From an uncultured Aquimarina sp. (lineage in GTDB: Bacteria > Bacteroidota > Bacteroidia > Flavobacteriales > Flavobacteriaceae), in contig CANMKX010000006.1 in NCBI GenBank assembly GCA_947498595.1, positions 1-64,000 of the forward strand: DNA of 64,000 bases. The letters are read 5' to 3'. Shown here piece after piece: positions 1 through 64,000 of the stretch; positions within the stretch are counted from its first letter, which is position 1, and each line of letters begins with the position of its first letter. The notes under the pieces are model-generated. The model had not been told where the DNA came from. It made no database searches and saw only the letters and a list, made by a program, of their open reading frames with translations. The position numbers were made by a program, and so were the translations under genes.

Positions 1-32
1 TTGCTGTGGACTAAATTTGCTCTTTCTCATAA

Positions 33-1067
33 TTACTGCTTAAAGTTAAAATTATTATTCTACTTTTTAACAGTTCGGTTTTATGGGGAGCTTACACTTA
101 TACTTGTATTTGTCTTATTGGGAAAAGAGAAAGTTCTTCTGTTAAATATGTGAAGAGTTTAAGTAGTAAGATTCAAAAGATAAAAAAATCAAGCTACATA
201 GATATTCCCTATTCAAATCTTGATGATTTTAATGGCTGGTATTTAATTAATAAAAAGGTTCAAAAAATTATTTCAAAAATTGAAAATTGTGGAACTTCTT
301 TAGGCGATAAATTTGAAATACGAAATGGCTTTGCTACCTTAAAAAACAAAATTTTTGTATTCAAACCTACAAAAGAAGATAACGAATTCTACTACTTATT
401 AAAAGAAGGTGTTGAATATAAAATTGAAAAAGGCATTTGTAAAGATGCTATTAAACCTAATATTTTAAAAACAGAATTAGAACTTGAGGGAAAAACTGAA
501 AAATTAATTTTTCCGTATACTATAGAACAAAATAAAACAGAGTTATTTAAATCAGAAGAAAAGATACTTAAAACACTAACTGAATCTGAATTTAAAACAA
601 ACTATCCATTTACCTTTAAATATTTACTAGCTAACAGAAAAATATTAGCATTAAGAGACAAAGGAAATAGGAAATATGACCAATGGTTTGCGTTTGGTAG
701 AAATCAAGCACTGACTTTAGGTGGATTTAAATTACTCTTTCCATACATTACAAATAAACCATGCTTTGTGCTTACAGAAAACACTGATTTGTTGTTTTAT
801 AATGGTTATGCTATATTGTCGGAATCCATTGAAGAACTTCTTATTTTACAAAAGATATTAATGTCAAAAGTATTTTGGTATTATATTGAAAAAACCAGTA
901 AGCCATATGCTGGTAATTATTTTTCTGTGGCTAAAAATTATATAAAAAATTTTGGTATATGTGATTTATCAGAGGATGAGAAAACAACATTAATTAATTT
1001 AACAGATCGAGATAAAATAAATGATTTTTTAATAATTAAATACAATGTTGTAGGGATTAGCAATTAA
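33..1067 (+). CDS. Type IIG (Eco57I-like) restriction-modification protein, C-terminal remnant
   Basis: This is the C-terminal part of a bifunctional restriction/methyltransferase protein of the Eco57I/TaqI-like class. The open frame begins after a stop at 30-32. Codons before the GTG at 150 already read as protein, with a GAYTYTCICLIGK-like stretch at about 87-125 that matches the conserved late methyltransferase motif of this class. The GTG at 150 is therefore not a true start. The rest (FEIRNGFATLKNKIF, then YNGYAIL) resembles the target-recognition domain. Frame 1 of bases 1-45 reads WTKFALSHNYC, which resembles the region normally just upstream, so a frameshift near 40-60 is likely. Catalytic DPPY and PD-(D/E)XK motifs are absent, so it is probably inactive. 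Family call is fairly secure; pseudogene status is inferred. Confidence 0.6.
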   Translation, partial: LLLKVKIIILLFNSSVLWGAYTYTCICLIGKRESSSVKYVKSLSSKIQKIKKSSYIDIPYSNLDDFNGWYLINKKVQKIISKIENCGTSLGDKFEIRNGFATLKNKIFVFKPTKEDNEFYYLLKEGVEYKIEKGICKDAIKPNILKTELELEGKTEKLIFPYTIEQNKTELFKSEEKILKTLTESEFKTNYPFTFKYLLANRKILALRDKGNRKYDQWFAFGRNQALTLGGFKLLFPYITNKPCFVLTENTDLLFYNGYAILSESIEELLILQKILMSKVFWYYIEKTSKPYAGNYFSVAKNYIKNFGICDLSEDEKTTLINLTDRDKINDFLIIKYNVVGISN

Positions 1068-1120
1068 TTATAAACAGATTTTAATTGATAAAACGATATT
1101 ATTTATTGATTAAAATCGTC

Positions 1121-2227
1121 TTATTTGGTAATAAATGCAATATTATGAGCCTCGTATAGCTTTGGAATGCTCCAATTGAAAAGCATTTTCTCTATTGCTT
1201 TTTCAGGTATAGGATGAGCTCTATTTTTATTTTGAAAAAGTAATGTTGAATAAGGAACTTCTATATAAATAAGATGAACTTTAGCATTGTAATCAAGAAA
1301 AAGAGAAATGAGTTGTTTCCTTAAATCTTCTGAGATATTAGTAGCATTCCAAACAAAGTCAGTACCTTTTGCTAAATATTCTTTAGCTGTTTTTTTAGCA
1401 CTTTGAATTATTTGACCATTCCCTTTTTTATTCCGATGTGTAATATTTTGAGCTCTCCGTAGGTCATCCAAGGATATTACTTTTAGATTGTTGAGGTGAG
1501 TATTGATATAAAAATCCTTGCCAGAACCAGGTAAAGCTACCATAAGGTAAACGTTACTTTTAAAGCTTTGATAAGGGATATAATCTTCGTAACCTCCAGT
1601 ATTTCTTAAATAATGGAACTGAGCAGCGTCATTAATAAAAGTTTTAGGAGTTCCAAAACACTTGTAATCAAGACAATATTCTTTAAATAGTTCTATACGA
1701 TCAATAAGAGCTAATTTATCAGTACATATTCTACCCAATATATCTGCTTTGGCCAAAATGTATAATAATTTGGTATTAACAGATAAAGATAATTTGATGA
1801 TTTCTTTTTTAATGTCGTCACGCTCTGTGTACCACAAAGGAAATCCATGAAATCGAACTAGCATTACTATCTGCTCTCTTATTATAAACGGACAAATACT
1901 GTTTTTGTATAGCCAAACTCTAGTTGTTTGAGCTCCTTTTTTTGCATGTTTAGGAGAACGAATAATTCCATTTTCAATAATGGTAGTCGATCTCTTTTCT
2001 ATATCATGAAATAAAGCAGCAGCGAGTATAATTTCCTTTTCTTGAGAGTTTAATGTTATAAACTCAGGTAGTTTTTGAAGCTCATGAAGTACCATTTGTG
2101 TATGTATAGCAACATTTCCTTCTGCATGAAATTTAGGGTCTTGCGGAACATGATCCATGTCCCGTACCCAATCGAATTCATTTCTTAATGAATCCCAATG
2201 ATTATAATTTGTTGTTAATTGCCACAT
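1121..2227 (-). CDS. HD-Pnk: HD-domain phosphatase fused to polynucleotide 5'-kinase
   Basis: End-healing enzyme of RNA repair. The family (HD-Pnk, characterised from the Bacteroidetes Runella slithyra) removes 2',3'-cyclic, 2'- or 3'-phosphates with the HD domain and phosphorylates 5'-OH ends with the P-loop domain. Numbered from the longest possible start (2257), His44, His52 and the HD pair at 84-85 (ALFHDIEKRS) mark the HD domain. ALPGSGKD at 241-248 is the Walker A motif, followed by LDDLRR near 263. I chose the ATG at 2227, which overlaps the end of the RNA ligase gene by 13 nt, over an earlier start buried deeper in it. The overlap implies translational coupling. Together the two genes form a heal-and-seal pair. 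Confidence 0.85.
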   Translation of the reverse strand: MWQLTTNYNHWDSLRNEFDWVRDMDHVPQDPKFHAEGNVAIHTQMVLHELQKLPEFITLNSQEKEIILAAALFHDIEKRSTTIIENGIIRSPKHAKKGAQTTRVWLYKNSICPFIIREQIVMLVRFHGFPLWYTERDDIKKEIIKLSLSVNTKLLYILAKADILGRICTDKLALIDRIELFKEYCLDYKCFGTPKTFINDAAQFHYLRNTGGYEDYIPYQSFKSNVYLMVALPGSGKDFYINTHLNNLKVISLDDLRRAQNITHRNKKGNGQIIQSAKKTAKEYLAKGTDFVWNATNISEDLRKQLISLFLDYNAKVHLIYIEVPYSTLLFQNKNRAHPIPEKAIEKMLFNWSIPKLYEAHNIAFITK

Positions 2228-2910
2228 TTTTCCCAATTTAGGGGAGCCCTTTTCCAATTACGAGACCAATGCTCGTTTGTTTTTACATGATCTTTACGAA
2301 CATATTTAAATACATTTTGTTTAAAATTGTCGACGGAATATGACTCGTAATTGCGAGTAACAAGTCCTTCCATACTACAAGCAGTATTTGTTATGACATC
2401 TCTAGATCCAAAGGTGCTAGGCTCAGTTATTAATTGTTTTATATTATTTTCAAAATTGATTTGATTCTGTGGATGTGAAGTACCTAATATGGGAACAGTT
2501 GGGAAATCCAACAATGTTGCATAAAAGACGACCTCATCCCAAGATAGCCAAGTATCTTTTTCTCGTATTCCGAATACATAAAAATGATGATCTAAACGTG
2601 TATATGAAATAGAATGTATTGCATATAAGTTTTCTCCAAAAACTTCTAAGTTGCCTAAATCATGTTTATGTAATTGCCATAAATGTTTTAAATGATTAGC
2701 CCATGGGTGACGCGTAGGAGCTGCATGAGAACGTGCAAAGATTCCATATTTATTTAAACAGGTATTTTCGCCATCTAATTTTTCGGTATGGATAACTGTT
2801 TTTAATTTGCTAATGTCTTCCCAATAGAAGTGATTAATGCGATCATCATTTGTAGTACCAGGAGAAAAAGGAAAATGATATGTACGGCCATATTTTTTTG
2901 AAACACTCAT
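2215..2910 (-). CDS. ATP-dependent RNA ligase (Rnl family)
   Basis: Joins 3'-OH and 5'-phosphate RNA ends through a covalent lysyl-AMP intermediate. The nucleotidyltransferase motifs are visible in order. Motif I is EKLDGEN at 43-49 with the adenylated Lys44, followed by FARSHA. Motif III is around FGENLYA, motif IV is EGLVTRN, and motif V is KYVRKDHV. At 231 aa it holds only the catalytic domain, as in compact bacterial RNA ligases. It is the first gene of a two-gene minus-strand unit with HD-Pnk, which produces exactly the ends this ligase needs. No clear TAnnTTTG promoter was seen in the roughly 100 bp upstream. Confidence 0.85.
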   Translation of the reverse strand: MSVSKKYGRTYHFPFSPGTTNDDRINHFYWEDISKLKTVIHTEKLDGENTCLNKYGIFARSHAAPTRHPWANHLKHLWQLHKHDLGNLEVFGENLYAIHSISYTRLDHHFYVFGIREKDTWLSWDEVVFYATLLDFPTVPILGTSHPQNQINFENNIKQLITEPSTFGSRDVITNTACSMEGLVTRNYESYSVDNFKQNVFKYVRKDHVKTNEHWSRNWKRAPLNWEKCGN

Positions 2911-3010
2911 GTTAGTGTGTTTTAATTAGACATACGATTATTCTCTGATAGTAGTGTGAAAATTACATGATGATAGTTTTTAAAAAATTAAGAAAAGAAT
3001 TGTTTTGACA

Positions 3011-3032
3011 GAAAAAAAGCGCAAAAAGCGCT
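3011..3032 (-). terminator. Intrinsic terminator of the S24-like gene
   Basis: Perfect 5-bp stem AGCGC/GCGCT with a 5-nt loop. The flank reads as a run of seven T on the minus strand, immediately after the S24-like gene. It separates that gene from the rnl unit. Confidence 0.7.
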
Positions 3033-3036
3033 ACTA

Positions 3037-3336
3037 TTATGCCGGTAATATCTCGATTACCTTTCCATATACATTTTTGGTCCATCCATTGATACGACCT
3101 CGGTTGTTACCGATTAATAATCCTCGTTTTGCATTTTTGCCTTTGACTAAATGCGTAAAACAATTACCCCGTACTTTACAAAAAACAATATCACCTGTCT
3201 CACATGCTTCCCATGAAATAGGTTTTAACACCACAGGTTGTTTTGATTTTAGTATAGGTAACATCGAATTACCAGGTTCTTTAGAGACAATAGTCTCTCC
3301 ATTCAATAGCTTTTGAATTTTCCAATTCATAATCAT
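3037..3336 (-). CDS. Small S24/S26-type (LexA/signal-peptidase-like) peptidase domain protein
   Basis: 99-aa protein made almost entirely of an S24/S26 peptidase-like fold. PGNSMLPIL near residue 20 matches the GxSMxPxL nucleophile box with Ser23. LIGNNRGRINGW near residue 75 matches the conserved late motif (usually GDNxxxSxDS), but with NRGRING in its place. The general-base Lys is not obvious, so it may be a non-catalytic or altered member. There is no N-terminal DNA-binding domain and no membrane anchor, so it is neither a classical LexA nor a signal peptidase. It has its own promoter (3407-3439) and terminator between the rtcB and rnl units. Its role here is unknown. Starting at Met3 (3330) is equally possible. 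Confidence 0.65.
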   Translation of the reverse strand: MIMNWKIQKLLNGETIVSKEPGNSMLPILKSKQPVVLKPISWEACETGDIVFCKVRGNCFTHLVKGKNAKRGLLIGNNRGRINGWTKNVYGKVIEILPA

Positions 3337-3406
3337 AGTTTTTAATTAATTTAAATTCAAAGACTATGGAATATGGTACAAGAACATATCTTTTAAGATA
3401 CTATAA

Positions 3407-3439
3407 CAAAGATACGACAAAATTAGGGTCATTTTCAAA
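3407..3439 (-). promoter_or_regulatory. Bacteroidetes-type promoter of the S24-like gene
   Basis: On the minus strand, TTTG (3436-3439) is followed after 21 nt by a perfect TAnnTTTG element, TATCTTTG (3407-3414). The expected start is near 3400, giving a leader of about 65 nt. The leader contains a small palindrome (ATCTTTTAAGAT) that could be an operator. Confidence 0.6.
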
Positions 3440-3511
3440 TGAAAAGAAATATGTCTTTTTATTGATTATATAGTGATGTTCAATAATGAACATTAGAAAT
3501 TCTAATGCTCA

Positions 3512-4915
<1,404 letters not shown>

Positions 4916-4957
4916 TTACAAAGATGTTTTAGAAGGATGTAATGTTTTTGCGTACTT

Positions 4958-5004
4958 AAAAAATAACCTTAGAAATTTCAGTTTAAAAATTATCTAAGGT
5001 TATT
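4958..5004 (-). terminator. Terminator between slipin and rtcB
   Basis: Perfect 12-bp stem (4962-4973 with 4993-5004) with a 19-nt loop, followed on the minus strand by six T. It lies downstream of slipin, so rtcB probably has its own promoter. Confidence 0.65.
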
Positions 5005-5084
5005 AACACTTCCAAATAAAAATCAAAATAATTCGAAATCGTTATTTTGAAATTCATTTGGTGACATATATTGATTGACATTGA

Positions 5085-6185
5085 CTATTTGCGTACAGCA
5101 AAAATATCTTTAAGTTGTTGTACCATTCCACCTTGACCGTTTACAGTAATTTCACCAATCTTATCTGCAATTTTTTCCACAAATTCCATTTCTTTAAGTT
5201 GGTATAACATGGTGTTATCTTCCATTAATCTAGCTGTATTGAGTAGGCTTCGTGTAGCAGCAGTTTCTTCTCTACGAGTAATACTATTAGCTTGGGCACG
5301 TTTTTGAGCCACCAAAACATGATTCATAATTTCTTTCATCTCTCCTGGTAGTATTATATCTCTAATACCGCAGTTTATAATTTTGATACCGAGAGAAGTT
5401 GCTTGTGCTTTTACCAAATCAAGGATTATAGAAGCAATATTTTCTTTTTGTTCTAATAATTGATCTAATGTATACATACCGATATAAGTTCGTAAAGCGA
5501 GTTGCATTAGAATATACAGTTGTTTTTCAAAACCATTATTTTCTAGCATTGCTTTTTTAATATCGATAATTTTATACTGTGTGTAAAAATTGATTCGGAT
5601 ACCAGCTTTATCTTTAGTTAATAACTCTTGTCCCGAAATCTCTAATTGTAATTGTCTTAAATCTGCGGGAATAACTTTAATAGTTGTTTCATTTTTCCAG
5701 AAACGATATACACCACTATCTAGAATTTTGATATACGTATCATCAACTATTAATAATGCCTTTTCATATGTTGCAACTTCATACGATCTTATATAACCAC
5801 TTAATAGAGGAGATATAAAGAGATTCTTACTTATTTTTTCTGTAATGTATATTTTACTTAAATCGACTCTTATAAAAGTTAGATTTAGTACGTTTTTCCA
5901 ATATGCATGCCTTCCTGGATTTAGTACAGTTCTTAGATTATTGTTTTCATATACCAAAATGAGTTCATGATCTTTTACATCAATAATAGTTAACATTGCA
6001 GCTAATACATTGTCTTTAAGTAAAAAATCAAGAGATATAGGCGCATAGAAAGGTTGAGAAAGTTCAAAATTAGAAACCTTTTCTTTGAAACCAATCCAAT
6101 GCTTTCCTGCGGTAATTACGCGTTGATAATCACCATTCTTGAAAACCAAACCAACTTTATCTTCATTAATAAATACTTTTCTCAT
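5085..6185 (-). CDS. Slipin (SPFH/band-7 family protein)
   Basis: 366-aa stomatin-like protein. Repeated N-terminal segments (RKVFINEDKVGLVFKNG, then DHELILVYENN, then YEKALLIVDDTY) lead into the SPFH core, roughly residues 130-270. An Ala/Arg-rich helical stretch follows (VAQKRAQANSITRREETAATRS, about 290-312), which in this family drives oligomerisation. I see no transmembrane segment. SPFH proteins scaffold membrane-associated complexes; the specific role of bacterial slipins is not settled. It stands directly upstream of rtcB on the same strand, an association that comparative work on RNA-repair loci has noted, and directly downstream of the tRNA-like cluster. A role in organising the RNA-repair machinery is inference. 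Confidence 0.85.
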   Translation of the reverse strand: MRKVFINEDKVGLVFKNGDYQRVITAGKHWIGFKEKVSNFELSQPFYAPISLDFLLKDNVLAAMLTIIDVKDHELILVYENNNLRTVLNPGRHAYWKNVLNLTFIRVDLSKIYITEKISKNLFISPLLSGYIRSYEVATYEKALLIVDDTYIKILDSGVYRFWKNETTIKVIPADLRQLQLEISGQELLTKDKAGIRINFYTQYKIIDIKKAMLENNGFEKQLYILMQLALRTYIGMYTLDQLLEQKENIASIILDLVKAQATSLGIKIINCGIRDIILPGEMKEIMNHVLVAQKRAQANSITRREETAATRSLLNTARLMEDNTMLYQLKEMEFVEKIADKIGEITVNGQGGMVQQLKDIFAVRK

Positions 6186-6265
6186 GTGTTTAGATTTTAA
6201 TTATGATTACTTAAAAAAGACATGCTACAGTGGTAACGGTACTGGCGTTATCTTTGTTTTTATTA

Positions 6266-6346
6266 GGGCGTGTCCCAACTGGGGCAGGCTTTCGTTACTC
6301 GCTTTTTTGATAAAAAGAGCTCAGACAGTTACTCAATCCTTCACGC
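6266..6346. repeat. GGGCGTG...CACGC structured intergenic element
   Basis: A GC-richer block in an AT-rich intergenic region. An outer GCGTG/CACGC pair (6268-6272 with 6342-6346) encloses a CCC/GGG hairpin, the string GGCTTTCGTTACTCGC, and a second hairpin (6301-6320). I recall very similar blocks interspersed in many Bacteroidetes genomes, but cannot verify that here. There is no second copy in the window. It is probably a non-coding interspersed element. Confidence 0.45.
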
Positions 6347-6431
6347 GTATTATTCATGATAAAAAAAGAGACTACAATAGATCACTTTTAAACTACGGGA
6401 GCCATGAGATTATAAAACTAGTATTGTAACA

Positions 6432-6478
6432 AATCAAAATAAGAAGTACTGTTTTATGAGTACTATTATAATTTGATA
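6432..6478. other. Imperfect long inverted repeat
   Basis: ATCAAA...TTTGAT arms with an internal AGTACT/AGTACT pairing make an imperfect hairpin of about 18 bp around an 8-nt loop. There is no T-run. It sits between the slipin gene and the tRNA-like cluster, so it may be a processing or leader structure. Function unknown. Confidence 0.35.
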
Positions 6479-6566
6479 TTGTTTATAGCAATTATATAAT
6501 AAATCAAGAAACCAAGGTGTTTACAAAGCGTATTGATTTAACAACAGACCTATTGTATCCTTTTCC

Positions 6567-6593
6567 TGATGAGGCAGTATCAGGTACTGATAT
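6567..6593 (-). other. Mutually exclusive hairpins downstream of the tRNA-like cluster
   Basis: On the minus strand the same CTGAT segment can pair in two ways: TATCAG-TAC-CTGATA, or CCTGAT-8 nt-ATCAGG. Each stem is 6 bp and perfect. They cannot form together, which is the layout of a switch or attenuator. It lies between the tRNA-like cluster and slipin. Confidence 0.3.
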
Positions 6594-6622
6594 CTTTTTA
6601 AATAAGAGATATAACTTATTGT

Positions 6623-6646
6623 AAAAAAGGATTTTGAACCCATTTT
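6623..6646 (-). terminator. Terminator-like hairpin with T-loop-like sequence after the permuted tRNAs
   Basis: On the minus strand an AAAATGG/CCTTTTTT pairing (one T-T mismatch) closes around GTTCAAAAT and runs into six T. It could terminate the tRNA-like transcript. The loop also resembles a degenerate T arm, so it might instead be a decayed further tRNA half. Confidence 0.4.
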
Positions 6647-6731
6647 CAAGCTAGATTTTCAGTCTAGTGCGTCTGCCAATTTCGCCATTCCAAATAATTT
6701 GGAAGTAGGATTCGAACCTACAGGTTGAAAA
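6643..6731 (-). tRNA. Circularly permuted tRNA-like gene, tRNA-Leu body with GAA anticodon
   Basis: Read on the minus strand, the 3' half comes first. It holds a variable-arm strand (6725-6731), T arm GTAGG-TTCGAAT-CCTAC (6705-6721) and 3' acceptor TTCCAAA (6698-6704). A TTA linker (6695-6697) follows. Then comes the 5' half: acceptor TTTGGAA (6688-6694), TG, D arm GCG...CGC with A14 and GG (6669-6685), anticodon arm CTAGA-CTGAAAA-TCTAG (6651-6667), and variable-arm strand TTGAAAA (6643-6649). The acceptor pairs 7/7 and the variable arm 7/7 (TTGAAAA/TTTTCAA). Mature size would be about 86 nt, right for class II. The D arm is typical of tRNA-Leu, but the anticodon reads GAA (Phe). In linear order no acceptor stem forms. 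The break falls at the tip of the variable arm. Confidence 0.7.
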
Positions 6732-6804
6732 AATCTATAGTCCTTCCAGTTAGACCATATAAGAATACTCTTATAATGGGATTCGAACCCATACCTATAG
6801 AAAC
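6728..6804 (-). tRNA. Circularly permuted tRNA-like gene, Gln-like
   Basis: On the minus strand the 3' half comes first: anticodon 3' strand TCTAT (6797-6801), AGGT, T arm ATGGG-TTCGAAT-CCCAT (6776-6792), and acceptor TATAAGA (6769-6775). A GTAT linker (6765-6768) follows. Then comes the 5' half: acceptor TCTTATA (6758-6764), TG, D arm GTC...GAC with GG in the loop (6740-6755), T26, anticodon 5' strand ATAGA (6734-6738), and six T (6728-6733). The acceptor pairs 7/7 and the anticodon stem 5/5. Joining at the loop gives anticodon TTG (Gln) if G6804 is kept, or TTT if joined within the T-run. The U1-A72 pair and the next base G (as discriminator) favour Gln. In linear order neither stem pairs. 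Confidence 0.72.
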
Positions 6805-6807
6805 AAA

Positions 6808-6827
6808 CTGATTATATGGTTAATCAG
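6808..6827 (-). other. Hairpin directly 5' of the Gln-like 3' half
   Basis: Perfect 7-bp stem CTGATTA/TAATCAG with a 6-nt loop (ACCATA on the minus strand), a few nt upstream of the first permuted half. It overlaps the segment 6804-6810 that can alternatively pair with 6721-6727. It could control which fold forms. Confidence 0.5.
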
Positions 6828-6835
6828 AAACCCTT

Positions 6836-6922
6836 ACAATCAAGTTGAATATAGTTTTCGATACGTTAAGCAGAAAAATATACAATAGTGCTATACAGAA
6901 ACACATAACAAGACTTGATTGT
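6836..6922 (-). ncRNA. Stem-closed RNA domain following tRNA-Tyr
   Basis: A perfect 10-bp pairing (6913-6922 with 6836-6845; ACAATCAAGT/ACTTGATTGT) closes a 67-nt domain that starts 2-3 nt after the tRNA-Tyr 3' end. An inner TATAG/CTATA pairing is possible. It is either a structured trailer/spacer of the tRNA transcript or a separate small RNA. No tRNA arms were recognised inside it. Confidence 0.45.
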
Positions 6923-6924
6923 TG

Positions 6925-7007
6925 TGAACGTAGTAGGACTCGAACCTACAAGCTCCGTAGAGGCCAGATTTACAGTCTGGTGAGCCAACCAATTGCTCAA
7001 TACGTTC
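6925..7007 (-). tRNA. tRNA-Tyr (GUA)
   Basis: Canonical linear class II tRNA. The acceptor GAACGTA/TACGTTC pairs 7/7. The D arm is GAGC...GCTC with GG in the loop, and the anticodon arm CCAGA-CTGTAAA-TCTGG carries GTA. A short variable arm has a CTC-TACG-GAG stem, and the T arm is GTAGG-TTCGAGT-CCTAC. The discriminator is A and CCA is not encoded. It shows that the minus strand of this region is a tRNA transcription unit. It lies apart from any tuf or translation operon, so it may be a supernumerary copy. A TAnnTTTG-like element (7104-7111) lies upstream. Confidence 0.85.
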
Positions 7008-7013
7008 CCTTAT

Positions 7014-7055
7014 GCCTCGCCACTAGGTTTAATCCCAACGTTATAGTAGCGAGGC
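7014..7055 (-). other. 12-bp minihelix-like hairpin upstream of tRNA-Tyr
   Basis: GCCTCGC/GCGAGGC (7 bp) continues into a 5-bp inner stem with an 18-nt loop. The junction pair is G-U in minus-strand RNA but C-A in plus-strand RNA, so the minus strand is the likely transcript. Seven plus five base pairs is the length of a tRNA acceptor/T-arm minihelix. The loop has no D or anticodon arm. Confidence 0.5.
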
Positions 7056-7336
7056 CGACTCTAACATAACCTTGAATGTTAGCATTCGTTTTTGATTGTG
7101 TAGCAAAGATTTGTGATTTAATGCGCATTCTTTTTACGTAGTAAAAAAAACTTGGCACTCTTTTTGAAAACCTTTAATTGGAATTAAAAAAATACTCTTA
7201 AAAGGCAATTAACAATTGACTTTTTGTATTTTGCCCTTTAAAAATAGAGATGAGAATATTGCAATAATAAAGCTAAAATCTCGTTAGATAATATCGTTAA
7301 ACAAATAACCACGTATTAAATAAAGACCCGAATATT

Positions 7337-7729
7337 ATGAAAAAATTGTTTTTACTTTTATGTATTTTAGGTAGTAGCCTTACAACACAAGCCCAAGAGG
7401 ACTGGAGTGAATTATCAGTTATGTTTGATGATGTATACCACATAGCTACAGAAGTAAGTAAAGAATCTGATAAAATTAAAGCTCACGGTAATGTGATCTC
7501 TATCGAAAAAAATGCAGGTACTACTTCTATACAAAAGAAAAGAGATAAATCTGTACCTGTAGAGTTTTACGATTATAAATTGATAACATCTACTGGAAGA
7601 CAAATCGCTTTAGATAAAGTGTATACAGAAAAATTATTAGCTAAATTTAAATCTGTTCTTTTAAAAGTAAAAGAAACTCTTAAAGAGGATAACGCTAAAG
7701 AAATTGAAAGCATTTTAGAAAGTTTATAA
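7337..7729 (+). CDS. Secreted protein of unknown function
   Basis: 130 aa. The N-terminal signal peptide (MKKLFLLLCILGSSLTTQAQ) ends in an AQA-like cleavage site near residue 20. The mature part is a small soluble domain rich in Lys, Glu and Ser (VPVEFYDYKLITSTGRQIALDKVYTEKLLAKFKS), with a predicted helical C-terminus. I do not recognise the family. It faces away from the tRNA-like cluster and ends in a strong terminator, so it is a single-gene unit. Nothing in it suggests nucleic acid binding, and export makes a direct role in RNA repair unlikely. Confidence 0.7.
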   Translation: MKKLFLLLCILGSSLTTQAQEDWSELSVMFDDVYHIATEVSKESDKIKAHGNVISIEKNAGTTSIQKKRDKSVPVEFYDYKLITSTGRQIALDKVYTEKLLAKFKSVLLKVKETLKEDNAKEIESILESL

Positions 7730-7758
7730 ACTATTCTATATAAAATAATAAATACAAG

Positions 7759-7785
7759 AGCTACTCAATTAGAGTAGCTTTTTTT
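7759..7785 (+). terminator. Intrinsic terminator of the secreted-protein gene
   Basis: Perfect 8-bp stem AGCTACTC/GAGTAGCT, 5-nt loop, then six to seven T, 30 bp after the stop codon. Confidence 0.9.
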
Positions 7786-7974
7786 ATTTATAAAAACCAC
7801 AGTATGTTGTGTATCCTGTTTTAAGAAATAATTTTTTAGAAGCTATATTAATATATTTTTTCAAAATACTTGGTCATTGTATTGACTTATTCGTTTGATG
7901 ATGGATTGAATGAGTTGTTGTTACTTTGAAACATAAAAAATAATCATAATAATTCGTTTTTTGATTGATGAATA

Positions 7975-8020
7975 ATACCAGATGAATATTAAAACAATGA
8001 TTTTAATATTCATCCGGTAT
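7975..8020 (-). other. 20-bp inverted repeat 3' of the class II tRNA-like gene
   Basis: Arms 7975-7994 and 8001-8020 pair at 19 of 20 positions around a 6-nt loop. There is no T-run on either side, so this is not a classical terminator. It lies in the 3' flank of the tRNA-like gene and may be a processing signal or the scar of a small mobile element. Confidence 0.5.
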
Positions 8021-8022
8021 AA

Positions 8023-8043
8023 TATACTAGAGACAGTAGTATA
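8023..8043 (-). other. Short perfect hairpin TATACTA/TAGTATA
   Basis: 7-bp arms with a 7-nt loop, 10 nt 3' of the tRNA-like gene and 3 nt from the 20-bp inverted repeat. It gives two hairpins in tandem in the trailer. Confidence 0.4.
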
Positions 8044-8052
8044 AATTGATTG

Positions 8053-8139
8053 TGGAGAACAAAGGAATCGAACCTTTACTGTTGTTATACAGACCCGTTT
8101 AGTGAACAAGTACAGCAAACCAATAGCTGTCTATTCTCC
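8053..8139 (-). tRNA. Divergent class II tRNA-like gene
   Basis: Linear fold: acceptor GGAGAAT/GTTCTCC (one G-U pair), D arm ACAGC...GCTGT with GG in the loop, and anticodon arm CTTGT-TCACTAA-ACGGG with two G-U pairs. The variable arm is long, with a CTGT/ACAG stem. The T arm is AAAGG-TTCGATT-CCTTT, followed by discriminator A. CCA is not encoded. Position 33 is C instead of the near-universal U, and the anticodon would be ACT, rare in bacteria. The length and arms say tRNA, but the loop says altered function. A class II body with anticodon ACT would nominally be Ser-like. It could be a decoy, a pseudo-tRNA or a regulatory tRNA-like RNA. Confidence 0.6.
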
Positions 8140-8193
8140 TTTATAAACAACTATTAAGCTGTTTATATGATTTGTTCAAAATGTCAAAGAGCA

Positions 8194-8226
8194 TAAAAAA
8201 ACCCGATCTTATTATGAGATCGGGTT
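8194..8226 (-). terminator. Intrinsic terminator of the minus-strand unit 8194-8460
   Basis: Perfect 10-bp stem AACCCGATCT/AGATCGGGTT with a 7-nt loop, followed by seven T on the minus strand. It defines the 3' end of a transcript coming from the promoter at 8466-8496. Confidence 0.85.
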
Positions 8227-8257
8227 GTATTATTAAATAGTACTACACATACTATAG

Positions 8258-8365
8258 TCATATTTTCCGATCTAGTTTATAGGCACATTCATCTATAGAG
8301 CTTATAGCGAATAGGTAATCACTAAATTTTGAGATGTTATGTAAATCAATACGTAATAAATTCAT
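8258..8365 (-). CDS. Possible 35-aa small protein within a short transcript
   Basis: ATG at 8365 to TGA at 8258 encodes a 35-aa peptide beginning MNLLRIDLHNIS and ending YKLDRKI. It has mixed charge and no transmembrane segment or signal peptide. It lies between a good promoter and a strong terminator in an otherwise ORF-free region, which is the main support. Against coding, the stop codon region (8253-8261) can pair over 9 bp with 8391-8399 upstream, so the transcript may be a structured non-coding RNA. The A-rich upstream sequence fits flavobacterial translation starts but is not diagnostic. Confidence 0.3.
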   Translation of the reverse strand: MNLLRIDLHNISKFSDYLFAISSIDECAYKLDRKI

Positions 8366-8465
8366 ATTAGCTATTTTAATGCTATAGTAAATGACTATAT
8401 AAGGGTTAATAATTCAGTTTAAATGTTACCAATAATGTAATGACGTTTATTACATTTCGGCGATG

Positions 8466-8496
8466 CAAAGATTGAAACTATAATTGAATCTGGCAA
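8466..8496 (-). promoter_or_regulatory. Bacteroidetes-type promoter of the 8194-8460 unit
   Basis: Minus strand: TTG (8494-8496), 20-nt spacer, AATCTTTG (8466-8473; 7 of 8 to TAnnTTTG if the n positions are counted). The expected start is near 8460, giving a transcript of about 265 nt ending at the terminator at 8194. Confidence 0.5.
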
Positions 8497-8743
8497 GATA
8501 AAAACAAAATATTTTTAATATAAATATCTGATTTTCAGTTTGTTTGATGTAGTTTTCGAGCAATAAGAGACCTGTCCACTTTACGAAGTAGAATATAGAT
8601 AAAATGCAATCAACTGTCTCTCTTTTGCTTATCGTTCAAATACTATTTTTTTATATGTTTAGAATGCGTTTATCATTTTATATAAATTTTGATGAATGTT
8701 TTTTTATTTTAAGTGTTTTTTTTTGAAACTATATTTATTAAGC

Positions 8744-8774
8744 ATAAAAAAAGCGCCCATTTATTGGACGCTTT
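8744..8774 (-). terminator. Intrinsic terminator of the candidate ncRNA
   Basis: AAGCGCCC/GGACGCTT stem with one mismatch and a 7-nt loop, followed by seven T on the minus strand. Confidence 0.75.
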
Positions 8775-8939
8775 AGTTATTATATCACTTTTCTTTTTCT
8801 AGATATTGTCTAATTTTAAATGAAATGATAGATAGCATAACGTCCTTTTAAGAAGTAAAGAGTTTTCTTTACATCCAAAATGGCTTATTAGGTATATTGA
8901 TCTTAACATAATGTTATGCGATTAATTGCTATTCATTTC
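8744..8939 (-). ncRNA. Candidate structured ncRNA, about 195 nt
   Basis: A promoter (8944-8976) and a terminator (8744-8774) bracket a minus-strand transcript with no ORF. Nested pairings fit one rod. The outer stem is GAAATGA/TCATTTC (8933-8939 with 8822-8828), starting right at the predicted 5' end. The inner stem is GCATAAC/GTTATGC (8913-8919 with 8835-8841). The apical hairpin is GTAAAGA-AAAC-TCTTTAC (8855-8872). About 45 nt of tail lead to the terminator. Size and rod shape are compatible with a 6S-like RNA, but I see no decisive 6S signature. Family unassigned. Confidence 0.55.
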
Positions 8940-8943
8940 TCTA

Positions 8944-8976
8944 CAAATATTTCAATAAAAAAGTTGGATTTCCAAA
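8944..8976 (-). promoter_or_regulatory. Promoter of the candidate ncRNA
   Basis: Minus strand: TTTG (8973-8976), 21-nt spacer, AATATTTG (8944-8951, one mismatch to TAnnTTTG). The expected start near 8938 coincides with the outer stem of the RNA. Confidence 0.5.
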
Positions 8977-9004
8977 TTTTGAATAAAAAAAAGTTTTTTG
9001 CAAC

Positions 9005-9023
9005 TACGCATAATTATTGCGTA
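9005..9023. promoter_or_regulatory. Candidate operator TACGCA-N7-TGCGTA
   Basis: A perfect 6-bp dyad with a 7-nt AT spacer, about 45 bp upstream of the WYL-PhyH start codon and also close to the ncRNA promoter. A dyad next to an HTH/WYL regulator gene suggests autoregulation. This is inference; a relaxed copy (TACGCATATTTGCGC) lies near 44350, upstream of the TonB receptor gene. Confidence 0.4.
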
Positions 9024-9064
9024 TTTAGTGCTTCATTTTACATCAAAATATAAAAACGATCCAT

Positions 9065-10786
9065 ATGGCAGTAAACAAAAATGCATTAATTAGATATAAA
9101 ACAATAGATAAGTGTTTACAGAATAGTTATAGAAAATGGACGCTGCAAGATTTGATAGAAGCCTGTTCTGATGCTTTATACGAATACGAAGGAAAAGATA
9201 CCTATGTAAGTAAACGTACCGTGCAATTGGATATCCAAATGATGCGAAGTGATAAATTAGGTTATAATGCACCTATATCAGTATACGAACGTAAGTACTA
9301 TAAATATGAGAATGCAGATTATAGTATTACCAGCATACCTATTTCAGACCAAGACCTTGAACAATTGTCTGATGCCGTTTCATTTTTGAAACAATTTAAA
9401 GGATTCTCTCACTTTAGAGAGTTAGAAGGAATGGTTCAAAAACTAGAGGATCATGTATATTCTCAAAAAACTAATGAAACACCTATTATTGATTTTGAAA
9501 AGAATGAAAATCTAAAAGGAATCGATTTTTTGGATCAATTGTATAAATCTATTTTGAATAAAAGAGCAATTGAAATTACATATAAATCGTTTAAAGCAAG
9601 AGAAGAAAATACATTTGTTTTTCATCCTTATTTGTTAAAAGAATACAGAAATAGATGGTTTGTTATCGGGGTAAAGAAGAAACGAGAAGGGATTTTAAAT
9701 TTAGCATTGGATAGAATTATATCAATTACTATAAGCGAAGAAAATTATAAAGCCAATACAGAATATGATTTTACAACGTATTATAAAAATGCAATAGGAG
9801 TTTCTGTAAGCCCTACATTACCTACAGAAAAAGTGGTTTTATATATAAAACATGCGCATGCTCCTTATATTTTAACCAAACCATTTCACCCAAGCCAAGA
9901 ATTAATAAGTAAAGATAATTATGGTGTAACAATATCCTTAGACATTCAACATAATTTTGAATTAGAAAAAGAAATATTAGGATTAGGAGAAAATATTAAG
10001 GTGATTAGCCCCCCGAGATTAAGACGAAATATTATTGATAGAATTCAAGAAACGTTAGATACTTACGATACAGAAATTACGGAAGCAGGATTAAAAACAG
10101 CCAAAAGTCAATTAGCATACAAAGGTTTTTCGATATTAAATTATGTATACACAAAGCGAGAAATTAAAAGGATAAAAAAAGCATTGGATCAGTATTTTAA
10201 AGAAGTAGGGTATGGAGTACGAACAATATTAAAAAAAGTACCGAAATTAAAATCTTTATTATTGAATAATAATTTAAATAAGATTTTACAGGAATTAGAT
10301 CACAATGTGGTGTTAACTAAAGCTATTTATTTTGATAAGCCTGCTAAGAGTAACTGGTATGTAACATGGCATCAAGATGTTCCTATTAATGTATCTGAAA
10401 AAATAGAAACGGAAGGATATACTTCTTGGACTTATAAAAAAGAAATCAATAGTGTGTGTCCTCCTGAAGAAATTCTTAAAAAAATAATCACGATTCGAAT
10501 ACATTTAGATGATACACACATTCGTAACGGAGCTTTAGAAGTGATTCCAGGATCTCATAAAAAACGTTTAAATGATCAAGAGATACAATTAATTACTAAA
10601 AATTCAATACCATATACATGTGATGTATTAGCAGGAGGAATACAATTAATGAAACCATTATTATTACATGCTTCATCAAAAGCTAAAAGTTATAAGAGAC
10701 GTAGAGTTTTACATTTAGAGTTCTCTTCGGAAGAGTTGCCAAATGGATTAACATGGTTAGAAAAAGAGGTATTAGAAACTATTTAA
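9065..10786 (+). CDS. WYL-domain transcriptional regulator fused to phytanoyl-CoA dioxygenase-like domain
   Basis: 573-aa fusion. Residues 1-65 form an HTH region (WTLQDLIEACSDALY, SKRTVQLDIQMMR). Residues 150-330 are a WYL domain (ITYKSFKARE at 171-180, FHPYLLKEYRNRWFVIGV at 186-203) followed by a WCX-like segment. Residues 350-573 resemble the PhyH Fe(II)/2-oxoglutarate dioxygenase fold: HQD at 436-438 as the HxD pair, HLDDTHIRNGALEVIPGSH at 480-498, distal His535 in LLLHAS, and an Arg cluster near 545. All three iron ligands are present, so it may be catalytic. WYL domains sense small ligands or nucleic acids in many defence and stress loci. There is no in-frame break between the parts. 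Which molecule is oxidised or sensed is unknown. Confidence 0.8.
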   Translation: MAVNKNALIRYKTIDKCLQNSYRKWTLQDLIEACSDALYEYEGKDTYVSKRTVQLDIQMMRSDKLGYNAPISVYERKYYKYENADYSITSIPISDQDLEQLSDAVSFLKQFKGFSHFRELEGMVQKLEDHVYSQKTNETPIIDFEKNENLKGIDFLDQLYKSILNKRAIEITYKSFKAREENTFVFHPYLLKEYRNRWFVIGVKKKREGILNLALDRIISITISEENYKANTEYDFTTYYKNAIGVSVSPTLPTEKVVLYIKHAHAPYILTKPFHPSQELISKDNYGVTISLDIQHNFELEKEILGLGENIKVISPPRLRRNIIDRIQETLDTYDTEITEAGLKTAKSQLAYKGFSILNYVYTKREIKRIKKALDQYFKEVGYGVRTILKKVPKLKSLLLNNNLNKILQELDHNVVLTKAIYFDKPAKSNWYVTWHQDVPINVSEKIETEGYTSWTYKKEINSVCPPEEILKKIITIRIHLDDTHIRNGALEVIPGSHKKRLNDQEIQLITKNSIPYTCDVLAGGIQLMKPLLLHASSKAKSYKRRRVLHLEFSSEELPNGLTWLEKEVLETI

Positions 10787-10792
10787 ATTTGA

Positions 10793-11767
10793 TTACTGTA
10801 TTCTAGTATTTAAAACGTTATTCGAAATTGATAAATAAACATTCGTACCTATACTTATAAAAGTATGATGCGTAAAGAAAATAGCTTGTTGTTCTATTAC
10901 AGCTTCAATTAAGTAATAACTTCCTTTAAAATAAATATGTTGAACCATTACTTGACATTTTGTAATAGTTTCACTAACAGATAATTCATGAGGGTATACT
11001 AATATTGTTGTAGATTCATGTAAAGTAGCGTCAAATAAAGAAGCTTTAATTTGATTTACTTCATCAAATAAAGAGGCTGTATACAAATTAGGAGGATTGT
11101 TATAGAGAGTAAGCGTTTTTTCTTTATGTGTAAGAGCTCCATTTTTCATGACAATGGTTTCATCTGTATGGGATAAAACGTCTGTAGAATCATGTGTAGC
11201 TATGATACAAGTTATATTCTTTTGTTTAAGATATGCAAAGATTTTACGACGCAGTTTATTTTTTCTGTGCGTATCAATATGACTAAAAGGCTCGTCTAAT
11301 AAAAGAACCTCAGGCTCTTTGGCAATAGCTCGAGCTATTGCAATTCGCTGTTTTTGACCACCACTTAGAAATTTAACTTTAGTAGCTGAAAATGAAGTCA
11401 TATCAACTACCTCAAGAAGTTCGGCTGTACGTTTTTTACTTTCTTCGGGTTCGAATCTAGATAGGTATTTATTAATATTATCAGCAGCAGAGATAAATGG
11501 CATTAAGTCAAAATCTTGAGCAAGATATTTCATATAAGATTCCCCTGGAACAAGGTGATAACTCGGTCCTAAGATTTGAGTGTTATTCCAAAAGAGAGTA
11601 CCTCGATCTAGATCAAATAAGCCATAAATTAACTGTAATAAGGTGCTTTTTCCGCAACCACTCTCTCCTATAATGGCAATATGTTGCCCTTTATTAATCG
11701 TAAAACTAACGTTATCAATTACGGTATCATTGAGATACGCAAATGAAATTGAATTAACCTTTAACAT
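10793..11767 (-). CDS. ABC transporter ATP-binding protein
   Basis: Cytoplasmic ATPase of an ABC importer, resembling the Pot/Fbp nutrient-uptake group. Walker A is GESGCGKST (near residue 35). The signature is LSGGQKQR, Walker B is VLLLDEP, and the H-loop His is in IATHDS. A C-terminal extension of about 100 aa (VYPHELSVSET... to the end) resembles a TOBE/regulatory domain. No permease or binding protein is adjacent, so the partner is elsewhere or unknown. I chose the ATG at 11767 because the earlier TTG (11776) lies inside the TATCTTTG promoter element (11774-11781). That spacing implies a leaderless mRNA. Confidence 0.82.
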   Translation of the reverse strand: MLKVNSISFAYLNDTVIDNVSFTINKGQHIAIIGESGCGKSTLLQLIYGLFDLDRGTLFWNNTQILGPSYHLVPGESYMKYLAQDFDLMPFISAADNINKYLSRFEPEESKKRTAELLEVVDMTSFSATKVKFLSGGQKQRIAIARAIAKEPEVLLLDEPFSHIDTHRKNKLRRKIFAYLKQKNITCIIATHDSTDVLSHTDETIVMKNGALTHKEKTLTLYNNPPNLYTASLFDEVNQIKASLFDATLHESTTILVYPHELSVSETITKCQVMVQHIYFKGSYYLIEAVIEQQAIFFTHHTFISIGTNVYLSISNNVLNTRIQ

Positions 11768-11773
11768 AGTACG

Positions 11774-11781
11774 CAAAGATA
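11774..11781 (-). promoter_or_regulatory. TAnnTTTG promoter element of the ABC ATPase gene
   Basis: Perfect TATCTTTG on the minus strand, ending 6 nt before the ATG at 11767. No convincing TTG lies 19-21 nt upstream. Confidence 0.5.
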
Positions 11782-11796
11782 TTACTTACAAAAGAA

Positions 11797-11830
11797 AAAA
11801 CCATTTCTATACTGATATAGAAATGGTTTT
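11797..11830 (-). terminator. Terminator of the prolyl oligopeptidase gene
   Basis: 15-bp perfect stem AAAACCATTTCTATA/TATAGAAATGGTTTT with a 4-nt loop. It lies 25 bp after the stop codon and ends in T on the minus strand. Confidence 0.85.
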
Positions 11831-11854
11831 TATAAGATTATATATTGATCTAAA

Positions 11855-14023
11855 TTATTTTTTCAAATCTTCAGTAACCTTTTCAGGTAGTACTTCATAT
11901 CCCATGTTGTATAAAGTAAAACCATAGATATCTGCAAACTGTTCTATTGTTTTACTCACAGGAGTTCCAGCACCATGCCCAGCATTTGTTTCAATACGGA
12001 TTAGTGTAGGATTTTCTCCAGTTTGTTTTGCTTGTAAAGCAGCAGCAAATTTAAAAGAATGTGCAGGTACAACACGATCATCGTGATCACCAGTTGTAAC
12101 CATAGTTGCAGGATAAGAAATACCTTCTTTAACATTATGTACAGGTGAATATCCTTTTAAGTATTCAAACATTTCTTTATTATCTTCGGCAGTACCATAA
12201 TCATAAGCCCATCCAGCACCAGCAGTAAATGTATGATAACGTAACATATCTAATACTCCTACGGCAGGCAATGCTACTTTCATTAGATCTGGACGTTGTG
12301 TCATTGTTGCTCCTACAAGTAAACCTCCGTTAGATCCTCCACGAATTGCTAAGAAATCACTAGAAGTATATTTATTTTTAATTAAAAATTCTCCAGCAGC
12401 AATAAAATCATCAAATACATTTTGTTTCTGTAGTTTTGTTCCAGCGTCGTGCCATTTTTTACCATATTCTCCACCACCTCTTAAATTAGGTACTGCATAA
12501 ATCCCTCCTTGTTCCATCCAAACAGCATTTGCAATACTAAAAGAAGGAGTTAAACTAATGTTGAAACCACCATAACCATAAAGAATAGTCGGGTTTTTAC
12601 CATTTAATTCAATTCCTTTTTTATATGAAATAATCATAGGTACTTTTGTACCATCTTTTGAAGTATAAAATACTTGCTTACTCTCGTATGCCTCAGGATT
12701 AAAATCAATTTTAGGCTTACGGTATAATTCAGACGTTCCTTTTTCTATATCATAAGTATAAATGCTTCCAGGTGTAATATAGTTAGTAAAAGAATAATGT
12801 AATTCTTTATCTTCTTTTTTAGCACCAAAACCACCTACACTACCTACACCAGGTAATTTGATATCTCTAATGAGAGTACCTTGATAATCATATTGTAGTA
12901 CTTTAGCAACAGCATCTACCATATATTCAGCAAAAAAATAACCACCACCTGTATTAGGACTTAAAACGTTTTCAGTTTCAGGAATGAAATCTACCCAGTT
13001 TTCTGGTGTTGGATTTGAAGCATCAACCGTAACAATTTTTTTATTAGGAGCATTTAAGTTTGTTACTAAAAATAGCTTACTTCCTTCATTTTCTATGATA
13101 TATGTATCACTATCGGTATGATCCAAAATAGTAATTAATTTACTATTAGGATTAGTTAAGTCTTTTATAAATAACTTATTTCCAGAAGTAGATACGCTAG
13201 CAGAAATAATTAAATAGTGGTTATCTTCTGTTACAGTTCCTCCGATATAACGATGTTTTTCTTCAGGAGTTCCTCCAAAAATAAGCTGATCTTCTTTTTG
13301 AGGAGTTCCTAATTTATGATAATATACTTTGTGTTGATCTGTTTTAGCAGAGAGCTCACTACCTTTTGGTTTGTCGTAACTTGAATAATAGAAACCTTCA
13401 TTTCCTTTCCATGACATTCCCGAAAACTTTACATCAACTAAAGTATCTTCTGTAATTTCTTTAGTCTCTGCATTAATGATGATGATTTTTCTCCAATCAC
13501 TACCACCTTCAGAAATAGAATAGGCAACTTTTTTTCCATTTTTAGAAAAACTAACACCGCCTAAAGAAGTAGTACCATCATCACTAAATTTATTAGGATC
13601 TAAAAATACTGTAGGTTCATCATCTTCATTTTTAAAGCGATAAATAACATATTGATTTTGTAAACCATCATTCTTATAGAAATAAGTATAATCCCCTTCT
13701 TTAAAAGGAGCACCTACTTTTTCATAATTCCATAAACTCGAAAGACGATCTTTGAGTTCTTTTCTAAAAGGAATTTTATCGAGGTATCCAAAAGTAGTTT
13801 TATTTTGATCTTTGACCCAATTTTCTGTTTCAGAGCTGCGATCATCTTCTAACCATCTATACGGATCTTGTACAGTTGTACCGAAATAAGTATCTACGGT
13901 ACCAACTTTGTTTGTAGTTGGATAATTCAATGAACTTTCGTTTTTGGTATGATTTTGGTTGTTTTCATTTTTACAAGCAAAAAGAGTGCTTATAATTACT
14001 GCGGAAAAGAGAATTTTCTTCAT
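11855..14023 (-). CDS. Prolyl oligopeptidase (S9A family) lipoprotein
   Basis: 722-aa serine peptidase that cleaves short peptides after proline. The N-terminus ([17 protein letters not shown]) is a lipoprotein signal with LFAC as lipobox, so it is anchored in the periplasm or outer membrane. DPYRWLED near residue 50 is typical of the family start. A beta-propeller fills the middle. The catalytic domain has Ser in GGSNGG (about 560), Asp in GDHDDRVVP (about 650) and His683 in NAGHGAGTP. Length matches the family. Single-gene unit with its own terminator. Confidence 0.93.
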
Positions 14024-14244
14024 GACTTACGAATAATAGAATATTTCACAAATCTATCAAAAGTTAGTAAAGTATGTGCTAAGGAAATTATAAAAAGGCT
14101 GCTTTATAATGAATTAAATAAATTTTTAAAGATTTAATTAATTTCTATTACTATGTTTTGGGGTATAACATAATAAAATGATATCATAATAAATGCAGCC
14201 TATTTTCTTTTTTGATGGGGGTAAAAAAAGAGTCCTAATTTACA

Positions 14245-14616
14245 TTAAAAAAGTGATTTATAATGAGACCAATATCTATAAATCAAAAAGATATTAACAA
14301 AGAATACAAAAAGGCCTGGGCCAATATTTATAGGATCCAATGTCAAGTGAAATAAGATAATATTAATAGATATTGGAGCTAAAACAATTAAAGAAAATGG
14401 AACCGCTTTATTAACAATAAATAACAATCCTATAATAGTTTCTATAAAACCAACTGTCTTTAAAATATAACTGTTTTTAAATGCATTAAATAAATATGCT
14501 GCATAAGGATTTGAAAAATCAAAATGAGGTAGAAAATCGATAAATTTATTACTGCCAAATACAACTAATAAAATACCTAATAGAATTCTTAAAATGAGGG
14601 TGGTTTTTTTACTCAT
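14245..14616 (-). CDS. DoxX-like small integral membrane protein
   Basis: 123 aa with four hydrophobic segments (about 6-25, 45-65, 72-92, 97-117). The N-terminus (LRILLGILLVVFGSNKFIDFLP) and the FIETIIGLLFI segment are typical of the DoxX/DoxX-like superfamily. The biochemical role of such proteins in flavobacteria is not established. It stands alone between asd and the peptidase gene. Confidence 0.7.
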   Translation of the reverse strand: MSKKTTLILRILLGILLVVFGSNKFIDFLPHFDFSNPYAAYLFNAFKNSYILKTVGFIETIIGLLFIVNKAVPFSLIVLAPISINIILFHLTLDPINIGPGLFVFFVNIFLIYRYWSHYKSLF

Positions 14617-14698
14617 ATATAGTAAGTTTTAATGGTTAGTTATAATGAATTAGATCGTAACTATCAGTAAACCTTACAATTATGTTTATTTAAAAAAG

Positions 14699-14735
14699 AA
14701 AGCTCTTATTCGAAATCATTTTCAAATAAGAGCTT
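14699..14735 (-). terminator. Terminator of asd
   Basis: AAGCTCTTATT/AATAAGAGCTT stem 21 bp after the asd stop codon. A short imperfect inner pairing is present, and the downstream minus flank is T-rich. Confidence 0.75.
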
Positions 14736-14755
14736 CATTTTATTTTACGAGAAAT

Positions 14756-15745
14756 TTAAATTAAATTATTATCAATTAAATATTCACCTATTTGAACAGC
14801 ATTAGTTGCGGCTCCTTTTCTTAAATTATCAGCAACAACCCACATATTGAGTGCATTTTCTCTTGAATGATCTCTTCGGATTCTACCTACAAAAACATCG
14901 TTTTTACCTTCAGCATAAATAGGCATAGGATACGTGTTTGTATCTGTATTATCTTGAACGACAACTCCAGGAGTATCGTTTAACATTTTACGAATATCAT
15001 TTTCATTGAAATCATTGTCAAACTCTAAATTAACACTTTCACTATGTCCACCAACAACAGGAATTCTAATAGCTGTAGCAGTAACAGCTATTGTACGATC
15101 GTCAAGAATTTTCTGAGTTTCATTAACCAATTTCATTTCCTCTTTTGTATAACCATTTTCTTGGAAAACATCGCAATGAGGAATTGCGTTACGATGGATA
15201 GGATATGGATATGCCATTTCTCCTTTTTCACCAGCATATTCGTTTTCTAATTGTCGAACGGCTTTTACTCCTGTACCAGTAATTGATTGATAGGTTGAAA
15301 TAACTGCACGGTTGATTTTATATTTTTTATGTAATGGAGCTAATGCCATTACCAATTGTATTGTAGAACAATTAGGATTTGCAATAATTTTATCCTCTTT
15401 GGTTAAAGAAGTGGCATTAATCTCAGGTACAACTAATTTTTTTGTAGCATCCATACGCCAAGCAGAAGAGTTGTCAATTACTGTAATTCCTGCATTAGCA
15501 AATTTTGGAGCCCATTCTAAAGAAGTAGAACCTCCAGCAGAAAATAAAGCAATATCCGGTTTCATTTCGACTGCAGTGGCAAGTCCTACTACAGGAAAAT
15601 CTTTACCTTTAAAAGGAAGCATTTTTCCAATAGATCTCTCTGAAGCAACAGGGATCAATTCTGTTACAGGAAAATTTCTTTCTTCTAATATTTTTAACAT
15701 CACGGTTCCTACCATTCCGGTAGCACCTACTACAGCTACTCTCAT
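14756..15745 (-). CDS. asd: Aspartate-semialdehyde dehydrogenase
   Basis: Reduces aspartyl phosphate to aspartate semialdehyde with NADPH, the branch point to lysine/diaminopimelate, threonine and methionine. At the N-terminus, VGATGMVG (residues 6-13) is the dinucleotide loop. NPNCSTIQ (about 125-132) holds the catalytic Cys, and a later HCDVFQENGYTKEE segment and GGHSESV with His follow. The 329-aa length is normal. Cytoplasmic homodimer in the family. Own terminator; not in an operon with lysC or dapA here. Confidence 0.95.
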   Translation of the reverse strand: MRVAVVGATGMVGTVMLKILEERNFPVTELIPVASERSIGKMLPFKGKDFPVVGLATAVEMKPDIALFSAGGSTSLEWAPKFANAGITVIDNSSAWRMDATKKLVVPEINATSLTKEDKIIANPNCSTIQLVMALAPLHKKYKINRAVISTYQSITGTGVKAVRQLENEYAGEKGEMAYPYPIHRNAIPHCDVFQENGYTKEEMKLVNETQKILDDRTIAVTATAIRIPVVGGHSESVNLEFDNDFNENDIRKMLNDTPGVVVQDNTDTNTYPMPIYAEGKNDVFVGRIRRDHSRENALNMWVVADNLRKGAATNAVQIGEYLIDNNLI

Positions 15746-15890
15746 AATCAGTAATTTAAATTGCCAGTTTTATGACAAAAATTTTAATTTTTTAAATGTT
15801 GGCAAATGTGAGAATATTTTTAGGATTCACATCATTTATAAGTATATATCAAAAATAGGACGTTTCTGTTATATATTTAACTAAATGTGA

Positions 15891-15926
15891 TAAAAAAAGA
15901 CCGCCCAATTTCTTGAGCGGTTTAGT
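15891..15926 (-). terminator. Terminator of mscL
   Basis: ACCGC/GCGGT stem with a 12-nt loop followed by seven T on the minus strand, 35 bp after the mscL stop codon. Confidence 0.75.
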
Positions 15927-15958
15927 TAAAATATGTAATGTAGCAGTTGAGCTAAGTA

Positions 15959-16378
15959 TTATTTATTTTTTAGCAAGTCTCTAATTTCAGATAATAACTC
16001 TTCTTGAGTTGGTCCAGCTGGTGGTTTAGGAGCAGCTTCTTCTTTTTTCTTAGATTTTTCGTAAGCTTTAAGCACCAAGAAAATGAAAAGTCCAACAATG
16101 ATAAAGTTAATAATAGCTTGAATTAAATTACCATATGTCATTACAGCAGCTTTGGCTTCTTTTGCAGCTGCTAATGTTGCGTATTGATTTCCGTCTAAGG
16201 AAATGAATTTTTGAGTAAAATCAGTTCCTCCAGATAATACTCCTACTATAGGCATAATAATGTCTGCAACAGCAGAACCTACAATTTTGTTAAAAGCACC
16301 TCCGATGACTACCGCAGTAGCTAGACTAACAATGTCTCCTTTTAAAAGAAAAGATTTAAAATCTTTAAAAAATCCCAT
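15959..16378 (-). CDS. mscL: Large-conductance mechanosensitive channel
   Basis: Inner-membrane emergency valve that opens under osmotic downshock. The N-terminal amphipathic helix ([15 protein letters not shown]) leads into the TM1 pore helix ([30 protein letters not shown]). A periplasmic loop follows, then TM2 ([19 protein letters not shown]) and a C-terminal helical bundle ([14 protein letters not shown]) after a Pro/Ala-rich linker. The 139-aa length is typical. Single-gene unit. Confidence 0.95.
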
Positions 16379-16480
16379 AATTTTGTGTTTAGTTAATTAA
16401 CAATCACTAATTTAAGTAAAAAAAGAAGAAGAGGTGTAATAGGGTATAATTAAAAATAAGTATTCAGATTAACGGCCAAT

Positions 16481-17587
16481 TTATTCGATAATGCAGCGAG
16501 AAACTCTAGGAGATATAGAAGTAAGTAACTCATATGAAATAGTACCAGCACTTTCTGCAATAGCAGCGGCGGTAGCTTTGGTATCAAATATAAGAACAGG
16601 ATCTCCTTCTTTACATGAAATAGAAGTGACATCAACCATAATCATGTCCATACATACATTTCCTAAAATTGGAGCTTTTTGATTGTTAATAGTAACATAG
16701 CCTTTTTTGTTTCCATAAATTCGACTAATTCCATCTGCATGACCAATGGGAATTGTAGCGGTTATTGTTGTTGAGGTTGCAATAAAACCTCTGTTATAAC
16801 CTAAAGATTCTCCTGTGTTAAGTGTATGGATTTGCGAAATGCAAGAAGTTAATTTTGCAATAGGTTTCAAATATTGATCATGTAATGGATCATTTCCATA
16901 ACCATATAAACCAATTCCTGTACGAATCATAGAAAAATGAGCTTCAGGATAATTAAGAATACCAGATGTATTGCATTGATGCAATATTGGAGTATAGCCT
17001 ATAGCATTTGAAATTTGAGTGCTTAAATTTTTAAACGAAGCAATTTGTGCTAATGTGAAATCCTTTTCATTAATATCTTCGCTAGCTGCAAGATGAGAAA
17101 ATAAGGATGTTACTTTTATTGTATTTGTTTGTTTAATCAATACAATAAGATTTTCGATATCAGAAATATTAAAACCGAGTCTATTTAAACCTGTATTTAG
17201 TTTTAAATGTATAGGGTATTGTTTTTTATTTAGTTCCGAAGTAACTTTTATAAACTCTTTTAAGACACGTAAACTATAAATATTAGGTTCTAGATTATAA
17301 TCAATTAATCTTGCGAAATTAATCGGTTGAGGATGTAGTACTAAAATAGGAGAGGTAATACCAGCTTCTCTTAAAATAATACCTTCATTAGCATAAGCAA
17401 CAGCAAAATAATCAGTGCCGATTTTTTCTAAATGCTTAGCAACAGTAATAACATCACTTCCATAACCAGATGCTTTTACAACAGAAAGCATTTTGACATT
17501 TGAACGAGTCTTACTTTTTAAATAATTAAAGTTATGAGTAAGATTTGCTAAGTTAATTTCTAATACTGTTGCATGAGTATTATTCAT
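16481..17587 (-). CDS. alr: Alanine racemase
   Basis: PLP enzyme making D-alanine for peptidoglycan. The PLP lysine is in [10 protein letters not shown] (near residue 38), and the second catalytic base is the Tyr of [10 protein letters not shown] (about 270). [11 protein letters not shown] has His where most homologues have Tyr (GYADG), a minor variation. Length 368 aa is normal. The start overlaps the tdk stop by 8 nt, so the two are co-transcribed. Confidence 0.93.
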
Positions 17588-18233
17588 TTGTAGTCGTAGA
17601 ATTTTTAGTGTTTGAAACTTCTTGACTATTATTTACATTCATATCATTGACTTGCTCTTTTAGCATAGCCTTATAATATGCAGCACGACTCAAAGGTTCA
17701 TATTCATCTGTTTCACCCAAAAGAACCAAGTCGTCTTTTTGTGATTTTCTATAACTATATTGTGCTAAATTTCCTGTTCGAGTACATACAGCATGTACTT
17801 TCGTAACATATTCTGCAGTCGCCATTAAAGCTGGCATAGGCCCAAAAGGATTTCCTTTAAAGTCCATATCTAATCCAGCAACAATAACACGAATCCCTTT
17901 ATTTGCTAAATCGTTACAAACAGCAACAATTTCATCATCAAAAAACTGAGCTTCATCAATTCCGATAACATCACAAGTATCTGCAAGGATGCGGATATTT
18001 GCAGCAGCAGGTACAGGTGTAGATCTAATTTCATTGGCATCATGAGAAACAACCATTTCGTCATCGTAACGAGTATCTATAGCCGGTTTAAAAATTTCTA
18101 CTTTTTGTTTTGCAAATTGAGCTCGTTTTAATCTACGAATAAGTTCTTCAGTTTTACCTGAGAACATAGAACCGCAAATAACTTCGATCCACCCAAATTG
18201 CTCTTTATGATTTACTGTATTTTCGAGAAACAT
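17580..18233 (-). CDS. tdk: Thymidine kinase
   Basis: Type II thymidine kinase of nucleotide salvage. [15 protein letters not shown] is the P-loop, DEAQFF is the Walker B/catalytic region, and YSYRK after CTRTGN forms the lasso/zinc region. The start chosen is the Met of [15 protein letters not shown], the usual flavobacterial N-terminus. An in-frame extension to 18308 adds 25 unlikely residues. Forms an operon with alr. The C-terminal 20 residues are Asn/Thr/Ser-rich and not conserved. Confidence 0.92.
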
Positions 18234-18331
18234 TTTGTATTTTTCAGCATCAATTAAATGAGTGTCTTTATCCCCTAATAAAGACGAAGCAAAGGTATTA
18301 AAAAACAAAAACCTGATAAGGCACTCTGAAG

Positions 18332-18359
18332 AAAGTTATGAAATAACTTTGTTTTTTTT
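18332..18359 (+). terminator. Orphan terminator-like hairpin on the plus strand
   Basis: AAAGTTAT/ATAACTTT, 3-nt loop, then eight T after one G. No plus-strand gene lies upstream; only the tdk 5' end, transcribed away, is there. It could end an antisense transcript or be incidental. Confidence 0.4.
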
Positions 18360-18554
18360 GAAATAATGGCAATTATAATGGAGTTTAGAAGAGGTATGTT
18401 GAAGATTGATAGAATGATAGCGGTTTTATTAAGAGAGAATTAATTTAGAAGCATTTTTTTAATGAATAGAAAAAATGAAAGATTAATACTAGAATTTGTC
18501 ATTAAGAATACTATATAGCGACCTAAAGGAGAAATAAGAAAACTAACAAAAAAG

Positions 18555-19442
18555 ATGAAAAAGAAAATTCAAGCAGATCTGATCAGTATTGCTCACAGAA
18601 TATTAAGAGCAGGAGAACAGGTGCCCGTATCTCAATTACAAAAAGATGCTAGAGAGTTATATGAAAAATTAACACTATTGAATTTTGCTGAAACTCATTT
18701 TTCAGAAACTCAACCTACTATAGGTAATGTATATGAAGTACTAGATTTAGAAACAATAGAAATTCCTGAAACATCGATTCCAGAGCCAGTAAAAGTGATA
18801 GAAAAGATAGAGGAAATTCCACCAGTTGAAGAAAAGAAAATCATTGAAGCTAAAGAAGTAATTAAAGAGAAAGTTTCTATAGCTCCAAAGATAATTGTAG
18901 AGCCAACTCCAGCACCACCTAAAAAAGAAAAACCTGTAATAGAACCTGTTTTTGAAAAAATGGAAGAAACTATTTTAGAAGAAGAAACAGAGGCAAAACC
19001 TGAAATGATTATTGAAGCTATCAATGAACGTGTTATCGAAAAAGATATTTTTATCCCAAGAGAAGACGCAGAAGTTGCTGCTAAAAAAATAGAAGTACAA
19101 TCACTTTTTGATAAAAATGATATGGAAGATATAGGCCAACCTATATCGGATGATTTACCAGTTTTTGAAAAAGTAAATGAAATGAAACCTAGATCATTAA
19201 ACGATCGATTAAAACAGACAATTAATATTGGTTTAAATGATAGATTGGCATTTATTAAACATTTGTTTTTAGGAAGTTCTGCTGATTATAATAGAGTATT
19301 ATCACAATTAAATACTCTTAATAGTATGGAAGAGGTTGAAGGTTTTATTAATACACTAGTACGACCAGATTATAATTTTTGGGAAGGAAAGGAAGAATAC
19401 GAAGATCGATTCATGAAAATAATCAGAAACAAATTCGACTAA
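18555..19442 (+). CDS. Conserved flavobacterial hypothetical protein with acidic linker
   Basis: 295 aa in three parts. A helical N-terminus (residues 1-50, MKKKIQADLISIAHRILRAG) comes first. A long Pro/Glu/Lys/Ile-rich low-complexity linker (about 65-195) follows. The conserved C-terminus of about 80 aa (SLNDRLKQTINIGLNDRLAFIKHLF to the end) ends in FWEGKEEYEDRFM. No catalytic motif or membrane segment is visible. The layout suggests a flexible tether between two binding modules. Followed closely by a DoxX-like gene and rsmI on the same strand, perhaps co-transcribed. Confidence 0.75.
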   Translation: MKKKIQADLISIAHRILRAGEQVPVSQLQKDARELYEKLTLLNFAETHFSETQPTIGNVYEVLDLETIEIPETSIPEPVKVIEKIEEIPPVEEKKIIEAKEVIKEKVSIAPKIIVEPTPAPPKKEKPVIEPVFEKMEETILEEETEAKPEMIIEAINERVIEKDIFIPREDAEVAAKKIEVQSLFDKNDMEDIGQPISDDLPVFEKVNEMKPRSLNDRLKQTINIGLNDRLAFIKHLFLGSSADYNRVLSQLNTLNSMEEVEGFINTLVRPDYNFWEGKEEYEDRFMKIIRNKFD

Positions 19443-19460
19443 GGTTAAAAAAATAAAGTT

Positions 19461-19826
19461 ATGAAGATTGTTTATTGGATATTAACAGTAGTATTTTGGA
19501 CATCAACAGTAGTATTGTGTGGGATTATGCTATATTCTGCCCAGATGTATTTTAGAAACACAGCTATGGTTGAAGGTTTTTTTAAAAGCATGAGTTATCC
19601 TACTTATATTGTAATACCATTGGCAATAGCTAAAGTATTGGCAGTAATCGCTATTTTAACAAATAAGGTAAAATGGATTAAAGAATGGGCATATGCAGGA
19701 ATCTTTTTTGATTTGATATTAGCTAGTGCAGCGCATGAATATGCCGGACATTCTATAGGATTATCAGTTTACGGAATTATAATATTCGTAATTTCGTACG
19801 CTACAGGAAAAATAGTACGACCATAA
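19461..19826 (+). CDS. DoxX-like membrane protein
   Basis: 121 aa with four transmembrane segments (about 3-25, 48-66, 74-90, 97-116). Small-membrane-protein pattern close to DoxX_3/DoxX-like proteins, with AAHEYAGHSIG between TM3 and TM4. Function unknown. Its stop codon directly abuts the rsmI ATG, implying translational coupling. Confidence 0.75.
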   Translation: MKIVYWILTVVFWTSTVVLCGIMLYSAQMYFRNTAMVEGFFKSMSYPTYIVIPLAIAKVLAVIAILTNKVKWIKEWAYAGIFFDLILASAAHEYAGHSIGLSVYGIIIFVISYATGKIVRP

Positions 19827-20498
19827 ATGAGTAAATTATACTTAGTACCAACACCCATTGGAAATTTAGAAGATATGACTTTTAGAGCAATACGTGTTCT
19901 AAAAGAAGTAGATGTAATACTAGCAGAAGATACTAGAACTAGTGGTAAATTGCTGAAACACTTCGAGATTAACACACAAATGTATAGTCATCATATGCAC
20001 AATGAGCATAAAACAATAGATGGCTTAATAAGTAAGTTGCAAGGAGGAGAGACAATAGCATTGATAAGTGATGCAGGAACTCCTGCTATAAGTGACCCAG
20101 GTTTTTTATTAACTAGAGCGTGTGTTGCAGCTGGTATTGATGTAGAATGTTTACCAGGGGCAACAGCATTTGTACCAGCATTAGTGAATAGTGGGTTACC
20201 AAATGATAAGTTTGTCTTTGAAGGTTTTTTGCCAGTTAAAAAAGGAAGACAAACAAGGTTGAAAATTTTGGCAGAAGAAACACGCACAATGATTTTTTAT
20301 GAATCACCTCATAAGTTAATAAAAACATTAAAAAACTTTGCAACGTTTTTTGGAGAAGAACGGTCTGTATCAGTTTCTAGAGAACTATCTAAATTACATG
20401 AAGAAACCGTTAGAGGTACGGCGATAGAAGTATTACAGCATTTTGAAAAAAAACCTCCAAAAGGTGAAATCGTAATTATAGTTGGAGGATATAAATAA
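19827..20498 (+). CDS. rsmI: 16S rRNA (cytidine1402-2'-O)-methyltransferase
   Basis: SAM-dependent methyltransferase of the tetrapyrrole-methylase fold that modifies C1402 of 16S rRNA in the decoding centre. LYLVPTPIGNLEDMTFRA is the family's N-terminal signature, ALISDAGTPAISDPG is the SAM loop, and PGATAFVPAL and FEGFLP follow. 223 aa, the usual flavobacterial length. Confidence 0.95.
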   Translation: MSKLYLVPTPIGNLEDMTFRAIRVLKEVDVILAEDTRTSGKLLKHFEINTQMYSHHMHNEHKTIDGLISKLQGGETIALISDAGTPAISDPGFLLTRACVAAGIDVECLPGATAFVPALVNSGLPNDKFVFEGFLPVKKGRQTRLKILAEETRTMIFYESPHKLIKTLKNFATFFGEERSVSVSRELSKLHEETVRGTAIEVLQHFEKKPPKGEIVIIVGGYK

Positions 20499-20557
20499 AT
20501 ATGTAACAGTTTTTAATATACGATACTGATATTATATAGATATAAAACAACATTGAT

Positions 20558-21265
20558 GTGAGTATTTTAAAAAGGACATATGATTATTCTTTAATCATTA
20601 TAGCATTAATAGTTATAATGATGTGGCAATTACCTTATTTTGGATGGATTCAATATCCTTTTAGATTGTTAGGAACATGGTTTCATGAAATGGGACATGG
20701 ATTGGCAGCATTACTTGTAGGAGGAACCTTTGAGCATCTCGAAATTTATGATAATGGAGGAGGTGTTGCTTTTACAACGGTTAATACCAGTTATCTACCG
20801 TATAACTTAGCAAGAGCATTTACTGGAGCAGGAGGTTTGTTAGGACCAGCAATAGGAGGAGCTATTTTAATAATAGCAGCAAAAAGAGAAAAAACAGCGA
20901 TGATTGCCCTTAGAGTCTTAATTGCTATTATGATATTTTCATTATTGTTTTGGATTCGATCTTTGTGGGGAATAATAACGATAGGTAGTTTTAGTGTACT
21001 ATTAATTTTTATCAGTGTATTAAAATATAGAAAGCTAGAAATAATCGCCTTATTGTTTTTAGGGGTGCAATGTATTATAAGTACATATAGGCAATTAGAT
21101 TATTTGTTTACTAAAGAATTCGAAAGAAATGGAAGAATCCTAAACTCAGATACGCAAAATATAGCAGAAAATACTTTTGGAACCTATTGGATATGGGCAA
21201 TTGTAATTGTTGCGATTAGCATTTATTTAGTTTGGAAAAGTATTAAGTATTATTATAAGAAATAA
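20558..21265 (+). CDS. M50-family-like membrane protein (M50B peptidase-like)
   Basis: 235 aa. Several hydrophobic segments flank HEMGHG (about residues 43-48), the HExxH-type zinc motif of site-2/M50 proteases. GGLLGPAIGGAILI (about 90-105) and later helices follow. M50B-like proteins are annotated as zinc metallopeptidases, but activity is rarely shown. The second metal-ligand motif (NxxPxxxxDG) is not clear, so it may be non-catalytic. The start is GTG; the nearby ATG is out of frame. Confidence 0.75.
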   Translation: MSILKRTYDYSLIIIALIVIMMWQLPYFGWIQYPFRLLGTWFHEMGHGLAALLVGGTFEHLEIYDNGGGVAFTTVNTSYLPYNLARAFTGAGGLLGPAIGGAILIIAAKREKTAMIALRVLIAIMIFSLLFWIRSLWGIITIGSFSVLLIFISVLKYRKLEIIALLFLGVQCIISTYRQLDYLFTKEFERNGRILNSDTQNIAENTFGTYWIWAIVIVAISIYLVWKSIKYYYKK

Positions 21266-21273
21266 TTAAAAAT

Positions 21274-21305
21274 AAAAGCTTCAAGAAATCTCTTGAAGCT
21301 TTTAT
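21274..21305. terminator. Bidirectional terminator
   Basis: AAAAGCTTCAAGA/TCTTGAAGCTTTT stem between two convergent genes, with T-runs usable on both strands. Confidence 0.85.
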
Positions 21306-21330
21306 TTTATAGTATATAGAATAAAATTGG

Positions 21331-21921
21331 TTATAGGTGTTTTCCTTTTTCCCAACCATGTTTTCCTAAATATTGATTACCTGACTCAACAGCACCTTCT
21401 TCTATTGATGTTCCCATAGAATCGTTCCAGCGATTTAAATAACCAAATAAAGAAATAACACCAAGCATTTCTACGATTTCACCTTCATCCCAATATTTAT
21501 AAAGCTCTTCTTTAATTGCAGCATCAACAGCATTAGGAACTAGAGTTGCTGCTAATGAAAAATCTAAAGCAGCTCGCTCAGCATCACTAAAAGCAGGATG
21601 TGTCTTGTATTCCCAAATGTTGTCTAATTGCTCTTGTTCTGCACCGTAACGCTCAGCAGCTCTAATAGCGTGAGCTTGACAATAACGACATCCAGTAGCA
21701 TTACTACTTACCCAAGCAATCATACGTTTTAATGCAGAAGTAACCCTTCCTTCATTAGCCATTACAGCTTTGTTAAGATTGATAAAAGCTTTTGATATGG
21801 CGGGACGACGTTGCATCGTTAAAACAGAGTTAGGGCAAAAACCTAACGTTTCATTAAAAAATTCTGCTAATTCTTGCGTTTCTTTATCGTGATCGGCAGA
21901 TAGTGGAGTTACTAAAGGCAT
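21331..21921 (-). CDS. Carboxymuconolactone decarboxylase/AhpD-like peroxidase-related protein
   Basis: 196-aa all-helical protein of the CMD/AhpD superfamily. CRYCQAHAIRAAERYG (about 79-94) carries the CxxC and downstream His characteristic of the redox-active subgroup, which supports a thiol peroxidase or disulfide role. FGYLNRWNDSMG near the C-terminus is common to the uncharacterised peroxidase-related group. Single-gene unit. Confidence 0.85.
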   Translation of the reverse strand: MPLVTPLSADHDKETQELAEFFNETLGFCPNSVLTMQRRPAISKAFINLNKAVMANEGRVTSALKRMIAWVSSNATGCRYCQAHAIRAAERYGAEQEQLDNIWEYKTHPAFSDAERAALDFSLAATLVPNAVDAAIKEELYKYWDEGEIVEMLGVISLFGYLNRWNDSMGTSIEEGAVESGNQYLGKHGWEKGKHL

Positions 21922-22069
21922 AATGTTTATGTGTCTTTTATTAAATTTCTTTTTCTATTCGGGAAATTACAAAAAAAGAAGCGTATGATTTAATTATGTT
22001 TTAAAATCTTTTGTAAGATAACTATTGTTGTTTTTGTATTTTGTCACTTCCTGATTTAATTTTAATACT

Positions 22070-23776
22070 ATGCGCTGGACGTTTAAGCCGATACCTTCAA
22101 TAGAAACAATCAATCATTTAGTTGATGTATTACAAATAGATACAGCTATAGCGACATTGCTCGTACAGCGAGGAATAACATCTTTTGATGCTGCAAAAAG
22201 ATTTTTTAGACCAACGTTAGAAGACCTCCATGATCCTTTTTTAATGAAAGATATGGATAAGGCAGTAGCAAGAATTAAGAAGGCATTTGTAGCAGGAGAA
22301 CGTATAATGGTATATGGAGATTACGATGTTGATGGAACTACAGCAGTAGCACTAATGGCTTCGTATTTACAAAACCATTATTCAAACATAGAAACATATA
22401 TACCGGATCGTTATACTGAAGGATATGGCATTTCTTATAAAGGGATAGAATATGCTCATGATAATGAGATAACATTAATTATAGCGCTAGATTGCGGAAT
22501 AAAAGCAGTAGATAAAGTAGCTTGTGCTAAAGAAAAAGGAATTGATTTTATTATTTGTGATCACCATAGACCTGGAGAAATTATTCCTGAAGCAGTAGCT
22601 GTTTTAGATCCAAAAAGAAATGATTGCTCATATCCATATAAAGAATTATGTGGTTGTGGAGTTGGTTTTAAATTAATACAAGCCTTATCTACGAATTTTG
22701 AAGAAACTATAGAAGACTTAATACCTTATTTAGATTTAGTAGCTACAGCAATAGGAGCTGATATTGTTCCTATAACAGGAGAAAATAGAATATTAGCATA
22801 TTATGGTTTAAAAGTTATTCGTGAAAAGCCAAGAACAGGGTTTAAAGCGATTATAAAGGAAATGAAAAGGCCAATAACAACAATTACAGATGTTGTATTT
22901 ACGATAGCTCCAAGAATTAATGCCGCAGGTAGAATGAAGCACGGAATTCATGCAGTAAAATTGTTAACAGAGGAAAATATAGAAACTGCCATTGAATTTG
23001 CATCTGAGATCGAGAATTATAATAATAATAGAAAAGAAAAAGATCAATTAATAACAAAAGAAGCATTAACACAAATTGAAGAGAATAATGACATAAATAA
23101 GTACACGACTGTTGTATACGATCCTAATTGGCATAAAGGTGTGATTGGTATTGTTGCTTCTAGATTAATAGAAACATATTATAGACCAACATTAGTTTTT
23201 ACCAAAAGCGGAGATAAATTTGCAGCATCTGCCAGATCAGTAAAAGGTTTTGATGTTTATGAAGCCTTAGAAGCGTGTTCAGAATTTATAGAACAATTTG
23301 GAGGACATAAATATGCCGCTGGATTAACATTGAAAGAGGATCAATTCGAAAATTTTAAAAACAAATTTGAAGAAGTTGTAGGTAAAACAATAGATAAAAA
23401 ATTACTAATGCCAGAAATAACATTAGATATACCTCTAGATTTTGATAAGATAACTCCTAGATTTTACCGAATTTTAAAACAATTTGCTCCTTTTGGACCT
23501 AATAATATGGCTCCTATATTCATGAGTAAAAACATATACGATTCAGGTCATGCTAATGGAATAGGTGAGGATGAAAAACATTTAAAATGTAAATTGTATC
23601 AAAAACAGAATGAAATATCATTTAATGCTATAGGTTTTAATTTAGGTAATAAAACATCATTGCTAGAAAATAAAAAAACTGTAAAAATTGCATATCATAT
23701 TGATGAAAATGTATGGAAAGGGATTACAAGTTTACAATTACGATTAAAAGATATAAAAGAAAATACTTTTATTTAG
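22070..23776 (+). CDS. recJ: Single-stranded-DNA-specific exonuclease RecJ
   Basis: 5'-3' exonuclease in recombination and mismatch repair. DHH-family motifs appear in order: VYGDYDVDGTTAV (about 82-94), LDCGIKAVD, CDHHRPGE (about 165), LDLVATAIGADIVP, and the DHHA1 region with SARSVKGFDVYEAL and GGHKYAAG. A C-terminal OB domain closes the 568-aa protein. Mn ligands appear intact. Confidence 0.95.
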   Translation: MRWTFKPIPSIETINHLVDVLQIDTAIATLLVQRGITSFDAAKRFFRPTLEDLHDPFLMKDMDKAVARIKKAFVAGERIMVYGDYDVDGTTAVALMASYLQNHYSNIETYIPDRYTEGYGISYKGIEYAHDNEITLIIALDCGIKAVDKVACAKEKGIDFIICDHHRPGEIIPEAVAVLDPKRNDCSYPYKELCGCGVGFKLIQALSTNFEETIEDLIPYLDLVATAIGADIVPITGENRILAYYGLKVIREKPRTGFKAIIKEMKRPITTITDVVFTIAPRINAAGRMKHGIHAVKLLTEENIETAIEFASEIENYNNNRKEKDQLITKEALTQIEENNDINKYTTVVYDPNWHKGVIGIVASRLIETYYRPTLVFTKSGDKFAASARSVKGFDVYEALEACSEFIEQFGGHKYAAGLTLKEDQFENFKNKFEEVVGKTIDKKLLMPEITLDIPLDFDKITPRFYRILKQFAPFGPNNMAPIFMSKNIYDSGHANGIGEDEKHLKCKLYQKQNEISFNAIGFNLGNKTSLLENKKTVKIAYHIDENVWKGITSLQLRLKDIKENTFI

Positions 23777-23820
23777 ATTAATTATAAATAATACTTATTT
23801 TTGAATTAAAAAAAATAAGA

Positions 23821-24174
23821 ATGAGTAGTATTGATAAAATATATGCGAATGATTTTGGAATTTCTTTTTATTGGAGAAAGAAAGGAAATGTAGCAGAAAA
23901 TAAAGTACAATTAATTTTTAGGGATACAGGTTTTTTACTTACGTTAAGTGAATTAAAGGATTTTTCAAAATCTTGTGCAGCAACATTAACATCTATTAAT
24001 TGTAAAGATTGTATCTATAAAAGTAGCTGTAAATCATTATTATTGAGAACACCTTCAGAAAAAATAGACTTAGCAGTAAACCATAACGAACTACTTCAGA
24101 TTAATGAATTAATTAAAGGAACAATTTTTAACGTAGAGTTAAAACACTGGATTAAGAATTTATGCGCTAATTAA
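23821..24174 (+). CDS. Conserved hypothetical protein with Cys motif
   Basis: 117 aa, soluble, unrecognised. A Cys-rich stretch (CKDCIYKSSCKS, about residues 61-72) may bind metal. It follows recJ by about 45 bp and may be co-transcribed. Its 3' end overlaps the convergent hydrolase gene by 8 nt. The reading frame is supported by regular codon use and a start just after recJ. Confidence 0.7.
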   Translation: MSSIDKIYANDFGISFYWRKKGNVAENKVQLIFRDTGFLLTLSELKDFSKSCAATLTSINCKDCIYKSSCKSLLLRTPSEKIDLAVNHNELLQINELIKGTIFNVELKHWIKNLCAN

Positions 24175-25105
24175 AAAAGTCAAAAAGAATTTCGTTAATT
24201 TCTTGATACTTTGTTTCTTGGATAAAATGTTTTTCGTCTATTAAATGCACATTTTTTCGGCTTATATTAAAAGCTTTCATAACCTTAGTTTGTTGAGGTG
24301 GCCATTGTAACATTGTATCATGAATTCCCCATATTACAGCAACAGGAACGGTAATGTTATAAAATGTCTCTGTATAATCAGGTAAATCATTACATGTTTG
24401 TGTAAAGAAATAATACATACCTAATGTTTTTCCTTCTTTTAAAGGAGCTTTGTAGCCTTCAAGATCAATTTCGTTTAACGTGTTTTTTTGTAATCCATCC
24501 TTAAATAATAAAGATAATAATGTGTTAGTTGTGACACCGTTTCGATATGCCCACATAGATGTTTTTGCAAAAGCACCAGGTTTCATACGTACCGGAGGGT
24601 AGAAACCTTCATCATTAATAACTGTATTAAGGATAACTAATTTGTTGATTCTATCAGGAGCTTGTTTAAATAATTCCCAAGTCCATAAACCACCAGCATC
24701 ATGAACAACATGAGACCATGAGTCAACAGCTAAAAAGTCCATTAATTCTATGATTCTTCGAGCATGATTTTGCTCGCTATAGATTTCGTAACCATCTGGA
24801 GAATCACTAGCCCCAAAACCAAGCATATCCGGAACGATAATTCGATATCCTTGATTGACCAATCCATTTAACATTTTTCGATATAACCAACCAGAAGTAG
24901 GGACACCATGTAATAATAAAACAACAGGCCCTGTTCTACTACCTTTATCAACATATTTGATATTCCCTTCATCAGTATAAAAAGTTTTTTGAATATCTTT
25001 AAATTGATCATAAGTGATTTGACCTTTTACATTGGATGGTGCTTTTTTTTGAGTTCCACATCCTATTAGCATTAAACCAATTAATAACAAAATTATCTTT
25101 TTCAT
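24167..25105 (-). CDS. Alpha/beta hydrolase lipoprotein (haloalkane dehalogenase/epoxide hydrolase-like)
   Basis: 312-aa lipoprotein (MKKIILLLIGLMLIGC, lipobox LIGC). Alpha/beta-hydrolase motifs: LLLHGVPTSGWLYR (HGxP oxyanion region), VVHDAGGLW with an Asp nucleophile (VxHDxGG), as in haloalkane dehalogenases and epoxide hydrolases rather than Ser esterases, and His in DEKHFIQE. Substrate unknown. The start was placed at the signal-peptide Met; an in-frame extension to 25192 adds an implausible 29 residues. Confidence 0.85.
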   Translation of the reverse strand: MKKIILLLIGLMLIGCGTQKKAPSNVKGQITYDQFKDIQKTFYTDEGNIKYVDKGSRTGPVVLLLHGVPTSGWLYRKMLNGLVNQGYRIIVPDMLGFGASDSPDGYEIYSEQNHARRIIELMDFLAVDSWSHVVHDAGGLWTWELFKQAPDRINKLVILNTVINDEGFYPPVRMKPGAFAKTSMWAYRNGVTTNTLLSLLFKDGLQKNTLNEIDLEGYKAPLKEGKTLGMYYFFTQTCNDLPDYTETFYNITVPVAVIWGIHDTMLQWPPQQTKVMKAFNISRKNVHLIDEKHFIQETKYQEINEILFDFFN

Positions 25106-25258
25106 GTCTACCGAAATTAGGAATGTGCTAGATTTAGAATTAAACGAATTACGAATATAAGCTAAAGTATAAAATATTGTTAGTATACCCAAGTATAGCT
25201 ATTGAGTCGTAATACTATATAAAACATAAAAAGTTATTTGGAGAAAACTTGTAAATCG

Positions 25259-25717
25259 TTAAAATATTGTAAGAATCTCTATTTCTTTCCCGTTGAAAAG
25301 AACACGATCCCCAGTCTTTTTACCGATTAATATTTTACCTATCGGAGTATTTGCTGCGATAGCGTAAAAAACAATAGAATCAATAACGAATTTCCCTGCA
25401 GAAATACCAATATAATAATTTGAAGAAGAGGTGTAGACTACACTTCCTAAATGAATATGGTCTGAATTCATTTGGAAGTTAATTCTCGAAACTATTTGCT
25501 GTAGTTTTTGTACTTCAGCTAATTGTTGTCCGGCTTTCTCTCTCTCAAGTTGAAGCATAGCTCTACCTGTCTCGTGTTTATCACCAGCTGTACTCTTTGT
25601 TTCAGAAGTTAAAGCTTCTTGAACATGCGTAATGGTGTGATTAATTCGAGATAAGCGATCGTTTATAGTCGTAACACAAAAGGTATATAACTGCTCCTTA
25701 ATAGTATCTGGATTCAT
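25259..25717 (-). CDS. GreA/GreB-like C-terminal domain protein
   Basis: 152 aa. The N-terminal coiled coil (about 10-80) is followed by a domain resembling the GreA/GreB C-terminal FKBP-like fold (LGSVVYTSSSNYYIGISAGKF, then NTPIGKILIGKKTGDRV, about 95-140). SPIGKxLLGKxxGD is the hallmark of that domain. True GreA has acidic residues at the coiled-coil tip; here the turn reads SETKSTAGDKHETG, so transcript-cleavage activity is uncertain. It may bind RNA polymerase without cleavage activity. Downstream of the dioxygenase gene by about 40 bp. Confidence 0.75.
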   Translation of the reverse strand: MNPDTIKEQLYTFCVTTINDRLSRINHTITHVQEALTSETKSTAGDKHETGRAMLQLEREKAGQQLAEVQKLQQIVSRINFQMNSDHIHLGSVVYTSSSNYYIGISAGKFVIDSIVFYAIAANTPIGKILIGKKTGDRVLFNGKEIEILTIF

Positions 25718-25756
25718 AAATAGATAAAATGAATAGAACAGCTAGAATACGAAAAA

Positions 25757-26308
25757 TTATTCAGAATCCATTTGTGGTAAATAAATATTTACGATCCCTT
25801 TTAAAGTGTTGTTTTGTTGACGTCTAAAATCAATAATTCTGCATGGATCTGCTACAAGTGCAGTATCGTCGATTAAAATTCTAGGATCATTTTTAAAATA
25901 AATTTGTGTTTCTAATGTACGATATCCTTCAGCAGAAATTCTATAATGAAAATGTCTAGCTCTATCTCCATATAGTCCTGGACGGATACTTGAAAAGGCA
26001 TATTCACCTTTGTCATTAGTAAGGATAAAACCACGTAAAATAGGTTTGTTTGTAGAGTAGTAACTAATATCTTTATTGTGTTGTTCCATGTGATATGTTC
26101 CAAAATCATCAGCATGCCAAACTTCTACTTTAGCATTTCTAACAGGTTCTTTCTTATTTAACCCGCTATAGATTTTTCCTGAAACAATTATTTTTGATCC
26201 TTGTAAATTACGAGGATTTAAATTTACGATCTCTGTAGAAGGTAAAATTAAACCAGTAACAGGAATACCTTGATTAGGCAATGATGTAATATGAGGGATG
26301 TTTTTCAT
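25757..26308 (-). CDS. Intradiol ring-cleavage dioxygenase-like protein
   Basis: 183 aa of the catechol/protocatechuate 3,4-dioxygenase fold. VEVWHADDFGTYH (about 62-74), RGFILTNDKGEYAFSSIRPGLYGDRARHFHYRI (about 92-125) and TQIYFKNDPR match the family blocks. The Fe(III) ligands Tyr (in PGLY) and two His (RHFHYR) are present. The substrate is not predictable; no catechol pathway genes are adjacent, and it may act on a cell-surface or exogenous compound. Possibly co-transcribed with the downstream GreA-like gene. Confidence 0.8.
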   Translation of the reverse strand: MKNIPHITSLPNQGIPVTGLILPSTEIVNLNPRNLQGSKIIVSGKIYSGLNKKEPVRNAKVEVWHADDFGTYHMEQHNKDISYYSTNKPILRGFILTNDKGEYAFSSIRPGLYGDRARHFHYRISAEGYRTLETQIYFKNDPRILIDDTALVADPCRIIDFRRQQNNTLKGIVNIYLPQMDSE

Positions 26309-26381
26309 AAAAAAAAATAATTATGGTCTAGAGATATAACAGTTAAACTAACACTTACCCTACTTTTTTTTATAAAAAAAA

Positions 26382-27077
26382 TTATTTAAGCTTAAAACTC
26401 CCGAAATTCCTCATCTGAGAAACAATCCATATTTTTCTTCGTTGTATATATGTTGTTACAGGTGATGCCTTATATTTTCTAGGATTCGGGAGAATAGCAG
26501 CAATGGCTGCAGCTTCATATTTTGTTAATCTAGTAGCAGGTTTCTTAAACCAATATAAGGATGCAGATTGTGCTCCATAAACACCATTTCCCATTTCAAT
26601 ACTGTTAAGATATACTTCTAGAATTCGTTCTTTACTCCAAAATAATTCTATTAGAAAAGTAAAATAAACTTCTAATCCTTTACGTAACCAACTTCTATGA
26701 GGCCATAAAAAAACATTTTTAGCTGTTTGCTGAGAAATTGTACTTCCGCCTCTAATTCGTTTAGATTTTTGATTGTTTTTTATAGCTTTTTCAATAGCAT
26801 TAAAATCAAACCCACTATGAGTTATGAATTTTTGATCTTCACTACAAATCACAGCTAATTGTAGGTATGGAGAAATTTTTTCGATTGGTACCCAATCATG
26901 TTTAAATTGTTTTTTTTCTGTTGTTTGTAAATAACGTATAGCCATTAACGGTGTAAACGGAACAGGAACCCATTTAAAAAGAATAACCCAAAATAGCGAT
27001 AAAGCAATACACCAAGCAATGCATTGACCTATAAATTTAGAGATCTTAGTTAAACGTTTTTTAGTTTTTTTACGCAT
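26382..27077 (-). CDS. mtgA: Monofunctional biosynthetic peptidoglycan transglycosylase
   Basis: GT51 glycosyltransferase that polymerises lipid II into glycan strands. One N-terminal membrane anchor (about 17-37). Catalytic Glu in CSEDQKFITHSGFD (about 85-98), then GGSTISQQTAKNVFLW (about 112-127), and RILEVYLNSIEMGNGVYGAQ. Length 231 aa fits. Its ATG directly follows the stop of the upstream FAD oxidoreductase gene. Confidence 0.94.
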   Translation of the reverse strand: MRKKTKKRLTKISKFIGQCIAWCIALSLFWVILFKWVPVPFTPLMAIRYLQTTEKKQFKHDWVPIEKISPYLQLAVICSEDQKFITHSGFDFNAIEKAIKNNQKSKRIRGGSTISQQTAKNVFLWPHRSWLRKGLEVYFTFLIELFWSKERILEVYLNSIEMGNGVYGAQSASLYWFKKPATRLTKYEAAAIAAILPNPRKYKASPVTTYIQRRKIWIVSQMRNFGSFKLK

Positions 27078-28190
27078 TTATAAAAGTTCTGCTAGTTCTG
27101 TTCCAACAATACTACCAATAGCTACTCCCATACCTCCCATACGTACACCACAAAAAACATGATTAGATAATTGACGGACAATTGGTTTTTTTTGGGTGCC
27201 AACCCCCATAATACCAGACCATCGATGTTCAATTTCAAAAGAAATATCTGGAAGAATAACAGTTTTTAGTATTTCTTCGAGTTTATTTTGAATTAAAGAA
27301 GTCTCAGATAATATAGTAGTTTCTTCTCCTTTAAAATCTAAATTTCTCCCGCCTCCTAATAATATTCTTTGATCTATATTTCTAAAATAATAATATCCTT
27401 TATCAAGATGAAAAGTACCTTTTATATCTAGATTTTTAATAGGAGTTGTGATTAATACTTGAGCTCTTGCAGGATTCACTTCAGGAATGTTTAATTGAGA
27501 AGCAAATCCATTGGTAGCTATTAGAAGTTTATTTGTTGTTATCTCAAAAGAATCAGTATTAATAACAACAGTGTCGTTGAGTTCGCTATACGAATTTACA
27601 GTACAATTGTTTATGATTTTTATGTTTTGTTGAATGGCTTTCTTTACTAAAGAATCCATCATTTTCCCCGTATTAATTTGCCCTTCAAAAGAATTAAAAA
27701 TATAGTGTTCTTTAATGTTTTTAAACCCAAAAAGATTTGAAGTAGTTTTGAATACTCCAGCATTAAATAAAGGATGTAATAATTGATTTACATATGGTAA
27801 TTGATCTAGACATTTTTCGTAAAGATCAGTGTCACTTTTTGTAAAAAGTTCGTATCCTCCATAAGGTAAATAATCTATTGAAGCATCAGATAAGTTGTTA
27901 CGTAACAATTGTAGGCCATTAATACGCTTTTTTACGAGTTCTATTACTTCTTCTTCAGAATGTGTACTAAGATCATCAAGAATTTCAGAAAGGCTACCAA
28001 AGCATGCAAAACCAGCATTTTTTGTACTAGCTCCGTTAGGTAGAATACCTTTTTCTAAAATTAAAATTTTTGCTGAAGGGTGTTTTTTTCGTAAAGATAA
28101 AGCACAATTAAGTCCAACAATACCACTGCCAACGATTGTAAAATCAATATTAGTAAACCATGTAGCTTGTTCCCAATAACTAAAATTCAT
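27078..28190 (-). CDS. FAD-dependent oxidoreductase (DAO family)
   Basis: 370-aa glycine-oxidase/D-amino-acid-oxidase-like flavoprotein. An N-terminal Rossmann FAD motif (IVGSGIVGLNCALSL, about 19-33) comes first, with Glu in LILEKG. CGVRMGGMGVAIGSIVG closes the FAD site at the C-terminus. Substrate unknown. Zero-gap coupling with mtgA suggests co-expression but no obvious functional link. Confidence 0.85.
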   Translation of the reverse strand: MNFSYWEQATWFTNIDFTIVGSGIVGLNCALSLRKKHPSAKILILEKGILPNGASTKNAGFACFGSLSEILDDLSTHSEEEVIELVKKRINGLQLLRNNLSDASIDYLPYGGYELFTKSDTDLYEKCLDQLPYVNQLLHPLFNAGVFKTTSNLFGFKNIKEHYIFNSFEGQINTGKMMDSLVKKAIQQNIKIINNCTVNSYSELNDTVVINTDSFEITTNKLLIATNGFASQLNIPEVNPARAQVLITTPIKNLDIKGTFHLDKGYYYFRNIDQRILLGGGRNLDFKGEETTILSETSLIQNKLEEILKTVILPDISFEIEHRWSGIMGVGTQKKPIVRQLSNHVFCGVRMGGMGVAIGSIVGTELAELL

Positions 28191-28233
28191 TTGAGTAAGA
28201 AATAATAATTTATATGACTATTAATATAATGTA

Positions 28234-28310
28234 AAAAGTCGCAAAAAATAACGTTTTCTTTATTTTTTGCGACTTAAAAAAGAAAGCGATGCATAGATGC
28301 ATCGCTTCAT
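28234..28310 (-). terminator. Tandem terminator hairpins after accC
   Basis: Hairpin AAGCGATGCAT/ATGCATCGCTT (28284-28307) is followed on the minus strand by a T-run. A second 15-bp hairpin (28236-28250 with 28261-28275) then follows. Together they close the fabH-accB-accC unit. Confidence 0.8.
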
Positions 28311-28316
28311 TATATG

Positions 28317-29672
28317 TTAGGACTCTTCTTTAGGAGCTTCCATTTCAAAATCTTCCATAAACTTAGTCGTGTAATTTCCAGCAATATAATCTGGATGTTC
28401 CATAAGTTGTCTGTGGAAAGGAATTGTTGTTTTGATACCTTCTACAATAAATTCGTCTAAGGCTCTCTTCATTTTATTAATTGCTTCTTCACGAGTTTGA
28501 GCACTTGTGATAAGTTTAGCAATCATAGAATCATAATTAGGAGGGATAATATATCCACTATATACATGCGTGTCTACACGTACTCCATGTCCTCCAGGAA
28601 TGTGTAAATTGGTGATTTTACCAGGCGAAGGTCTGAAATCTTTATAAGGATCTTCAGCATTGATTCTACATTCTATAGAATGTAATTGAGGAGTGTAATT
28701 TTTACCAGAAATAGCTACTCCAGCAGCTACTAGAATTTGTTCGCGAATTAAATCGTAATTAACAACTTCTTCGGTAATAGGGTGTTCTACTTGGATACGA
28801 GTATTCATTTCCATGAAGTAGAAATTTCTATGCTTATCTACTAGAAACTCAACAGTACCAGCACCTTCATATTTAATATATTCGGCAGCTTTAACGGCAG
28901 CTTCTCCCATTTCCTGACGTAATTCATCAGTCATAAATGGAGAAGGAGTTTCTTCAGTTAATTTTTGGTGTCTACGCTGTACAGAACAATCTCTTTCAGA
29001 TAAGTGACAAGCTTTACCGTTACTATCTCCAACGATTTGGATTTCGATATGGCGAGGCTCTTCAATAAGCTTTTCCATGTACATACCGTCATTACCAAAT
29101 GAAGCAGCAGCTTCTTGTCTAGCACTGTCCCAAGATTTTCTTAAATCTTCTTGAGCCCATACTGCACGCATTCCTTTACCACCACCACCGGCAGTAGCTT
29201 TTAACATCACGGGATATCCCATTTCTGCAGCTAACTTTTCAGTTTCTTCAAAAGAATCTAAAATACCTTCACTACCAGGAATAGTTGGCACACCAGCATC
29301 TTTCATCGTAGCTTTAGCTGTGGCTTTGTCTCCCATTTTATCAATCATCTCGGCACTAGCACCGATAAATTTGATTTCATGTTCTTCACAGATTTTAGAA
29401 AACTTAGCGTTTTCAGATAAAAATCCATAACCGGGATGAATTGCGTCTGCGTTAGTAATTTCTGCAGCAGCTATAATATTAGACATCTTCAAGTAAGATT
29501 GATTACTTGGAGCAGGGCCTATACATACAGCTTCATCTGCAAAACGGACATGTAAACTTTCAGCATCTGCAGTAGAATATACTGCTACTGTTTTAATCCC
29601 CATTTCTTTGCAGGTTCTGATCACACGCATTGCGATCTCCCCTCTATTTGCAATTAGAATTTTTTTAAACAT
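28317..29672 (-). CDS. accC: Acetyl-CoA carboxylase, biotin carboxylase subunit
   Basis: ATP-grasp enzyme that carboxylates biotin on Acc[21 protein letters not shown] is the family start; an in-frame extension to 29705 was rejected. GGGGKGMR is the glycine-rich lid, [16 protein letters not shown] holds the catalytic region, and RINAEDP follows. About 451 aa, normal. Downstream of accB by about 110 bp. Confidence 0.96.
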
Positions 29673-29784
29673 GACTTTTACAATTTTGTAATTCGTAATG
29701 TTCAATTAGCAATTAATAAAGAGTATTTCATAAGTATTATAAAAAAAGCTTATGAGTTCGTCATTAATTATTAATTGATAATTA

Positions 29785-30282
29785 TTAAGATGGGTCTACT
29801 AAAAATAACGGTTGATCAAACTCTACTGGAGAGGCATCATCAACTAATACTTTTACTATTTTACCAGAAACTTCACTTTCAATCTCATTGAAAAGTTTCA
29901 TTGCTTCGATAATACAAAGTACGTCTCCTTCTTTGATTGTATCACCTACTTCTACAAAAGTAGGTTTGTCTGGAGATGGTTTTCTGTATAAAGTACCAAT
30001 TATTGGTGATTTTACAGTTATATATTTTGAGTCATCTTCAGTCGAAGCTACAGGAGTTGTAGCAGCAGGAGCCGCTGGTGTAGCTGGAGCTACTGGTGCA
30101 GCAGCAACCATAGGTTGTTGAGGAACAGCAGCTCCCATTGGAATTTGCTGAACGATCGTTGTTTCCTTTTCTTCTGAACCTGTCTTAATGGTGATTTTTA
30201 CATCGTCCATTTCTAGTTTTACTTCGCTAGCACCTGACTTAGCGACAAACTTGATTAAATTCTGAATTTCTTTTAAATCCAT
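29785..30282 (-). CDS. accB: Biotin carboxyl carrier protein
   Basis: 165 aa. An N-terminal domain is linked by an Ala/Pro/Val-rich segment (about 50-85) to the biotinyl domain, with the biotinylated Lys in EAMKLFNEI (about 123-131). Carries carboxybiotin between AccC and the carboxyltransferase. It lies 24 bp after fabH, in one operon. Confidence 0.96.
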   Translation of the reverse strand: MDLKEIQNLIKFVAKSGASEVKLEMDDVKITIKTGSEEKETTIVQQIPMGAAVPQQPMVAAAPVAPATPAAPAATTPVASTEDDSKYITVKSPIIGTLYRKPSPDKPTFVEVGDTIKEGDVLCIIEAMKLFNEIESEVSGKIVKVLVDDASPVEFDQPLFLVDPS

Positions 30283-30306
30283 AATAAGAGGGTATTATTT
30301 AGTTGT

Positions 30307-31305
30307 TTAGGAATTATAGGCCCATTTTAAATAGATTGAGCCCCAAGTAAAGCCTCCACCAAATGATGCGAATACTATATTATCTCCTTTTTTTAGTTGT
30401 TTTTCATAATCACTTAACAAAAGCGGTAAAGTTGCAGATGTTGTATTTCCATAACGTTGAATGTTCATTAGAACTTTACTTTCATCGTTTAGGTTCATAC
30501 GTTTTGCAGTGGCATCAATAATACGCTTATTTGCTTGATGTGCAACTAGCCAATCTACATCTTCGTTTGTTAAATTGTTACGATCCATGATTTTTGCACT
30601 TGCATCCGCCATATTTGAAACAGCATATTTAAAAACTGTTTTTCCATCTTGGTGAACAAAGTGTTGATTGTTTGCTACAGTTTCTTCTGATGGCGGTAAT
30701 AAAGAACCTCCTGCTTCAATGCGTAAAAAGTCTCTACCAATACCGTCTGTACGTAAATATTCGTCTTGTAAACCTAATCCTTCTTCATTAGGTTCAAACA
30801 GAACAGCACCTCCACCATCACCAAAGATGATGCAAGTTGCACGGTCAGTATAATCAATAATAGAAGACATTTTATCGGCACCAATAACTAGTACTTTCTT
30901 ATACCTACCTGACTCAATATAACTAGAGGCAGTGGACATAGCATATAAGAAACTAGAACAAGCAGCTTGTAAGTCATAAGAAAAAGCATTAACAGCTCCA
31001 ATCTTAGAAGCAGTATATGCAGCAGTTGCTGCTACTGGTAAGTCGGGTGTAGCTGTCGCAAAGATGACCATGTCAATTTCCTTTGGATCTAAGCCTTTTT
31101 TAGCAATTAAATCTTCTGCGGCTTTGATACCTAGATAAGAAGTCCCTTTGTCCTTATCTTTTAAGATTCTACGTTCTTTAATCCCTGTACGAGAAGTAAT
31201 CCACTCGTCGTTGGTGTCAACCATCGTCTCTAATATCTGATTGGTTAACACATAATCAGGCACGTATGCGCCTACAGCAGTGATTGCGGCTGTGATTTTA
31301 CTCAT
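30307..31305 (-). CDS. fabH: 3-oxoacyl-ACP synthase III
   Basis: Starts fatty-acid chains by condensing acetyl-CoA with malonyl-ACP. Catalytic Cys in QAACSSFLYA (about 115), His in VAHQANKRI (about 255), Asn in QRYGNTTSATLP (about 287). GGGFTWGSIYLKW is the typical C-terminus. 332 aa. Confidence 0.96.
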   Translation of the reverse strand: MSKITAAITAVGAYVPDYVLTNQILETMVDTNDEWITSRTGIKERRILKDKDKGTSYLGIKAAEDLIAKKGLDPKEIDMVIFATATPDLPVAATAAYTASKIGAVNAFSYDLQAACSSFLYAMSTASSYIESGRYKKVLVIGADKMSSIIDYTDRATCIIFGDGGGAVLFEPNEEGLGLQDEYLRTDGIGRDFLRIEAGGSLLPPSEETVANNQHFVHQDGKTVFKYAVSNMADASAKIMDRNNLTNEDVDWLVAHQANKRIIDATAKRMNLNDESKVLMNIQRYGNTTSATLPLLLSDYEKQLKKGDNIVFASFGGGFTWGSIYLKWAYNS

Positions 31306-31427
31306 ATCGTTATTTTAGTTTCATAAAACTACAGTGCTTATCAGCACAAAAAGTCGTTGAAATTACTAAATTTATACGTAAATATGGCGCAAAATAAGTC
31401 GATTTTGACACATATTCAACTAAAAAC

Positions 31428-31455
31428 AAAAAAACTCTCACTTATGTGAGAGCTC
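31428..31455 (-). terminator. Terminator after rpmF
   Basis: CTCTCAC/GTGAGAG stem (a few nt of loop) followed by T on the minus strand, 25 bp after rpmF. It separates yceD-rpmF from fabH-accBC, although partial read-through is common at this conserved locus. Confidence 0.65.
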
Positions 31456-31478
31456 TTGCTATAAATTTAACAGTTGCC

Positions 31479-31679
31479 TTATGCAACTGTTTCTTCTTCA
31501 GTATTGTCAATCATTACTTGTCCACGGTAATATAATTTACCTTCAAACCAATGAGCTCTATGATATAAATGCGCTTCTCCTGTTGTAGGATCGATAGCGA
31601 TTTGAGGAGTCGTTGCTTTATAATGAGTTCTTCTCTTATCTCTTCTAGTTTTTGAGATTTTTCTCTTAGGATGTGCCAT
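31479..31679 (-). CDS. rpmF: 50S ribosomal protein L32
   Basis: 66 aa, [21 protein letters not shown] being the hallmark basic N-terminus. The zinc Cys residues of some L32 proteins are replaced (HLYHRAHW), indicating a Zn-independent form. Downstream of yceD by about 10 bp. Confidence 0.96.
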
Positions 31680-31688
31680 TGCTACGTG

Positions 31689-32234
31689 TTATTTATTATC
31701 GTTTAATAAGTTTTTTAATTTATCCCATCGAGGATCTATATCCTCGTTGTCATTCTTTTCTATTGTCTTATCTTCAGGACTTAATTCGTCCAACTTATCG
31801 AGTATTTCAGAATCTAATGTACCATCTTCTACACCTGGATGTATTCTTTTTGATGGAACAGATAAAACTATAAGTTCATAAATATATTGTTGAATATTGA
31901 TTTCATAATCTCCATGTGGAAGGATTAAAATTTCTTCATTTTCATTATTAAACTCTTCTCCAAATTTAACTATTAAAAGAAATTCATCTTCTATAGGTAA
32001 ATCAAAAGGTTCATTTGTAACATCACAATATACATTTACAGTTCCTGTAACTTTAAAATCGAGCTCAAATAAGGTTGATTTCTTATTAAACTCTAATGCT
32101 ACATTTATAGCTGTTTCATTAAATTCGTCATATTCAAAATGTTGAAAGAACGTATTGTCAATTTGATACTCAAACTGATGTAATCCCTGTTTTAATCCAA
32201 CAAAAGGAATTGTAAACTCTTTTAGTTGTTTCAT
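31689..32234 (-). CDS. yceD: YceD/DUF177 family protein
   Basis: 181 aa. CDVTNEPFDLPIEDEFLLIVKFG (about 69-92) matches the DUF177 core, with one Cys of the usual pair retained. The acidic C-terminus ends DPRWDKLKNLL. DUF177 proteins partner with rpmF in most bacteria and are linked to 23S rRNA accumulation. Operon with rpmF. Confidence 0.9.
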   Translation of the reverse strand: MKQLKEFTIPFVGLKQGLHQFEYQIDNTFFQHFEYDEFNETAINVALEFNKKSTLFELDFKVTGTVNVYCDVTNEPFDLPIEDEFLLIVKFGEEFNNENEEILILPHGDYEINIQQYIYELIVLSVPSKRIHPGVEDGTLDSEILDKLDELSPEDKTIEKNDNEDIDPRWDKLKNLLNDNK

Positions 32235-32332
32235 GATCTTCAGCAGTTTCGAGCGCGCAAAGATAACAAAAATTAATTATGAAAACTACTTATCAACAAA
32301 TTTATGTGTATAACTGTTATTTTTTTAATTAT

Positions 32333-32366
32333 AAAAACAGCTCATTTTGTGTTGAATAGCTGTTTT
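32333..32366 (-). terminator. Terminator overlapping the pdxA stop region
   Basis: AAAACAGCT/AGCTGTTTT stem with a 15-nt loop, ending in T on the minus strand. The 5' arm overlaps the last pdxA bases. Confidence 0.6.
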
Positions 32367-33435
32367 ATTGGTTTTGATTTTGTTTCTTCGGGGCTTTTTT
32401 TATATGTTTTTTAAGAGGGTTTTTGGTTAACTCGGTATGTTCTTGTCTGTTTTTATAAATTCTTAGAGCAGTAAATACAGCTTCTTTAAAAGAGCTTGGA
32501 TCGGCTTGGTTTTTACCAGCAATTTCATAAGCTGTTCCATGATCTGGTGATGTACGTACTTTGTTTAATCCAGCCGTATAGTTTACACCTTTTCCAAATG
32601 CTAAGGTTTTAAAAGGAATTAGTCCTTGATCGTGATAAGAAGCAATGATCGCATCAAACGCTTGATGATTGGTAGAACCAAAAAAACTATCAGCAGCATA
32701 AGGACCAAAAACAAGCTTACCCGTTTCTTTAATTTTTTCTATAGTAGGTTTTAGAACTTCTTCATCTTCTTTACCTATAACGCCATTATCTCCACTATGT
32801 GGATTAATACCTAAAATAGCTATTTTGGGTTTGCTAATACCAAAATCCTTAACCAATGATTGGTGTATCGTATCAACCTTTTGTTCAATTAAATTAGGTG
32901 TGATCTGTTCTGTAATATTTTTTAAAGCAACATGATCAGTTAATAAACCTACCTTTAATTCTTCTGTAACCATAAACATTAAACTGTTACCTTCTAATTC
33001 TTGATCAAGAAAATCAGTATGTCCAGGGAATTTGAATTCTTCAGATTGTATATTGTATTTATTAAGAGGAGCAGTGACTAATACATCTATTTCATTATTC
33101 TTTAAAGCTTCAGTTGCTGCTTTTAATGATTTTAGAGTGTATTGACCTATTTTAGAATCCTCTTTTCCAAAATTGATATTTACAGGTTCTTTCCAAACAT
33201 TATATACATTTACTTTTCCATCCAATATTTGAGATGTATTATCTATACCGTGTAAGCTAATAGTCGTTTTATAATGTTTTTTTAAAAAAGAAAGTATTTT
33301 TACTGAAGCAAAGATTACAGGAGTACAAAAATCTAACATGCGAGAATCTTCAAATGATTTAAGGATTACCTCGCTGCCAATTCCGTTAAGGTCACCGATA
33401 GAAATACCGACCCTTATTTTTTCTTCTTTCTTCAT
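32365..33435 (-). CDS. pdxA: 4-hydroxythreonine-4-phosphate dehydrogenase
   Basis: NAD-dependent enzyme of the DXP-dependent pyridoxal phosphate pathway. MKKEEKIRVGISIGDLNGIGSEV is the family start; an in-frame extension to 33546 would run into ribE and was rejected. PGHTDFL, LTDHVALK (metal His), GINPHSGDNG and YHDQGLIPFK (metal His) are in order. 356 aa. Divergent from ribE. Confidence 0.94.
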   Translation of the reverse strand: MKKEEKIRVGISIGDLNGIGSEVILKSFEDSRMLDFCTPVIFASVKILSFLKKHYKTTISLHGIDNTSQILDGKVNVYNVWKEPVNINFGKEDSKIGQYTLKSLKAATEALKNNEIDVLVTAPLNKYNIQSEEFKFPGHTDFLDQELEGNSLMFMVTEELKVGLLTDHVALKNITEQITPNLIEQKVDTIHQSLVKDFGISKPKIAILGINPHSGDNGVIGKEDEEVLKPTIEKIKETGKLVFGPYAADSFFGSTNHQAFDAIIASYHDQGLIPFKTLAFGKGVNYTAGLNKVRTSPDHGTAYEIAGKNQADPSSFKEAVFTALRIYKNRQEHTELTKNPLKKHIKKAPKKQNQNQ

Positions 33436-33529
33436 ATATAGCTGAGTTATGATTATTTTTGAAGCTAAATAATAAATTTGTGCTTCTTGAAATTTTAAAA
33501 ACACAAATTTAACCAAATAATTTGCATTT

Positions 33530-34117
33530 ATGTTTACAGGTATCATAGAAGAATTAGGAAAAGTTAAAGAAATACATAAGGATCAAGAAAATTTAGATAT
33601 TACGGTTGAAGCTAATTTTACTTCAGAACTAAAAATAGATCAGAGTGTGGCTCATAATGGAGTATGTTTAACTGTTGTAAAAATAGAAGAGAATACTTAT
33701 ACTGTTACTGCAATTCAGGAAACTTTAGAAAAAACAAATTTGAATAATTTGGAAGTTGGGAGTGTTGTAAATCTAGAAAGAGGTATGAAGCTAGGAGCTA
33801 GGTTAGATGGACATATTGTGCAAGGGCATGTTGATCAGATAGCAAAGTGTATCGAAGTGAGAAAAGCGGATGGAAGCTGGTATTATACATTTCAATATGA
33901 CGCTCAATTGAATAATATTACTATAGAAAAAGGTTCTGTGACTGTGAACGGGGTGAGTTTAACGGTTGTAAATTCAAAGCAAAATGAATTTAGTGTAGCT
34001 ATTATTCCGTTTACTTATGAACATACGAATTTTAATACATTTGAAAAAGGGACTGTAGTTAATTTAGAATTTGATGTTATAGGAAAATATGTGAAGCGTA
34101 TAGCTGAATTTGCCTAA
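33530..34117 (+). CDS. ribE: Riboflavin synthase, alpha subunit
   Basis: Dismutates two lumazines to riboflavin. Two tandem lumazine-binding repeats: MFTGIIEELGKV...NGVCLTV at 1-90, and GHIVQGHVDQI...VNGVSLTVV at about 97-185. 195 aa. No FMN riboswitch is seen in the short divergent region. Confidence 0.95.
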   Translation: MFTGIIEELGKVKEIHKDQENLDITVEANFTSELKIDQSVAHNGVCLTVVKIEENTYTVTAIQETLEKTNLNNLEVGSVVNLERGMKLGARLDGHIVQGHVDQIAKCIEVRKADGSWYYTFQYDAQLNNITIEKGSVTVNGVSLTVVNSKQNEFSVAIIPFTYEHTNFNTFEKGTVVNLEFDVIGKYVKRIAEFA

Positions 34118-34134
34118 TTAGAGAATTTTATAAT

Positions 34135-34180
34135 AAAAGAGAGTCCATTTTTAATAATTACTAAAAATGGACTCTCTTTT
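34135..34180 (+). terminator. Terminator of ribE
   Basis: 19-bp perfect stem beginning AAAAGAGAGTCCATTT with an 8-nt loop, ending in a T-run. Confidence 0.9.
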
Positions 34181-34194
34181 AGAAATTAGAATAC

Positions 34195-34227
34195 AAAAAA
34201 AGCGCTACAAATTTGAAGCGCTTTTTA
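34195..34227 (-). terminator. Terminator of the CAU tRNA
   Basis: AAAAAGCGCT/AGCGCTTTTT with a 10-nt loop, 13 bp beyond the tRNA 3' end. T-run on the minus strand. Confidence 0.8.
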
Positions 34228-34239
34228 ATTCGATTTAAG

Positions 34240-34313
34240 TGGTCCCACTTGGGCTCGAACCAAGGACCACCTGATTATGAGTCAGGTGCTCTAACCAACT
34301 GAGCTATGGGACC
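34240..34313 (-). tRNA. tRNA with CAU anticodon (Met or Ile2)
   Basis: Linear cloverleaf: acceptor GGTCCCA/TGGGACC, D arm GCTC...GAGC with GTTGG, anticodon arm CCTGA-CTCATAA-TCAGG, T arm TTGG-TTCGAGC-CCAA, discriminator A. CCA is not encoded. CAU serves Met, or Ile2 after lysidine modification. Features fit elongator Met or Ile2; not an initiator, since C1-A72 is absent. Its regular form contrasts with the divergent tRNA-like elements at 6.6-8.1 kb. Confidence 0.93.
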
Positions 34314-34371
34314 GGAATCGGGTGGCAAATTTAAGTAAATGTAACGTACGTACCAAACTTTTTTGAAGAAA

Positions 34372-34782
34372 TTATTTAATTTCTTCACATAATTCAATTA
34401 ATACTCCATTGGTTCCTTTAGGGTGTATAAATGCAACTCTTTTATTATCAGCTCCTAACTTTGGTTTTTCGTTTAAAATAGTAAATCCTTCTTTTTTTAA
34501 TCGATCCAATTCTTTTTCGATATTTTCAACATCAAAAGCTATATGATGGATGCCTTCTCCTCTTTTTTCAATGAATTTAGCGATGGTTCCATCATCTTTA
34601 GTACTAGCAAGTAATTCTATTTTATTTGGACCAACCTGAAAGAAAGAAGTTATAACGGCTTCACTTTCGACCTCTTCTTGTTTATATGGAGGCACTCCTA
34701 ATAATTTCTCATAAATAGAGTTTGCCTTATTAATATCTTTAACAGCTATACCTAGATGTTCTATTTTGTTTATGTGGTTCAT
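34372..34782 (-). CDS. mce: Methylmalonyl-CoA epimerase
   Basis: Vicinal-oxygen-chelate fold enzyme interconverting (R)- and (S)-methylmalonyl-CoA. MNHINKIEHLGIAVKDI is the start (metal His in EHLGIAV). IELLAS, GEGIHHIAFDVENIE and VLIELCEE give the other metal ligands. 136 aa. The in-frame extension to 34863 was rejected because it collides with the rbfA start. Confidence 0.92.
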   Translation of the reverse strand: MNHINKIEHLGIAVKDINKANSIYEKLLGVPPYKQEEVESEAVITSFFQVGPNKIELLASTKDDGTIAKFIEKRGEGIHHIAFDVENIEKELDRLKKEGFTILNEKPKLGADNKRVAFIHPKGTNGVLIELCEEIK

Positions 34783-34848
34783 AATATGAAGTTTATATAA
34801 TCTAAATACAATCCATACCAAAAGAGTATAGATATATTGCAAATTACG

Positions 34849-34856
34849 TACTTTTG
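34849..34856 (+). promoter_or_regulatory. TAnnTTTG element just before rbfA
   Basis: TACTTTTG, a perfect match, ends 5 nt before the rbfA ATG at 34862. Transcription would start at or next to the ATG. Confidence 0.45.
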
Positions 34857-34861
34857 TACTC

Positions 34862-35254
34862 ATGGAAACAAACAGACAGAAAAAAATTGCAGGTGTATTA
34901 CAGCGAGATATCGCTGATGTAATTCAACTTGCATTACGTGAAGCAGGGGTAAACGGAATTATAGTTTCGATAACTAAGGTGAGTGTTACAACAGATTTAT
35001 CCATAGGAAAAGTATATATGAGTGTTTTTCCTCATAAAGAAGGGACTAAAGTTTTAGAAGAGGTAAATGCTGTAAGATCACAAATAAAACATCAAATTGC
35101 TCAACGAACGAAGCATCAATTAAGAAGAATGCCAGAATTATCATTTTTTATAGATGACTCATTAGAATATATTGAACAGATTGATAGAGCCGTTAAAGGA
35201 GAAGATAATCCAATTGATAACCCAGATCTTTTAGAAACTAGAAAAAAGAAATAA
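34862..35254 (+). CDS. rbfA: Ribosome-binding factor A
   Basis: 30S maturation factor. 130 aa; METNRQKKIAGVLQRDIADVIQ and the KH-like fold with KVYMSVFP and LRRMPELSFFIDDSLEYIEQID match RbfA. Likely leaderless mRNA (see promoter). Followed after 5 bp by the permease gene. Confidence 0.94.
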   Translation: METNRQKKIAGVLQRDIADVIQLALREAGVNGIIVSITKVSVTTDLSIGKVYMSVFPHKEGTKVLEEVNAVRSQIKHQIAQRTKHQLRRMPELSFFIDDSLEYIEQIDRAVKGEDNPIDNPDLLETRKKK

Positions 35255-35259
35255 TACTA

Positions 35260-36459
35260 TTGAATTTTCCTTATTACATTGCTAAACGATATTTATTCTC
35301 ATCAGGGAGTAGTAATGCTATTAATATTATTACTGGTATAGCTGCTATGGGTGTTGTAATAGGAGCAATGGCATTATTTATAGTATTGTCGGGTTTTGCA
35401 GGTTTAAAGGATTTTAGTTTACAATTCTCTACATATTTTGATCCAGATATAAAAATCTTTCCTGCATCAGGAAAAACGATTACGTTTACGGATTCTCAAA
35501 AAGAAAAATTAAAAGCTATTGAAGGAATAACATATTTTTCAGAAATAATTGAAGAACGTGTTTTTTTAGAATTTAAAGAGAAACCATTTACTGCTTATAT
35601 AAAAGGAGTAGATCAAAATTATACAAACGTTATAGCTACAGATAGTATCATTGTTTTTGGAGATTGGTTAACAAATAATGAAGCGCAGGTTGTAGTTGGT
35701 AATGGAATTAGTAGAGCACTTAGTCTTGGTGTTAATGATTATCGAGATGTTTTAAAAATATTTGTTCCTAGGCCAGGAAAAGGACAGCCAACAGATCCAA
35801 CTAAAGCATTTAATCATGAAAGTGCTATTAACATAGGTATATATAGTGTTAATGAAGAACAGGATGAAAAATATGTATTTTCAACCTTGTCATTAGCACG
35901 GAAATTATTGAGATTACCAGAAGGGAAAATAACGAATATAGAGATAAACCTTGAAGAGGGTATTGAAGAATCATTCGTTATAGATCAAATACAGAAGATT
36001 TTTGAAAACGATGTGGTTATCAAAAATCGAGTGCAATTAAATGATACTTTATATAAGATGCTAAATACAGAGAATTTAGTGTCTTATTTGGTTGTAACTT
36101 TAATTGCTATTATTGCTTTGTTTAATGTCGCAGGAGCAATAATAATGATGGTAATTGATAAAAAAAAGAATATAAAAACATTATATAATATAGGTGCTAC
36201 TTTACCTGAGATAAAGAAAATATTTTTAATTCAAGGATCTTTAATGACTGTTTTGGGTAGCTTGTTAGGATTATTTCTAGGGTTTATTATAATTATACTT
36301 CAACAACAATTTGGATTGATAATGATAACTTCTGTGTTACCATATCCGACAAAAATTACAGTAACAAGTTTTTTTGTTGTATTTATTACAATTACTGTAA
36401 TAGGAGTTGTCGCCTCATTATTAGCTTCAAGTAGAATTAATCAGAGATTGCTTAAATAG
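35260..36459 (+). CDS. FtsX/LolE-like ABC transporter permease
   Basis: 399 aa in MacB/LolE topology. One N-terminal TM (about 20-45, NIITGIAAMGVVIGAMALFIV) is followed by a periplasmic domain of about 220 residues and three C-terminal TMs (about 275-395). FYIAKRYLF at the start is typical of the lipoprotein-release permease group in Bacteroidetes. TTG start codon, 5 bp after rbfA. The ATPase partner is not adjacent. Confidence 0.88.
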   Translation: MNFPYYIAKRYLFSSGSSNAINIITGIAAMGVVIGAMALFIVLSGFAGLKDFSLQFSTYFDPDIKIFPASGKTITFTDSQKEKLKAIEGITYFSEIIEERVFLEFKEKPFTAYIKGVDQNYTNVIATDSIIVFGDWLTNNEAQVVVGNGISRALSLGVNDYRDVLKIFVPRPGKGQPTDPTKAFNHESAINIGIYSVNEEQDEKYVFSTLSLARKLLRLPEGKITNIEINLEEGIEESFVIDQIQKIFENDVVIKNRVQLNDTLYKMLNTENLVSYLVVTLIAIIALFNVAGAIIMMVIDKKKNIKTLYNIGATLPEIKKIFLIQGSLMTVLGSLLGLFLGFIIIILQQQFGLIMITSVLPYPTKITVTSFFVVFITITVIGVVASLLASSRINQRLLK

Positions 36460-36479
36460 CATAGCGCCACGAAATTATT

Positions 36480-36515
36480 CTAGATGTAATTTATTGTATT
36501 TTAAATTACATCTAG
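36480..36515. terminator. Bidirectional terminator between permease and dus
   Basis: CTAGATGTAATTTA/TAAATTACATCTAG stem between convergent genes; T-rich but without a long T-run. Confidence 0.6.
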
Positions 36516-36528
36516 TAATTGTATTATG

Positions 36529-37521
36529 TTAATTGAATTCGTATCCAGCAAACTTATTTTGAACTTCATCAAATGCAGCAAATACATCTTCAGGAAGATC
36601 ACTAGTTACCATTTTCATGCGATATTCTTTAAAATGTGGAATTCCTTTGAAATAATTTGTGTAATGCCTTCTTGTTTCAAATACACCAAGTTTATCACCT
36701 TTCCAATCAATGGCCATTTGAAGATGACGTCTAGCAGCTTCTACTCGTTCTTCGATTGTAGGAGGCGCTAAATGTTCTCCTGTTTTGAAATAATGTTTTA
36801 CTTCTTTAAAAAACCATGGATATCCTATAGATGCACGTCCTATCATAGCTCCATCAAGACCATAAGAATCACGCATTTCCATAGCTCGTTCAGGAGTATC
36901 TACGTCGCCGTTTCCAAATACAGGAATATGCATTCTAGGATTGTTTTTAACATCAGCAATAGGTTTCCAGTCAGCATTTCCTTTATACATTTGAGCACGT
37001 GTTCTACCGTGAATCGAAATGGCTTTTGCTCCTACATCTTGTAAACGCTCAGCAACTTCTACAATACGAATAGAGTCGTGATCCCAACCAAGTCTGGTTT
37101 TTACGGTAACAGGTAATTTGGTATGTTCAACCATTGCTTTGGTTAAAGAAACCATAAGATCAATATCTTTTAAAATACCAGCACCAGCTCCTTTACTAAC
37201 TACTTTCTTTACAGGACACCCAAAATTGATATCAATAATATCAGGTCCAGAGGCTTCTACGATCTCTACTGATTTTAACATCGAATCTAGATTCGCTCCA
37301 AATATCTGAATTCCTACAGGGCGTTCTTTTTCATAAATGTCTAATTTCATAACACTTTTTGCAGCGTCACGAATTAATCCTTCAGAGGAGATGAACTCTG
37401 TGTATACTACATCTGCACCTTGTTCTTTACAAAGCGTTCTAAAAGGTGGATCACTTACATCCTCCATTGGAGCTAATAATAACGGAAACTCACCTACATC
37501 TATATCACCAATTTTTGCCAA
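36529..37521 (-). CDS. dusB: tRNA-dihydrouridine synthase
   Basis: FMN enzyme reducing uridines in tRNA D loops. APMEDVSDPPFR, DINFGCPVKKVVSKGAGAG (catalytic Cys), KTRLGWD, IHGRTRAQMYKG and GNGDVDTPE are in order. I placed the start at a TTG (37521) giving MAKIGDIDVGEFPLLLAP, the usual flavobacterial beginning; the ORF could extend to 37581. About 330 aa. Confidence 0.92.
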   Translation of the reverse strand: MAKIGDIDVGEFPLLLAPMEDVSDPPFRTLCKEQGADVVYTEFISSEGLIRDAAKSVMKLDIYEKERPVGIQIFGANLDSMLKSVEIVEASGPDIIDINFGCPVKKVVSKGAGAGILKDIDLMVSLTKAMVEHTKLPVTVKTRLGWDHDSIRIVEVAERLQDVGAKAISIHGRTRAQMYKGNADWKPIADVKNNPRMHIPVFGNGDVDTPERAMEMRDSYGLDGAMIGRASIGYPWFFKEVKHYFKTGEHLAPPTIEERVEAARRHLQMAIDWKGDKLGVFETRRHYTNYFKGIPHFKEYRMKMVTSDLPEDVFAAFDEVQNKFAGYEFN

Positions 37522-37656
37522 AATCTTCTGTTTTTTTGCAAAAGTAAGGATTTTAATAAAAAGAATTTTTCTTTCAATCAATTAAGAAAATGATAAAGAA
37601 TAGAATCTTAAAGAATAAAATACTTTGAAAAATAAAGAAACACCTATCAAAACAAT

Positions 37657-37664
37657 TATATTTG
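37657..37664 (+). promoter_or_regulatory. TAnnTTTG element upstream of lepA
   Basis: Perfect TATATTTG ending 19 nt before the lepA ATG. No well-spaced TTG upstream. Confidence 0.4.
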
Positions 37665-37683
37665 CAGCGATAGAATATGATTT

Positions 37684-39480
37684 ATGAAGCACATTAGAAA
37701 CTTTTGTATAATAGCACATATCGATCACGGTAAGAGTACCTTGGCTGATAGACTATTAGATTATACAGGATCTGTGACTGCCAGAGAGGCGCAAGCGCAA
37801 CTTTTGGATAGTATGGATTTAGAGCGTGAACGTGGTATTACCATAAAGAGTCACGCTATTCAAATGGAATATACCTATAAAGGAGAAGAGTATATATTAA
37901 ATTTAATTGATACTCCAGGGCACGTAGATTTTTCTTACGAGGTGTCTCGATCTATTGCTGCTTGCGAAGGAGCTTTGTTAGTTGTAGATGCAGCTCAAAG
38001 TATACAAGCACAGACTATTTCTAATCTGTATTTAGCATTAGAGAATGATTTAGAAATTATACCTGTTCTTAATAAGGTAGATTTGCCTAGTGCAAATCCA
38101 GAAGAAGTTACAGATGATATTGTTGATTTATTAGGATGTGATGCAGAAGAAGTAATACCAGCTAGTGCGAAAACTGGAATTGGTATTGAAGAGATATTGA
38201 CAGCAGTAATAGAAAGAGTTCCTGCTCCAAATGGAAATCCAGAGGAACCTTTACAAGCTTTAATTTTTGATTCTGTATACAATCCTTTTAGAGGTGTTGA
38301 GACATATTTTAAAGTTGTAAATGGAGAAATAAGAAAAGGGCAGCAAATTAAATTTGTAGCTACAAATAAAAGTTATTTTGCTGATGAAATAGGAACTTTG
38401 AAATTAAATCAAGCTCCTAAAAAAGTTATTAAAACTGGTGACGTAGGATATCTTATTACAGGTATTAAGGATGCTAGAGAGGTGAAAGTAGGAGATACTA
38501 TTACTGATACAAAAAATCCTACACAGAATGCCATTGAAGGTTTTGAAGACGTGAAGCCTATGGTTTTTGCAGGGATTTATCCTGTGGATACAGAGGATTA
38601 TGAAGAATTACGTTCTTCTATGGAAAAATTGCAATTAAATGATGCGTCATTAGTATTTGCTCCAGAAAGTTCTGCAGCTTTAGGATTTGGTTTTCGTTGT
38701 GGATTCTTAGGAATGCTGCACATGGAGATTATTCAAGAGCGATTGGAACGTGAGTTTAATATGACAGTAATAACAACTGTACCTAACGTATCATATCATG
38801 CATTTACACATAAAAATCCAGATGAAGTAATTGTAGTAAATAATCCAACAGATTTACCAGATCCTTCTACAATGAATAGAGTAGAGGAGCCGTATATTAA
38901 AGCTTCAATTATTACAAAAGCTGATTTTGTTGGGCCTGTGATGTCTTTGTGTATCGAGAAAAGAGGTGAAATAACAAATCAGACATATTTAACACCGGAA
39001 CGTGTTGAGTTGTCTTTTGATATGCCTTTGGCAGAAATTGTTTTTGATTTTTATGATAGATTAAAAACAGTATCTAAAGGATATGCTTCATTTGATTATG
39101 CACCAATAGGCCTACGTGCATCAAAATTAGTAAAGGTTGATGTTTTATTGAATGGAAATACAGTAGATGCACTTTCTGCATTATTACATAAAGATAATGC
39201 TTATGATATAGGGAAAAAAATGTGTGAGAAATTGAAAGAATTGATTCCTCGCCAACAATTTGATATTCCTATTCAAGCAGCAATAGGAGCTAAGATTATA
39301 GCTCGTGAGACTGTAAAAGCTTTACGTAAAGATGTAACAGCAAAATGTTATGGAGGAGATATTTCGCGTAAACGTAAGCTTTTGGAGAAACAAAAGAAAG
39401 GAAAGAAACGTATGCGACAAGTTGGAAATGTAGAAATTCCACAAGAAGCATTTATGGCAGTTCTAAAATTGAATGATTAA
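37684..39480 (+). CDS. lepA: Elongation factor 4 (LepA)
   Basis: Ribosome-associated translational GTPase. [15 protein letters not shown] (G1, about 11-25), [16 protein letters not shown] (G3), NKVDLP (G4) and SAKTGIG (G5) are present. The LepA-specific C-terminal domain ends [23 protein letters not shown]. 598 aa, normal. Strong terminator follows. Confidence 0.97.
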
Positions 39481-39490
39481 AAAAATAGAA

Positions 39491-39518
39491 AAACCCGAAA
39501 CGATCGTTTCGGGTTTTT
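39491..39518. terminator. Bidirectional terminator between lepA and HAD gene
   Basis: Perfect AACCCGAAACG/CGTTTCGGGTT palindrome with A- and T-runs on both sides. Confidence 0.92.
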
Positions 39519-39520
39519 TA

Positions 39521-40339
39521 TTAATAAATAACTTTTTGCTGTTGAGAGATTAATTGCTTTAATATATATTCTACTCCTTCTTCGTTATTGCTTTTTGTAC
39601 GGTAATTAGCTGCATTAATAATGGTAGGATGAGCATTATCCATGGCAAAACTATATTTAGCTTGCTGGATCATCTCTAAATCGTTATTGTAATCTCCAAA
39701 GACTAGTGTTTCTTCTGGAGTTATATTTAAATTTGATTGCAATTGTTGTATCGCATGACCTTTATTAGCTAGTTTATGCGATAAATCTAACCAGTTTTTA
39801 CCAGATATTTTTATTTTGAGATCATTTTCTAAATGCTTTACATATGGATAAATGAATTTTTCTGCATCATATTGATTGTATACAGCGATTTTTAAATACG
39901 TATCGTTTATTGCATTAGATAAATCATCAATGATTTCATATTGATTATAAAACTCAGAAAACATATTGATGAAATCTGCTCCATAATCAGTGATATAGGA
40001 CTTTTTTCGGCCGCAGAGTATGATTTGCGATCCATTTATTTTTTTTAATATATCAAGAATGGTAAGATATGTAGCTCTATTAATATCTATAATTTGAGGT
40101 TCTTTGTCCTTTTCGATAGTTATAGCACCGTTTTCGGCAATAACAATTATATCATCTTTAATAGGAGTCAACTTATCTATAATGCTATAATATTGCCTTC
40201 CACTAGCAGCAACAAATGTTATTCCTAGTTTTTTTATTTCATTAAATATATCAAAAAAATGACTGCTTACTTCACCTTTAGAGTTAAGTAGAGTTCCGTC
40301 CATATCAGTGGCTATTAATTTAATTTTAGATAGATCCAT
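39521..40339 (-). CDS. Cof-type HAD family hydrolase
   Basis: 272-aa phosphatase. DMDGTLLN (nucleophile Asp, about 12-19), SGRQYYS (motif II), a lysine region and FGDYNNDLEMIQQA (motif IV) follow; the Cof-type cap domain is in between. Probably dephosphorylates sugar or nucleotide phosphates; substrate not predictable. Confidence 0.9.
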   Translation of the reverse strand: MDLSKIKLIATDMDGTLLNSKGEVSSHFFDIFNEIKKLGITFVAASGRQYYSIIDKLTPIKDDIIVIAENGAITIEKDKEPQIIDINRATYLTILDILKKINGSQIILCGRKKSYITDYGADFINMFSEFYNQYEIIDDLSNAINDTYLKIAVYNQYDAEKFIYPYVKHLENDLKIKISGKNWLDLSHKLANKGHAIQQLQSNLNITPEETLVFGDYNNDLEMIQQAKYSFAMDNAHPTIINAANYRTKSNNEEGVEYILKQLISQQQKVIY

Positions 40340-40497
40340 TTAATTGTATAATTTAGAAGAATGTGTATCTCATTATTCAAAAACTAATATAGTGTAATTA
40401 TGAAATGAGATATCATGAAAATGATAAGAAGGGGAATTTTAATTATTGTAATTCTAAGAAATAACTTTTTACATATATTATTTAAACTTAGAATGTA

Positions 40498-40530
40498 TAA
40501 AAAAACCGATTTCTTTTTTGAAATCGGCTT
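40498..40530 (-). terminator. Terminator of the membrane protein gene
   Basis: CCGATTTC/GAAATCGG stem with a 6-nt loop, followed by T on the minus strand. Confidence 0.8.
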
Positions 40531-40538
40531 AATGTTTT

Positions 40539-40979
40539 TTAAAACCAGTTACTCCATGGAATTCGAGTAAGCATTATAATAAGTCCTATTGAATAGAAAA
40601 TAGCTAATGTCTTGAATTTAGGAGAAGAGGTTAATTTCTTTTTATGTTTAGAGTATCCCATAGTGATAAATACAATAGTTAATATCATTGCGAATGGATG
40701 TTCAACACTGTATAATCTCATTGTTGGATCATTCATGATGTCCTTAACAGCAACGCCATCTGTAAACCAGGCAACTAATGGGGATGTGAAAAATATAAGG
40801 ATACCTATTAATAATTGTATATGAGTTACGATCAATGTGAAAAGTGATATTCTAAAATCTTTTGGTTGGTATTCTTTTTTGCCAATAAGACCTATAATAG
40901 CATTAATAGTTGCTATAGACATAATAATAAGTACTAAATAAGCCCAATAAGAATGAACATTTTGTATAGTAGTGTACAT
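40539..40979 (-). CDS. Conserved flavobacterial four-TM membrane protein
   Basis: 146 aa with four hydrophobic helices (about 10-32, 46-68, 92-110, 122-140). Conserved-looking His in HSYWAYLV, VTHIQLLIG and VEHPFAMIL fall at helix ends, reminiscent of b-type haem ligation, but that is only a guess. No family recognised. Confidence 0.65.
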   Translation of the reverse strand: MYTTIQNVHSYWAYLVLIIMSIATINAIIGLIGKKEYQPKDFRISLFTLIVTHIQLLIGILIFFTSPLVAWFTDGVAVKDIMNDPTMRLYSVEHPFAMILTIVFITMGYSKHKKKLTSSPKFKTLAIFYSIGLIIMLTRIPWSNWF

Positions 40980-41028
40980 AAATGGAGTTTTTAATTAAGA
41001 GAGTCAAAGGTACTAATAAAGCATAAAA

Positions 41029-41056
41029 AAACCTCGCTAAATAATAGCGAGGTTTT
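41029..41056 (-). terminator. Terminator of the TonB receptor gene
   Basis: AACCTCGCTA/TAGCGAGGTT stem with a 5-nt loop, then seven T on the minus strand. Confidence 0.9.
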
Positions 41057-41091
41057 AATGTATATAGTATTGTGGTTATAAGAATATAGAC

Positions 41092-44000
41092 TTAGTTAAA
41101 AGTATATCTTAAACCTACTTGCATTCTCCATCTAGACTGTACGTTACTGATAGAATTGATAGAATTAGGAGCGTTAGTGTTATAAGAAAATGTTGGAGTT
41201 GTACCATCAGCAGCAAAACCTTCAAAATCAATTAATCTAACATCATTTGTGAAATAAGTAACTCCCCAATCTTTATTGATTAAGTTCGTAAAGTTAAAAA
41301 TATCAGCAGTAAGCTCTATTTTATGCTTTTTGTATGAAAATTCTTGAGCAAATTTTAAATCAACTATGTGATCCCATCTTCCTCTATCTCCATTACGTTC
41401 TGCAAATTGACCTCTTCTACTACGTAAATAACTATCACCTTCAATGTAGCTGTTTAAAGCATTCCATTGTTCTGCAGCAGTTAAATTAGAAGTATCTACT
41501 AAGTTAATTTCACTTTGATTAGCAGGAACATATATTAAAGCAGAACTTTCTCCAGTATCTTGAACTAAACCACCTCTATCATTATATACATAACTGAAAG
41601 GGTCTCCTTGTGTACCTTCGTAAAAAACACCAATTCTAGTTTTTGTGAAATCAGACCATTTAAGTTCAACTGTAGCATTAGATATTACTCTATGTCCAGC
41701 AGCAAAATCTGATCTAGATAAGTCAGGTCTATTTGACCCATTAACAGTTTGTAAACGTTCCCATTGAGAACTATTTTGAGAAGCCGTACCATCAAAAATA
41801 ACATCTGAATCTCCGTAAGAATAAGTCGCTTGAGCTGTTACATCAATAAAAGAACTATAGAAATTTTTACTTAATGTAGTAGCAATATTGTATGAACTAC
41901 CTTCTCCTGTGTTAGATGCTAAAAAGATACCTTGGTAAGTGTTATCAATTCTTCCAAAACCATAATTTGGTCTTGAACCAGCACCAGTAGTATTAAAGTC
42001 AGGAGCATCTAAATTTAAGTTTTCATATGAAACTGCTGTAATATTATCATTATAAATGAAATCAGCCGATAAAGTGAAACCTGCAGGTAATTTTTGGTCA
42101 AAAGCGATGTTGTATTTCATTACTTGTGGAAGCTTGAAATCAGGAGCAAATAAATCTATTTGTCCACCAATAGCACCAGAACCCTGAGCTGGATCAGCAA
42201 ATTGAGTATTAACATCTGGATTAAAAGCAGGTACACTAGAACCAAATTCCTGTACAAACCCAGTAGTAAGTCCGTTGTTATTATAAGTTGCTCCAGGCCA
42301 TACTAAAGGAATTCTAGATGTGAAAATACCTAAACCACCTCGTATTTGAGTGTTTTTATTTCCATTTACATCCCAGTTGAATCCAACTCTTGGAGAAACG
42401 TGAACATTAGAATTAATAGCTTTACCTACTCTTGCGCCTTGTAAATCTTTACCAGCTGTTTCTAATAAAGCAACAGTTCTAGTATTAAAGTCATCATTTT
42501 CTAGACCATCTTCCCAATAAGGGATATCAAAACGTAATCCAGCAGTAAACTTAAAGTTATCAGTTAAATTTACTTCATCTTGTGCATAAAAACCTAATTG
42601 GAAAATATTAAATTCAGCAGAACCTTCAGAAGTATCTCCAGATCCACCTAGTAAAGAGTAACCTCTTCTATATCTGTTTGCAGCATTACCGTTTAGGAAA
42701 TCTGATAAGTTGTCATATCTGTAATTACCAAAGTTTTCTCTGAAAAACACATTGTCAGCAGAAGAGAATTCATTATGAGTACCCAATGTAATAGTGTGTC
42801 TACCTGAATAAATCTCTACATTATCAGTAACTGTGAAAGTTGATTGATCTAGAGCGTTTGCTGTAGAAAAACGCTCAGAACCAAATTGAATACGACTTCC
42901 GTTATCATTAATTTCAACAAAAGGGAAAGGGTTTCCTATAGGATTTCTATCATCATTTACAGTAGTATATCCAATAACTAAGTTATTCGAAACAGTATTA
43001 CTAAAACTAGAACTTAATTCTAGAGCGGTAGAATTAGTAATTGACTCAAAATCTACACCTGAGTTAGAGAAACTTAATGTTCCATTAGAAGAACCTCTAG
43101 CTTGTATTTGTTCAGCTTTTACATAACTATGTTTTAAGGAAAGCTTATGGTTATCATTAATATTCCAGTCAATTTTAGCAATTAATTTATCACTAATTAA
43201 GCTTTCATTATGATTCGTAACACTTCCAGCATCATATCCGTAATTTGTAATCAAGAAGTTACTTAATTGATCAATGTCAGCTTGAGTTGCAGTACCATTA
43301 TATCTTGAAAATTCAAATGGTTGAGGAGTTTCATTATCTTGTCTTTCGTAATTTACGAAATAGAATAATTTATCTTTAATAATTGGTCCACCAACACGTA
43401 CACCAAAAGTTTGATTTGTGAAAGGAGCTAATTTTTCTCTTTCATCAACATCAAAAACACCTGGAGTTTTTCCTGCTAAATCTTCACTTCTATATAGGTA
43501 ATAAGCAGAACCACTTACTTCATTTGTACCAGATTTTGTAATAGCACTAATTGAACCTCCAGAGAACCCTGATTGTTTTACATCAAATGGAGCAACATTA
43601 ATTTGAAATGTCTCAATAGCATCTAATGAAATAGGACTAACTCCAGTTTGTCCACCATTAGTACCATTTCCAGCTAATCCAAATACATCATTGTTAACAG
43701 CTCCATCAATATAAATAGCATTATAACGGTTATTTTGACCAGCTATAGATACTACATCACCATTAACTTGTGCCTGAGGTGTCAATCTTGCAAAATCAGC
43801 TATATTTCTAGATAAAGTAGGTAATGTGTTAACTTTTTTCTGACTTATAGAGGTTGAAGCACCTGTTTTATTAGAATTAAAAAGACCGTCATTTTCAACT
43901 GTAATAACAACTTCATCAAGTGCATTAGCAGATTCAGCTAATTGAGTACTTATTCTAGTTGACTGACCTAATTGTAAGAAAATATCTCCTTCAGAGAAAT

Positions 44001-44265
44001 CTTTAAAACCTACATAAGTAATTGTGATCGTATATGGACCACCACTTCTTAAATTTGAAAGTCTGTAAAATCCATCAAAATCAGTTACAGCACCATACTT
44101 CGTTCCAGAAGGAGTGTGTATGGCCACCACATTTGCCCCAGGAAGAGGCTCCCCTGCATTATCGGTAATTTTACCGTTAATGGATGAGCTTGTAACCCCT
44201 TGTGCATACCCCATAGAAATGGTTGCAAGAAGCATTACAATAAATAAAAATGTAATCTTTTTCAT
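41092..44265 (-). CDS. Oar-like TonB-dependent outer-membrane receptor
   Basis: 1057 aa. Signal peptide (about 1-21, ending YAQ). A carboxypeptidase-regulatory-like beta-sandwich (INGKITDNAGEPLPGANV to about 110) leads to a plug domain (about 120-240, with IYIDGAVNNDVFGL) and a large beta-barrel ending in an aromatic C-terminus (GLRYTFN). The layout matches Oar-like/SusC-related transporters of Bacteroidetes. No SusD partner is adjacent, so the substrate (protein, peptide or siderophore) is unknown. Single-gene unit with strong terminator. Confidence 0.9.
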   Translation of the reverse strand: MKKITFLFIVMLLATISMGYAQGVTSSSINGKITDNAGEPLPGANVVAIHTPSGTKYGAVTDFDGFYRLSNLRSGGPYTITITYVGFKDFSEGDIFLQLGQSTRISTQLAESANALDEVVITVENDGLFNSNKTGASTSISQKKVNTLPTLSRNIADFARLTPQAQVNGDVVSIAGQNNRYNAIYIDGAVNNDVFGLAGNGTNGGQTGVSPISLDAIETFQINVAPFDVKQSGFSGGSISAITKSGTNEVSGSAYYLYRSEDLAGKTPGVFDVDEREKLAPFTNQTFGVRVGGPIIKDKLFYFVNYERQDNETPQPFEFSRYNGTATQADIDQLSNFLITNYGYDAGSVTNHNESLISDKLIAKIDWNINDNHKLSLKHSYVKAEQIQARGSSNGTLSFSNSGVDFESITNSTALELSSSFSNTVSNNLVIGYTTVNDDRNPIGNPFPFVEINDNGSRIQFGSERFSTANALDQSTFTVTDNVEIYSGRHTITLGTHNEFSSADNVFFRENFGNYRYDNLSDFLNGNAANRYRRGYSLLGGSGDTSEGSAEFNIFQLGFYAQDEVNLTDNFKFTAGLRFDIPYWEDGLENDDFNTRTVALLETAGKDLQGARVGKAINSNVHVSPRVGFNWDVNGNKNTQIRGGLGIFTSRIPLVWPGATYNNNGLTTGFVQEFGSSVPAFNPDVNTQFADPAQGSGAIGGQIDLFAPDFKLPQVMKYNIAFDQKLPAGFTLSADFIYNDNITAVSYENLNLDAPDFNTTGAGSRPNYGFGRIDNTYQGIFLASNTGEGSSYNIATTLSKNFYSSFIDVTAQATYSYGDSDVIFDGTASQNSSQWERLQTVNGSNRPDLSRSDFAAGHRVISNATVELKWSDFTKTRIGVFYEGTQGDPFSYVYNDRGGLVQDTGESSALIYVPANQSEINLVDTSNLTAAEQWNALNSYIEGDSYLRSRRGQFAERNGDRGRWDHIVDLKFAQEFSYKKHKIELTADIFNFTNLINKDWGVTYFTNDVRLIDFEGFAADGTTPTFSYNTNAPNSINSISNVQSRWRMQVGLRYTFN

Positions 44266-44445
44266 TTTTAGAATGAATTAAGTTAATTGTTTGGTGCAAA
44301 AGAAATAATCTTTAAGGAATCTAACTTTACCTTAATGTTAAGAATTACGCATATTTGCGCTATACCCAAGGAATTTGAGTATTGTTGTTTTCTGTTGTAT
44401 TTCAGTTAATTAGATTCATTTATCCGATTTTTTTCCTTTTGATCG

Positions 44446-46083
44446 TTAACAAATATAACGATTTAGTAGGTTTTTTGTAGAAAAATCATGCTCAGATATT
44501 TCGGATTTTTCAATTTCGGATAAAATTTCTGATGCTAATTGTTTTCCGAGTTCTACTCCCCATTGATCATAACTGAAAATATTCCAAACAATTCCTTGTA
44601 CAAAGATGCGTTGCTCATACATAGCTATTAATGCTCCTAAGCTTTTTGGCGTTAATTTGTTAATTAATACCGTTGTAGTAGGTTTGTTTCCTTCAAAGAC
44701 TTTGAAAGGTAGAAGTTGTTGCAACTTATTTTGTGGAATATTTGAATTATTTAATTCTTGAAGAACTTGCGCTTTGTTTTTACCATTCATTAATGCTTCT
44801 GTTTGAGCAAAAAAGTTGGCCATCAATTTATGGTGGTGATTATTGTCATTGAATAGAGAGTGTTTAAAACCAATAAATTCTGACGGAATTAATTTTGTTC
44901 CTTGATGGATGAGTTGGAAAAAAGCATGTTGAGAGTTTGTTCCAGGTTCTCCCCAAATTATAGTGCCAGTTTGATAATCTATAGTTTCTCCATTACGATC
45001 GATACTTTTTCCATTACTTTCCATGATTCCTTGCTGTAAATAAGCAGGTAATCTATGTAGGTATTGAGAGTAAGGTATAATAGCCTCACTTTCTACATTA
45101 AAAAAGTTATTATACCAAATAGATAGCATTCCTAAAATTACGGGGATATTTTCTTCAAATGGTGTAGCTTTAAAATGCTCATCCATTTCATGAGCTCCTT
45201 CTAAAAGCAATTCAAAATTCTTATAACCTATAGATAAACTAATGGATAAACCTACAGCACTCCATAAAGAGAAACGACCGCCTACCCAATCCCATAAAGG
45301 AAATATATTGTCTTTTGAAATACCGAAACTTGTAACATTTGGGATATTACTAGAAACAGCAACAAAGTGTTTTTCTACAGCATCAATAGGTGCTTGCTTT
45401 GTAAACCAAGTTCTAGCAGTATTTGCATTCGATAATGTTTCTTGAGTTGAAAATGTTTTTGATACAATTACAAATAGTGTTGTCTCTGGATCTAATTTTT
45501 TTAAATTTTGATGTACATGATCTCCATCTACATTTGAAATGAAATGTAGATTTAGATGATTTTTATAAAATTCTAAAGATTCTGTAATCATAGCTGGTCC
45601 AAGGTCAGAACCACCAATACCTATATTTACTATATCCGTAAACTTTTTTCCTGTATGACCTTTTAAATCACCGTTAATTATTTGATTTGTAAATTTTTCT
45701 ATTTTTTCTTTTACTTTAGATATTTCTTGAATAATATCTTTATTATCTAAGTTTAGAGTACTGCTTTTAGGGGCACGTAGAGCAGTATGAAGTACAGCTC
45801 GATTTTCTGTTTGATTAATTGGGTCTCCTTGAAAATAACTATTAATAGCTTCATCCAATTTAACTTCTTTGGCTAAATCAATTAATAATTTTTTTGTAGT
45901 TTGATCAATTCTATTTTTTGAATAATCAACATGAAAATCATTCCAATTAATAGATAAATTTTCTACTCGATTAGCATCGGTAGAAAATAAATCTTTTAAG
46001 TGTGTATCTTTTATATTATTATAATGATTTTCTAAAGCTTTCCAAGCTTTTGTGGTGGTAGGGTTAATTGTTGGTAATGACAT
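44446..46083 (-). CDS. pgi: Glucose-6-phosphate isomerase
   Basis: Interconverts glucose-6-P and fructose-6-[12 protein letters not shown] (about 157-167), [13 protein letters not shown] (about 213), the MESNGKS Glu and [15 protein letters not shown]is motifs are present. 545 aa. It follows the M23 peptidase gene by 9 bp and is probably in the DUF3108-tdo-M23 run. Confidence 0.96.
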
Positions 46084-46092
46084 TTATTATTG

Positions 46093-47349
46093 TTATAGTA
46101 AAATTTCGTCTGATTTAAAGTGAATGCTATCTAATGTTGATCTAATAGGAGCAATGTGCTCGAAGAATTTTGGTTGTAATTCTTCTTCCAAAGGTTTTGA
46201 AGCAGGTAAATCTTGTCTAAAAGGATCTACTTGTTTTCCGTTTTTCCAAAATCTATAGCATACATGTGGTCCTCCTGTGTTTCCAGTCATACCTATATAT
46301 CCTATAATATCTCCTTGCCTTACAAAATCTCCAACTTTTACAGCTTGCTTGCTCATGTGTAGATATTGTGTTTCAAAAGTTCCGTTATGCCTTATTCTAA
46401 CATACTTCCCGTTTCCTCCACGACGTTCTGATTTTGTGACAATTCCATCTGCAGTGGCCATAATAGGGGTTCCTATAGGACCTGCAAAATCAGTACCTCT
46501 ATGAGGTTTAACTTTATAACCATAATACTTAATTCTCCTATTTAAATTATAGCGAGAAGAAACACGGTTAAATTTTAAAGGGCCTTTTAAGAATGCTCTT
46601 CTAAGATTTTTTGCATTTTCATCATAATAATCAATTGCATTATTGATTGAATCACCAATAAAACTGAATGAATAAATAGGCTTTCCTCTATGTTCAAAAT
46701 AAGCAGCTTTGATATTTTCTATACCAGCTGGTATAGTATCGTCAATATATTTTTCGTTATAAATAACTTTAAAACGATCTCCAGCTTGTAGTCTTGTAAA
46801 GTCGATAGTCCAAGCGTATATATCTGCCATTTTATAAGCAACAGTTGAACTAACATCCAAATCATCGAACGTTTGTAATAAGCTACTTTCTATAGTTCCA
46901 ACAGTAGATTTCTCTACAAGTTTAACTTTTTTATGTTCTTTTCTTGCAACAATACTATCTGTAAAATCAATTATCGTATAATCAATCTTATTGTTTTGAT
47001 AGACAAAAACTTGTGCCTTCTCTGTGGTGTCTTTAGACTTAAATATCGTATAAGGCTTTCCAGCTACTATTTTGGTAACATTAAATGAGTCTTTTACTTT
47101 ATTTGTAATTTCGAATACTTTTGCACGATTGATACCATGACTATCTAGTATTGCTCCAAAGCTATCACCAGATTTAATAGTATCCCTAACAACTGTATAC
47201 TCATGAAGATTATATCCAAATTCTTTTAAAACAGGAGCTGTCTCTACAGGTTGTAATGGAGTTGTAATTAAATCAGTTTGTTTTTTGTCTTTTTTTTGAC
47301 AAGAAATAAATAACACTACACTAAGTAGTGTGTAAACTACTTTTTTCAA
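46093..47349 (-). CDS. M23 family metallopeptidase lipoprotein
   Basis: 418 aa, lipoprotein signal (MKKVVYTLLSVVLFISC). An N-terminal LysM/OapA-like domain (about 55-130) and a middle domain lead to the LytM peptidase domain. Zn motif HRGTDFA (about 283-289), then HNGTFETQYLHMS (HxH-type) and GGPHVCYRFW. Likely a peptidoglycan DD-endopeptidase in the periplasm. ATG overlaps the tdo stop by 4 nt. Confidence 0.9.
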   Translation of the reverse strand: MKKVVYTLLSVVLFISCQKKDKKQTDLITTPLQPVETAPVLKEFGYNLHEYTVVRDTIKSGDSFGAILDSHGINRAKVFEITNKVKDSFNVTKIVAGKPYTIFKSKDTTEKAQVFVYQNNKIDYTIIDFTDSIVARKEHKKVKLVEKSTVGTIESSLLQTFDDLDVSSTVAYKMADIYAWTIDFTRLQAGDRFKVIYNEKYIDDTIPAGIENIKAAYFEHRGKPIYSFSFIGDSINNAIDYYDENAKNLRRAFLKGPLKFNRVSSRYNLNRRIKYYGYKVKPHRGTDFAGPIGTPIMATADGIVTKSERRGGNGKYVRIRHNGTFETQYLHMSKQAVKVGDFVRQGDIIGYIGMTGNTGGPHVCYRFWKNGKQVDPFRQDLPASKPLEEELQPKFFEHIAPIRSTLDSIHFKSDEILL

Positions 47350-48329
47350 TTTTGGGTATTATTTTTAGTGGTATTAAATTGATGAGTAACCCATTGCTTA
47401 CCCCAGTTTTCTTTTTCTTCTTCGCTCCATAAATTAGGGAAGAACATGATTTTCTGAAAGCTAGGTGGTAAGAACTTTTTCCAGTTGGTTCCTCCAGTAG
47501 CGGATACTTCTCCTTTATCTTTATTTAAATATCTAAAGGCGGCTCCCATGTGCATTAATAACCAATTAATATTTACATTAGCATCAAAAGTACGTAATGC
47601 TTCGATAAGTTGAGTGTTATTTTTTTCTTTTTCTGGTAAATCTTTGTATTTGTGGTAGATAGTGCTGTTTTTTACTTGTTCAGCTATACGCATCATCCTT
47701 GGAGTATAACGATATTCAAACTGTTTTAAGGTTAATGTCTTTTCTCCCGTTTTTATATCTGTCGCTCCAAATTTCCAGTATAAATGTTCATATACTTCAT
47801 TAATATCTGTTTCTTTAGAAAATTGAGTTCTTTCTTTTTCATTAACAAGGTGATGAAGAGGAGTTGTATATATTTCAATTAGTCGATATTGAACAGATTG
47901 AAATCCACTTGCAGGTAATAAAGACATGCGATATTGTAAGAATTGCTCACGATCCATACCTTTAATCATTACATCAAAGGAGTCTATAAGTACTCTGAAA
48001 TATCTATTAACGCGATTAATTTTTTCGGTAAAAAAATTTGCGTTTTGTAATTTATCATCAATTACTTGTTTTAGTTCATGGATGATAAGTTTGAAATACA
48101 ATTCGGTAATTTGATGATATGTAATAAAAATCTCTTCATCTGGAAAATGAGTACGAGGAATTTGTAAACTTAGTAAGGTGTCTAGATGAATATAATCCCA
48201 GTATGTAAGATAACGATCATATAATAGACCATCTAAATAAGAACCGAGATCTTGACCGGAATTTTTGAATTTTTTTTCTAATTGTTTGATGCGTTCAGCT
48301 ATTTCTGGCTGGATAGTTATTTCATTCAT
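47346..48329 (-). CDS. kynA: Tryptophan 2,3-dioxygenase
   Basis: Haem enzyme opening the indole ring to N-formylkynurenine. LTYWDYIHLDTLLSLQ, FITYHQITELYFKLIIHEL, SGFQSVQYRLIE and the late GTxN-type GGTNWKKFLPPS are hallmark blocks. 327 aa; longer than the bacterial 280-aa form, as usual in Bacteroidetes. Part of the aromatic amino-acid catabolic neighbourhood with hppD/hmgA. Confidence 0.95.
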   Translation of the reverse strand: MNEITIQPEIAERIKQLEKKFKNSGQDLGSYLDGLLYDRYLTYWDYIHLDTLLSLQIPRTHFPDEEIFITYHQITELYFKLIIHELKQVIDDKLQNANFFTEKINRVNRYFRVLIDSFDVMIKGMDREQFLQYRMSLLPASGFQSVQYRLIEIYTTPLHHLVNEKERTQFSKETDINEVYEHLYWKFGATDIKTGEKTLTLKQFEYRYTPRMMRIAEQVKNSTIYHKYKDLPEKEKNNTQLIEALRTFDANVNINWLLMHMGAAFRYLNKDKGEVSATGGTNWKKFLPPSFQKIMFFPNLWSEEEKENWGKQWVTHQFNTTKNNTQN

Positions 48330-49108
48330 TAATCTACTACTATTTTAAATGGATGTTTTAGCCCTTTAAAGGCATCAAGGTCAGCTTCAATAGATCCTAC
48401 TAGAATATCAGCTTTAATTTTAACAGGCATGCGATTGTCATCATCACTAACCCATACAGTTAAACTCTCTTCTTCTTTAAAAACTCTATCTGCTTGTACA
48501 TAGGGTCTAAATTTAAGGCAACGTATTTTCCCTATTTTAGATTTGACAACTTCTTTACCTAGGAATTTTAATTTGAATTTGAAATTCTCATTATCAAAAA
48601 ACATATTGATTATTTTTTCATCACCTATTTTTAAGTTAGAAGTTTCAATATTGTTTCTTAAATAATAAAAAGCAGACATCATGTCTTGTACTTTCTCTTT
48701 TGTTTTGAAAAATTCTTTAGTATTATGTTTTTTATTAAAAACAAAGGCTTCTTTTTTATCATGATCAAAATTGATCTCTATATTCTTTTTGTAACCTCCT
48801 TCATTTATTTTACGAATAAATCGATAAGGTTGTACTTTTTCAGTATCAATATAGGTTTCGTAATAATCTTCTACTTTAAAAAATAAACTAAGGAAACCTG
48901 AGGATTTTCCAATCCCTACTATATGATGAACGGGGATACCATTTAATTTTTCTTTTTTAACTTCTAGTGTAGCATAACTAGCAGTAAATACACCATAATG
49001 AATTCTAAATTTGAACCACTCGCCTGCATCAAAAGATTTATGCAAATCTTGAGCATTAATTGAGTATCCAAAAGTTATGAATAGCGTTAAGAGCAAAAAA
49101 TTTTTCAT
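48329..49108 (-). CDS. DUF3108 periplasmic protein
   Basis: 259 aa. Signal peptide MKNFLLLTLFITFGYSINAQ, chosen over an in-frame extension to 49186. FDAGEWFKFRIHYGVFTASYATLEV and the late YVQADRVFKEEESLTVWVSDDDNRMPVKI region match DUF3108, a family thought to act in envelope biogenesis. The stop shares a base with the tdo start. A TACTTTTG element (49174-49181) gives a leader of about 60 nt. Confidence 0.85.
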   Translation of the reverse strand: MKNFLLLTLFITFGYSINAQDLHKSFDAGEWFKFRIHYGVFTASYATLEVKKEKLNGIPVHHIVGIGKSSGFLSLFFKVEDYYETYIDTEKVQPYRFIRKINEGGYKKNIEINFDHDKKEAFVFNKKHNTKEFFKTKEKVQDMMSAFYYLRNNIETSNLKIGDEKIINMFFDNENFKFKLKFLGKEVVKSKIGKIRCLKFRPYVQADRVFKEEESLTVWVSDDDNRMPVKIKADILVGSIEADLDAFKGLKHPFKIVVD

Positions 49109-49173
49109 AAGCAATTTGGGATATAGTTGTTTTATTGATGAATGTCGTATATGTGTATTTGCAATATCCATTC

Positions 49174-49181
49174 CAAAAGTA
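49174..49181 (-). promoter_or_regulatory. TAnnTTTG element upstream of DUF3108 gene
   Basis: Perfect TACTTTTG on the minus strand, likely driving the DUF3108-tdo-M23-pgi run. No well-spaced upstream TTG was found. Confidence 0.4.
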
Positions 49182-49254
49182 AACATTAAAGTATAGAGAT
49201 AAAAATGTTTACGACTTACAGTTGTTTGATTTTTTATTTAAAAGAATATTTATC

Positions 49255-49362
49255 AAAAAAAAGAGAGCCACCACAGCTCTCTTTTACTTTTATTAACCAA
49301 CTAAAAACTTAAATTATGAGAATAATTATCGTTTTATATAAATGGTAACCACTCCATTTACA
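49255..49362 (-). ncRNA. Candidate small RNA, about 108 nt
   Basis: The minus-strand promoter (49368-49398) and terminator (GAGAGC/GCTCTC, 49263-49281, with T-run) enclose about 108 nt with no ORF. Near the 5' end AAATGG/CCATTT forms a hairpin; the middle is A/T-rich and unpaired, as in small regulatory RNAs. It fills the 417-bp gap between the DUF3108 and hppD genes. It could also be read as a long 3' UTR of hppD, but it has its own promoter. Confidence 0.5.
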
Positions 49363-49367
49363 CATTG

Positions 49368-49398
49368 CAAAAGTCAGCTTTTTTTACATATTTATCAA
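49368..49398 (-). promoter_or_regulatory. Promoter of the candidate small RNA
   Basis: Minus strand: TTG (49396-49398), 20-nt spacer, GACTTTTG (49368-49375, one mismatch to TAnnTTTG). Confidence 0.45.
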
Positions 49399-49526
49399 TC
49401 GAAAACGTTTTTTTATTATGAAATTTAACAAAAATTTAGGTTCAGAGTCATAATATGATAATTTTTACAAGAATTATAGCATTCTGTAATGATTATGTTA
49501 ACGTTTTCATGGATTTACTTTTTTTT

Positions 49527-50666
49527 CTATAAAGTACCACGTTGTTCTTGTTCTCTTTCTATTGCTTCAAATAATGCTTTAAAGTTCCCTTTACCAAAAG
49601 ATTGAGCTCCTTTTCGTTGAATAATTTCGAAGAACATTGTTGGTCTATCCAAAACTGGTTTTGTGAATATTTGTAATAAATAACCTTCATCATCTCGATC
49701 TATTAATATTCCTAGTTTTTTTAATGGTTCTAAATCTTCATCAATTTCTCCTACTCTATCTAATACGGTATCATAATAAGATGAGGGTACTGTTAAAAAC
49801 TCTACACCACGATCTATTAAACCTGTTACTGTTTCGATAATATTATCTGTAGCTAATGCCATGTGTTGTACTCCAGCACCATTATAAAAATCAATATATT
49901 CTTCTATTTGAGATTTTTTTCTTCCTTCAGCAGGTTCGTTGATAGGGAATTTAATACGACCATTCCCATTACTCATAACTTTACTCATCAAAGCTGTATA
50001 TTCTGTAGAAATATCTTTATCATCAAAAGAAACTAGTTGAGCAAATCCCATTACCTTAGCATAAAACTCACACCAAGTATTCATTTCATTCCAACCAACA
50101 TTACCTACCATGTGATCAATATATTTTAATCCATTATCCTTGGTAGTATATGGTTTGTCCCAAGCTTTATAGCCAGGTAAAAAAGCGCCTTTGTAGTTTT
50201 TACGTTCAACAAAGATATGTACTGTCTCTCCATAAGTATGAATTCCTGAACGTACAACGGTTCCAAATTCATCCTCTTCTGTTGTAGGTTCCATATATGG
50301 TTTTGCTCCACGCTTTACGGTTTCTTCAAAACTTTTGGTAGCATTGTCTACCCAAAGAGCTACAACTTTTACACCATCTCCATGTGCATTGATATGTTCG
50401 TTAACAGGGCCATTAGGTTCTAGAGGAGAGGTTAATACTAAACGTATCTTATCTTGTTCTAAGACATAAGAAACTTGATCTTTTCGTCCTGTTTCTAGAC
50501 CAGAATATGCTATTGGTTGAAATCCCCATGCTGTTTGATAATAATATGCAGATTGTTTTGCATTACCTACATATAATTCAACGTAATCAGTACCTAATAA
50601 CGGTAAAAAATCGTTGGTTTGAGAAGTTTTATTTTCTACGTTTTGTGAATCTATATTTGTTGCCAT
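49527..50666 (-). CDS. hppD: 4-hydroxyphenylpyruvate dioxygenase
   Basis: Converts 4-hydroxyphenylpyruvate to homogentisate (tyrosine catabolism). Two VOC domains; iron ligands His in YIDHMVGNV (about 183-191) and GVQHMALATDN (about 270), and Glu in TMFFEIIQRKG (about 350). 379 aa. Upstream of hmgA's product in the pathway; the genes are neighbours on the same strand. Confidence 0.96.
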   Translation of the reverse strand: MATNIDSQNVENKTSQTNDFLPLLGTDYVELYVGNAKQSAYYYQTAWGFQPIAYSGLETGRKDQVSYVLEQDKIRLVLTSPLEPNGPVNEHINAHGDGVKVVALWVDNATKSFEETVKRGAKPYMEPTTEEDEFGTVVRSGIHTYGETVHIFVERKNYKGAFLPGYKAWDKPYTTKDNGLKYIDHMVGNVGWNEMNTWCEFYAKVMGFAQLVSFDDKDISTEYTALMSKVMSNGNGRIKFPINEPAEGRKKSQIEEYIDFYNGAGVQHMALATDNIIETVTGLIDRGVEFLTVPSSYYDTVLDRVGEIDEDLEPLKKLGILIDRDDEGYLLQIFTKPVLDRPTMFFEIIQRKGAQSFGKGNFKALFEAIEREQEQRGTL

Positions 50667-50799
50667 GATTGTTTTTTTATACTATTTTAAGTGCAATATG
50701 ATATGATTAGTAAGTTTAAAAATGTATTATAGAAACTTACCACATAGCTCTTGTATGAGCAGTGATATTTTGAAATAGGATAAGCATTATTGTCTAAAT

Positions 50800-51957
50800 T
50801 TATTCTAACCAAGATTTATGATAATCATCATCAGCTATTTGCATAGCAGCTTCTGTTACCATTAATGGTTTAAAAGTATCGACCATAACAGCAAGTTCTT
50901 CTGTTTCAGTTTTACCAATACTACGTTCAGCTGCTCCTGGATGTGGACCATGAGGGATTCCTGCAGGGTGTAATGATATATGCCCAGGTGCAATATCATT
51001 TCGACTCATAAAATCCCCATCAACATAATACAATACTTCATCACTATCAATATTACTATGATTGTATGGAGCGGGAATACTTTGTGGATGATAATCGTAT
51101 AATCTTGGAACAAAAGAACAAATTACAAACGCATCTGTTTCAAATGTTTGATGTACTGGTGGTGGTTGATGTATTCGACCAGTAATTGGTTCAAAATCGT
51201 GTATAGAAAATGCGTATGGGAAACTATACCCATCATATCCAACTACATCAAAAGGGTGCGAGGCATATACCATATCAAAGACCTCGTCTTGTTTTTTTAT
51301 TTTGATTAAGAAATCACCTTTTTCATTATTCGTTTCTAATTCATAAGGAGGTCTTAAATCTCGTTCGCAAAAAGGCGAGTGTTCTAAGAGTTGTCCAAAC
51401 CAATTTCGATATCTTTTTGGAGTGTAAATGGGACGCTTTGATTCTACAATGAATAAGCGGTTATCGTTCGTATCAAAATCCATTTTATATATGGTACCTC
51501 TTGGAATTAAAAGGTAATCTCCATATTTAAAATCAATATTGCCTAAATGACTTCTGAATTTACCACTTCCTTTATGGATGAAAATAAGCTCGTCTGCATC
51601 TGTGTTTTTATAAAAATAATCTTGTGTTAATTCTTGTGGTGCTGCAAGAATAATATTTACATCACTGTTTGTTAAGACTATTTTTCTACTCTGTAAATAA
51701 TCATTTTCAGGAGCGATATTAAAACCATGTAAACGATAAGATTTTAAATTGTTTTTTATTGCGATTTTAGGCGCAACACTATAACTACCTTTGATTTCTT
51801 TTACTTGCGTAGGACGATGTTCGTGATATGAGTTGGTTGACATTCCGTCAAAACCAATGGTTCCAAATAATTGTTCATAATATAAGTTTCCGTCTGGTTT
51901 TCTGAATATAGTATGTCGTTTAGGAGGAATGTTTCCTAATTTATGATAAAAAGGCAT
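50800..51957 (-). CDS. hmgA: Homogentisate 1,2-dioxygenase
   Basis: Cupin-fold Fe(II) enzyme cleaving homogentisate to maleylacetoacetate. HPFDVVGYDG, GRIHQPPPVHQTFE, NHSNIDSDEVLYYVDGDF (His/Glu ligands) and LHPAGIPHGPHPG are typical. 385 aa. It lies 130 bp upstream of hppD and is probably co-transcribed. Confidence 0.95.
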   Translation of the reverse strand: MPFYHKLGNIPPKRHTIFRKPDGNLYYEQLFGTIGFDGMSTNSYHEHRPTQVKEIKGSYSVAPKIAIKNNLKSYRLHGFNIAPENDYLQSRKIVLTNSDVNIILAAPQELTQDYFYKNTDADELIFIHKGSGKFRSHLGNIDFKYGDYLLIPRGTIYKMDFDTNDNRLFIVESKRPIYTPKRYRNWFGQLLEHSPFCERDLRPPYELETNNEKGDFLIKIKKQDEVFDMVYASHPFDVVGYDGYSFPYAFSIHDFEPITGRIHQPPPVHQTFETDAFVICSFVPRLYDYHPQSIPAPYNHSNIDSDEVLYYVDGDFMSRNDIAPGHISLHPAGIPHGPHPGAAERSIGKTETEELAVMVDTFKPLMVTEAAMQIADDDYHKSWLE

Positions 51958-52146
51958 GATTGTAAAAAATATAATATTTAACGATATCTAAAATATACTG
52001 CATGATAAATCAGTACCTTATTCTGGATTTCGCTTCATAAGATAGTGTAGTAATAATAGTAAATCTTGCCAAAAAAGACTCATAGTATTACAAATATCGT
52101 AAATATTTTCCTTTTTTATGAGAATAAACGAAAAATCGATAAATGT

Positions 52147-54396
52147 TTAGAACCAAAAACCAACACTAAAGAACCAGTTCCCTTGGCTAAGCTCTGGAGA
52201 ATAAGAGTATTTTATTTGGATAGGACCAGCAAAAGAGTCAATACCATACCCTAGGGCATACCCTGTATATTTAGGGGACTTTAGCCAATCTCCAGAACTG
52301 AATATTTCTTCGCCGATATTGGCAAAGTTTGCAGAAAGATTTATGTGGTTCTTTTTAAAAATCTCATAATCTAAAGTAATAGAGTTTTTAATAAAACTCT
52401 CTCCAGAAATTTCTAAGAAATCATACCCATAAAATGAAGTGAAATTATTAATCAATTCTGCTCCAAAACCTCCTAATAAAAAATCTAGTGAAGCGAGATT
52501 TGTACTCCCGATTTTTGATCCAGCTTCAAAAGTTGTATTTAAAGATAAATGGTCAAATAACATTGTAGCATACCCAACTTCCCCTTTTAGAATCGAAAAA
52601 TTATTAAATTCATTAGTAAAATCAGAAGAGAATAAATAAGTATGCAAATCAGCATGAAATAAAAAACCTTTTGAAGGGAAGTATTTGTTGTTATAGGTGT
52701 CTAATTTTAAATAGCCAAAGACACTCCAATAATCACTATTATCAAAAACAGTTTGTGGTTGTTGATTTTCATCTTCACCAAATGTCTCGGTGATGATTTT
52801 TAATCGTTTATGTTCACCTCCTAAACCAACAGAAAAAGTTTGTTGTAATAAAGTCTCTGCGTATAGTTGTGTTGTAAAATCCGTATATTCAATATCTACT
52901 TTGTTAATGTCAAGGTTGCTAAAATCAAATCCTTGATTAATAAAATCATAGTCAATAGCTTTTTCAAAAGAAGTGAAACGATGTTTCACACCAATGCTCC
53001 AATAATATCCTTTGTCAATATAATAATCAAAGTTGTATCTAGAATTATCCCCTAAGATTGCATCAAAGGATAATACATCATTTTTAAAAAGTAAACTTTT
53101 TTGTGTAAAATTAACTAATGCAGCTGTTTTATATAAGTCATCATAATGTATAGCAAAACGAAGTGAGGATTTATTACTGCTTTCAGTTGGTTTTACGATG
53201 AGTTGTTTCCCGTTTTTAGTATCAATAAGTTGATAATCCACTCGATCAAAATTACCAGTGGCAGATAAGTTGTTTATCCCATCATTAAGTTTTGTGTAAG
53301 TAGTCTTTTGTGGAGTCTTTATCTTAAGTTTTCCTAAAATATAAGAACGAGGATATTCTTGATTTCCTTTTATTATTACATCACTTATAATTATATCTTC
53401 TGTAGAAGGAATTTTTATAATCTTTTTTTTAGAAGGTTTTTGACGACGTTTTATAGCTCTTAATTCTTCGTATTTTTCAAAAGCAGCTTTTTCTCCATTG
53501 GCAATGATTTGATCTCGTTGGTCAAATGACATTACAGAAAAATCTTTGATTTCGGGTTTAATATAAACATCTGTAGCAGGAATTTTATTTTCCATGCTAT
53601 TAATAGTTCTAAAGTTACTAATTTGTAATAGTACGTTTGTGAGAGAATTTATTTGTTCCTTTGAGAGTAAGGAATCTTGCACATCAATACCGATTATAAT
53701 CTCAGCACCTTTTTTCTTTATTTCTTCAATAGGATAATTATTGGTAACACCTCCATCGGTAACTAGTACTCCATCGAGTTCAAATGGACTAAAAACGGAA
53801 GGCAAAGCACCACTTGCCGCAACAGCTTCAGGAAGGTATCCTTTATCTAGTATTATTTGTTTTCCTGTTTCGATATTGGTTGTAATACAAAAAAAAGGAA
53901 TCGGTAATTTGTTGAAATCATTCACTTTGCTAACATGTGTTGTTAATCTAGAGAAATGATTATAGAAGTTTTGCCCTTTAGAAAGTCCTTTTGGGAGCCC
54001 TATTTTAAAATCATCAAAAGGAAGAGTTATTACATATTTTTCAGCATCTTCTCTTTCATAAAATGTTTTTGCACTCCTAGGTAAATCATCTTGAATTAAA
54101 ATGTCAAAGTCAACTACTTTAAAAATTGAATCAAGTTGTTTTGCAGAATAACCTGAAGCATATAAACCACCTATAATAGCACCCATGCTTGTACCTCCAA
54201 TATAATCGATACGAACCCCAGCTTCTTCAATTACTTTTAAAGCACCTATATGTGCTAGTCCTTTTGCACCACCACCACTGAGTACTAATCCAACTTTAAC
54301 ATCGTTGGGTGTTGTTTCTTGAGCGTAGAAAGAACATGTTAAACAAATAAAAAAGATGAAAATGAAAACGCTTTTCGATGTAATGATGTTTAACAT
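52147..54396 (-). CDS. Patatin-like phospholipase with POTRA and outer-membrane barrel
   Basis: 749 aa, signal peptide about 1-24. Patatin domain: SGGGAKGLAHIG (oxyanion loop, about 38-50), GGTSMG (nucleophile Ser, about 68-73), and DGGVTNNYP (catalytic Asp). A POTRA-like segment follows (IIKIPSTEDIIISDVIIKG, about 330-400), then a BamA/TamA-type barrel ending in an aromatic residue (FSVGFWF). Resembles type Vd autotransporter/PlpD-like proteins. 12 bp downstream of uvrC. Confidence 0.9.
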   Translation of the reverse strand: MLNIITSKSVFIFIFFICLTCSFYAQETTPNDVKVGLVLSGGGAKGLAHIGALKVIEEAGVRIDYIGGTSMGAIIGGLYASGYSAKQLDSIFKVVDFDILIQDDLPRSAKTFYEREDAEKYVITLPFDDFKIGLPKGLSKGQNFYNHFSRLTTHVSKVNDFNKLPIPFFCITTNIETGKQIILDKGYLPEAVAASGALPSVFSPFELDGVLVTDGGVTNNYPIEEIKKKGAEIIIGIDVQDSLLSKEQINSLTNVLLQISNFRTINSMENKIPATDVYIKPEIKDFSVMSFDQRDQIIANGEKAAFEKYEELRAIKRRQKPSKKKIIKIPSTEDIIISDVIIKGNQEYPRSYILGKLKIKTPQKTTYTKLNDGINNLSATGNFDRVDYQLIDTKNGKQLIVKPTESSNKSSLRFAIHYDDLYKTAALVNFTQKSLLFKNDVLSFDAILGDNSRYNFDYYIDKGYYWSIGVKHRFTSFEKAIDYDFINQGFDFSNLDINKVDIEYTDFTTQLYAETLLQQTFSVGLGGEHKRLKIITETFGEDENQQPQTVFDNSDYWSVFGYLKLDTYNNKYFPSKGFLFHADLHTYLFSSDFTNEFNNFSILKGEVGYATMLFDHLSLNTTFEAGSKIGSTNLASLDFLLGGFGAELINNFTSFYGYDFLEISGESFIKNSITLDYEIFKKNHINLSANFANIGEEIFSSGDWLKSPKYTGYALGYGIDSFAGPIQIKYSYSPELSQGNWFFSVGFWF

Positions 54397-54408
54397 ATCT
54401 AGTTAGCT

Positions 54409-56211
54409 TTAAGACTGTTTTTTATTAAGATAATGATTAAGTATTTTGGTTGCGCGTGCATTACCTATTATTTCTATTAATTGCTCTTTAGAAGCTTCTT
54501 TTATTCTTTTTACAGATTTGAAATGCTGTAGTAGTTCTACAATAGTTTTTTCACCAATACCGGGGATGCTCTCTAGTTCTGTATTTAAAGCTGCTTTGCT
54601 TCTTTTTTGTCGATGAAAAGTAATTCCAAATCTATGTGCTTCGTTTCTTAAATGTTGAATAACTTTTAAGGATTCTGATTTTTTATCAAGATATAAAGGA
54701 ATGGAATCCCCAGGATAATAAATTTCTTCTAATCGTTTAGCAATACCTATAATGGTGATTTTTCCTCTTAAATCTAAATCTTCTAATGCTTTTAATCCAG
54801 AGGATAATTGTCCTTTACCACCATCTACAATTATTAGTTGAGGAAGTGGTTGGTTCTCGTCAAGTAAACGCTTATATCTTCTGTAAACAACTTCTTCCAT
54901 AGAAGCAAAATCGTTAGGACCCTCTACAGTTTTGATATTAAATTTTCGATAATCTTTTTTACTAGGTTTTCCGTTTTTAAAAACAACACAAGCTGCTACA
55001 GGATTAGTTCCTTGGATGTTAGAGTTGTCAAAACATTCAATGTGAGTAGGTAGTACAGGTAAGCGAAGATCTTTTTGTATTTGATTCATCAATCGTTTTA
55101 CATGACGATCAGGATCGATAATTTTTATTTGTTTGAATCGTTCTTGACGATAATACTTTGCATTACGCAGAGACATATCTACAATACTTTTTTTATCACC
55201 AATTTGTGGGATTGTTACTTTGATAGCATCACCTACGTTAACTAGAAAAGGAACGTATATTTCTCTTGATAAAGATTGAAAACGTTGTCTAATTTCTATA
55301 ATAGCGAGTTCTAATAATTCTTGATCGCTTTCATCTAATTTCTTTTTAATTTCTATTGTATGAGATCGTATAATAGCACCATGAGAAATTTGCAAGAAAT
55401 TGATATAGCCATATGATTCATCGCTAATAATAGAAAAAACATCTACGTTATTTATTTTTGAATTAACAACAGTAGATTTGGATTGGTAGTTTTCTAGGGT
55501 GTTAATTTTTTCTTTAATACGTTGAGCATCTTCAAACTCCATTTTTTCAGCATGCTCCATCATTTGATCTTTAAAACGTTGTAATGATGCCTTAAAATTT
55601 CCTTTTACGATTTGGCGAATAGCTTCTATATTATCTTGATATTCTTGTTCCCTTTGGTAATCTTCACAAGGACCTTTACAGTTACCTAAATGATATTCTA
55701 AACAAACTTTATATTTTCCATGATCTATTTTTTCTTTAGATAAATCATAATTGCAAGTTCGGATAGGGTATAAACCTTTAATAAGTTCTAATAAAATACT
55801 TACTGTTTTTGTGTTGGTGTAAGGGCCAAAATATTCAGAACCATCTTTAATTAATCGCCTTGTAGAAAAAATTCTAGGAAAACGTTCTTTTTTGATGCAA
55901 ATCCAAGGATATGTTTTATCATCTTTTAATAAAATATTATACCGAGGTTGATATTTTTTTATAAGATTATTTTCTAGAAGTAGAGCATCTGTTTCTGTGG
56001 GAACAATGATATGTTTAATATTTACTATTTTTTTTACAAGAACAGCTGTTTTAGCACTGTCATGCTGTTTTGTAAAATAAGAAGTAACTCTCTTTTTTAA
56101 ATTTTTAGCTTTACCTACGTATAAGATTTTATCATCTTTATCGTAATACTGATAAACACCAGGGCTAGTAGGTAATGTTTTTAATTGTATTTCTATTGAA
56201 GTTTTCTCCAT
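54409..56211 (-). CDS. uvrC: Excinuclease ABC subunit C
   Basis: Makes both incisions in nucleotide excision repair. GIY-YIG domain (GVYQYYDKDDKILYVGKAKNL, about 17-38), UVR motif (about 200-235, FEDAQRIKEKI), RNase H-like domain with IECFDNSN and VDGGKGQL, and C-terminal HhH (SIPGIGEKT). 600 aa. Probably co-transcribed with the patatin gene. Confidence 0.96.
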   Translation of the reverse strand: MEKTSIEIQLKTLPTSPGVYQYYDKDDKILYVGKAKNLKKRVTSYFTKQHDSAKTAVLVKKIVNIKHIIVPTETDALLLENNLIKKYQPRYNILLKDDKTYPWICIKKERFPRIFSTRRLIKDGSEYFGPYTNTKTVSILLELIKGLYPIRTCNYDLSKEKIDHGKYKVCLEYHLGNCKGPCEDYQREQEYQDNIEAIRQIVKGNFKASLQRFKDQMMEHAEKMEFEDAQRIKEKINTLENYQSKSTVVNSKINNVDVFSIISDESYGYINFLQISHGAIIRSHTIEIKKKLDESDQELLELAIIEIRQRFQSLSREIYVPFLVNVGDAIKVTIPQIGDKKSIVDMSLRNAKYYRQERFKQIKIIDPDRHVKRLMNQIQKDLRLPVLPTHIECFDNSNIQGTNPVAACVVFKNGKPSKKDYRKFNIKTVEGPNDFASMEEVVYRRYKRLLDENQPLPQLIIVDGGKGQLSSGLKALEDLDLRGKITIIGIAKRLEEIYYPGDSIPLYLDKKSESLKVIQHLRNEAHRFGITFHRQKRSKAALNTELESIPGIGEKTIVELLQHFKSVKRIKEASKEQLIEIIGNARATKILNHYLNKKQS

Positions 56212-56433
56212 AATCTATTGTAAATTTAAGATATTACAAGGATTCTCTATGTATCTAATAGAATATAAATTATGATGAATGTTAAGAGAGTTTTAATTGG
56301 TTAAAAAAGAAGCGACTGCTGATTGCTTATTTATAGTGGGTTGCGATTTTTTAGTATTTTAGTAATTCTATAAATGGAGATTACTTTAAAATATATAAAC
56401 AATGAAGAAACACCTGATTAATGCTTTGTTATA

Positions 56434-57312
56434 ATGAATATTAAAATCTTATCACGAAACCCCAATTTGTATTCTACAGCGGTTTTAATACAAGCGGCAA
56501 TAAAAAGAAAACATCTTGTACAGGTATTAGATCCATTGTATTGTGATGTTATTCTAGAGAAGAATAGCCCAAAATTATATTATAAAGGAAAAAGAATACA
56601 TCATGTAGATGCAATAATACCTAGAATAGGAGCCTCAACGACGTATCATGGAAGTATAATTATTCGTCAGTTTGAAATGATGAATGTATTTACTACCGTA
56701 AAATCACAATCGTTGTTAATGTCTAGAGATAAATTAAGTAGTTTACAGGTTTTATCTAGAGCGGGATTGGATATGCCAAAAACAGTATTCGAGCATCATT
56801 CTAGAGATGTATCTGAAATTATAGAACATTTAGGAGGAGTTCCGGTAATTATAAAATTATTAGAGAGTACACAAGGAGTAGGAGTTGTTTTGGCAGAATC
56901 AAAAAATACTGCAATTTCTGTTTTAGAAGCTTTTAAAGGATTGCAAACAAATGTGTTGGTGCAGGAATATATAAAAGAAGCTAAAGGTGTTGATTTGCGA
57001 GTGCTCGTTGTTGATGGAGAAGTAGTAGGAGCAATGAAAAGGAAAAGTAAAAAAGGAGAATTTAGATCTAATTTGCATAGAGGGGGATCAGCAATGGCCG
57101 TAGCTTTGAGTAAAGAAGAAGAAAGAATAGCAATTAAAGCTGCGCAAGCTATGGATTTAGGTGTTGCAGGAGTAGATATATTGCAAAGTAAAAGAGGGCC
57201 TTTGGTATTAGAAGTTAATTCATCTCCAGGATTAGAAGGAATACAAAAAAGCACAGGGAAAGATATCGCTAAAGCAATTATACGTTATATAGAAAAGAGT
57301 GTGATAGGATGA
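56434..57312 (+). CDS. rimK: RimK-like ATP-grasp ligase
   Basis: 292 aa. ATP-grasp: PVIIKLLESTQGVGVVLAE (about 133-152), VQEYIKEAKGVDLRVLVVDG, GSAMAV and LEVNSSPGLEGIQ (metal site). RimK adds glutamate to ribosomal protein S6, or builds poly-glutamate. Followed after 7 bp by an AstE-like deacylase gene, a pairing repeatedly seen for rimK in Bacteroidetes. Confidence 0.92.
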   Translation: MNIKILSRNPNLYSTAVLIQAAIKRKHLVQVLDPLYCDVILEKNSPKLYYKGKRIHHVDAIIPRIGASTTYHGSIIIRQFEMMNVFTTVKSQSLLMSRDKLSSLQVLSRAGLDMPKTVFEHHSRDVSEIIEHLGGVPVIIKLLESTQGVGVVLAESKNTAISVLEAFKGLQTNVLVQEYIKEAKGVDLRVLVVDGEVVGAMKRKSKKGEFRSNLHRGGSAMAVALSKEEERIAIKAAQAMDLGVAGVDILQSKRGPLVLEVNSSPGLEGIQKSTGKDIAKAIIRYIEKSVIG

Positions 57313-57319
57313 TTAATAT

Positions 57320-58291
57320 ATGAATTATAGAGAAGACGAATACCTAGATATATTAGGAGAATCAATAGCTCCAGGAACAAGTAAGACAATTAATTTTAAT
57401 ATCGCAAAACTATATACCTCTACTAAAGTAGAAATACCCGTCATTGTAGAGCGGTCAAAAGAAGAGGGGCCTACGATATTAATAACAGGAGGAATTCATG
57501 GTGATGAGATTAATGGAGTAGAAGTTGTACGTCAAATCATTGCCAAAAAAATAAATAAACCTTTACGAGGAACTATTATCTGTATTCCTGTTTTAAACGT
57601 ATTTGGTTTTTTAACAATGGATCGATATTTTCCAGATGGAAAAGATCTTAATCGCGTTTTTCCGGGAACTAAAAACGGATCATTAGCCAGTCGGTTTGCA
57701 TACCAATTTGTAAATGAAATATTACCACACGCAGATTTTTGCTTAGATTTTCATACAGGCGGAGCAAGTAGATTTAATGCTCCACATATACGTGTTGACC
57801 CTAAGAACAGTAAACTAATTGAATATGCAAAAATTTTTAAAGCACCATTTACATTATTGTCTAATAATCTAAAAAAATCATATCGTAGTATTTGTGCAAA
57901 TAAAGGAGTAGATATTTTATTGTTCGAAGGAGGGAAATCTCAAAATAATAACAGAGATGTTGCTAGAGAAGGAGTAGAAGGTACAATGCGTATTCTTGAT
58001 CATTTTGGTATGTTACAACGGCATTTTGATATTTCAATACGGGAGCAAGATACAGTGTTGATTTCGAAGAGTTTTTGGATTAGAGCAAAATATAGTGGAT
58101 TATTGCATATAAAAATACCGTATGGAAAATTAGTGGAAAAAGGAGAGTATTTAGCGACGATAACCGATCCATATGGAACCATGAGGCATATTGTTAAAGC
58201 ACCTAATAAAGGATATATTATTAATGTAAATGAAGCACCTATAGTATATAAAGGTGATGCCATTTTTCATATTAGTCAAAGTTTACCCTAA
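57320..58291 (+). CDS. Succinylglutamate desuccinylase/aspartoacylase family protein
   Basis: 323-aa zinc deacylase. GGIHGDEINGVEV (Zn His and Glu, about 57-69), DLNRVFPG (catalytic loop), DFHTGG (Zn His) and FEGG (catalytic Glu) in order. C-terminal barrel-like domain. Because it is coupled to rimK, it may remove or process glutamyl modifications; this is inference. Not part of an arginine (ast) operon. Confidence 0.88.
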   Translation: MNYREDEYLDILGESIAPGTSKTINFNIAKLYTSTKVEIPVIVERSKEEGPTILITGGIHGDEINGVEVVRQIIAKKINKPLRGTIICIPVLNVFGFLTMDRYFPDGKDLNRVFPGTKNGSLASRFAYQFVNEILPHADFCLDFHTGGASRFNAPHIRVDPKNSKLIEYAKIFKAPFTLLSNNLKKSYRSICANKGVDILLFEGGKSQNNNRDVAREGVEGTMRILDHFGMLQRHFDISIREQDTVLISKSFWIRAKYSGLLHIKIPYGKLVEKGEYLATITDPYGTMRHIVKAPNKGYIINVNEAPIVYKGDAIFHISQSLP

Positions 58292-58295
58292 TAAA

Positions 58296-58862
58296 ATGAA
58301 TAAAATAAAATTAAGAGAAAAGTATAAAGATCTACGTTCTCAATTAAGTGTTGATAGTATCGATGATTTAAGTTTGAAAATTGCTAATCAAGCATTACAA
58401 TTATCTATTTGGGATAAAAAGTACTATCACATGTTTTTACCTATAGAAAAACAAAAAGAAGTAGATACACAGTACATATTGCATATATTACAAGGAAAGG
58501 ATAAAAATGTAATTGTTCCTAAAAGTGATTTTAAAACAAATACACTACAACATATCTTGCTAACAGATTCGACTCCTATAAAAATAAATAAGTGGGGCAT
58601 ACCAGAACCGGTAGAAGGTATAGAAATACCGCCAGTATCTATACAAGTAGTCTTTATACCTTTATTAGCGTTTGATACAAAAGGAAATCGAGTAGGATAC
58701 GGTAAGGGGTTTTATGATAAATTTTTAGCTGATTGTGAAACAACAACTATTAAAATAGGACTTTCGTTATTTCCTGAGGAGGAAGAAAGTATAAGCGATA
58801 TATTGTCTACAGATATTAAATTAGATTACTGTATAACACCTGAAAAAGTATATACATATTAA
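58296..58862 (+). CDS. 5-formyltetrahydrofolate cyclo-ligase
   Basis: 188 aa. Start placed at MNKIKLREKYKDLRSQL, 4 bp after the AstE-like stop, since the in-frame extension overlaps that gene. IPLLAFDTKGNRVGYGKGFYDKFL (about 135-158) is the hallmark. Converts 5-formyl-THF to methenyl-THF. Last gene of the rimK run; terminator follows. Confidence 0.92.
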   Translation: MNKIKLREKYKDLRSQLSVDSIDDLSLKIANQALQLSIWDKKYYHMFLPIEKQKEVDTQYILHILQGKDKNVIVPKSDFKTNTLQHILLTDSTPIKINKWGIPEPVEGIEIPPVSIQVVFIPLLAFDTKGNRVGYGKGFYDKFLADCETTTIKIGLSLFPEEEESISDILSTDIKLDYCITPEKVYTY

Positions 58863-58867
58863 AAAAA

Positions 58868-58896
58868 AGACCTGTGTTTTATTTTAGCGCAGGTTT
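58868..58896. terminator. Bidirectional terminator
   Basis: ACCTGTG/CGCAGGT stem (one G-U/mismatch) between convergent genes, flanked by A- and T-runs. Confidence 0.75.
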
Positions 58897-58900
58897 ATTA

Positions 58901-59506
58901 CTACTCGTCTATTTTTGGGAACGCTTTTTTATTGAAAAGAATTAATAAAAAAACACCAATACTTATTGCAGAATCAGCAATGTTAAATACAGGATCAAAA
59001 AATGTAAAGCGTTGTCCTCCCCACATTGGAAACCAATTAGGGAAAGTACCATCAAATAACGGAAACTGAATCATATCTACAACTTTACCGTGAAACAAGG
59101 TTCCATATCCACCAGCTTCAGGGAATAAAGTGGCTACTTGATGTATACTATCATTAAAAATAAGACCATAAAAAACAGAATCAATAATATTACCCATTGC
59201 ACCAGAAAAAATAAGAGCAATGCAGAAAATTAATATTTTAGGGCTGTTTTTACGAACCGAATCCCATAACCAATATCCAATTCCAGTAATCGCGACTAAA
59301 CGAAATAAAGTTAAGAAAAGCTTACCATATGAACCTGGGATTTTTGCTCCCCATGCCATCCCTTCATTTTCAACAAAAATGATTCTAAACCAACTGAAAA
59401 CTTCGATTTCTTCATGTAAAGAGAATGTTGTTTTGATATATATTTTAGAAATCTGGTCGATTAATAATACCAGTATGATAATTAATGTAGCTTTTTTTAA
59501 AGACAT
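58901..59506 (-). CDS. lspA: Lipoprotein signal peptidase
   Basis: Integral membrane aspartyl protease that cleaves prolipoprotein signals. Four TM segments; catalytic Asp in GNIIDSVFYG (about 107-116) and FNIADSAISIG (about 172-182). 201 aa, longer than E. coli LspA (164) but usual in flavobacteria. In many relatives it directly follows ileS-traR; here an envelope-stress module intervenes. Confidence 0.95.
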   Translation of the reverse strand: MSLKKATLIIILVLLIDQISKIYIKTTFSLHEEIEVFSWFRIIFVENEGMAWGAKIPGSYGKLFLTLFRLVAITGIGYWLWDSVRKNSPKILIFCIALIFSGAMGNIIDSVFYGLIFNDSIHQVATLFPEAGGYGTLFHGKVVDMIQFPLFDGTFPNWFPMWGGQRFTFFDPVFNIADSAISIGVFLLILFNKKAFPKIDE

Positions 59507-59560
59507 AGTTTAGGATATGAATTCTATATTGGTCTGATCAATGGAAACAAAAATAAGGTT

Positions 59561-60178
59561 TTATTTTATTTTGTAAGTATTAATGTGCCCATGGATTGTT
59601 TTTAATTCAATTTTATGGCGACCATATAATAAGTTAGTAGGGATTTTACCATAAATGTTACTAGCAGTAACGGTAGCATCTTTCGTATGGATAGTAATAT
59701 TTCCGTTTAAAGTATGAATTTTAGCATTTCCAGTAAATGGATTTAAGGAACAATTACCTGAAGTTAATTCAGAGAAAATGGATTGGTAGTCGCCAGAAAA
59801 ATAAGCAGAGGCAGAAGTTGATTTTAAAGTTACATTTAAGTTTACAGGAATATTAATTTCTATTTTTAAAGAAAAAACTTTGTGAGCACTTAATTTATCA
59901 TTAAAAAATTTAGAAAAAGGCTGAAAACCGTCTACAATTGATAGATTTTGATCTTGTAGAGTAGTTTTTATAAAAAGTGAATTTTGATATTCACCTTCAT
60001 TTATAGCTCTTATATTGATAGTATTTGTTTTAGAAGAAATGATTTTAATTTCAAAAGCATGATCAAGTATGATTGTTATGTCTTTAATAAAAGAAGCATC
60101 AATAGTTTTATTAAAAAAAGATTGAGAGTAAAGAGAAGAAACAAACAAATATATAAAAAGAGAAAATAGCAGCTTCAT
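59561..60178 (-). CDS. Secreted DUF4097/adhesin-like protein (copy 3)
   Basis: 205 aa, signal peptide MKLLFSLFIYLFVSSLYSQS. The rest is repeated beta-strands (IRAINEGEYQ, VFSLKIEINIPVNLNVTLKST, KIHTLNGNITIHTK) in the DUF4097/head-GIN style. It shares the ordered-strand repeat style of its two neighbours but is more diverged. Periplasmic or surface location. Last gene of the sigma/anti-sigma module. Confidence 0.75.
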   Translation of the reverse strand: MKLLFSLFIYLFVSSLYSQSFFNKTIDASFIKDITIILDHAFEIKIISSKTNTINIRAINEGEYQNSLFIKTTLQDQNLSIVDGFQPFSKFFNDKLSAHKVFSLKIEINIPVNLNVTLKSTSASAYFSGDYQSIFSELTSGNCSLNPFTGNAKIHTLNGNITIHTKDATVTASNIYGKIPTNLLYGRHKIELKTIHGHINTYKIK

Positions 60179-60222
60179 ACAACCGAAGATACTATTTTCT
60201 ATGATTAATGAACTTAGCAGTA

Positions 60223-60906
60223 TTATTTTTTTCTGATATAAATATCTCCGCTAATTGTATTTAACTGTAGTTGATGTAATGCTTTTCCAAAAGTTCCAGA
60301 AACATTATAACCAACAACGTTTGATGTAGTTTTATCAAATGACATAGATTTGTCAGCATATATTTGTCCTGTAATAGTATTGGCTTTTAGAGTTGAGGTA
60401 GCAACATTAATATCGATATCACCACTAATTGTTTTTAAATTTAAAGCCCCAGAATAGTTTTTAATATTAATATTACCACTAATAATGTCCACAATTAAGG
60501 TTCCATCATATTGATCAGTGCTTACATTGCCAGAAATACTCTTTACTTTTACATCTAGATTTTTAGGAAGGTATACTGTATATTGAACGCGAGTACTTGT
60601 ATTACAATTGTCAGTATTATTTTTTGTTTTGAATAAGTCACCATAATCAGATGTAATAAAGAGCACAGATTTGTTGTTGTTGATTTTTAATTCGAAGAAG
60701 TTATTATCTTTATTATTGTTAATAATAGCTTCTGCTTTGATGAAAACCTTCTCTTTGTTCCAAGTTTTTAAAGAGATATTATCTGCAAATTTAAAATCAA
60801 GGTTGATATTGTCTGCTTGTATTGAAATTTCTTTTTCAATTACTTTTTGTGCTTGTGTGGTATATGCAATAAAGCATAGTAAGACGAATTTTATAATTGT
60901 TTTCAT
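60223..60906 (-). CDS. Secreted DUF4097/adhesin-like protein (copy 2)
   Basis: 227 aa, signal peptide MKTIIKFVLLCFIAYTTQAQ. Short repeats of about 20 aa (VKSISGNVSTDQYDG, VDIISGNINIKNYSG, LKTISGDIDINVATS, LNTISGDIYIRKK) form a regular right-handed beta-solenoid-like repeat. It ends in SGDIYIRKK, as does copy 1 (SAGNIYLRKK), suggesting duplication. Function unknown; DUF4097 proteins often accompany sigma/anti-sigma pairs. Confidence 0.8.
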   Translation of the reverse strand: MKTIIKFVLLCFIAYTTQAQKVIEKEISIQADNINLDFKFADNISLKTWNKEKVFIKAEAIINNNKDNNFFELKINNNKSVLFITSDYGDLFKTKNNTDNCNTSTRVQYTVYLPKNLDVKVKSISGNVSTDQYDGTLIVDIISGNINIKNYSGALNLKTISGDIDINVATSTLKANTITGQIYADKSMSFDKTTSNVVGYNVSGTFGKALHQLQLNTISGDIYIRKK

Positions 60907-60913
60907 TCGAGTG

Positions 60914-61681
60914 TTATTTTTTTCTTAGATAAATATTTCCAGCAGAAGAGCGTAATGAAATTGCTACACCACCATTATTAATTTGAGTTTTAATAGAACG
61001 ATTACCTCCCACAATTTTCATAGTATCATTTTCTTTCCCATAATCAAGTTCAAAATCCGTATATACTTCACCAATAGATGACTTTAAGCTTAAATTAGCA
61101 GGAGTGTTTTTTGGTAAACTAACATCTACATCGCCAGCAGAAGAAATTAATGAAATAGGAGATGTTTGGTTTACATTGTTAAATATGACACGTATATCTC
61201 CTGCCGATGTTTTTGCAACAATAGGTCCCGTAACTTCTATAATATCTATTTCCCCAGCATTTGACCTTACTTCAATTTCTGAAGAAAATCCTTCGATAAG
61301 AATATCGCCAATGCTATAATTATTTATAGAAACATTTATATTCTTAGGTAGATAAACTTCTAGATCTTCGCTATGAATACTTTTTAAATTTTTAATAACG
61401 AGTATTTCTCCTTCTTTTTTTATTGAAACTCCTAAGCCTGTGTTGTCATTTCCTGCAGCATAAACAGCTTTTAATCCTTTGGCTTTTTCGGGAGCTTTTC
61501 TTTTTTCTAAACCTTTAATTAATAATTGATTGTTGTTGTGTGTTTTAACAGTGATGCCAGTGGCAGATCCAATTTTTACGGTTTTGATTCCTTGTAGAGA
61601 TCGTGTATAATCTTGGGCTGTAATCGCAGTTGTAGTGATTAATAAAATTATGATTAATAATGATTTTTGTATAGTTTTCAT
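60914..61681 (-). CDS. Secreted DUF4097/adhesin-like protein (copy 1)
   Basis: 255 aa, signal peptide MKTIQKSLLIIILLITTTAITAQ. Regular strand repeats (VRSNAGEIDIIEVTG, AKTSAGDIRVIFNN, ISSAGDVDVSLPK) match the DUF4097 solenoid pattern. First of three tandem members; 8 bp upstream of copy 2 and 8 bp downstream of the anti-sigma gene. Confidence 0.8.
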   Translation of the reverse strand: MKTIQKSLLIIILLITTTAITAQDYTRSLQGIKTVKIGSATGITVKTHNNNQLLIKGLEKRKAPEKAKGLKAVYAAGNDNTGLGVSIKKEGEILVIKNLKSIHSEDLEVYLPKNINVSINNYSIGDILIEGFSSEIEVRSNAGEIDIIEVTGPIVAKTSAGDIRVIFNNVNQTSPISLISSAGDVDVSLPKNTPANLSLKSSIGEVYTDFELDYGKENDTMKIVGGNRSIKTQINNGGVAISLRSSAGNIYLRKK

Positions 61682-61689
61682 GGATGTTT

Positions 61690-62475
61690 TTAGATTAAAT
61701 TAGGTAACCCGATTTTTGCTTGATCTTTTACATAATCAGGAGTTTCTTGGTTTTTTAATAATCTTTCTAAAGAGGGTACCGCTCTTTTTTCTTGAATATT
61801 TACTAGTATTTGAATTAATTCGATTAACATATTAGGGTCTTCTTCTTTTTCTAAGGCATGTATTAACGCTTTTCGAACCATTTCTGAAGATGAAAACTTA
61901 GCCAATGCTTCTGCAGCGGCAATTCGTACGTTAGTATGCTCATCATAATACATTTTATCGATTAATGCTTTTAAAATTTCATTACCAGGCTTTTCAAGAG
62001 TTTCTGCATAATTAACAGCTAAAAGTCGTTTACTAGCAGAAGTGTTTTCGAATAATGAAATTGTCATTTCTTTTTTTAGAGTTGTTTTTTCATCGTTTAA
62101 TGTTGATAATTTTACTTCTTGTAGCTCTTGTTGTTGTGTTTTGCCAAAATAAAAACTACTGATCATTAGGATTAAAGTAGCAGCAATTTGCAACGCAGTT
62201 TTCCAAGTATGCTTTTTATTAGATAGTAGAGTGTTTTTTTTGGTTTCTGTATAAATTTCACGAGCTAACATTGTTTCAAAATTATCTTTTAAATGCTTAC
62301 TAGGAATTTCGATAGGACTTGAGTCTATTTCAGTAAAAATTAATTGTAATTCATTGAGTGTCTTTCGGCAAGAACTGCATTTTTGTAAATGCTCTTCTAT
62401 TTCGGATTTTGCAACTGAATTTAATTCTTGATGTATGTAATCGATCAATCGATCTTGGATATCTGTACAGTTCAT
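61690..62475 (-). CDS. Anti-sigma factor with zinc finger and HEAT-like repeats
   Basis: 261 aa. N-terminal zf-HC2 domain (HLQKCSSCRKTL, about 29-40) that would bind the ECF sigma factor. One TM (about 92-110, ALQIAATLILMISSFYFG), then about 150 periplasmic residues with HEAT-like repeats (VNYAETLEKPGNEIL, TNVRIAAAEALAKF, EEDPNMLIELIQILVNI, EKRAVPSLERLLK). The repeats are an unusual sensor. It starts 4 bp after the sigma gene. Confidence 0.87.
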   Translation of the reverse strand: MNCTDIQDRLIDYIHQELNSVAKSEIEEHLQKCSSCRKTLNELQLIFTEIDSSPIEIPSKHLKDNFETMLAREIYTETKKNTLLSNKKHTWKTALQIAATLILMISSFYFGKTQQQELQEVKLSTLNDEKTTLKKEMTISLFENTSASKRLLAVNYAETLEKPGNEILKALIDKMYYDEHTNVRIAAAEALAKFSSSEMVRKALIHALEKEEDPNMLIELIQILVNIQEKRAVPSLERLLKNQETPDYVKDQAKIGLPNLI

Positions 62476-62479
62476 AAGA

Positions 62480-63013
62480 TTACATGTTTTGGAAATAGTG
62501 ATTTTTTAATTTTGCGATAGCTCTATGTATTTTAGTCTTTACAGCACCCCTAGTTGAGTCGGTTATTTCTGCAATTTCTTGATATTTTATATTTTGATAT
62601 CGATGCATGACAATTAACATTTTATCGGTGTAATTTAGCTTGTTTAGAGCAGTTTCTAATTGTTCTTTGATTTCTTTTGAAGTAATGTTTTCTTCAGGTA
62701 TTTTTTGAATTTTATAATCTATATCATCCAATCGTTGATTTTTGTTTTTTTGAGATTTGTAATGATCCATAAAAACGTTTCTAGCAATTGTATAAATCCA
62801 AGATGAAAATTTACCTTCTTTATAGGATGTTCTATATTTTATTAATTTATAAAAAACATCTTGAGTTAAATCCTCACTATGATCTTTGTCTTGTACCATT
62901 TTTAAGAGAAAATTATAAATCTTGATATGATACCTGTCAAAAAGAATACGAGTATATTCCAGTTTTCCATGGGAGATCATTGTCATAATTTCTTCATCTT
63001 TTAAATGCTTCAA
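62480..63013 (-). CDS. ECF-type RNA polymerase sigma factor
   Basis: 177 aa. Region 2 (YNFLLKMVQDKDHSEDLTQDVFYKLIKY, FSSWIYTIARNVFMDHYKS, about 30-95) and region 4 (LVMHRYQNIKYQEIAEITDSTRGAVKTKIHRAIAKLK, about 135-172). First gene of a five-gene minus-strand module with its anti-sigma factor and three secreted proteins. Confidence 0.95.
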   Translation of the reverse strand: MKHLKDEEIMTMISHGKLEYTRILFDRYHIKIYNFLLKMVQDKDHSEDLTQDVFYKLIKYRTSYKEGKFSSWIYTIARNVFMDHYKSQKNKNQRLDDIDYKIQKIPEENITSKEIKEQLETALNKLNYTDKMLIVMHRYQNIKYQEIAEITDSTRGAVKTKIHRAIAKLKNHYFQNM

Positions 63014-63086
63014 TTGTGCTTTTTTTGAATTGGTTTCTTATTTATAATACCTAGAATTTTTAAAAAGGTTACATATGGGTATAAAA

Positions 63087-63116
63087 AAAATGCTTCCTAT
63101 TTATTAGGAAGCATTT
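63087..63116 (-). terminator. Terminator after traR/dksA
   Basis: AAAATGCTTCCT/AGGAAGCATTTT stem with a 6-nt loop and a T-run on the minus strand, 30 bp after the gene. Confidence 0.9.
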
Positions 63117-63144
63117 TGTATATCGTTTAAGATGGCGTGCAAGA

Positions 63145-63534
63145 TTATTTCTTTTGCATATTTTTAGCCTCGATACTTAAGGTGGCGTGAGGAACTAATT
63201 TTAATCGTTCAGGATTAATAAGTTTTCCAGTAACACGACATATACCGTAGGTTTTGTTTTCTATGCGTAGTAATCCGTTTTTTAGATCTCTTAAGAACTT
63301 TTCTTGCCTGATAGCGAGTTGTCTATTCTTTTCTTTAGACATAGTTTCACTACCTTCTTCAAAAGCTTTAAAAGTAGGCGATGTATCATCGGTTCCATTA
63401 TTACCGTCGTTTTTATACGCACTTTGTAGTAATTCTAAATCCTTTTTACACTTTTCAATCTTGTCAAGAATAATTTCTTTAAAAGTTGCCAAGTCTGTAT
63501 CGCTGTATCTTACTTTTATATCTTCTGGTGCCAT
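63145..63534 (-). CDS. TraR/DksA family zinc-finger-like transcriptional regulator
   Basis: 129 aa. Central coiled coil (about 15-90, with an acidic tip NDGNNGTDD). C-terminal finger-like YGICRVTGKLINPERLKLVPHAT keeps only one Cys of the usual four, so zinc may not bind. Acts in the RNA polymerase secondary channel in the family. Lies 5 bp after ileS. Confidence 0.9.
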   Translation of the reverse strand: MAPEDIKVRYSDTDLATFKEIILDKIEKCKKDLELLQSAYKNDGNNGTDDTSPTFKAFEEGSETMSKEKNRQLAIRQEKFLRDLKNGLLRIENKTYGICRVTGKLINPERLKLVPHATLSIEAKNMQKK

Positions 63535-63539
63535 ACTCT

Positions 63540-64000
63540 TTAATGTTTTTTAATATGCAATTGAGTTTCTATGGTGTCAAAAGCAATTTCCGTACCATTA
63601 TTTATAGTAGTAGAAAACTCAATTGAAGCGGTTAACGTTTCATTTTTAATATAACTCTCATTACTAGCAACGGCTTCTTGTATCGTTTTATTTTCTAAGA
63701 AAGTGATATCTATCTTATCAGTCACCTCTAAGCCACTATCCTTACGGATATTTTGTATACGATTAACAAGTTCTCGGGCTATTCCCTCTTTTTTTAATTC
63801 GGGGGTAATATTAACATCAAGAGCCACCGTCAAACCTTCAGAATTTGCTACTAACCAGCCTTCTATATCTTGTGAGCTGATCTCTACATCAGCTTTCTCT
63901 AAAGTAATAATTTTATCGTTAACTTTTAAACTAAATTCACCTGTTTTCTCTAAAGCAGCAATACTTTCTTGATCGAATTTTCGTATCTCATTAGCAATCA
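63540..64000 (-). CDS. ileS: Isoleucyl-tRNA synthetase, C-terminal part (runs off the window)
   Basis: About 153 residues of the C-terminal region are present and the frame stays open to the window edge. IEGWLVANSEGLTVALDVNITPELKKEGIARELVNRIQNIRKDSGLEVTDKI is the DUF5915/anticodon-associated segment of bacterial IleRS. The catalytic domain lies beyond the window. Followed after 5 bp by traR/dksA. Confidence 0.92.
   Translation of the reverse strand, partial: IANEIRKFDQESIAALEKTGEFSLKVNDKIITLEKADVEISSQDIEGWLVANSEGLTVALDVNITPELKKEGIARELVNRIQNIRKDSGLEVTDKIDITFLENKTIQEAVASNESYIKNETLTASIEFSTTINNGTEIAFDTIETQLHIKKH

What the first reader, a model, noticed from the sequence alone, without database searches (positions are those of the whole stretch)
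6728..6804. Circularly permuted Gln-like tRNA gene in a bacterium
Seen: on the minus strand, T arm and 3' acceptor TATAAGA precede 5' acceptor TCTTATA by a 4-nt linker. Acceptor strands pair 7/7, and anticodon strands ATAGA/TCTAT 5/5. D loop GG, T loop TTCGAAT, U8-like T and a possible G73 are all in place. Linear readings give neither stem. Permuted tRNAs are established in some algae and one archaeon; I know of none confirmed in bacteria (permuted tmRNA exists). Maturation would need two cuts and a ligation.
Basis: partly seen in the sequence, partly recalled or inferred. Interest (0 to 1): 0.95.

Follow-up and report, generated by a model that had tools for sequence, protein, structure and literature searches.

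The report
Chain of circularly permuted tRNA mimics
In a marine bacterium, and at more than a hundred loci in its relatives, DNA beside a gene for a predicted membrane-scaffold protein spells out a likely RNA, about 560 letters long here, that is predicted to fold into a chain of inside-out (circularly permuted) tRNA look-alikes; it would probably serve as bait or scaffold in dealing with damaged tRNAs rather than as working tRNAs.

Summary
Window 6801-6734 (-) is one permuted tRNA-like module; a second follows at 6721-6651. Both lie in a conserved element (about 6921-6358) found at 116 or more other loci, nearly all Flavobacteriaceae among the 80 titles shown. Module 1 shows strong compensatory change (20 of 21 pairs changed on both sides, 93.5% of cells paired); so do anticodon-bearing modules (18 of 20). 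An SPFH/Band-7 gene lies downstream in 84 of 85 loci with enough sequence. In the window RtcB, RNA ligase and kinase-like genes follow, but RtcB is near in only 21 of 116 relatives. It is probably not a permuted tRNA gene: module 1 has no anticodon loop (the 'Gln UUG' is linker), and 72 of 107 first modules close the acceptor with a 3-4 nt loop. Best reading: a tRNA-mimic RNA partnered with SPFH, resembling bacterial Y RNA, and probably a multi-module form of the SPFH-linked 'tRNA-like molecule' that I recall from a 2016 paper not held here. Transcription and function are untested.

The parts
6358..6921 (-). Whole non-coding element (predicted RNA), ends set by homology
   Evidence: Aligns from the 5' domain to about 6358 with ten Aquimarina-group relatives; most of the last 260 bases are weakly conserved
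6808..6921 (-). 5' domain: closing helix, conserved GTGTTTCTGTATAGCACTATTGTAT hairpin region, and hairpin CTGATTA/TAATCAG (6827-6808)
   Evidence: Alignment A2 (40 rows); RNAalifold gives 30 pairs, 19 with two-sided changes
6734..6801 (-). Permuted tRNA-like module 1 (the finding)
   Evidence: model R1 match 58.1 bits at 6727-6805
6651..6721 (-). Permuted tRNA-like module 2 with a complete anticodon arm (GAA, 6660-6658); acceptor TTCCAAA-TTA-TTTGGAA
   Evidence: R1 match 50 bits at 6656-6735
6624..6646 (-). Stand-alone anticodon-like hairpin (loop TTCAAAA), imperfect stem
   Evidence: Aligns with ATGGACTCAAAATCCAT hairpins of relatives
6358..6620 (-). 3' domain, diverged
   Evidence: Alignment with relatives; fold not resolved
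5085..6185 (-). SPFH/Band-7 (slipin family) protein, 366 aa
   Evidence: PF01145, 100.1 bits; homologue downstream in 84 of 85 loci with at least 1800 nt held
3512..4894 (-). RtcB-family RNA ligase, 460 aa
   Evidence: PF01139, 110.8 bits
2215..2910 (-). RNA ligase (PF09414), 231 aa
   Evidence: 102.3 bits
1121..2257 (-). HD-type plus AAA_33 kinase-like protein, 378 aa (start codon uncertain)
   Evidence: PF13671 68.7 bits; PF01966 21.2 bits, below its cut-off of 22; HDIG 32 bits, cut-off 27.6
6924..7007 (-). tRNA-Tyr(GTA), ordinary linear tRNA ending right before the element

Best explanation
The feature is one of two circularly permuted tRNA-like modules in a conserved, probably transcribed non-coding element that sits between a tRNA gene and an SPFH-RtcB-RNA ligase gene set, and it likely works as a tRNA-mimic bait or scaffold for a predicted RNA-repair system rather than as a tRNA gene. 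Shown by sequence: the module order, the compensatory changes in the module helices, the linkage to the SPFH gene, and the window's gene content. Inferred: that the element is made as one RNA; that the modules fold into the tRNA elbow (D-loop GG, TTCRANN T loop) and bind tRNA-recognising proteins; that the closed acceptor keeps them from being charged; that the anticodon arms (U33 and purine 37 kept, 19 different anticodons) bait or sense tRNA-cutting toxins; and that RtcB and RNA ligase, where present, mend cut tRNAs on the SPFH platform. Module 1, whose anticodon stem is open at the loop, would be the join to the rest of the RNA, as the basal stem is in bacterial Y RNA.
For: Compensatory change in modules and in the 5' domain. 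SPFH gene downstream on the same strand in 105 of 116 loci, and in 84 of 85 with at least 1800 nt held; the exception, L165, has RtcB directly downstream. Reverse test: of 18 loci found only by near-full-length SPFH homology (L171 is the window itself), the module model hits 17 at E<1e-8 and one weakly (E 0.041); 0 of 12 distant SPFH loci. Window genes RtcB, RNA ligase, HD+AAA_33. tRNA genes within 1200 nt upstream on the same strand in 50 of 96 loci, control 0 of 72. Anticodon arms: T33 in 84 of 85, A/G37 in 84 of 85, 19 anticodons. Rotated modules called tRNA 85 of 85, swapped halves 29-41 of 81-85, as encoded 0 of 85. Sub-threshold YrlA (Y RNA) matches in 9 of 9 relatives scanned, best E 4.8e-8. 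T arm plus closed acceptor before SPFH genes of E. coli, Citrobacter and Subdoligranulum.
Against: No transcript is shown. RtcB (window's as query) is found in only 21 of 116 relatives within 8-kb loci, 9 of them downstream on the same strand, the RNA ligase in 0 and the HD+AAA_33 protein in 1. In 10 loci sampled from 27, the next two same-strand ORFs after SPFH include RtcB once; the others are mostly unrelated. So the repair link is shown for the window and a minority. In Photobacterium the modules before SPFH are linear, not permuted. Ro60-type (TROVE) genes are absent from 14 of 16 genomes. The window itself has no YrlA match at E<=5. In Salmonella the Y RNA is reported not to be cut by the anticodon nuclease (PMC7790460, passages), which argues against a cut-and-seal bait by analogy. 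The bait/scaffold step has no direct support.
Confidence: 0.55

Rival explanations
1. [quoted passage not shown]
For: Rotated anticodon-bearing modules are called tRNA in 85 of 85 cases; some linkers are 14 nt or longer (28 of 107 first modules); an RtcB gene lies nearby in the window; a 1-nt linker is known in an archaeal permuted tRNA gene (PMC3978253, passages).
Against: Module 1, present in nearly every element, has no anticodon loop; 41 of 107 first modules have GNRA-closed acceptors and 41 of 107 have stems of only 5 pairs; bacteria are not known to have the splicing endonuclease that algae and archaea use (recalled); ordinary tRNA genes abound in the genome (52 matches, two of them overlapping or nearby the element).
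Confidence: 0.07
2. A Y RNA (YrlA) proper: the RNA tethers a Ro60-type protein and PNPase for RNA decay.
For: Sub-threshold YrlA matches in 9 of 9 relatives scanned, best 48.2 bits, E 4.8e-8; the same T, acceptor and D arm order as in the described YrlA domain (PMC8394870, passages).
Against: Below the Rfam cut-off of 69 bits everywhere; TROVE genes in only 2 of 16 genomes and about 50 kb away there; many modules with full anticodon arms (85 of 222), which YrlA is not described as having in the passages seen.
Confidence: 0.1
3. Regulatory or sensor RNA: a leader of the SPFH gene that senses uncharged, cut or overabundant tRNAs through its tRNA-like domains and controls SPFH expression.
For: Position before the SPFH gene on the same strand in 105 of 116 loci, 463-971 nt from the 5' motif to the SPFH start.
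Against: Unlike tRNA-sensing leaders that pair with tRNA, it looks like tRNA itself; no terminator-like site was found near the 3' end in the window; the 5' end often abuts a tRNA gene (12 loci at 0-10 nt).
Confidence: 0.2
4. Chance pairing or decayed linear tandem tRNA genes.
For: Neighbouring tRNA genes can give a permuted-looking pattern, probably why R1 hits 323 of 395 genomes of the phylum; the tRNA-Ser-like gene at 8052-8139 looks decayed. Capture of such a junction may be how the modules arose.
Against: Compensatory change in all module helices; conserved 5' domain and SPFH linkage; short linkers; in the window no outer halves of a tandem pair are found.
Confidence: 0.03

Closest known systems
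SPFH/Band-7-associated 'novel tRNA-like molecule' of RNA-repair systems (Burroughs and Aravind 2016, Nucleic Acids Res 44:8525; abstract recalled; paper not held)
   Same: A tRNA-like non-coding RNA partnered with an SPFH/Band-7 gene
   Different: I could not see whether theirs is drawn as permuted, tandem or anticodon-bearing; those features are what the present calls show
Bacterial Y RNA, YrlA (RF02553; PMC8394870 and PMC7790460, passages)
   Same: tRNA-like domain of D, T and acceptor arms; genes sometimes next to RtcB
   Different: Not next to a Ro60 gene; score below the Rfam cut-off; two to four modules, many with anticodon arms; SPFH instead of Ro60
Circularly permuted tRNA genes of red and green algae and archaea (PMC3978253, passages; PMC3218864, listing only)
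   Same: 3' half, linker, 5' half order; full cloverleaf on rotation of anticodon-bearing modules
   Different: Closed short acceptors, module 1 without anticodon loop, embedded in a longer conserved element
Anabaena trn operon and TrcR regulon (PMC10272220, passages)
   Same: A tRNA array, RtcB and a slipin gene under one stress regulator
   Different: Genes lie at separate loci by their numbers; the passages seen mention no tRNA-mimic RNA
Pseudomonas aeruginosa SPFH protein PaFlo8 inside the rtc locus (PMC13086221, passage)
   Same: SPFH gene beside RtcA/RtcB/RtcR
   Different: No RNA is mentioned in that passage; its locus was not examined here

Membership tests
Circularly permuted tRNA gene | 3' half precedes 5' half, acceptor strands pair | tested here: met
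Circularly permuted tRNA gene | Complete cloverleaf with anticodon loop on rotation | tested here: inconclusive
   Met for module 2 and 84 other modules; not met for module 1, the reported one
Circularly permuted tRNA gene | Matured through a circular intermediate to a working tRNA | not testable with these tools
   Needs RNA sequencing; closed acceptors in 72 of 107 first modules make it unlikely
Circularly permuted tRNA gene | Bulge-helix-bulge splice site at the outer junction | not tested
   The motif belongs to algal and archaeal splicing (passages); not searched here
YrlA (bacterial Y RNA) | Rfam RF02553 cut-off (69 bits) | tested here: not met
   Best 48.2 bits in nine relatives; none in the window at E<=5
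YrlA (bacterial Y RNA) | Ro60/Rsr (TROVE) gene adjacent | tested here: not met
   2 of 16 genomes have TROVE, about 50 kb away
YrlA (bacterial Y RNA) | tRNA-like T, acceptor and D arms | tested here: met
SPFH-associated tRNA-like RNA (2016, recalled) | Encoded next to an SPFH/Band-7 gene | tested here: met
   84 of 85; 17 of 18 in the reverse test
SPFH-associated tRNA-like RNA (2016, recalled) | tRNA-like structure | tested here: met
SPFH-associated tRNA-like RNA (2016, recalled) | Part of an RNA-repair gene set | tested here: inconclusive
   Met in the window; RtcB near in 21 of 116 relatives and next to SPFH in 1 of 10 sampled loci
SPFH-associated tRNA-like RNA (2016, recalled) | Sequence or drawn structure of the published molecule | not testable with these tools
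   Paper not held
Permuted tmRNA | Rfam RF04321 cut-off (47 bits) | tested here: not met
   Best 24.2 bits
Linear tRNA genes | Detected as tRNA in the encoded order | tested here: not met
   0 of 85 anticodon-bearing modules as encoded; ARAGORN makes linear calls inside 6 of 116 relatives and one in the window, with mismatched acceptor pairs

The most novel reading that the evidence does not exclude
A dedicated bait RNA: Flavobacteriaceae chain inside-out tRNAs in one molecule, with acceptors closed so they cannot be charged and anticodon loops swapped freely from species to species, to draw off tRNA-cutting toxins and sense their attack; repair ligases such as the RtcB next door then mend the cut tRNAs and re-seal the bait on an SPFH membrane platform. 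To my knowledge it would be the first RNA built from serially permuted tRNAs.
Probability: 0.28. Interest if true: 0.9.

Novelty: new variant of a known kind. Interest (0 to 1): 0.72.

Why it matters
tRNA-finding programs look for linear tRNAs and miss or misread these modules (here as a tRNA-Phe), and Rfam has no family above threshold for the element apart from tRNA hits on parts of it. A minimal T-arm-plus-closed-acceptor form sits before the SPFH gene of one E. coli record, and that 291-bp stretch is in 1624 of 5426 complete E. coli genomes, with no annotation under it in the 15 rows shown. It gives a concrete, testable RNA partner for SPFH-linked systems, and a natural series of tRNA mimics with swapped anticodons for asking what tRNA-cutting toxins and repair ligases recognise.

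Tried and rejected
Chance pairing and decayed linear tRNAs: rejected by covariation and linkage. Gln identity: rejected. Phage origin: the 5' motif has 0 exact matches in viral contigs; the 451-base query matches 414 phage records, but the best rows cover only 15-18% of it, tRNA genes where annotated; the window's SPFH protein has one partial phage-record hit. Other Rfam families: apart from tRNA only sub-threshold matches. Y RNA membership: not met. Using R1 to count the RNA across Bacteroidota failed: 323 of 395 genomes hit, because the model also seems to fit junctions of neighbouring tRNA genes (inference from hit lengths of roughly 70-130 nt); I make no prevalence claim from it. A long-range helix closing the 3' domain: looked for by pattern, inconclusive. 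Promoter and terminator scan: 14 promoter-like sites against 12.0 expected, no terminator-like site near the element's 3' end on its strand.

Rows dropped. A1: 109 of 116 elements had an automatic module 1; 57 remained after removing near-duplicates; I left out four of these by hand (L075, L105, L115, L134: odd length or long automatic linker) and added the window, giving 54. A2: 8 of 47 listed rows left out by hand to shorten the call, plus the window, giving 40. A3: 77 of 85 modules (7 with linkers over 12 nt and the window's own left out), 43 after removing near-duplicates, plus the window, whose row was typed three bases short.

Literature: one search finds 45 papers holding 'permuted tRNA' (40 listed, titles and abstract starts seen); no listed title reports a bacterial permuted tRNA. 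Searches gave no title describing this RNA. The 2016 paper and the Y RNA structure papers are not held, so absence from print is not shown.

Full report
What was checked. On the minus strand the reported stretch reads: AC 3' strand TCTAT (6801-6797), T arm (6792-6776), acceptor 3' strand TATAAGA (6775-6769), linker GTAT, acceptor 5' strand TCTTATA (6764-6758), D arm (6755-6740), AC 5' strand ATAGA (6738-6734). Directly downstream is a second module of the same order: T arm 6721-6705, TTCCAAA-TTA-TTTGGAA, D arm, and a complete anticodon arm with GAA (6667-6651). ARAGORN and Rfam report this stretch as a linear tRNA-Phe (6694-6619, 32.6 bits); that call uses a stand-alone anticodon-like hairpin as T arm and has mismatched acceptor pairs.

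Relatives. A 451-base query has matches in 20 of 56 genomes searched besides the window's own row, mostly of the same genus, some of them only tRNA-Tyr or short spurious pieces. Aligned, these share a 5' domain and a first module, usually followed by further modules or anticodon-like hairpins; the 3' part was aligned only for the window and ten close relatives. T arms per element, by a strict search in 117 elements: 0 in 4, 1 in 5, 2 in 89, 3 in 18, 4 in 1.

Is it more than chance? Of 241 T arms in 117 elements, the 7-nt acceptor strand finds a 7/7 partner within 0-29 nt in 97 and 6/7 in 98; shuffled downstream sequence gives 7/7 in 3.1% and 6/7 in 28.0% of 4820 trials. Sixty of the 97 perfect acceptor pairs are distinct. 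Read linearly, the same 5' acceptor pairs with the next T arm's acceptor at 5/7 in 5 and 6/7 in 2 of 99 cases. On alignment A1 (54 rows, MAFFT on sequence only) the permuted structure has 93.5% of cells paired, 20 of 21 pairs with two-sided changes, 253 such cells and a covariation score of 0.619; 500 shuffles give means of 72.3%, 13.5, 68.2 and 0.214, and slid controls pair 40-52%. RNAalifold finds the T, acceptor (6 of 7 pairs) and D helices unprompted, but not the AC helix, which pairs in 85.9% of cells. Alignment A3 of anticodon-bearing modules (44 rows) gives 97.5%, 18 of 20 pairs (15 of 500 shuffles reach that count), 260 cells (0 of 500) and 0.807 against 0.228. Row choice: T stems had to pair 5/5 and acceptors at least 5/7 (109 of 116 elements passed), and A3 rows also had a 5/5 anticodon stem, so those percentages are partly by construction; the D and AC stems of A1 were not selected for.

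Gene neighbourhood. The next gene on the same strand in the window is an SPFH/Band-7 protein (5085-6185), followed by RtcB (3512-4894), a PF09414 RNA ligase (2215-2910) and an HD+AAA_33 protein (1121-2257). Among 116 relatives a homologue of that SPFH protein lies downstream on the same strand in 105, and in 84 of the 85 loci with at least 1800 nt held. The exception, L165, has RtcB directly downstream of the RNA instead. The reverse test does not depend on the RNA: of 295 genomes of the class, 33 match the SPFH protein at E<=1e-10. In the 18 loci with near-full-length homologues (L171-L188, L171 being the window) the module model R1 hits at E<1e-8 in 17 and weakly (0.041) in one; in 12 loci of distant partial SPFH matches it hits none. 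tRNA genes lie within 1200 nt upstream on the same strand in 50 of 96 loci, three or more in 25, and in 12 loci the nearest ends 0-10 nt before the RNA; a control window downstream has 0 of 72.

The repair genes are not constant neighbours. With the window's proteins as queries in the 8-kb loci, RtcB is found in 21 of 116 (9 downstream on the same strand), the RNA ligase in 0 and the HD+AAA_33 protein in 1. In 60 loci with more than 4000 nt downstream, 9 have RtcB on either side. In 10 loci sampled from 27, the first two same-strand ORFs after SPFH include RtcB once (L126), a 3'-5' exonuclease domain in three, and otherwise mostly unrelated or unassigned genes. So the constant partner is SPFH; the link to RNA repair rests on the window, a minority of relatives, and the literature on SPFH in rtc loci (PMC13086221, passage).

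Beyond Bacteroidota. SPFH homologues on records of Subdoligranulum (Bacillota), Citrobacter, E. coli and Photobacterium were examined, four of the nine records that cover at least 80% of the query. Before the gene, Subdoligranulum, Citrobacter and E. coli carry a T arm directly followed by a closed acceptor hairpin (TTACATCC/GGATGTAT, ATTTCAT/ATGAAAT and ATTCATT/AATGAAT), with R1 scores of 27.4, 16.1 and 20.1 bits (E 2.1e-6, 0.0077 and 0.00041). Photobacterium instead has two linear tRNA-like genes; its R1 hit of 40.9 bits is a hybrid of the two with broken acceptor pairs. The E. coli stretch occurs in 1624 of 5426 complete genomes, with no annotated feature under the match in the 15 rows shown. 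Upstream in E. coli and Citrobacter I read a sigma-54-like TGGCAC-N5-T(C/G)GCA box, and Citrobacter has rtcR divergently next to it (motif recognised from memory).

tRNA gene or mimic? Module 1 is joined to the rest of the element through its anticodon stem, so it has no anticodon loop. Of 107 first modules with a D arm, 63 close the acceptor with a tetraloop (41 GNRA), 9 with a 3-nt loop, and 41 stems have only 5 pairs. The window's own loops are GTAT and TTA on 7-pair stems. By contrast 85 of 222 modules have a complete anticodon arm, in 73 of 117 elements; these keep T33 (84 of 85) and A/G37 (84 of 85) while showing 19 anticodons, most often TTT, CAT, GAA and GTT. All 85 are called tRNA once rotated, against 29-41 of 81-85 with a swapped half and 0 of 85 as encoded. 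The modules thus look like tRNAs in what tRNA-binding proteins and tRNA-cutting enzymes would read, except that the acceptor end is usually closed. That is why I commit to a mimic, and among mimics to bait or scaffold; this last step is inference.

Known relatives. Bacterial Y RNA (YrlA) is the nearest described RNA by structure: a tRNA-like D, T and acceptor domain on a basal stem, bound by a Ro60-like protein and PNPase (PMC8394870, passages). In Salmonella it shares an operon with RtcB; its tRNA-like domain was not found to be cut by the anticodon nuclease and was suggested as a possible competitive inhibitor of it (PMC7790460, passages). Rfam's YrlA model matches all nine relatives scanned below its cut-off of 69 bits, five of them at 43.7-48.2 bits (E 4.8e-8 to 9.5e-7), but not the window at E<=5; TROVE proteins are missing from 14 of 16 genomes. 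So it resembles YrlA but is not filed as one. From memory, Burroughs and Aravind (2016) reported SPFH/Band-7 modules with a cognate 'novel tRNA-like molecule'; the paper is not held, and the passages I saw in papers that might cite it do not describe it further. If that molecule is the one seen here, the association is known and the new part is the chained, permuted, anticodon-bearing architecture and its covariation; hence 'new variant of a known kind'. An Anabaena regulon linking a stress-induced tRNA array, RtcB and a slipin gene fits the same theme (PMC10272220, passages).

Limits. Nothing here shows transcription. The RNA's ends in the window are set by homology. R1 is not specific without context (323 of 395 genomes), though in the window's genome its two matches at E<=1e-5 are exactly these two modules. 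The 3' domain fold is unresolved. How the modules arose is unknown; capture of the junction between two neighbouring copies of a tRNA gene would explain long-linker modules (inference).

Noticed in passing
window 8052-8139 (-): Diverged tRNA-Ser: ARAGORN calls anticodon ACT; the relative L033 has Ser(GCT) at the same kind of place. The loop TCACTAA has C33, so it looks like a decaying array tRNA.
   Followed up: partly
window 9065-10786 (+): One 573-aa ORF with WYL and WCX domains followed by a PhyH (dioxygenase) domain, an unusual fusion.
   Followed up: no
L204 4680-4990; L202 4680-4995: Minimal T-arm-plus-closed-acceptor element before the slipin gene of E. coli and Citrobacter, with a sigma-54-like box upstream; the E. 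coli stretch is in 1624 of 5426 complete E. coli genomes.
   Followed up: partly
L203 4665-4806: Photobacterium carries two linear, not permuted, tRNA-like genes before its SPFH gene, a possible other state of the same element.
   Followed up: partly
L033-L037, L039: Aquimarina-group genomes carry dense tRNA arrays (8-14 tRNA genes in about 3 kb); the window's tRNA-Tyr and tRNA-Ser look like remnants of such an array.
   Followed up: no
G008 C3:665948-666694; G017 C4:109646-110395: The only two TROVE (Ro60-type) proteins among 16 genomes lie about 50 kb from the tRNA-mimic RNA in both genomes.
   Followed up: no
L092, L099, L113: In three of ten sampled loci, all named Flavobacterium or Flavobacteriaceae, a 3'-5' exonuclease-domain gene (RNase_T) follows the SPFH gene.
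   Followed up: no
window 7976-8019: A 20-pair inverted repeat with a 4-nt loop between the tRNA-Ser-like gene and the next gene, scored as terminator-like.
   Followed up: no
window 150-1067 (+): ORF matching the C-terminal half of type II and IIG methyltransferase models.
   Followed up: no
L072 (Chitinophagales MAG): A member outside Flavobacteriaceae by its title, with a different closing helix and module; the contig could be misbinned.
   Followed up: no
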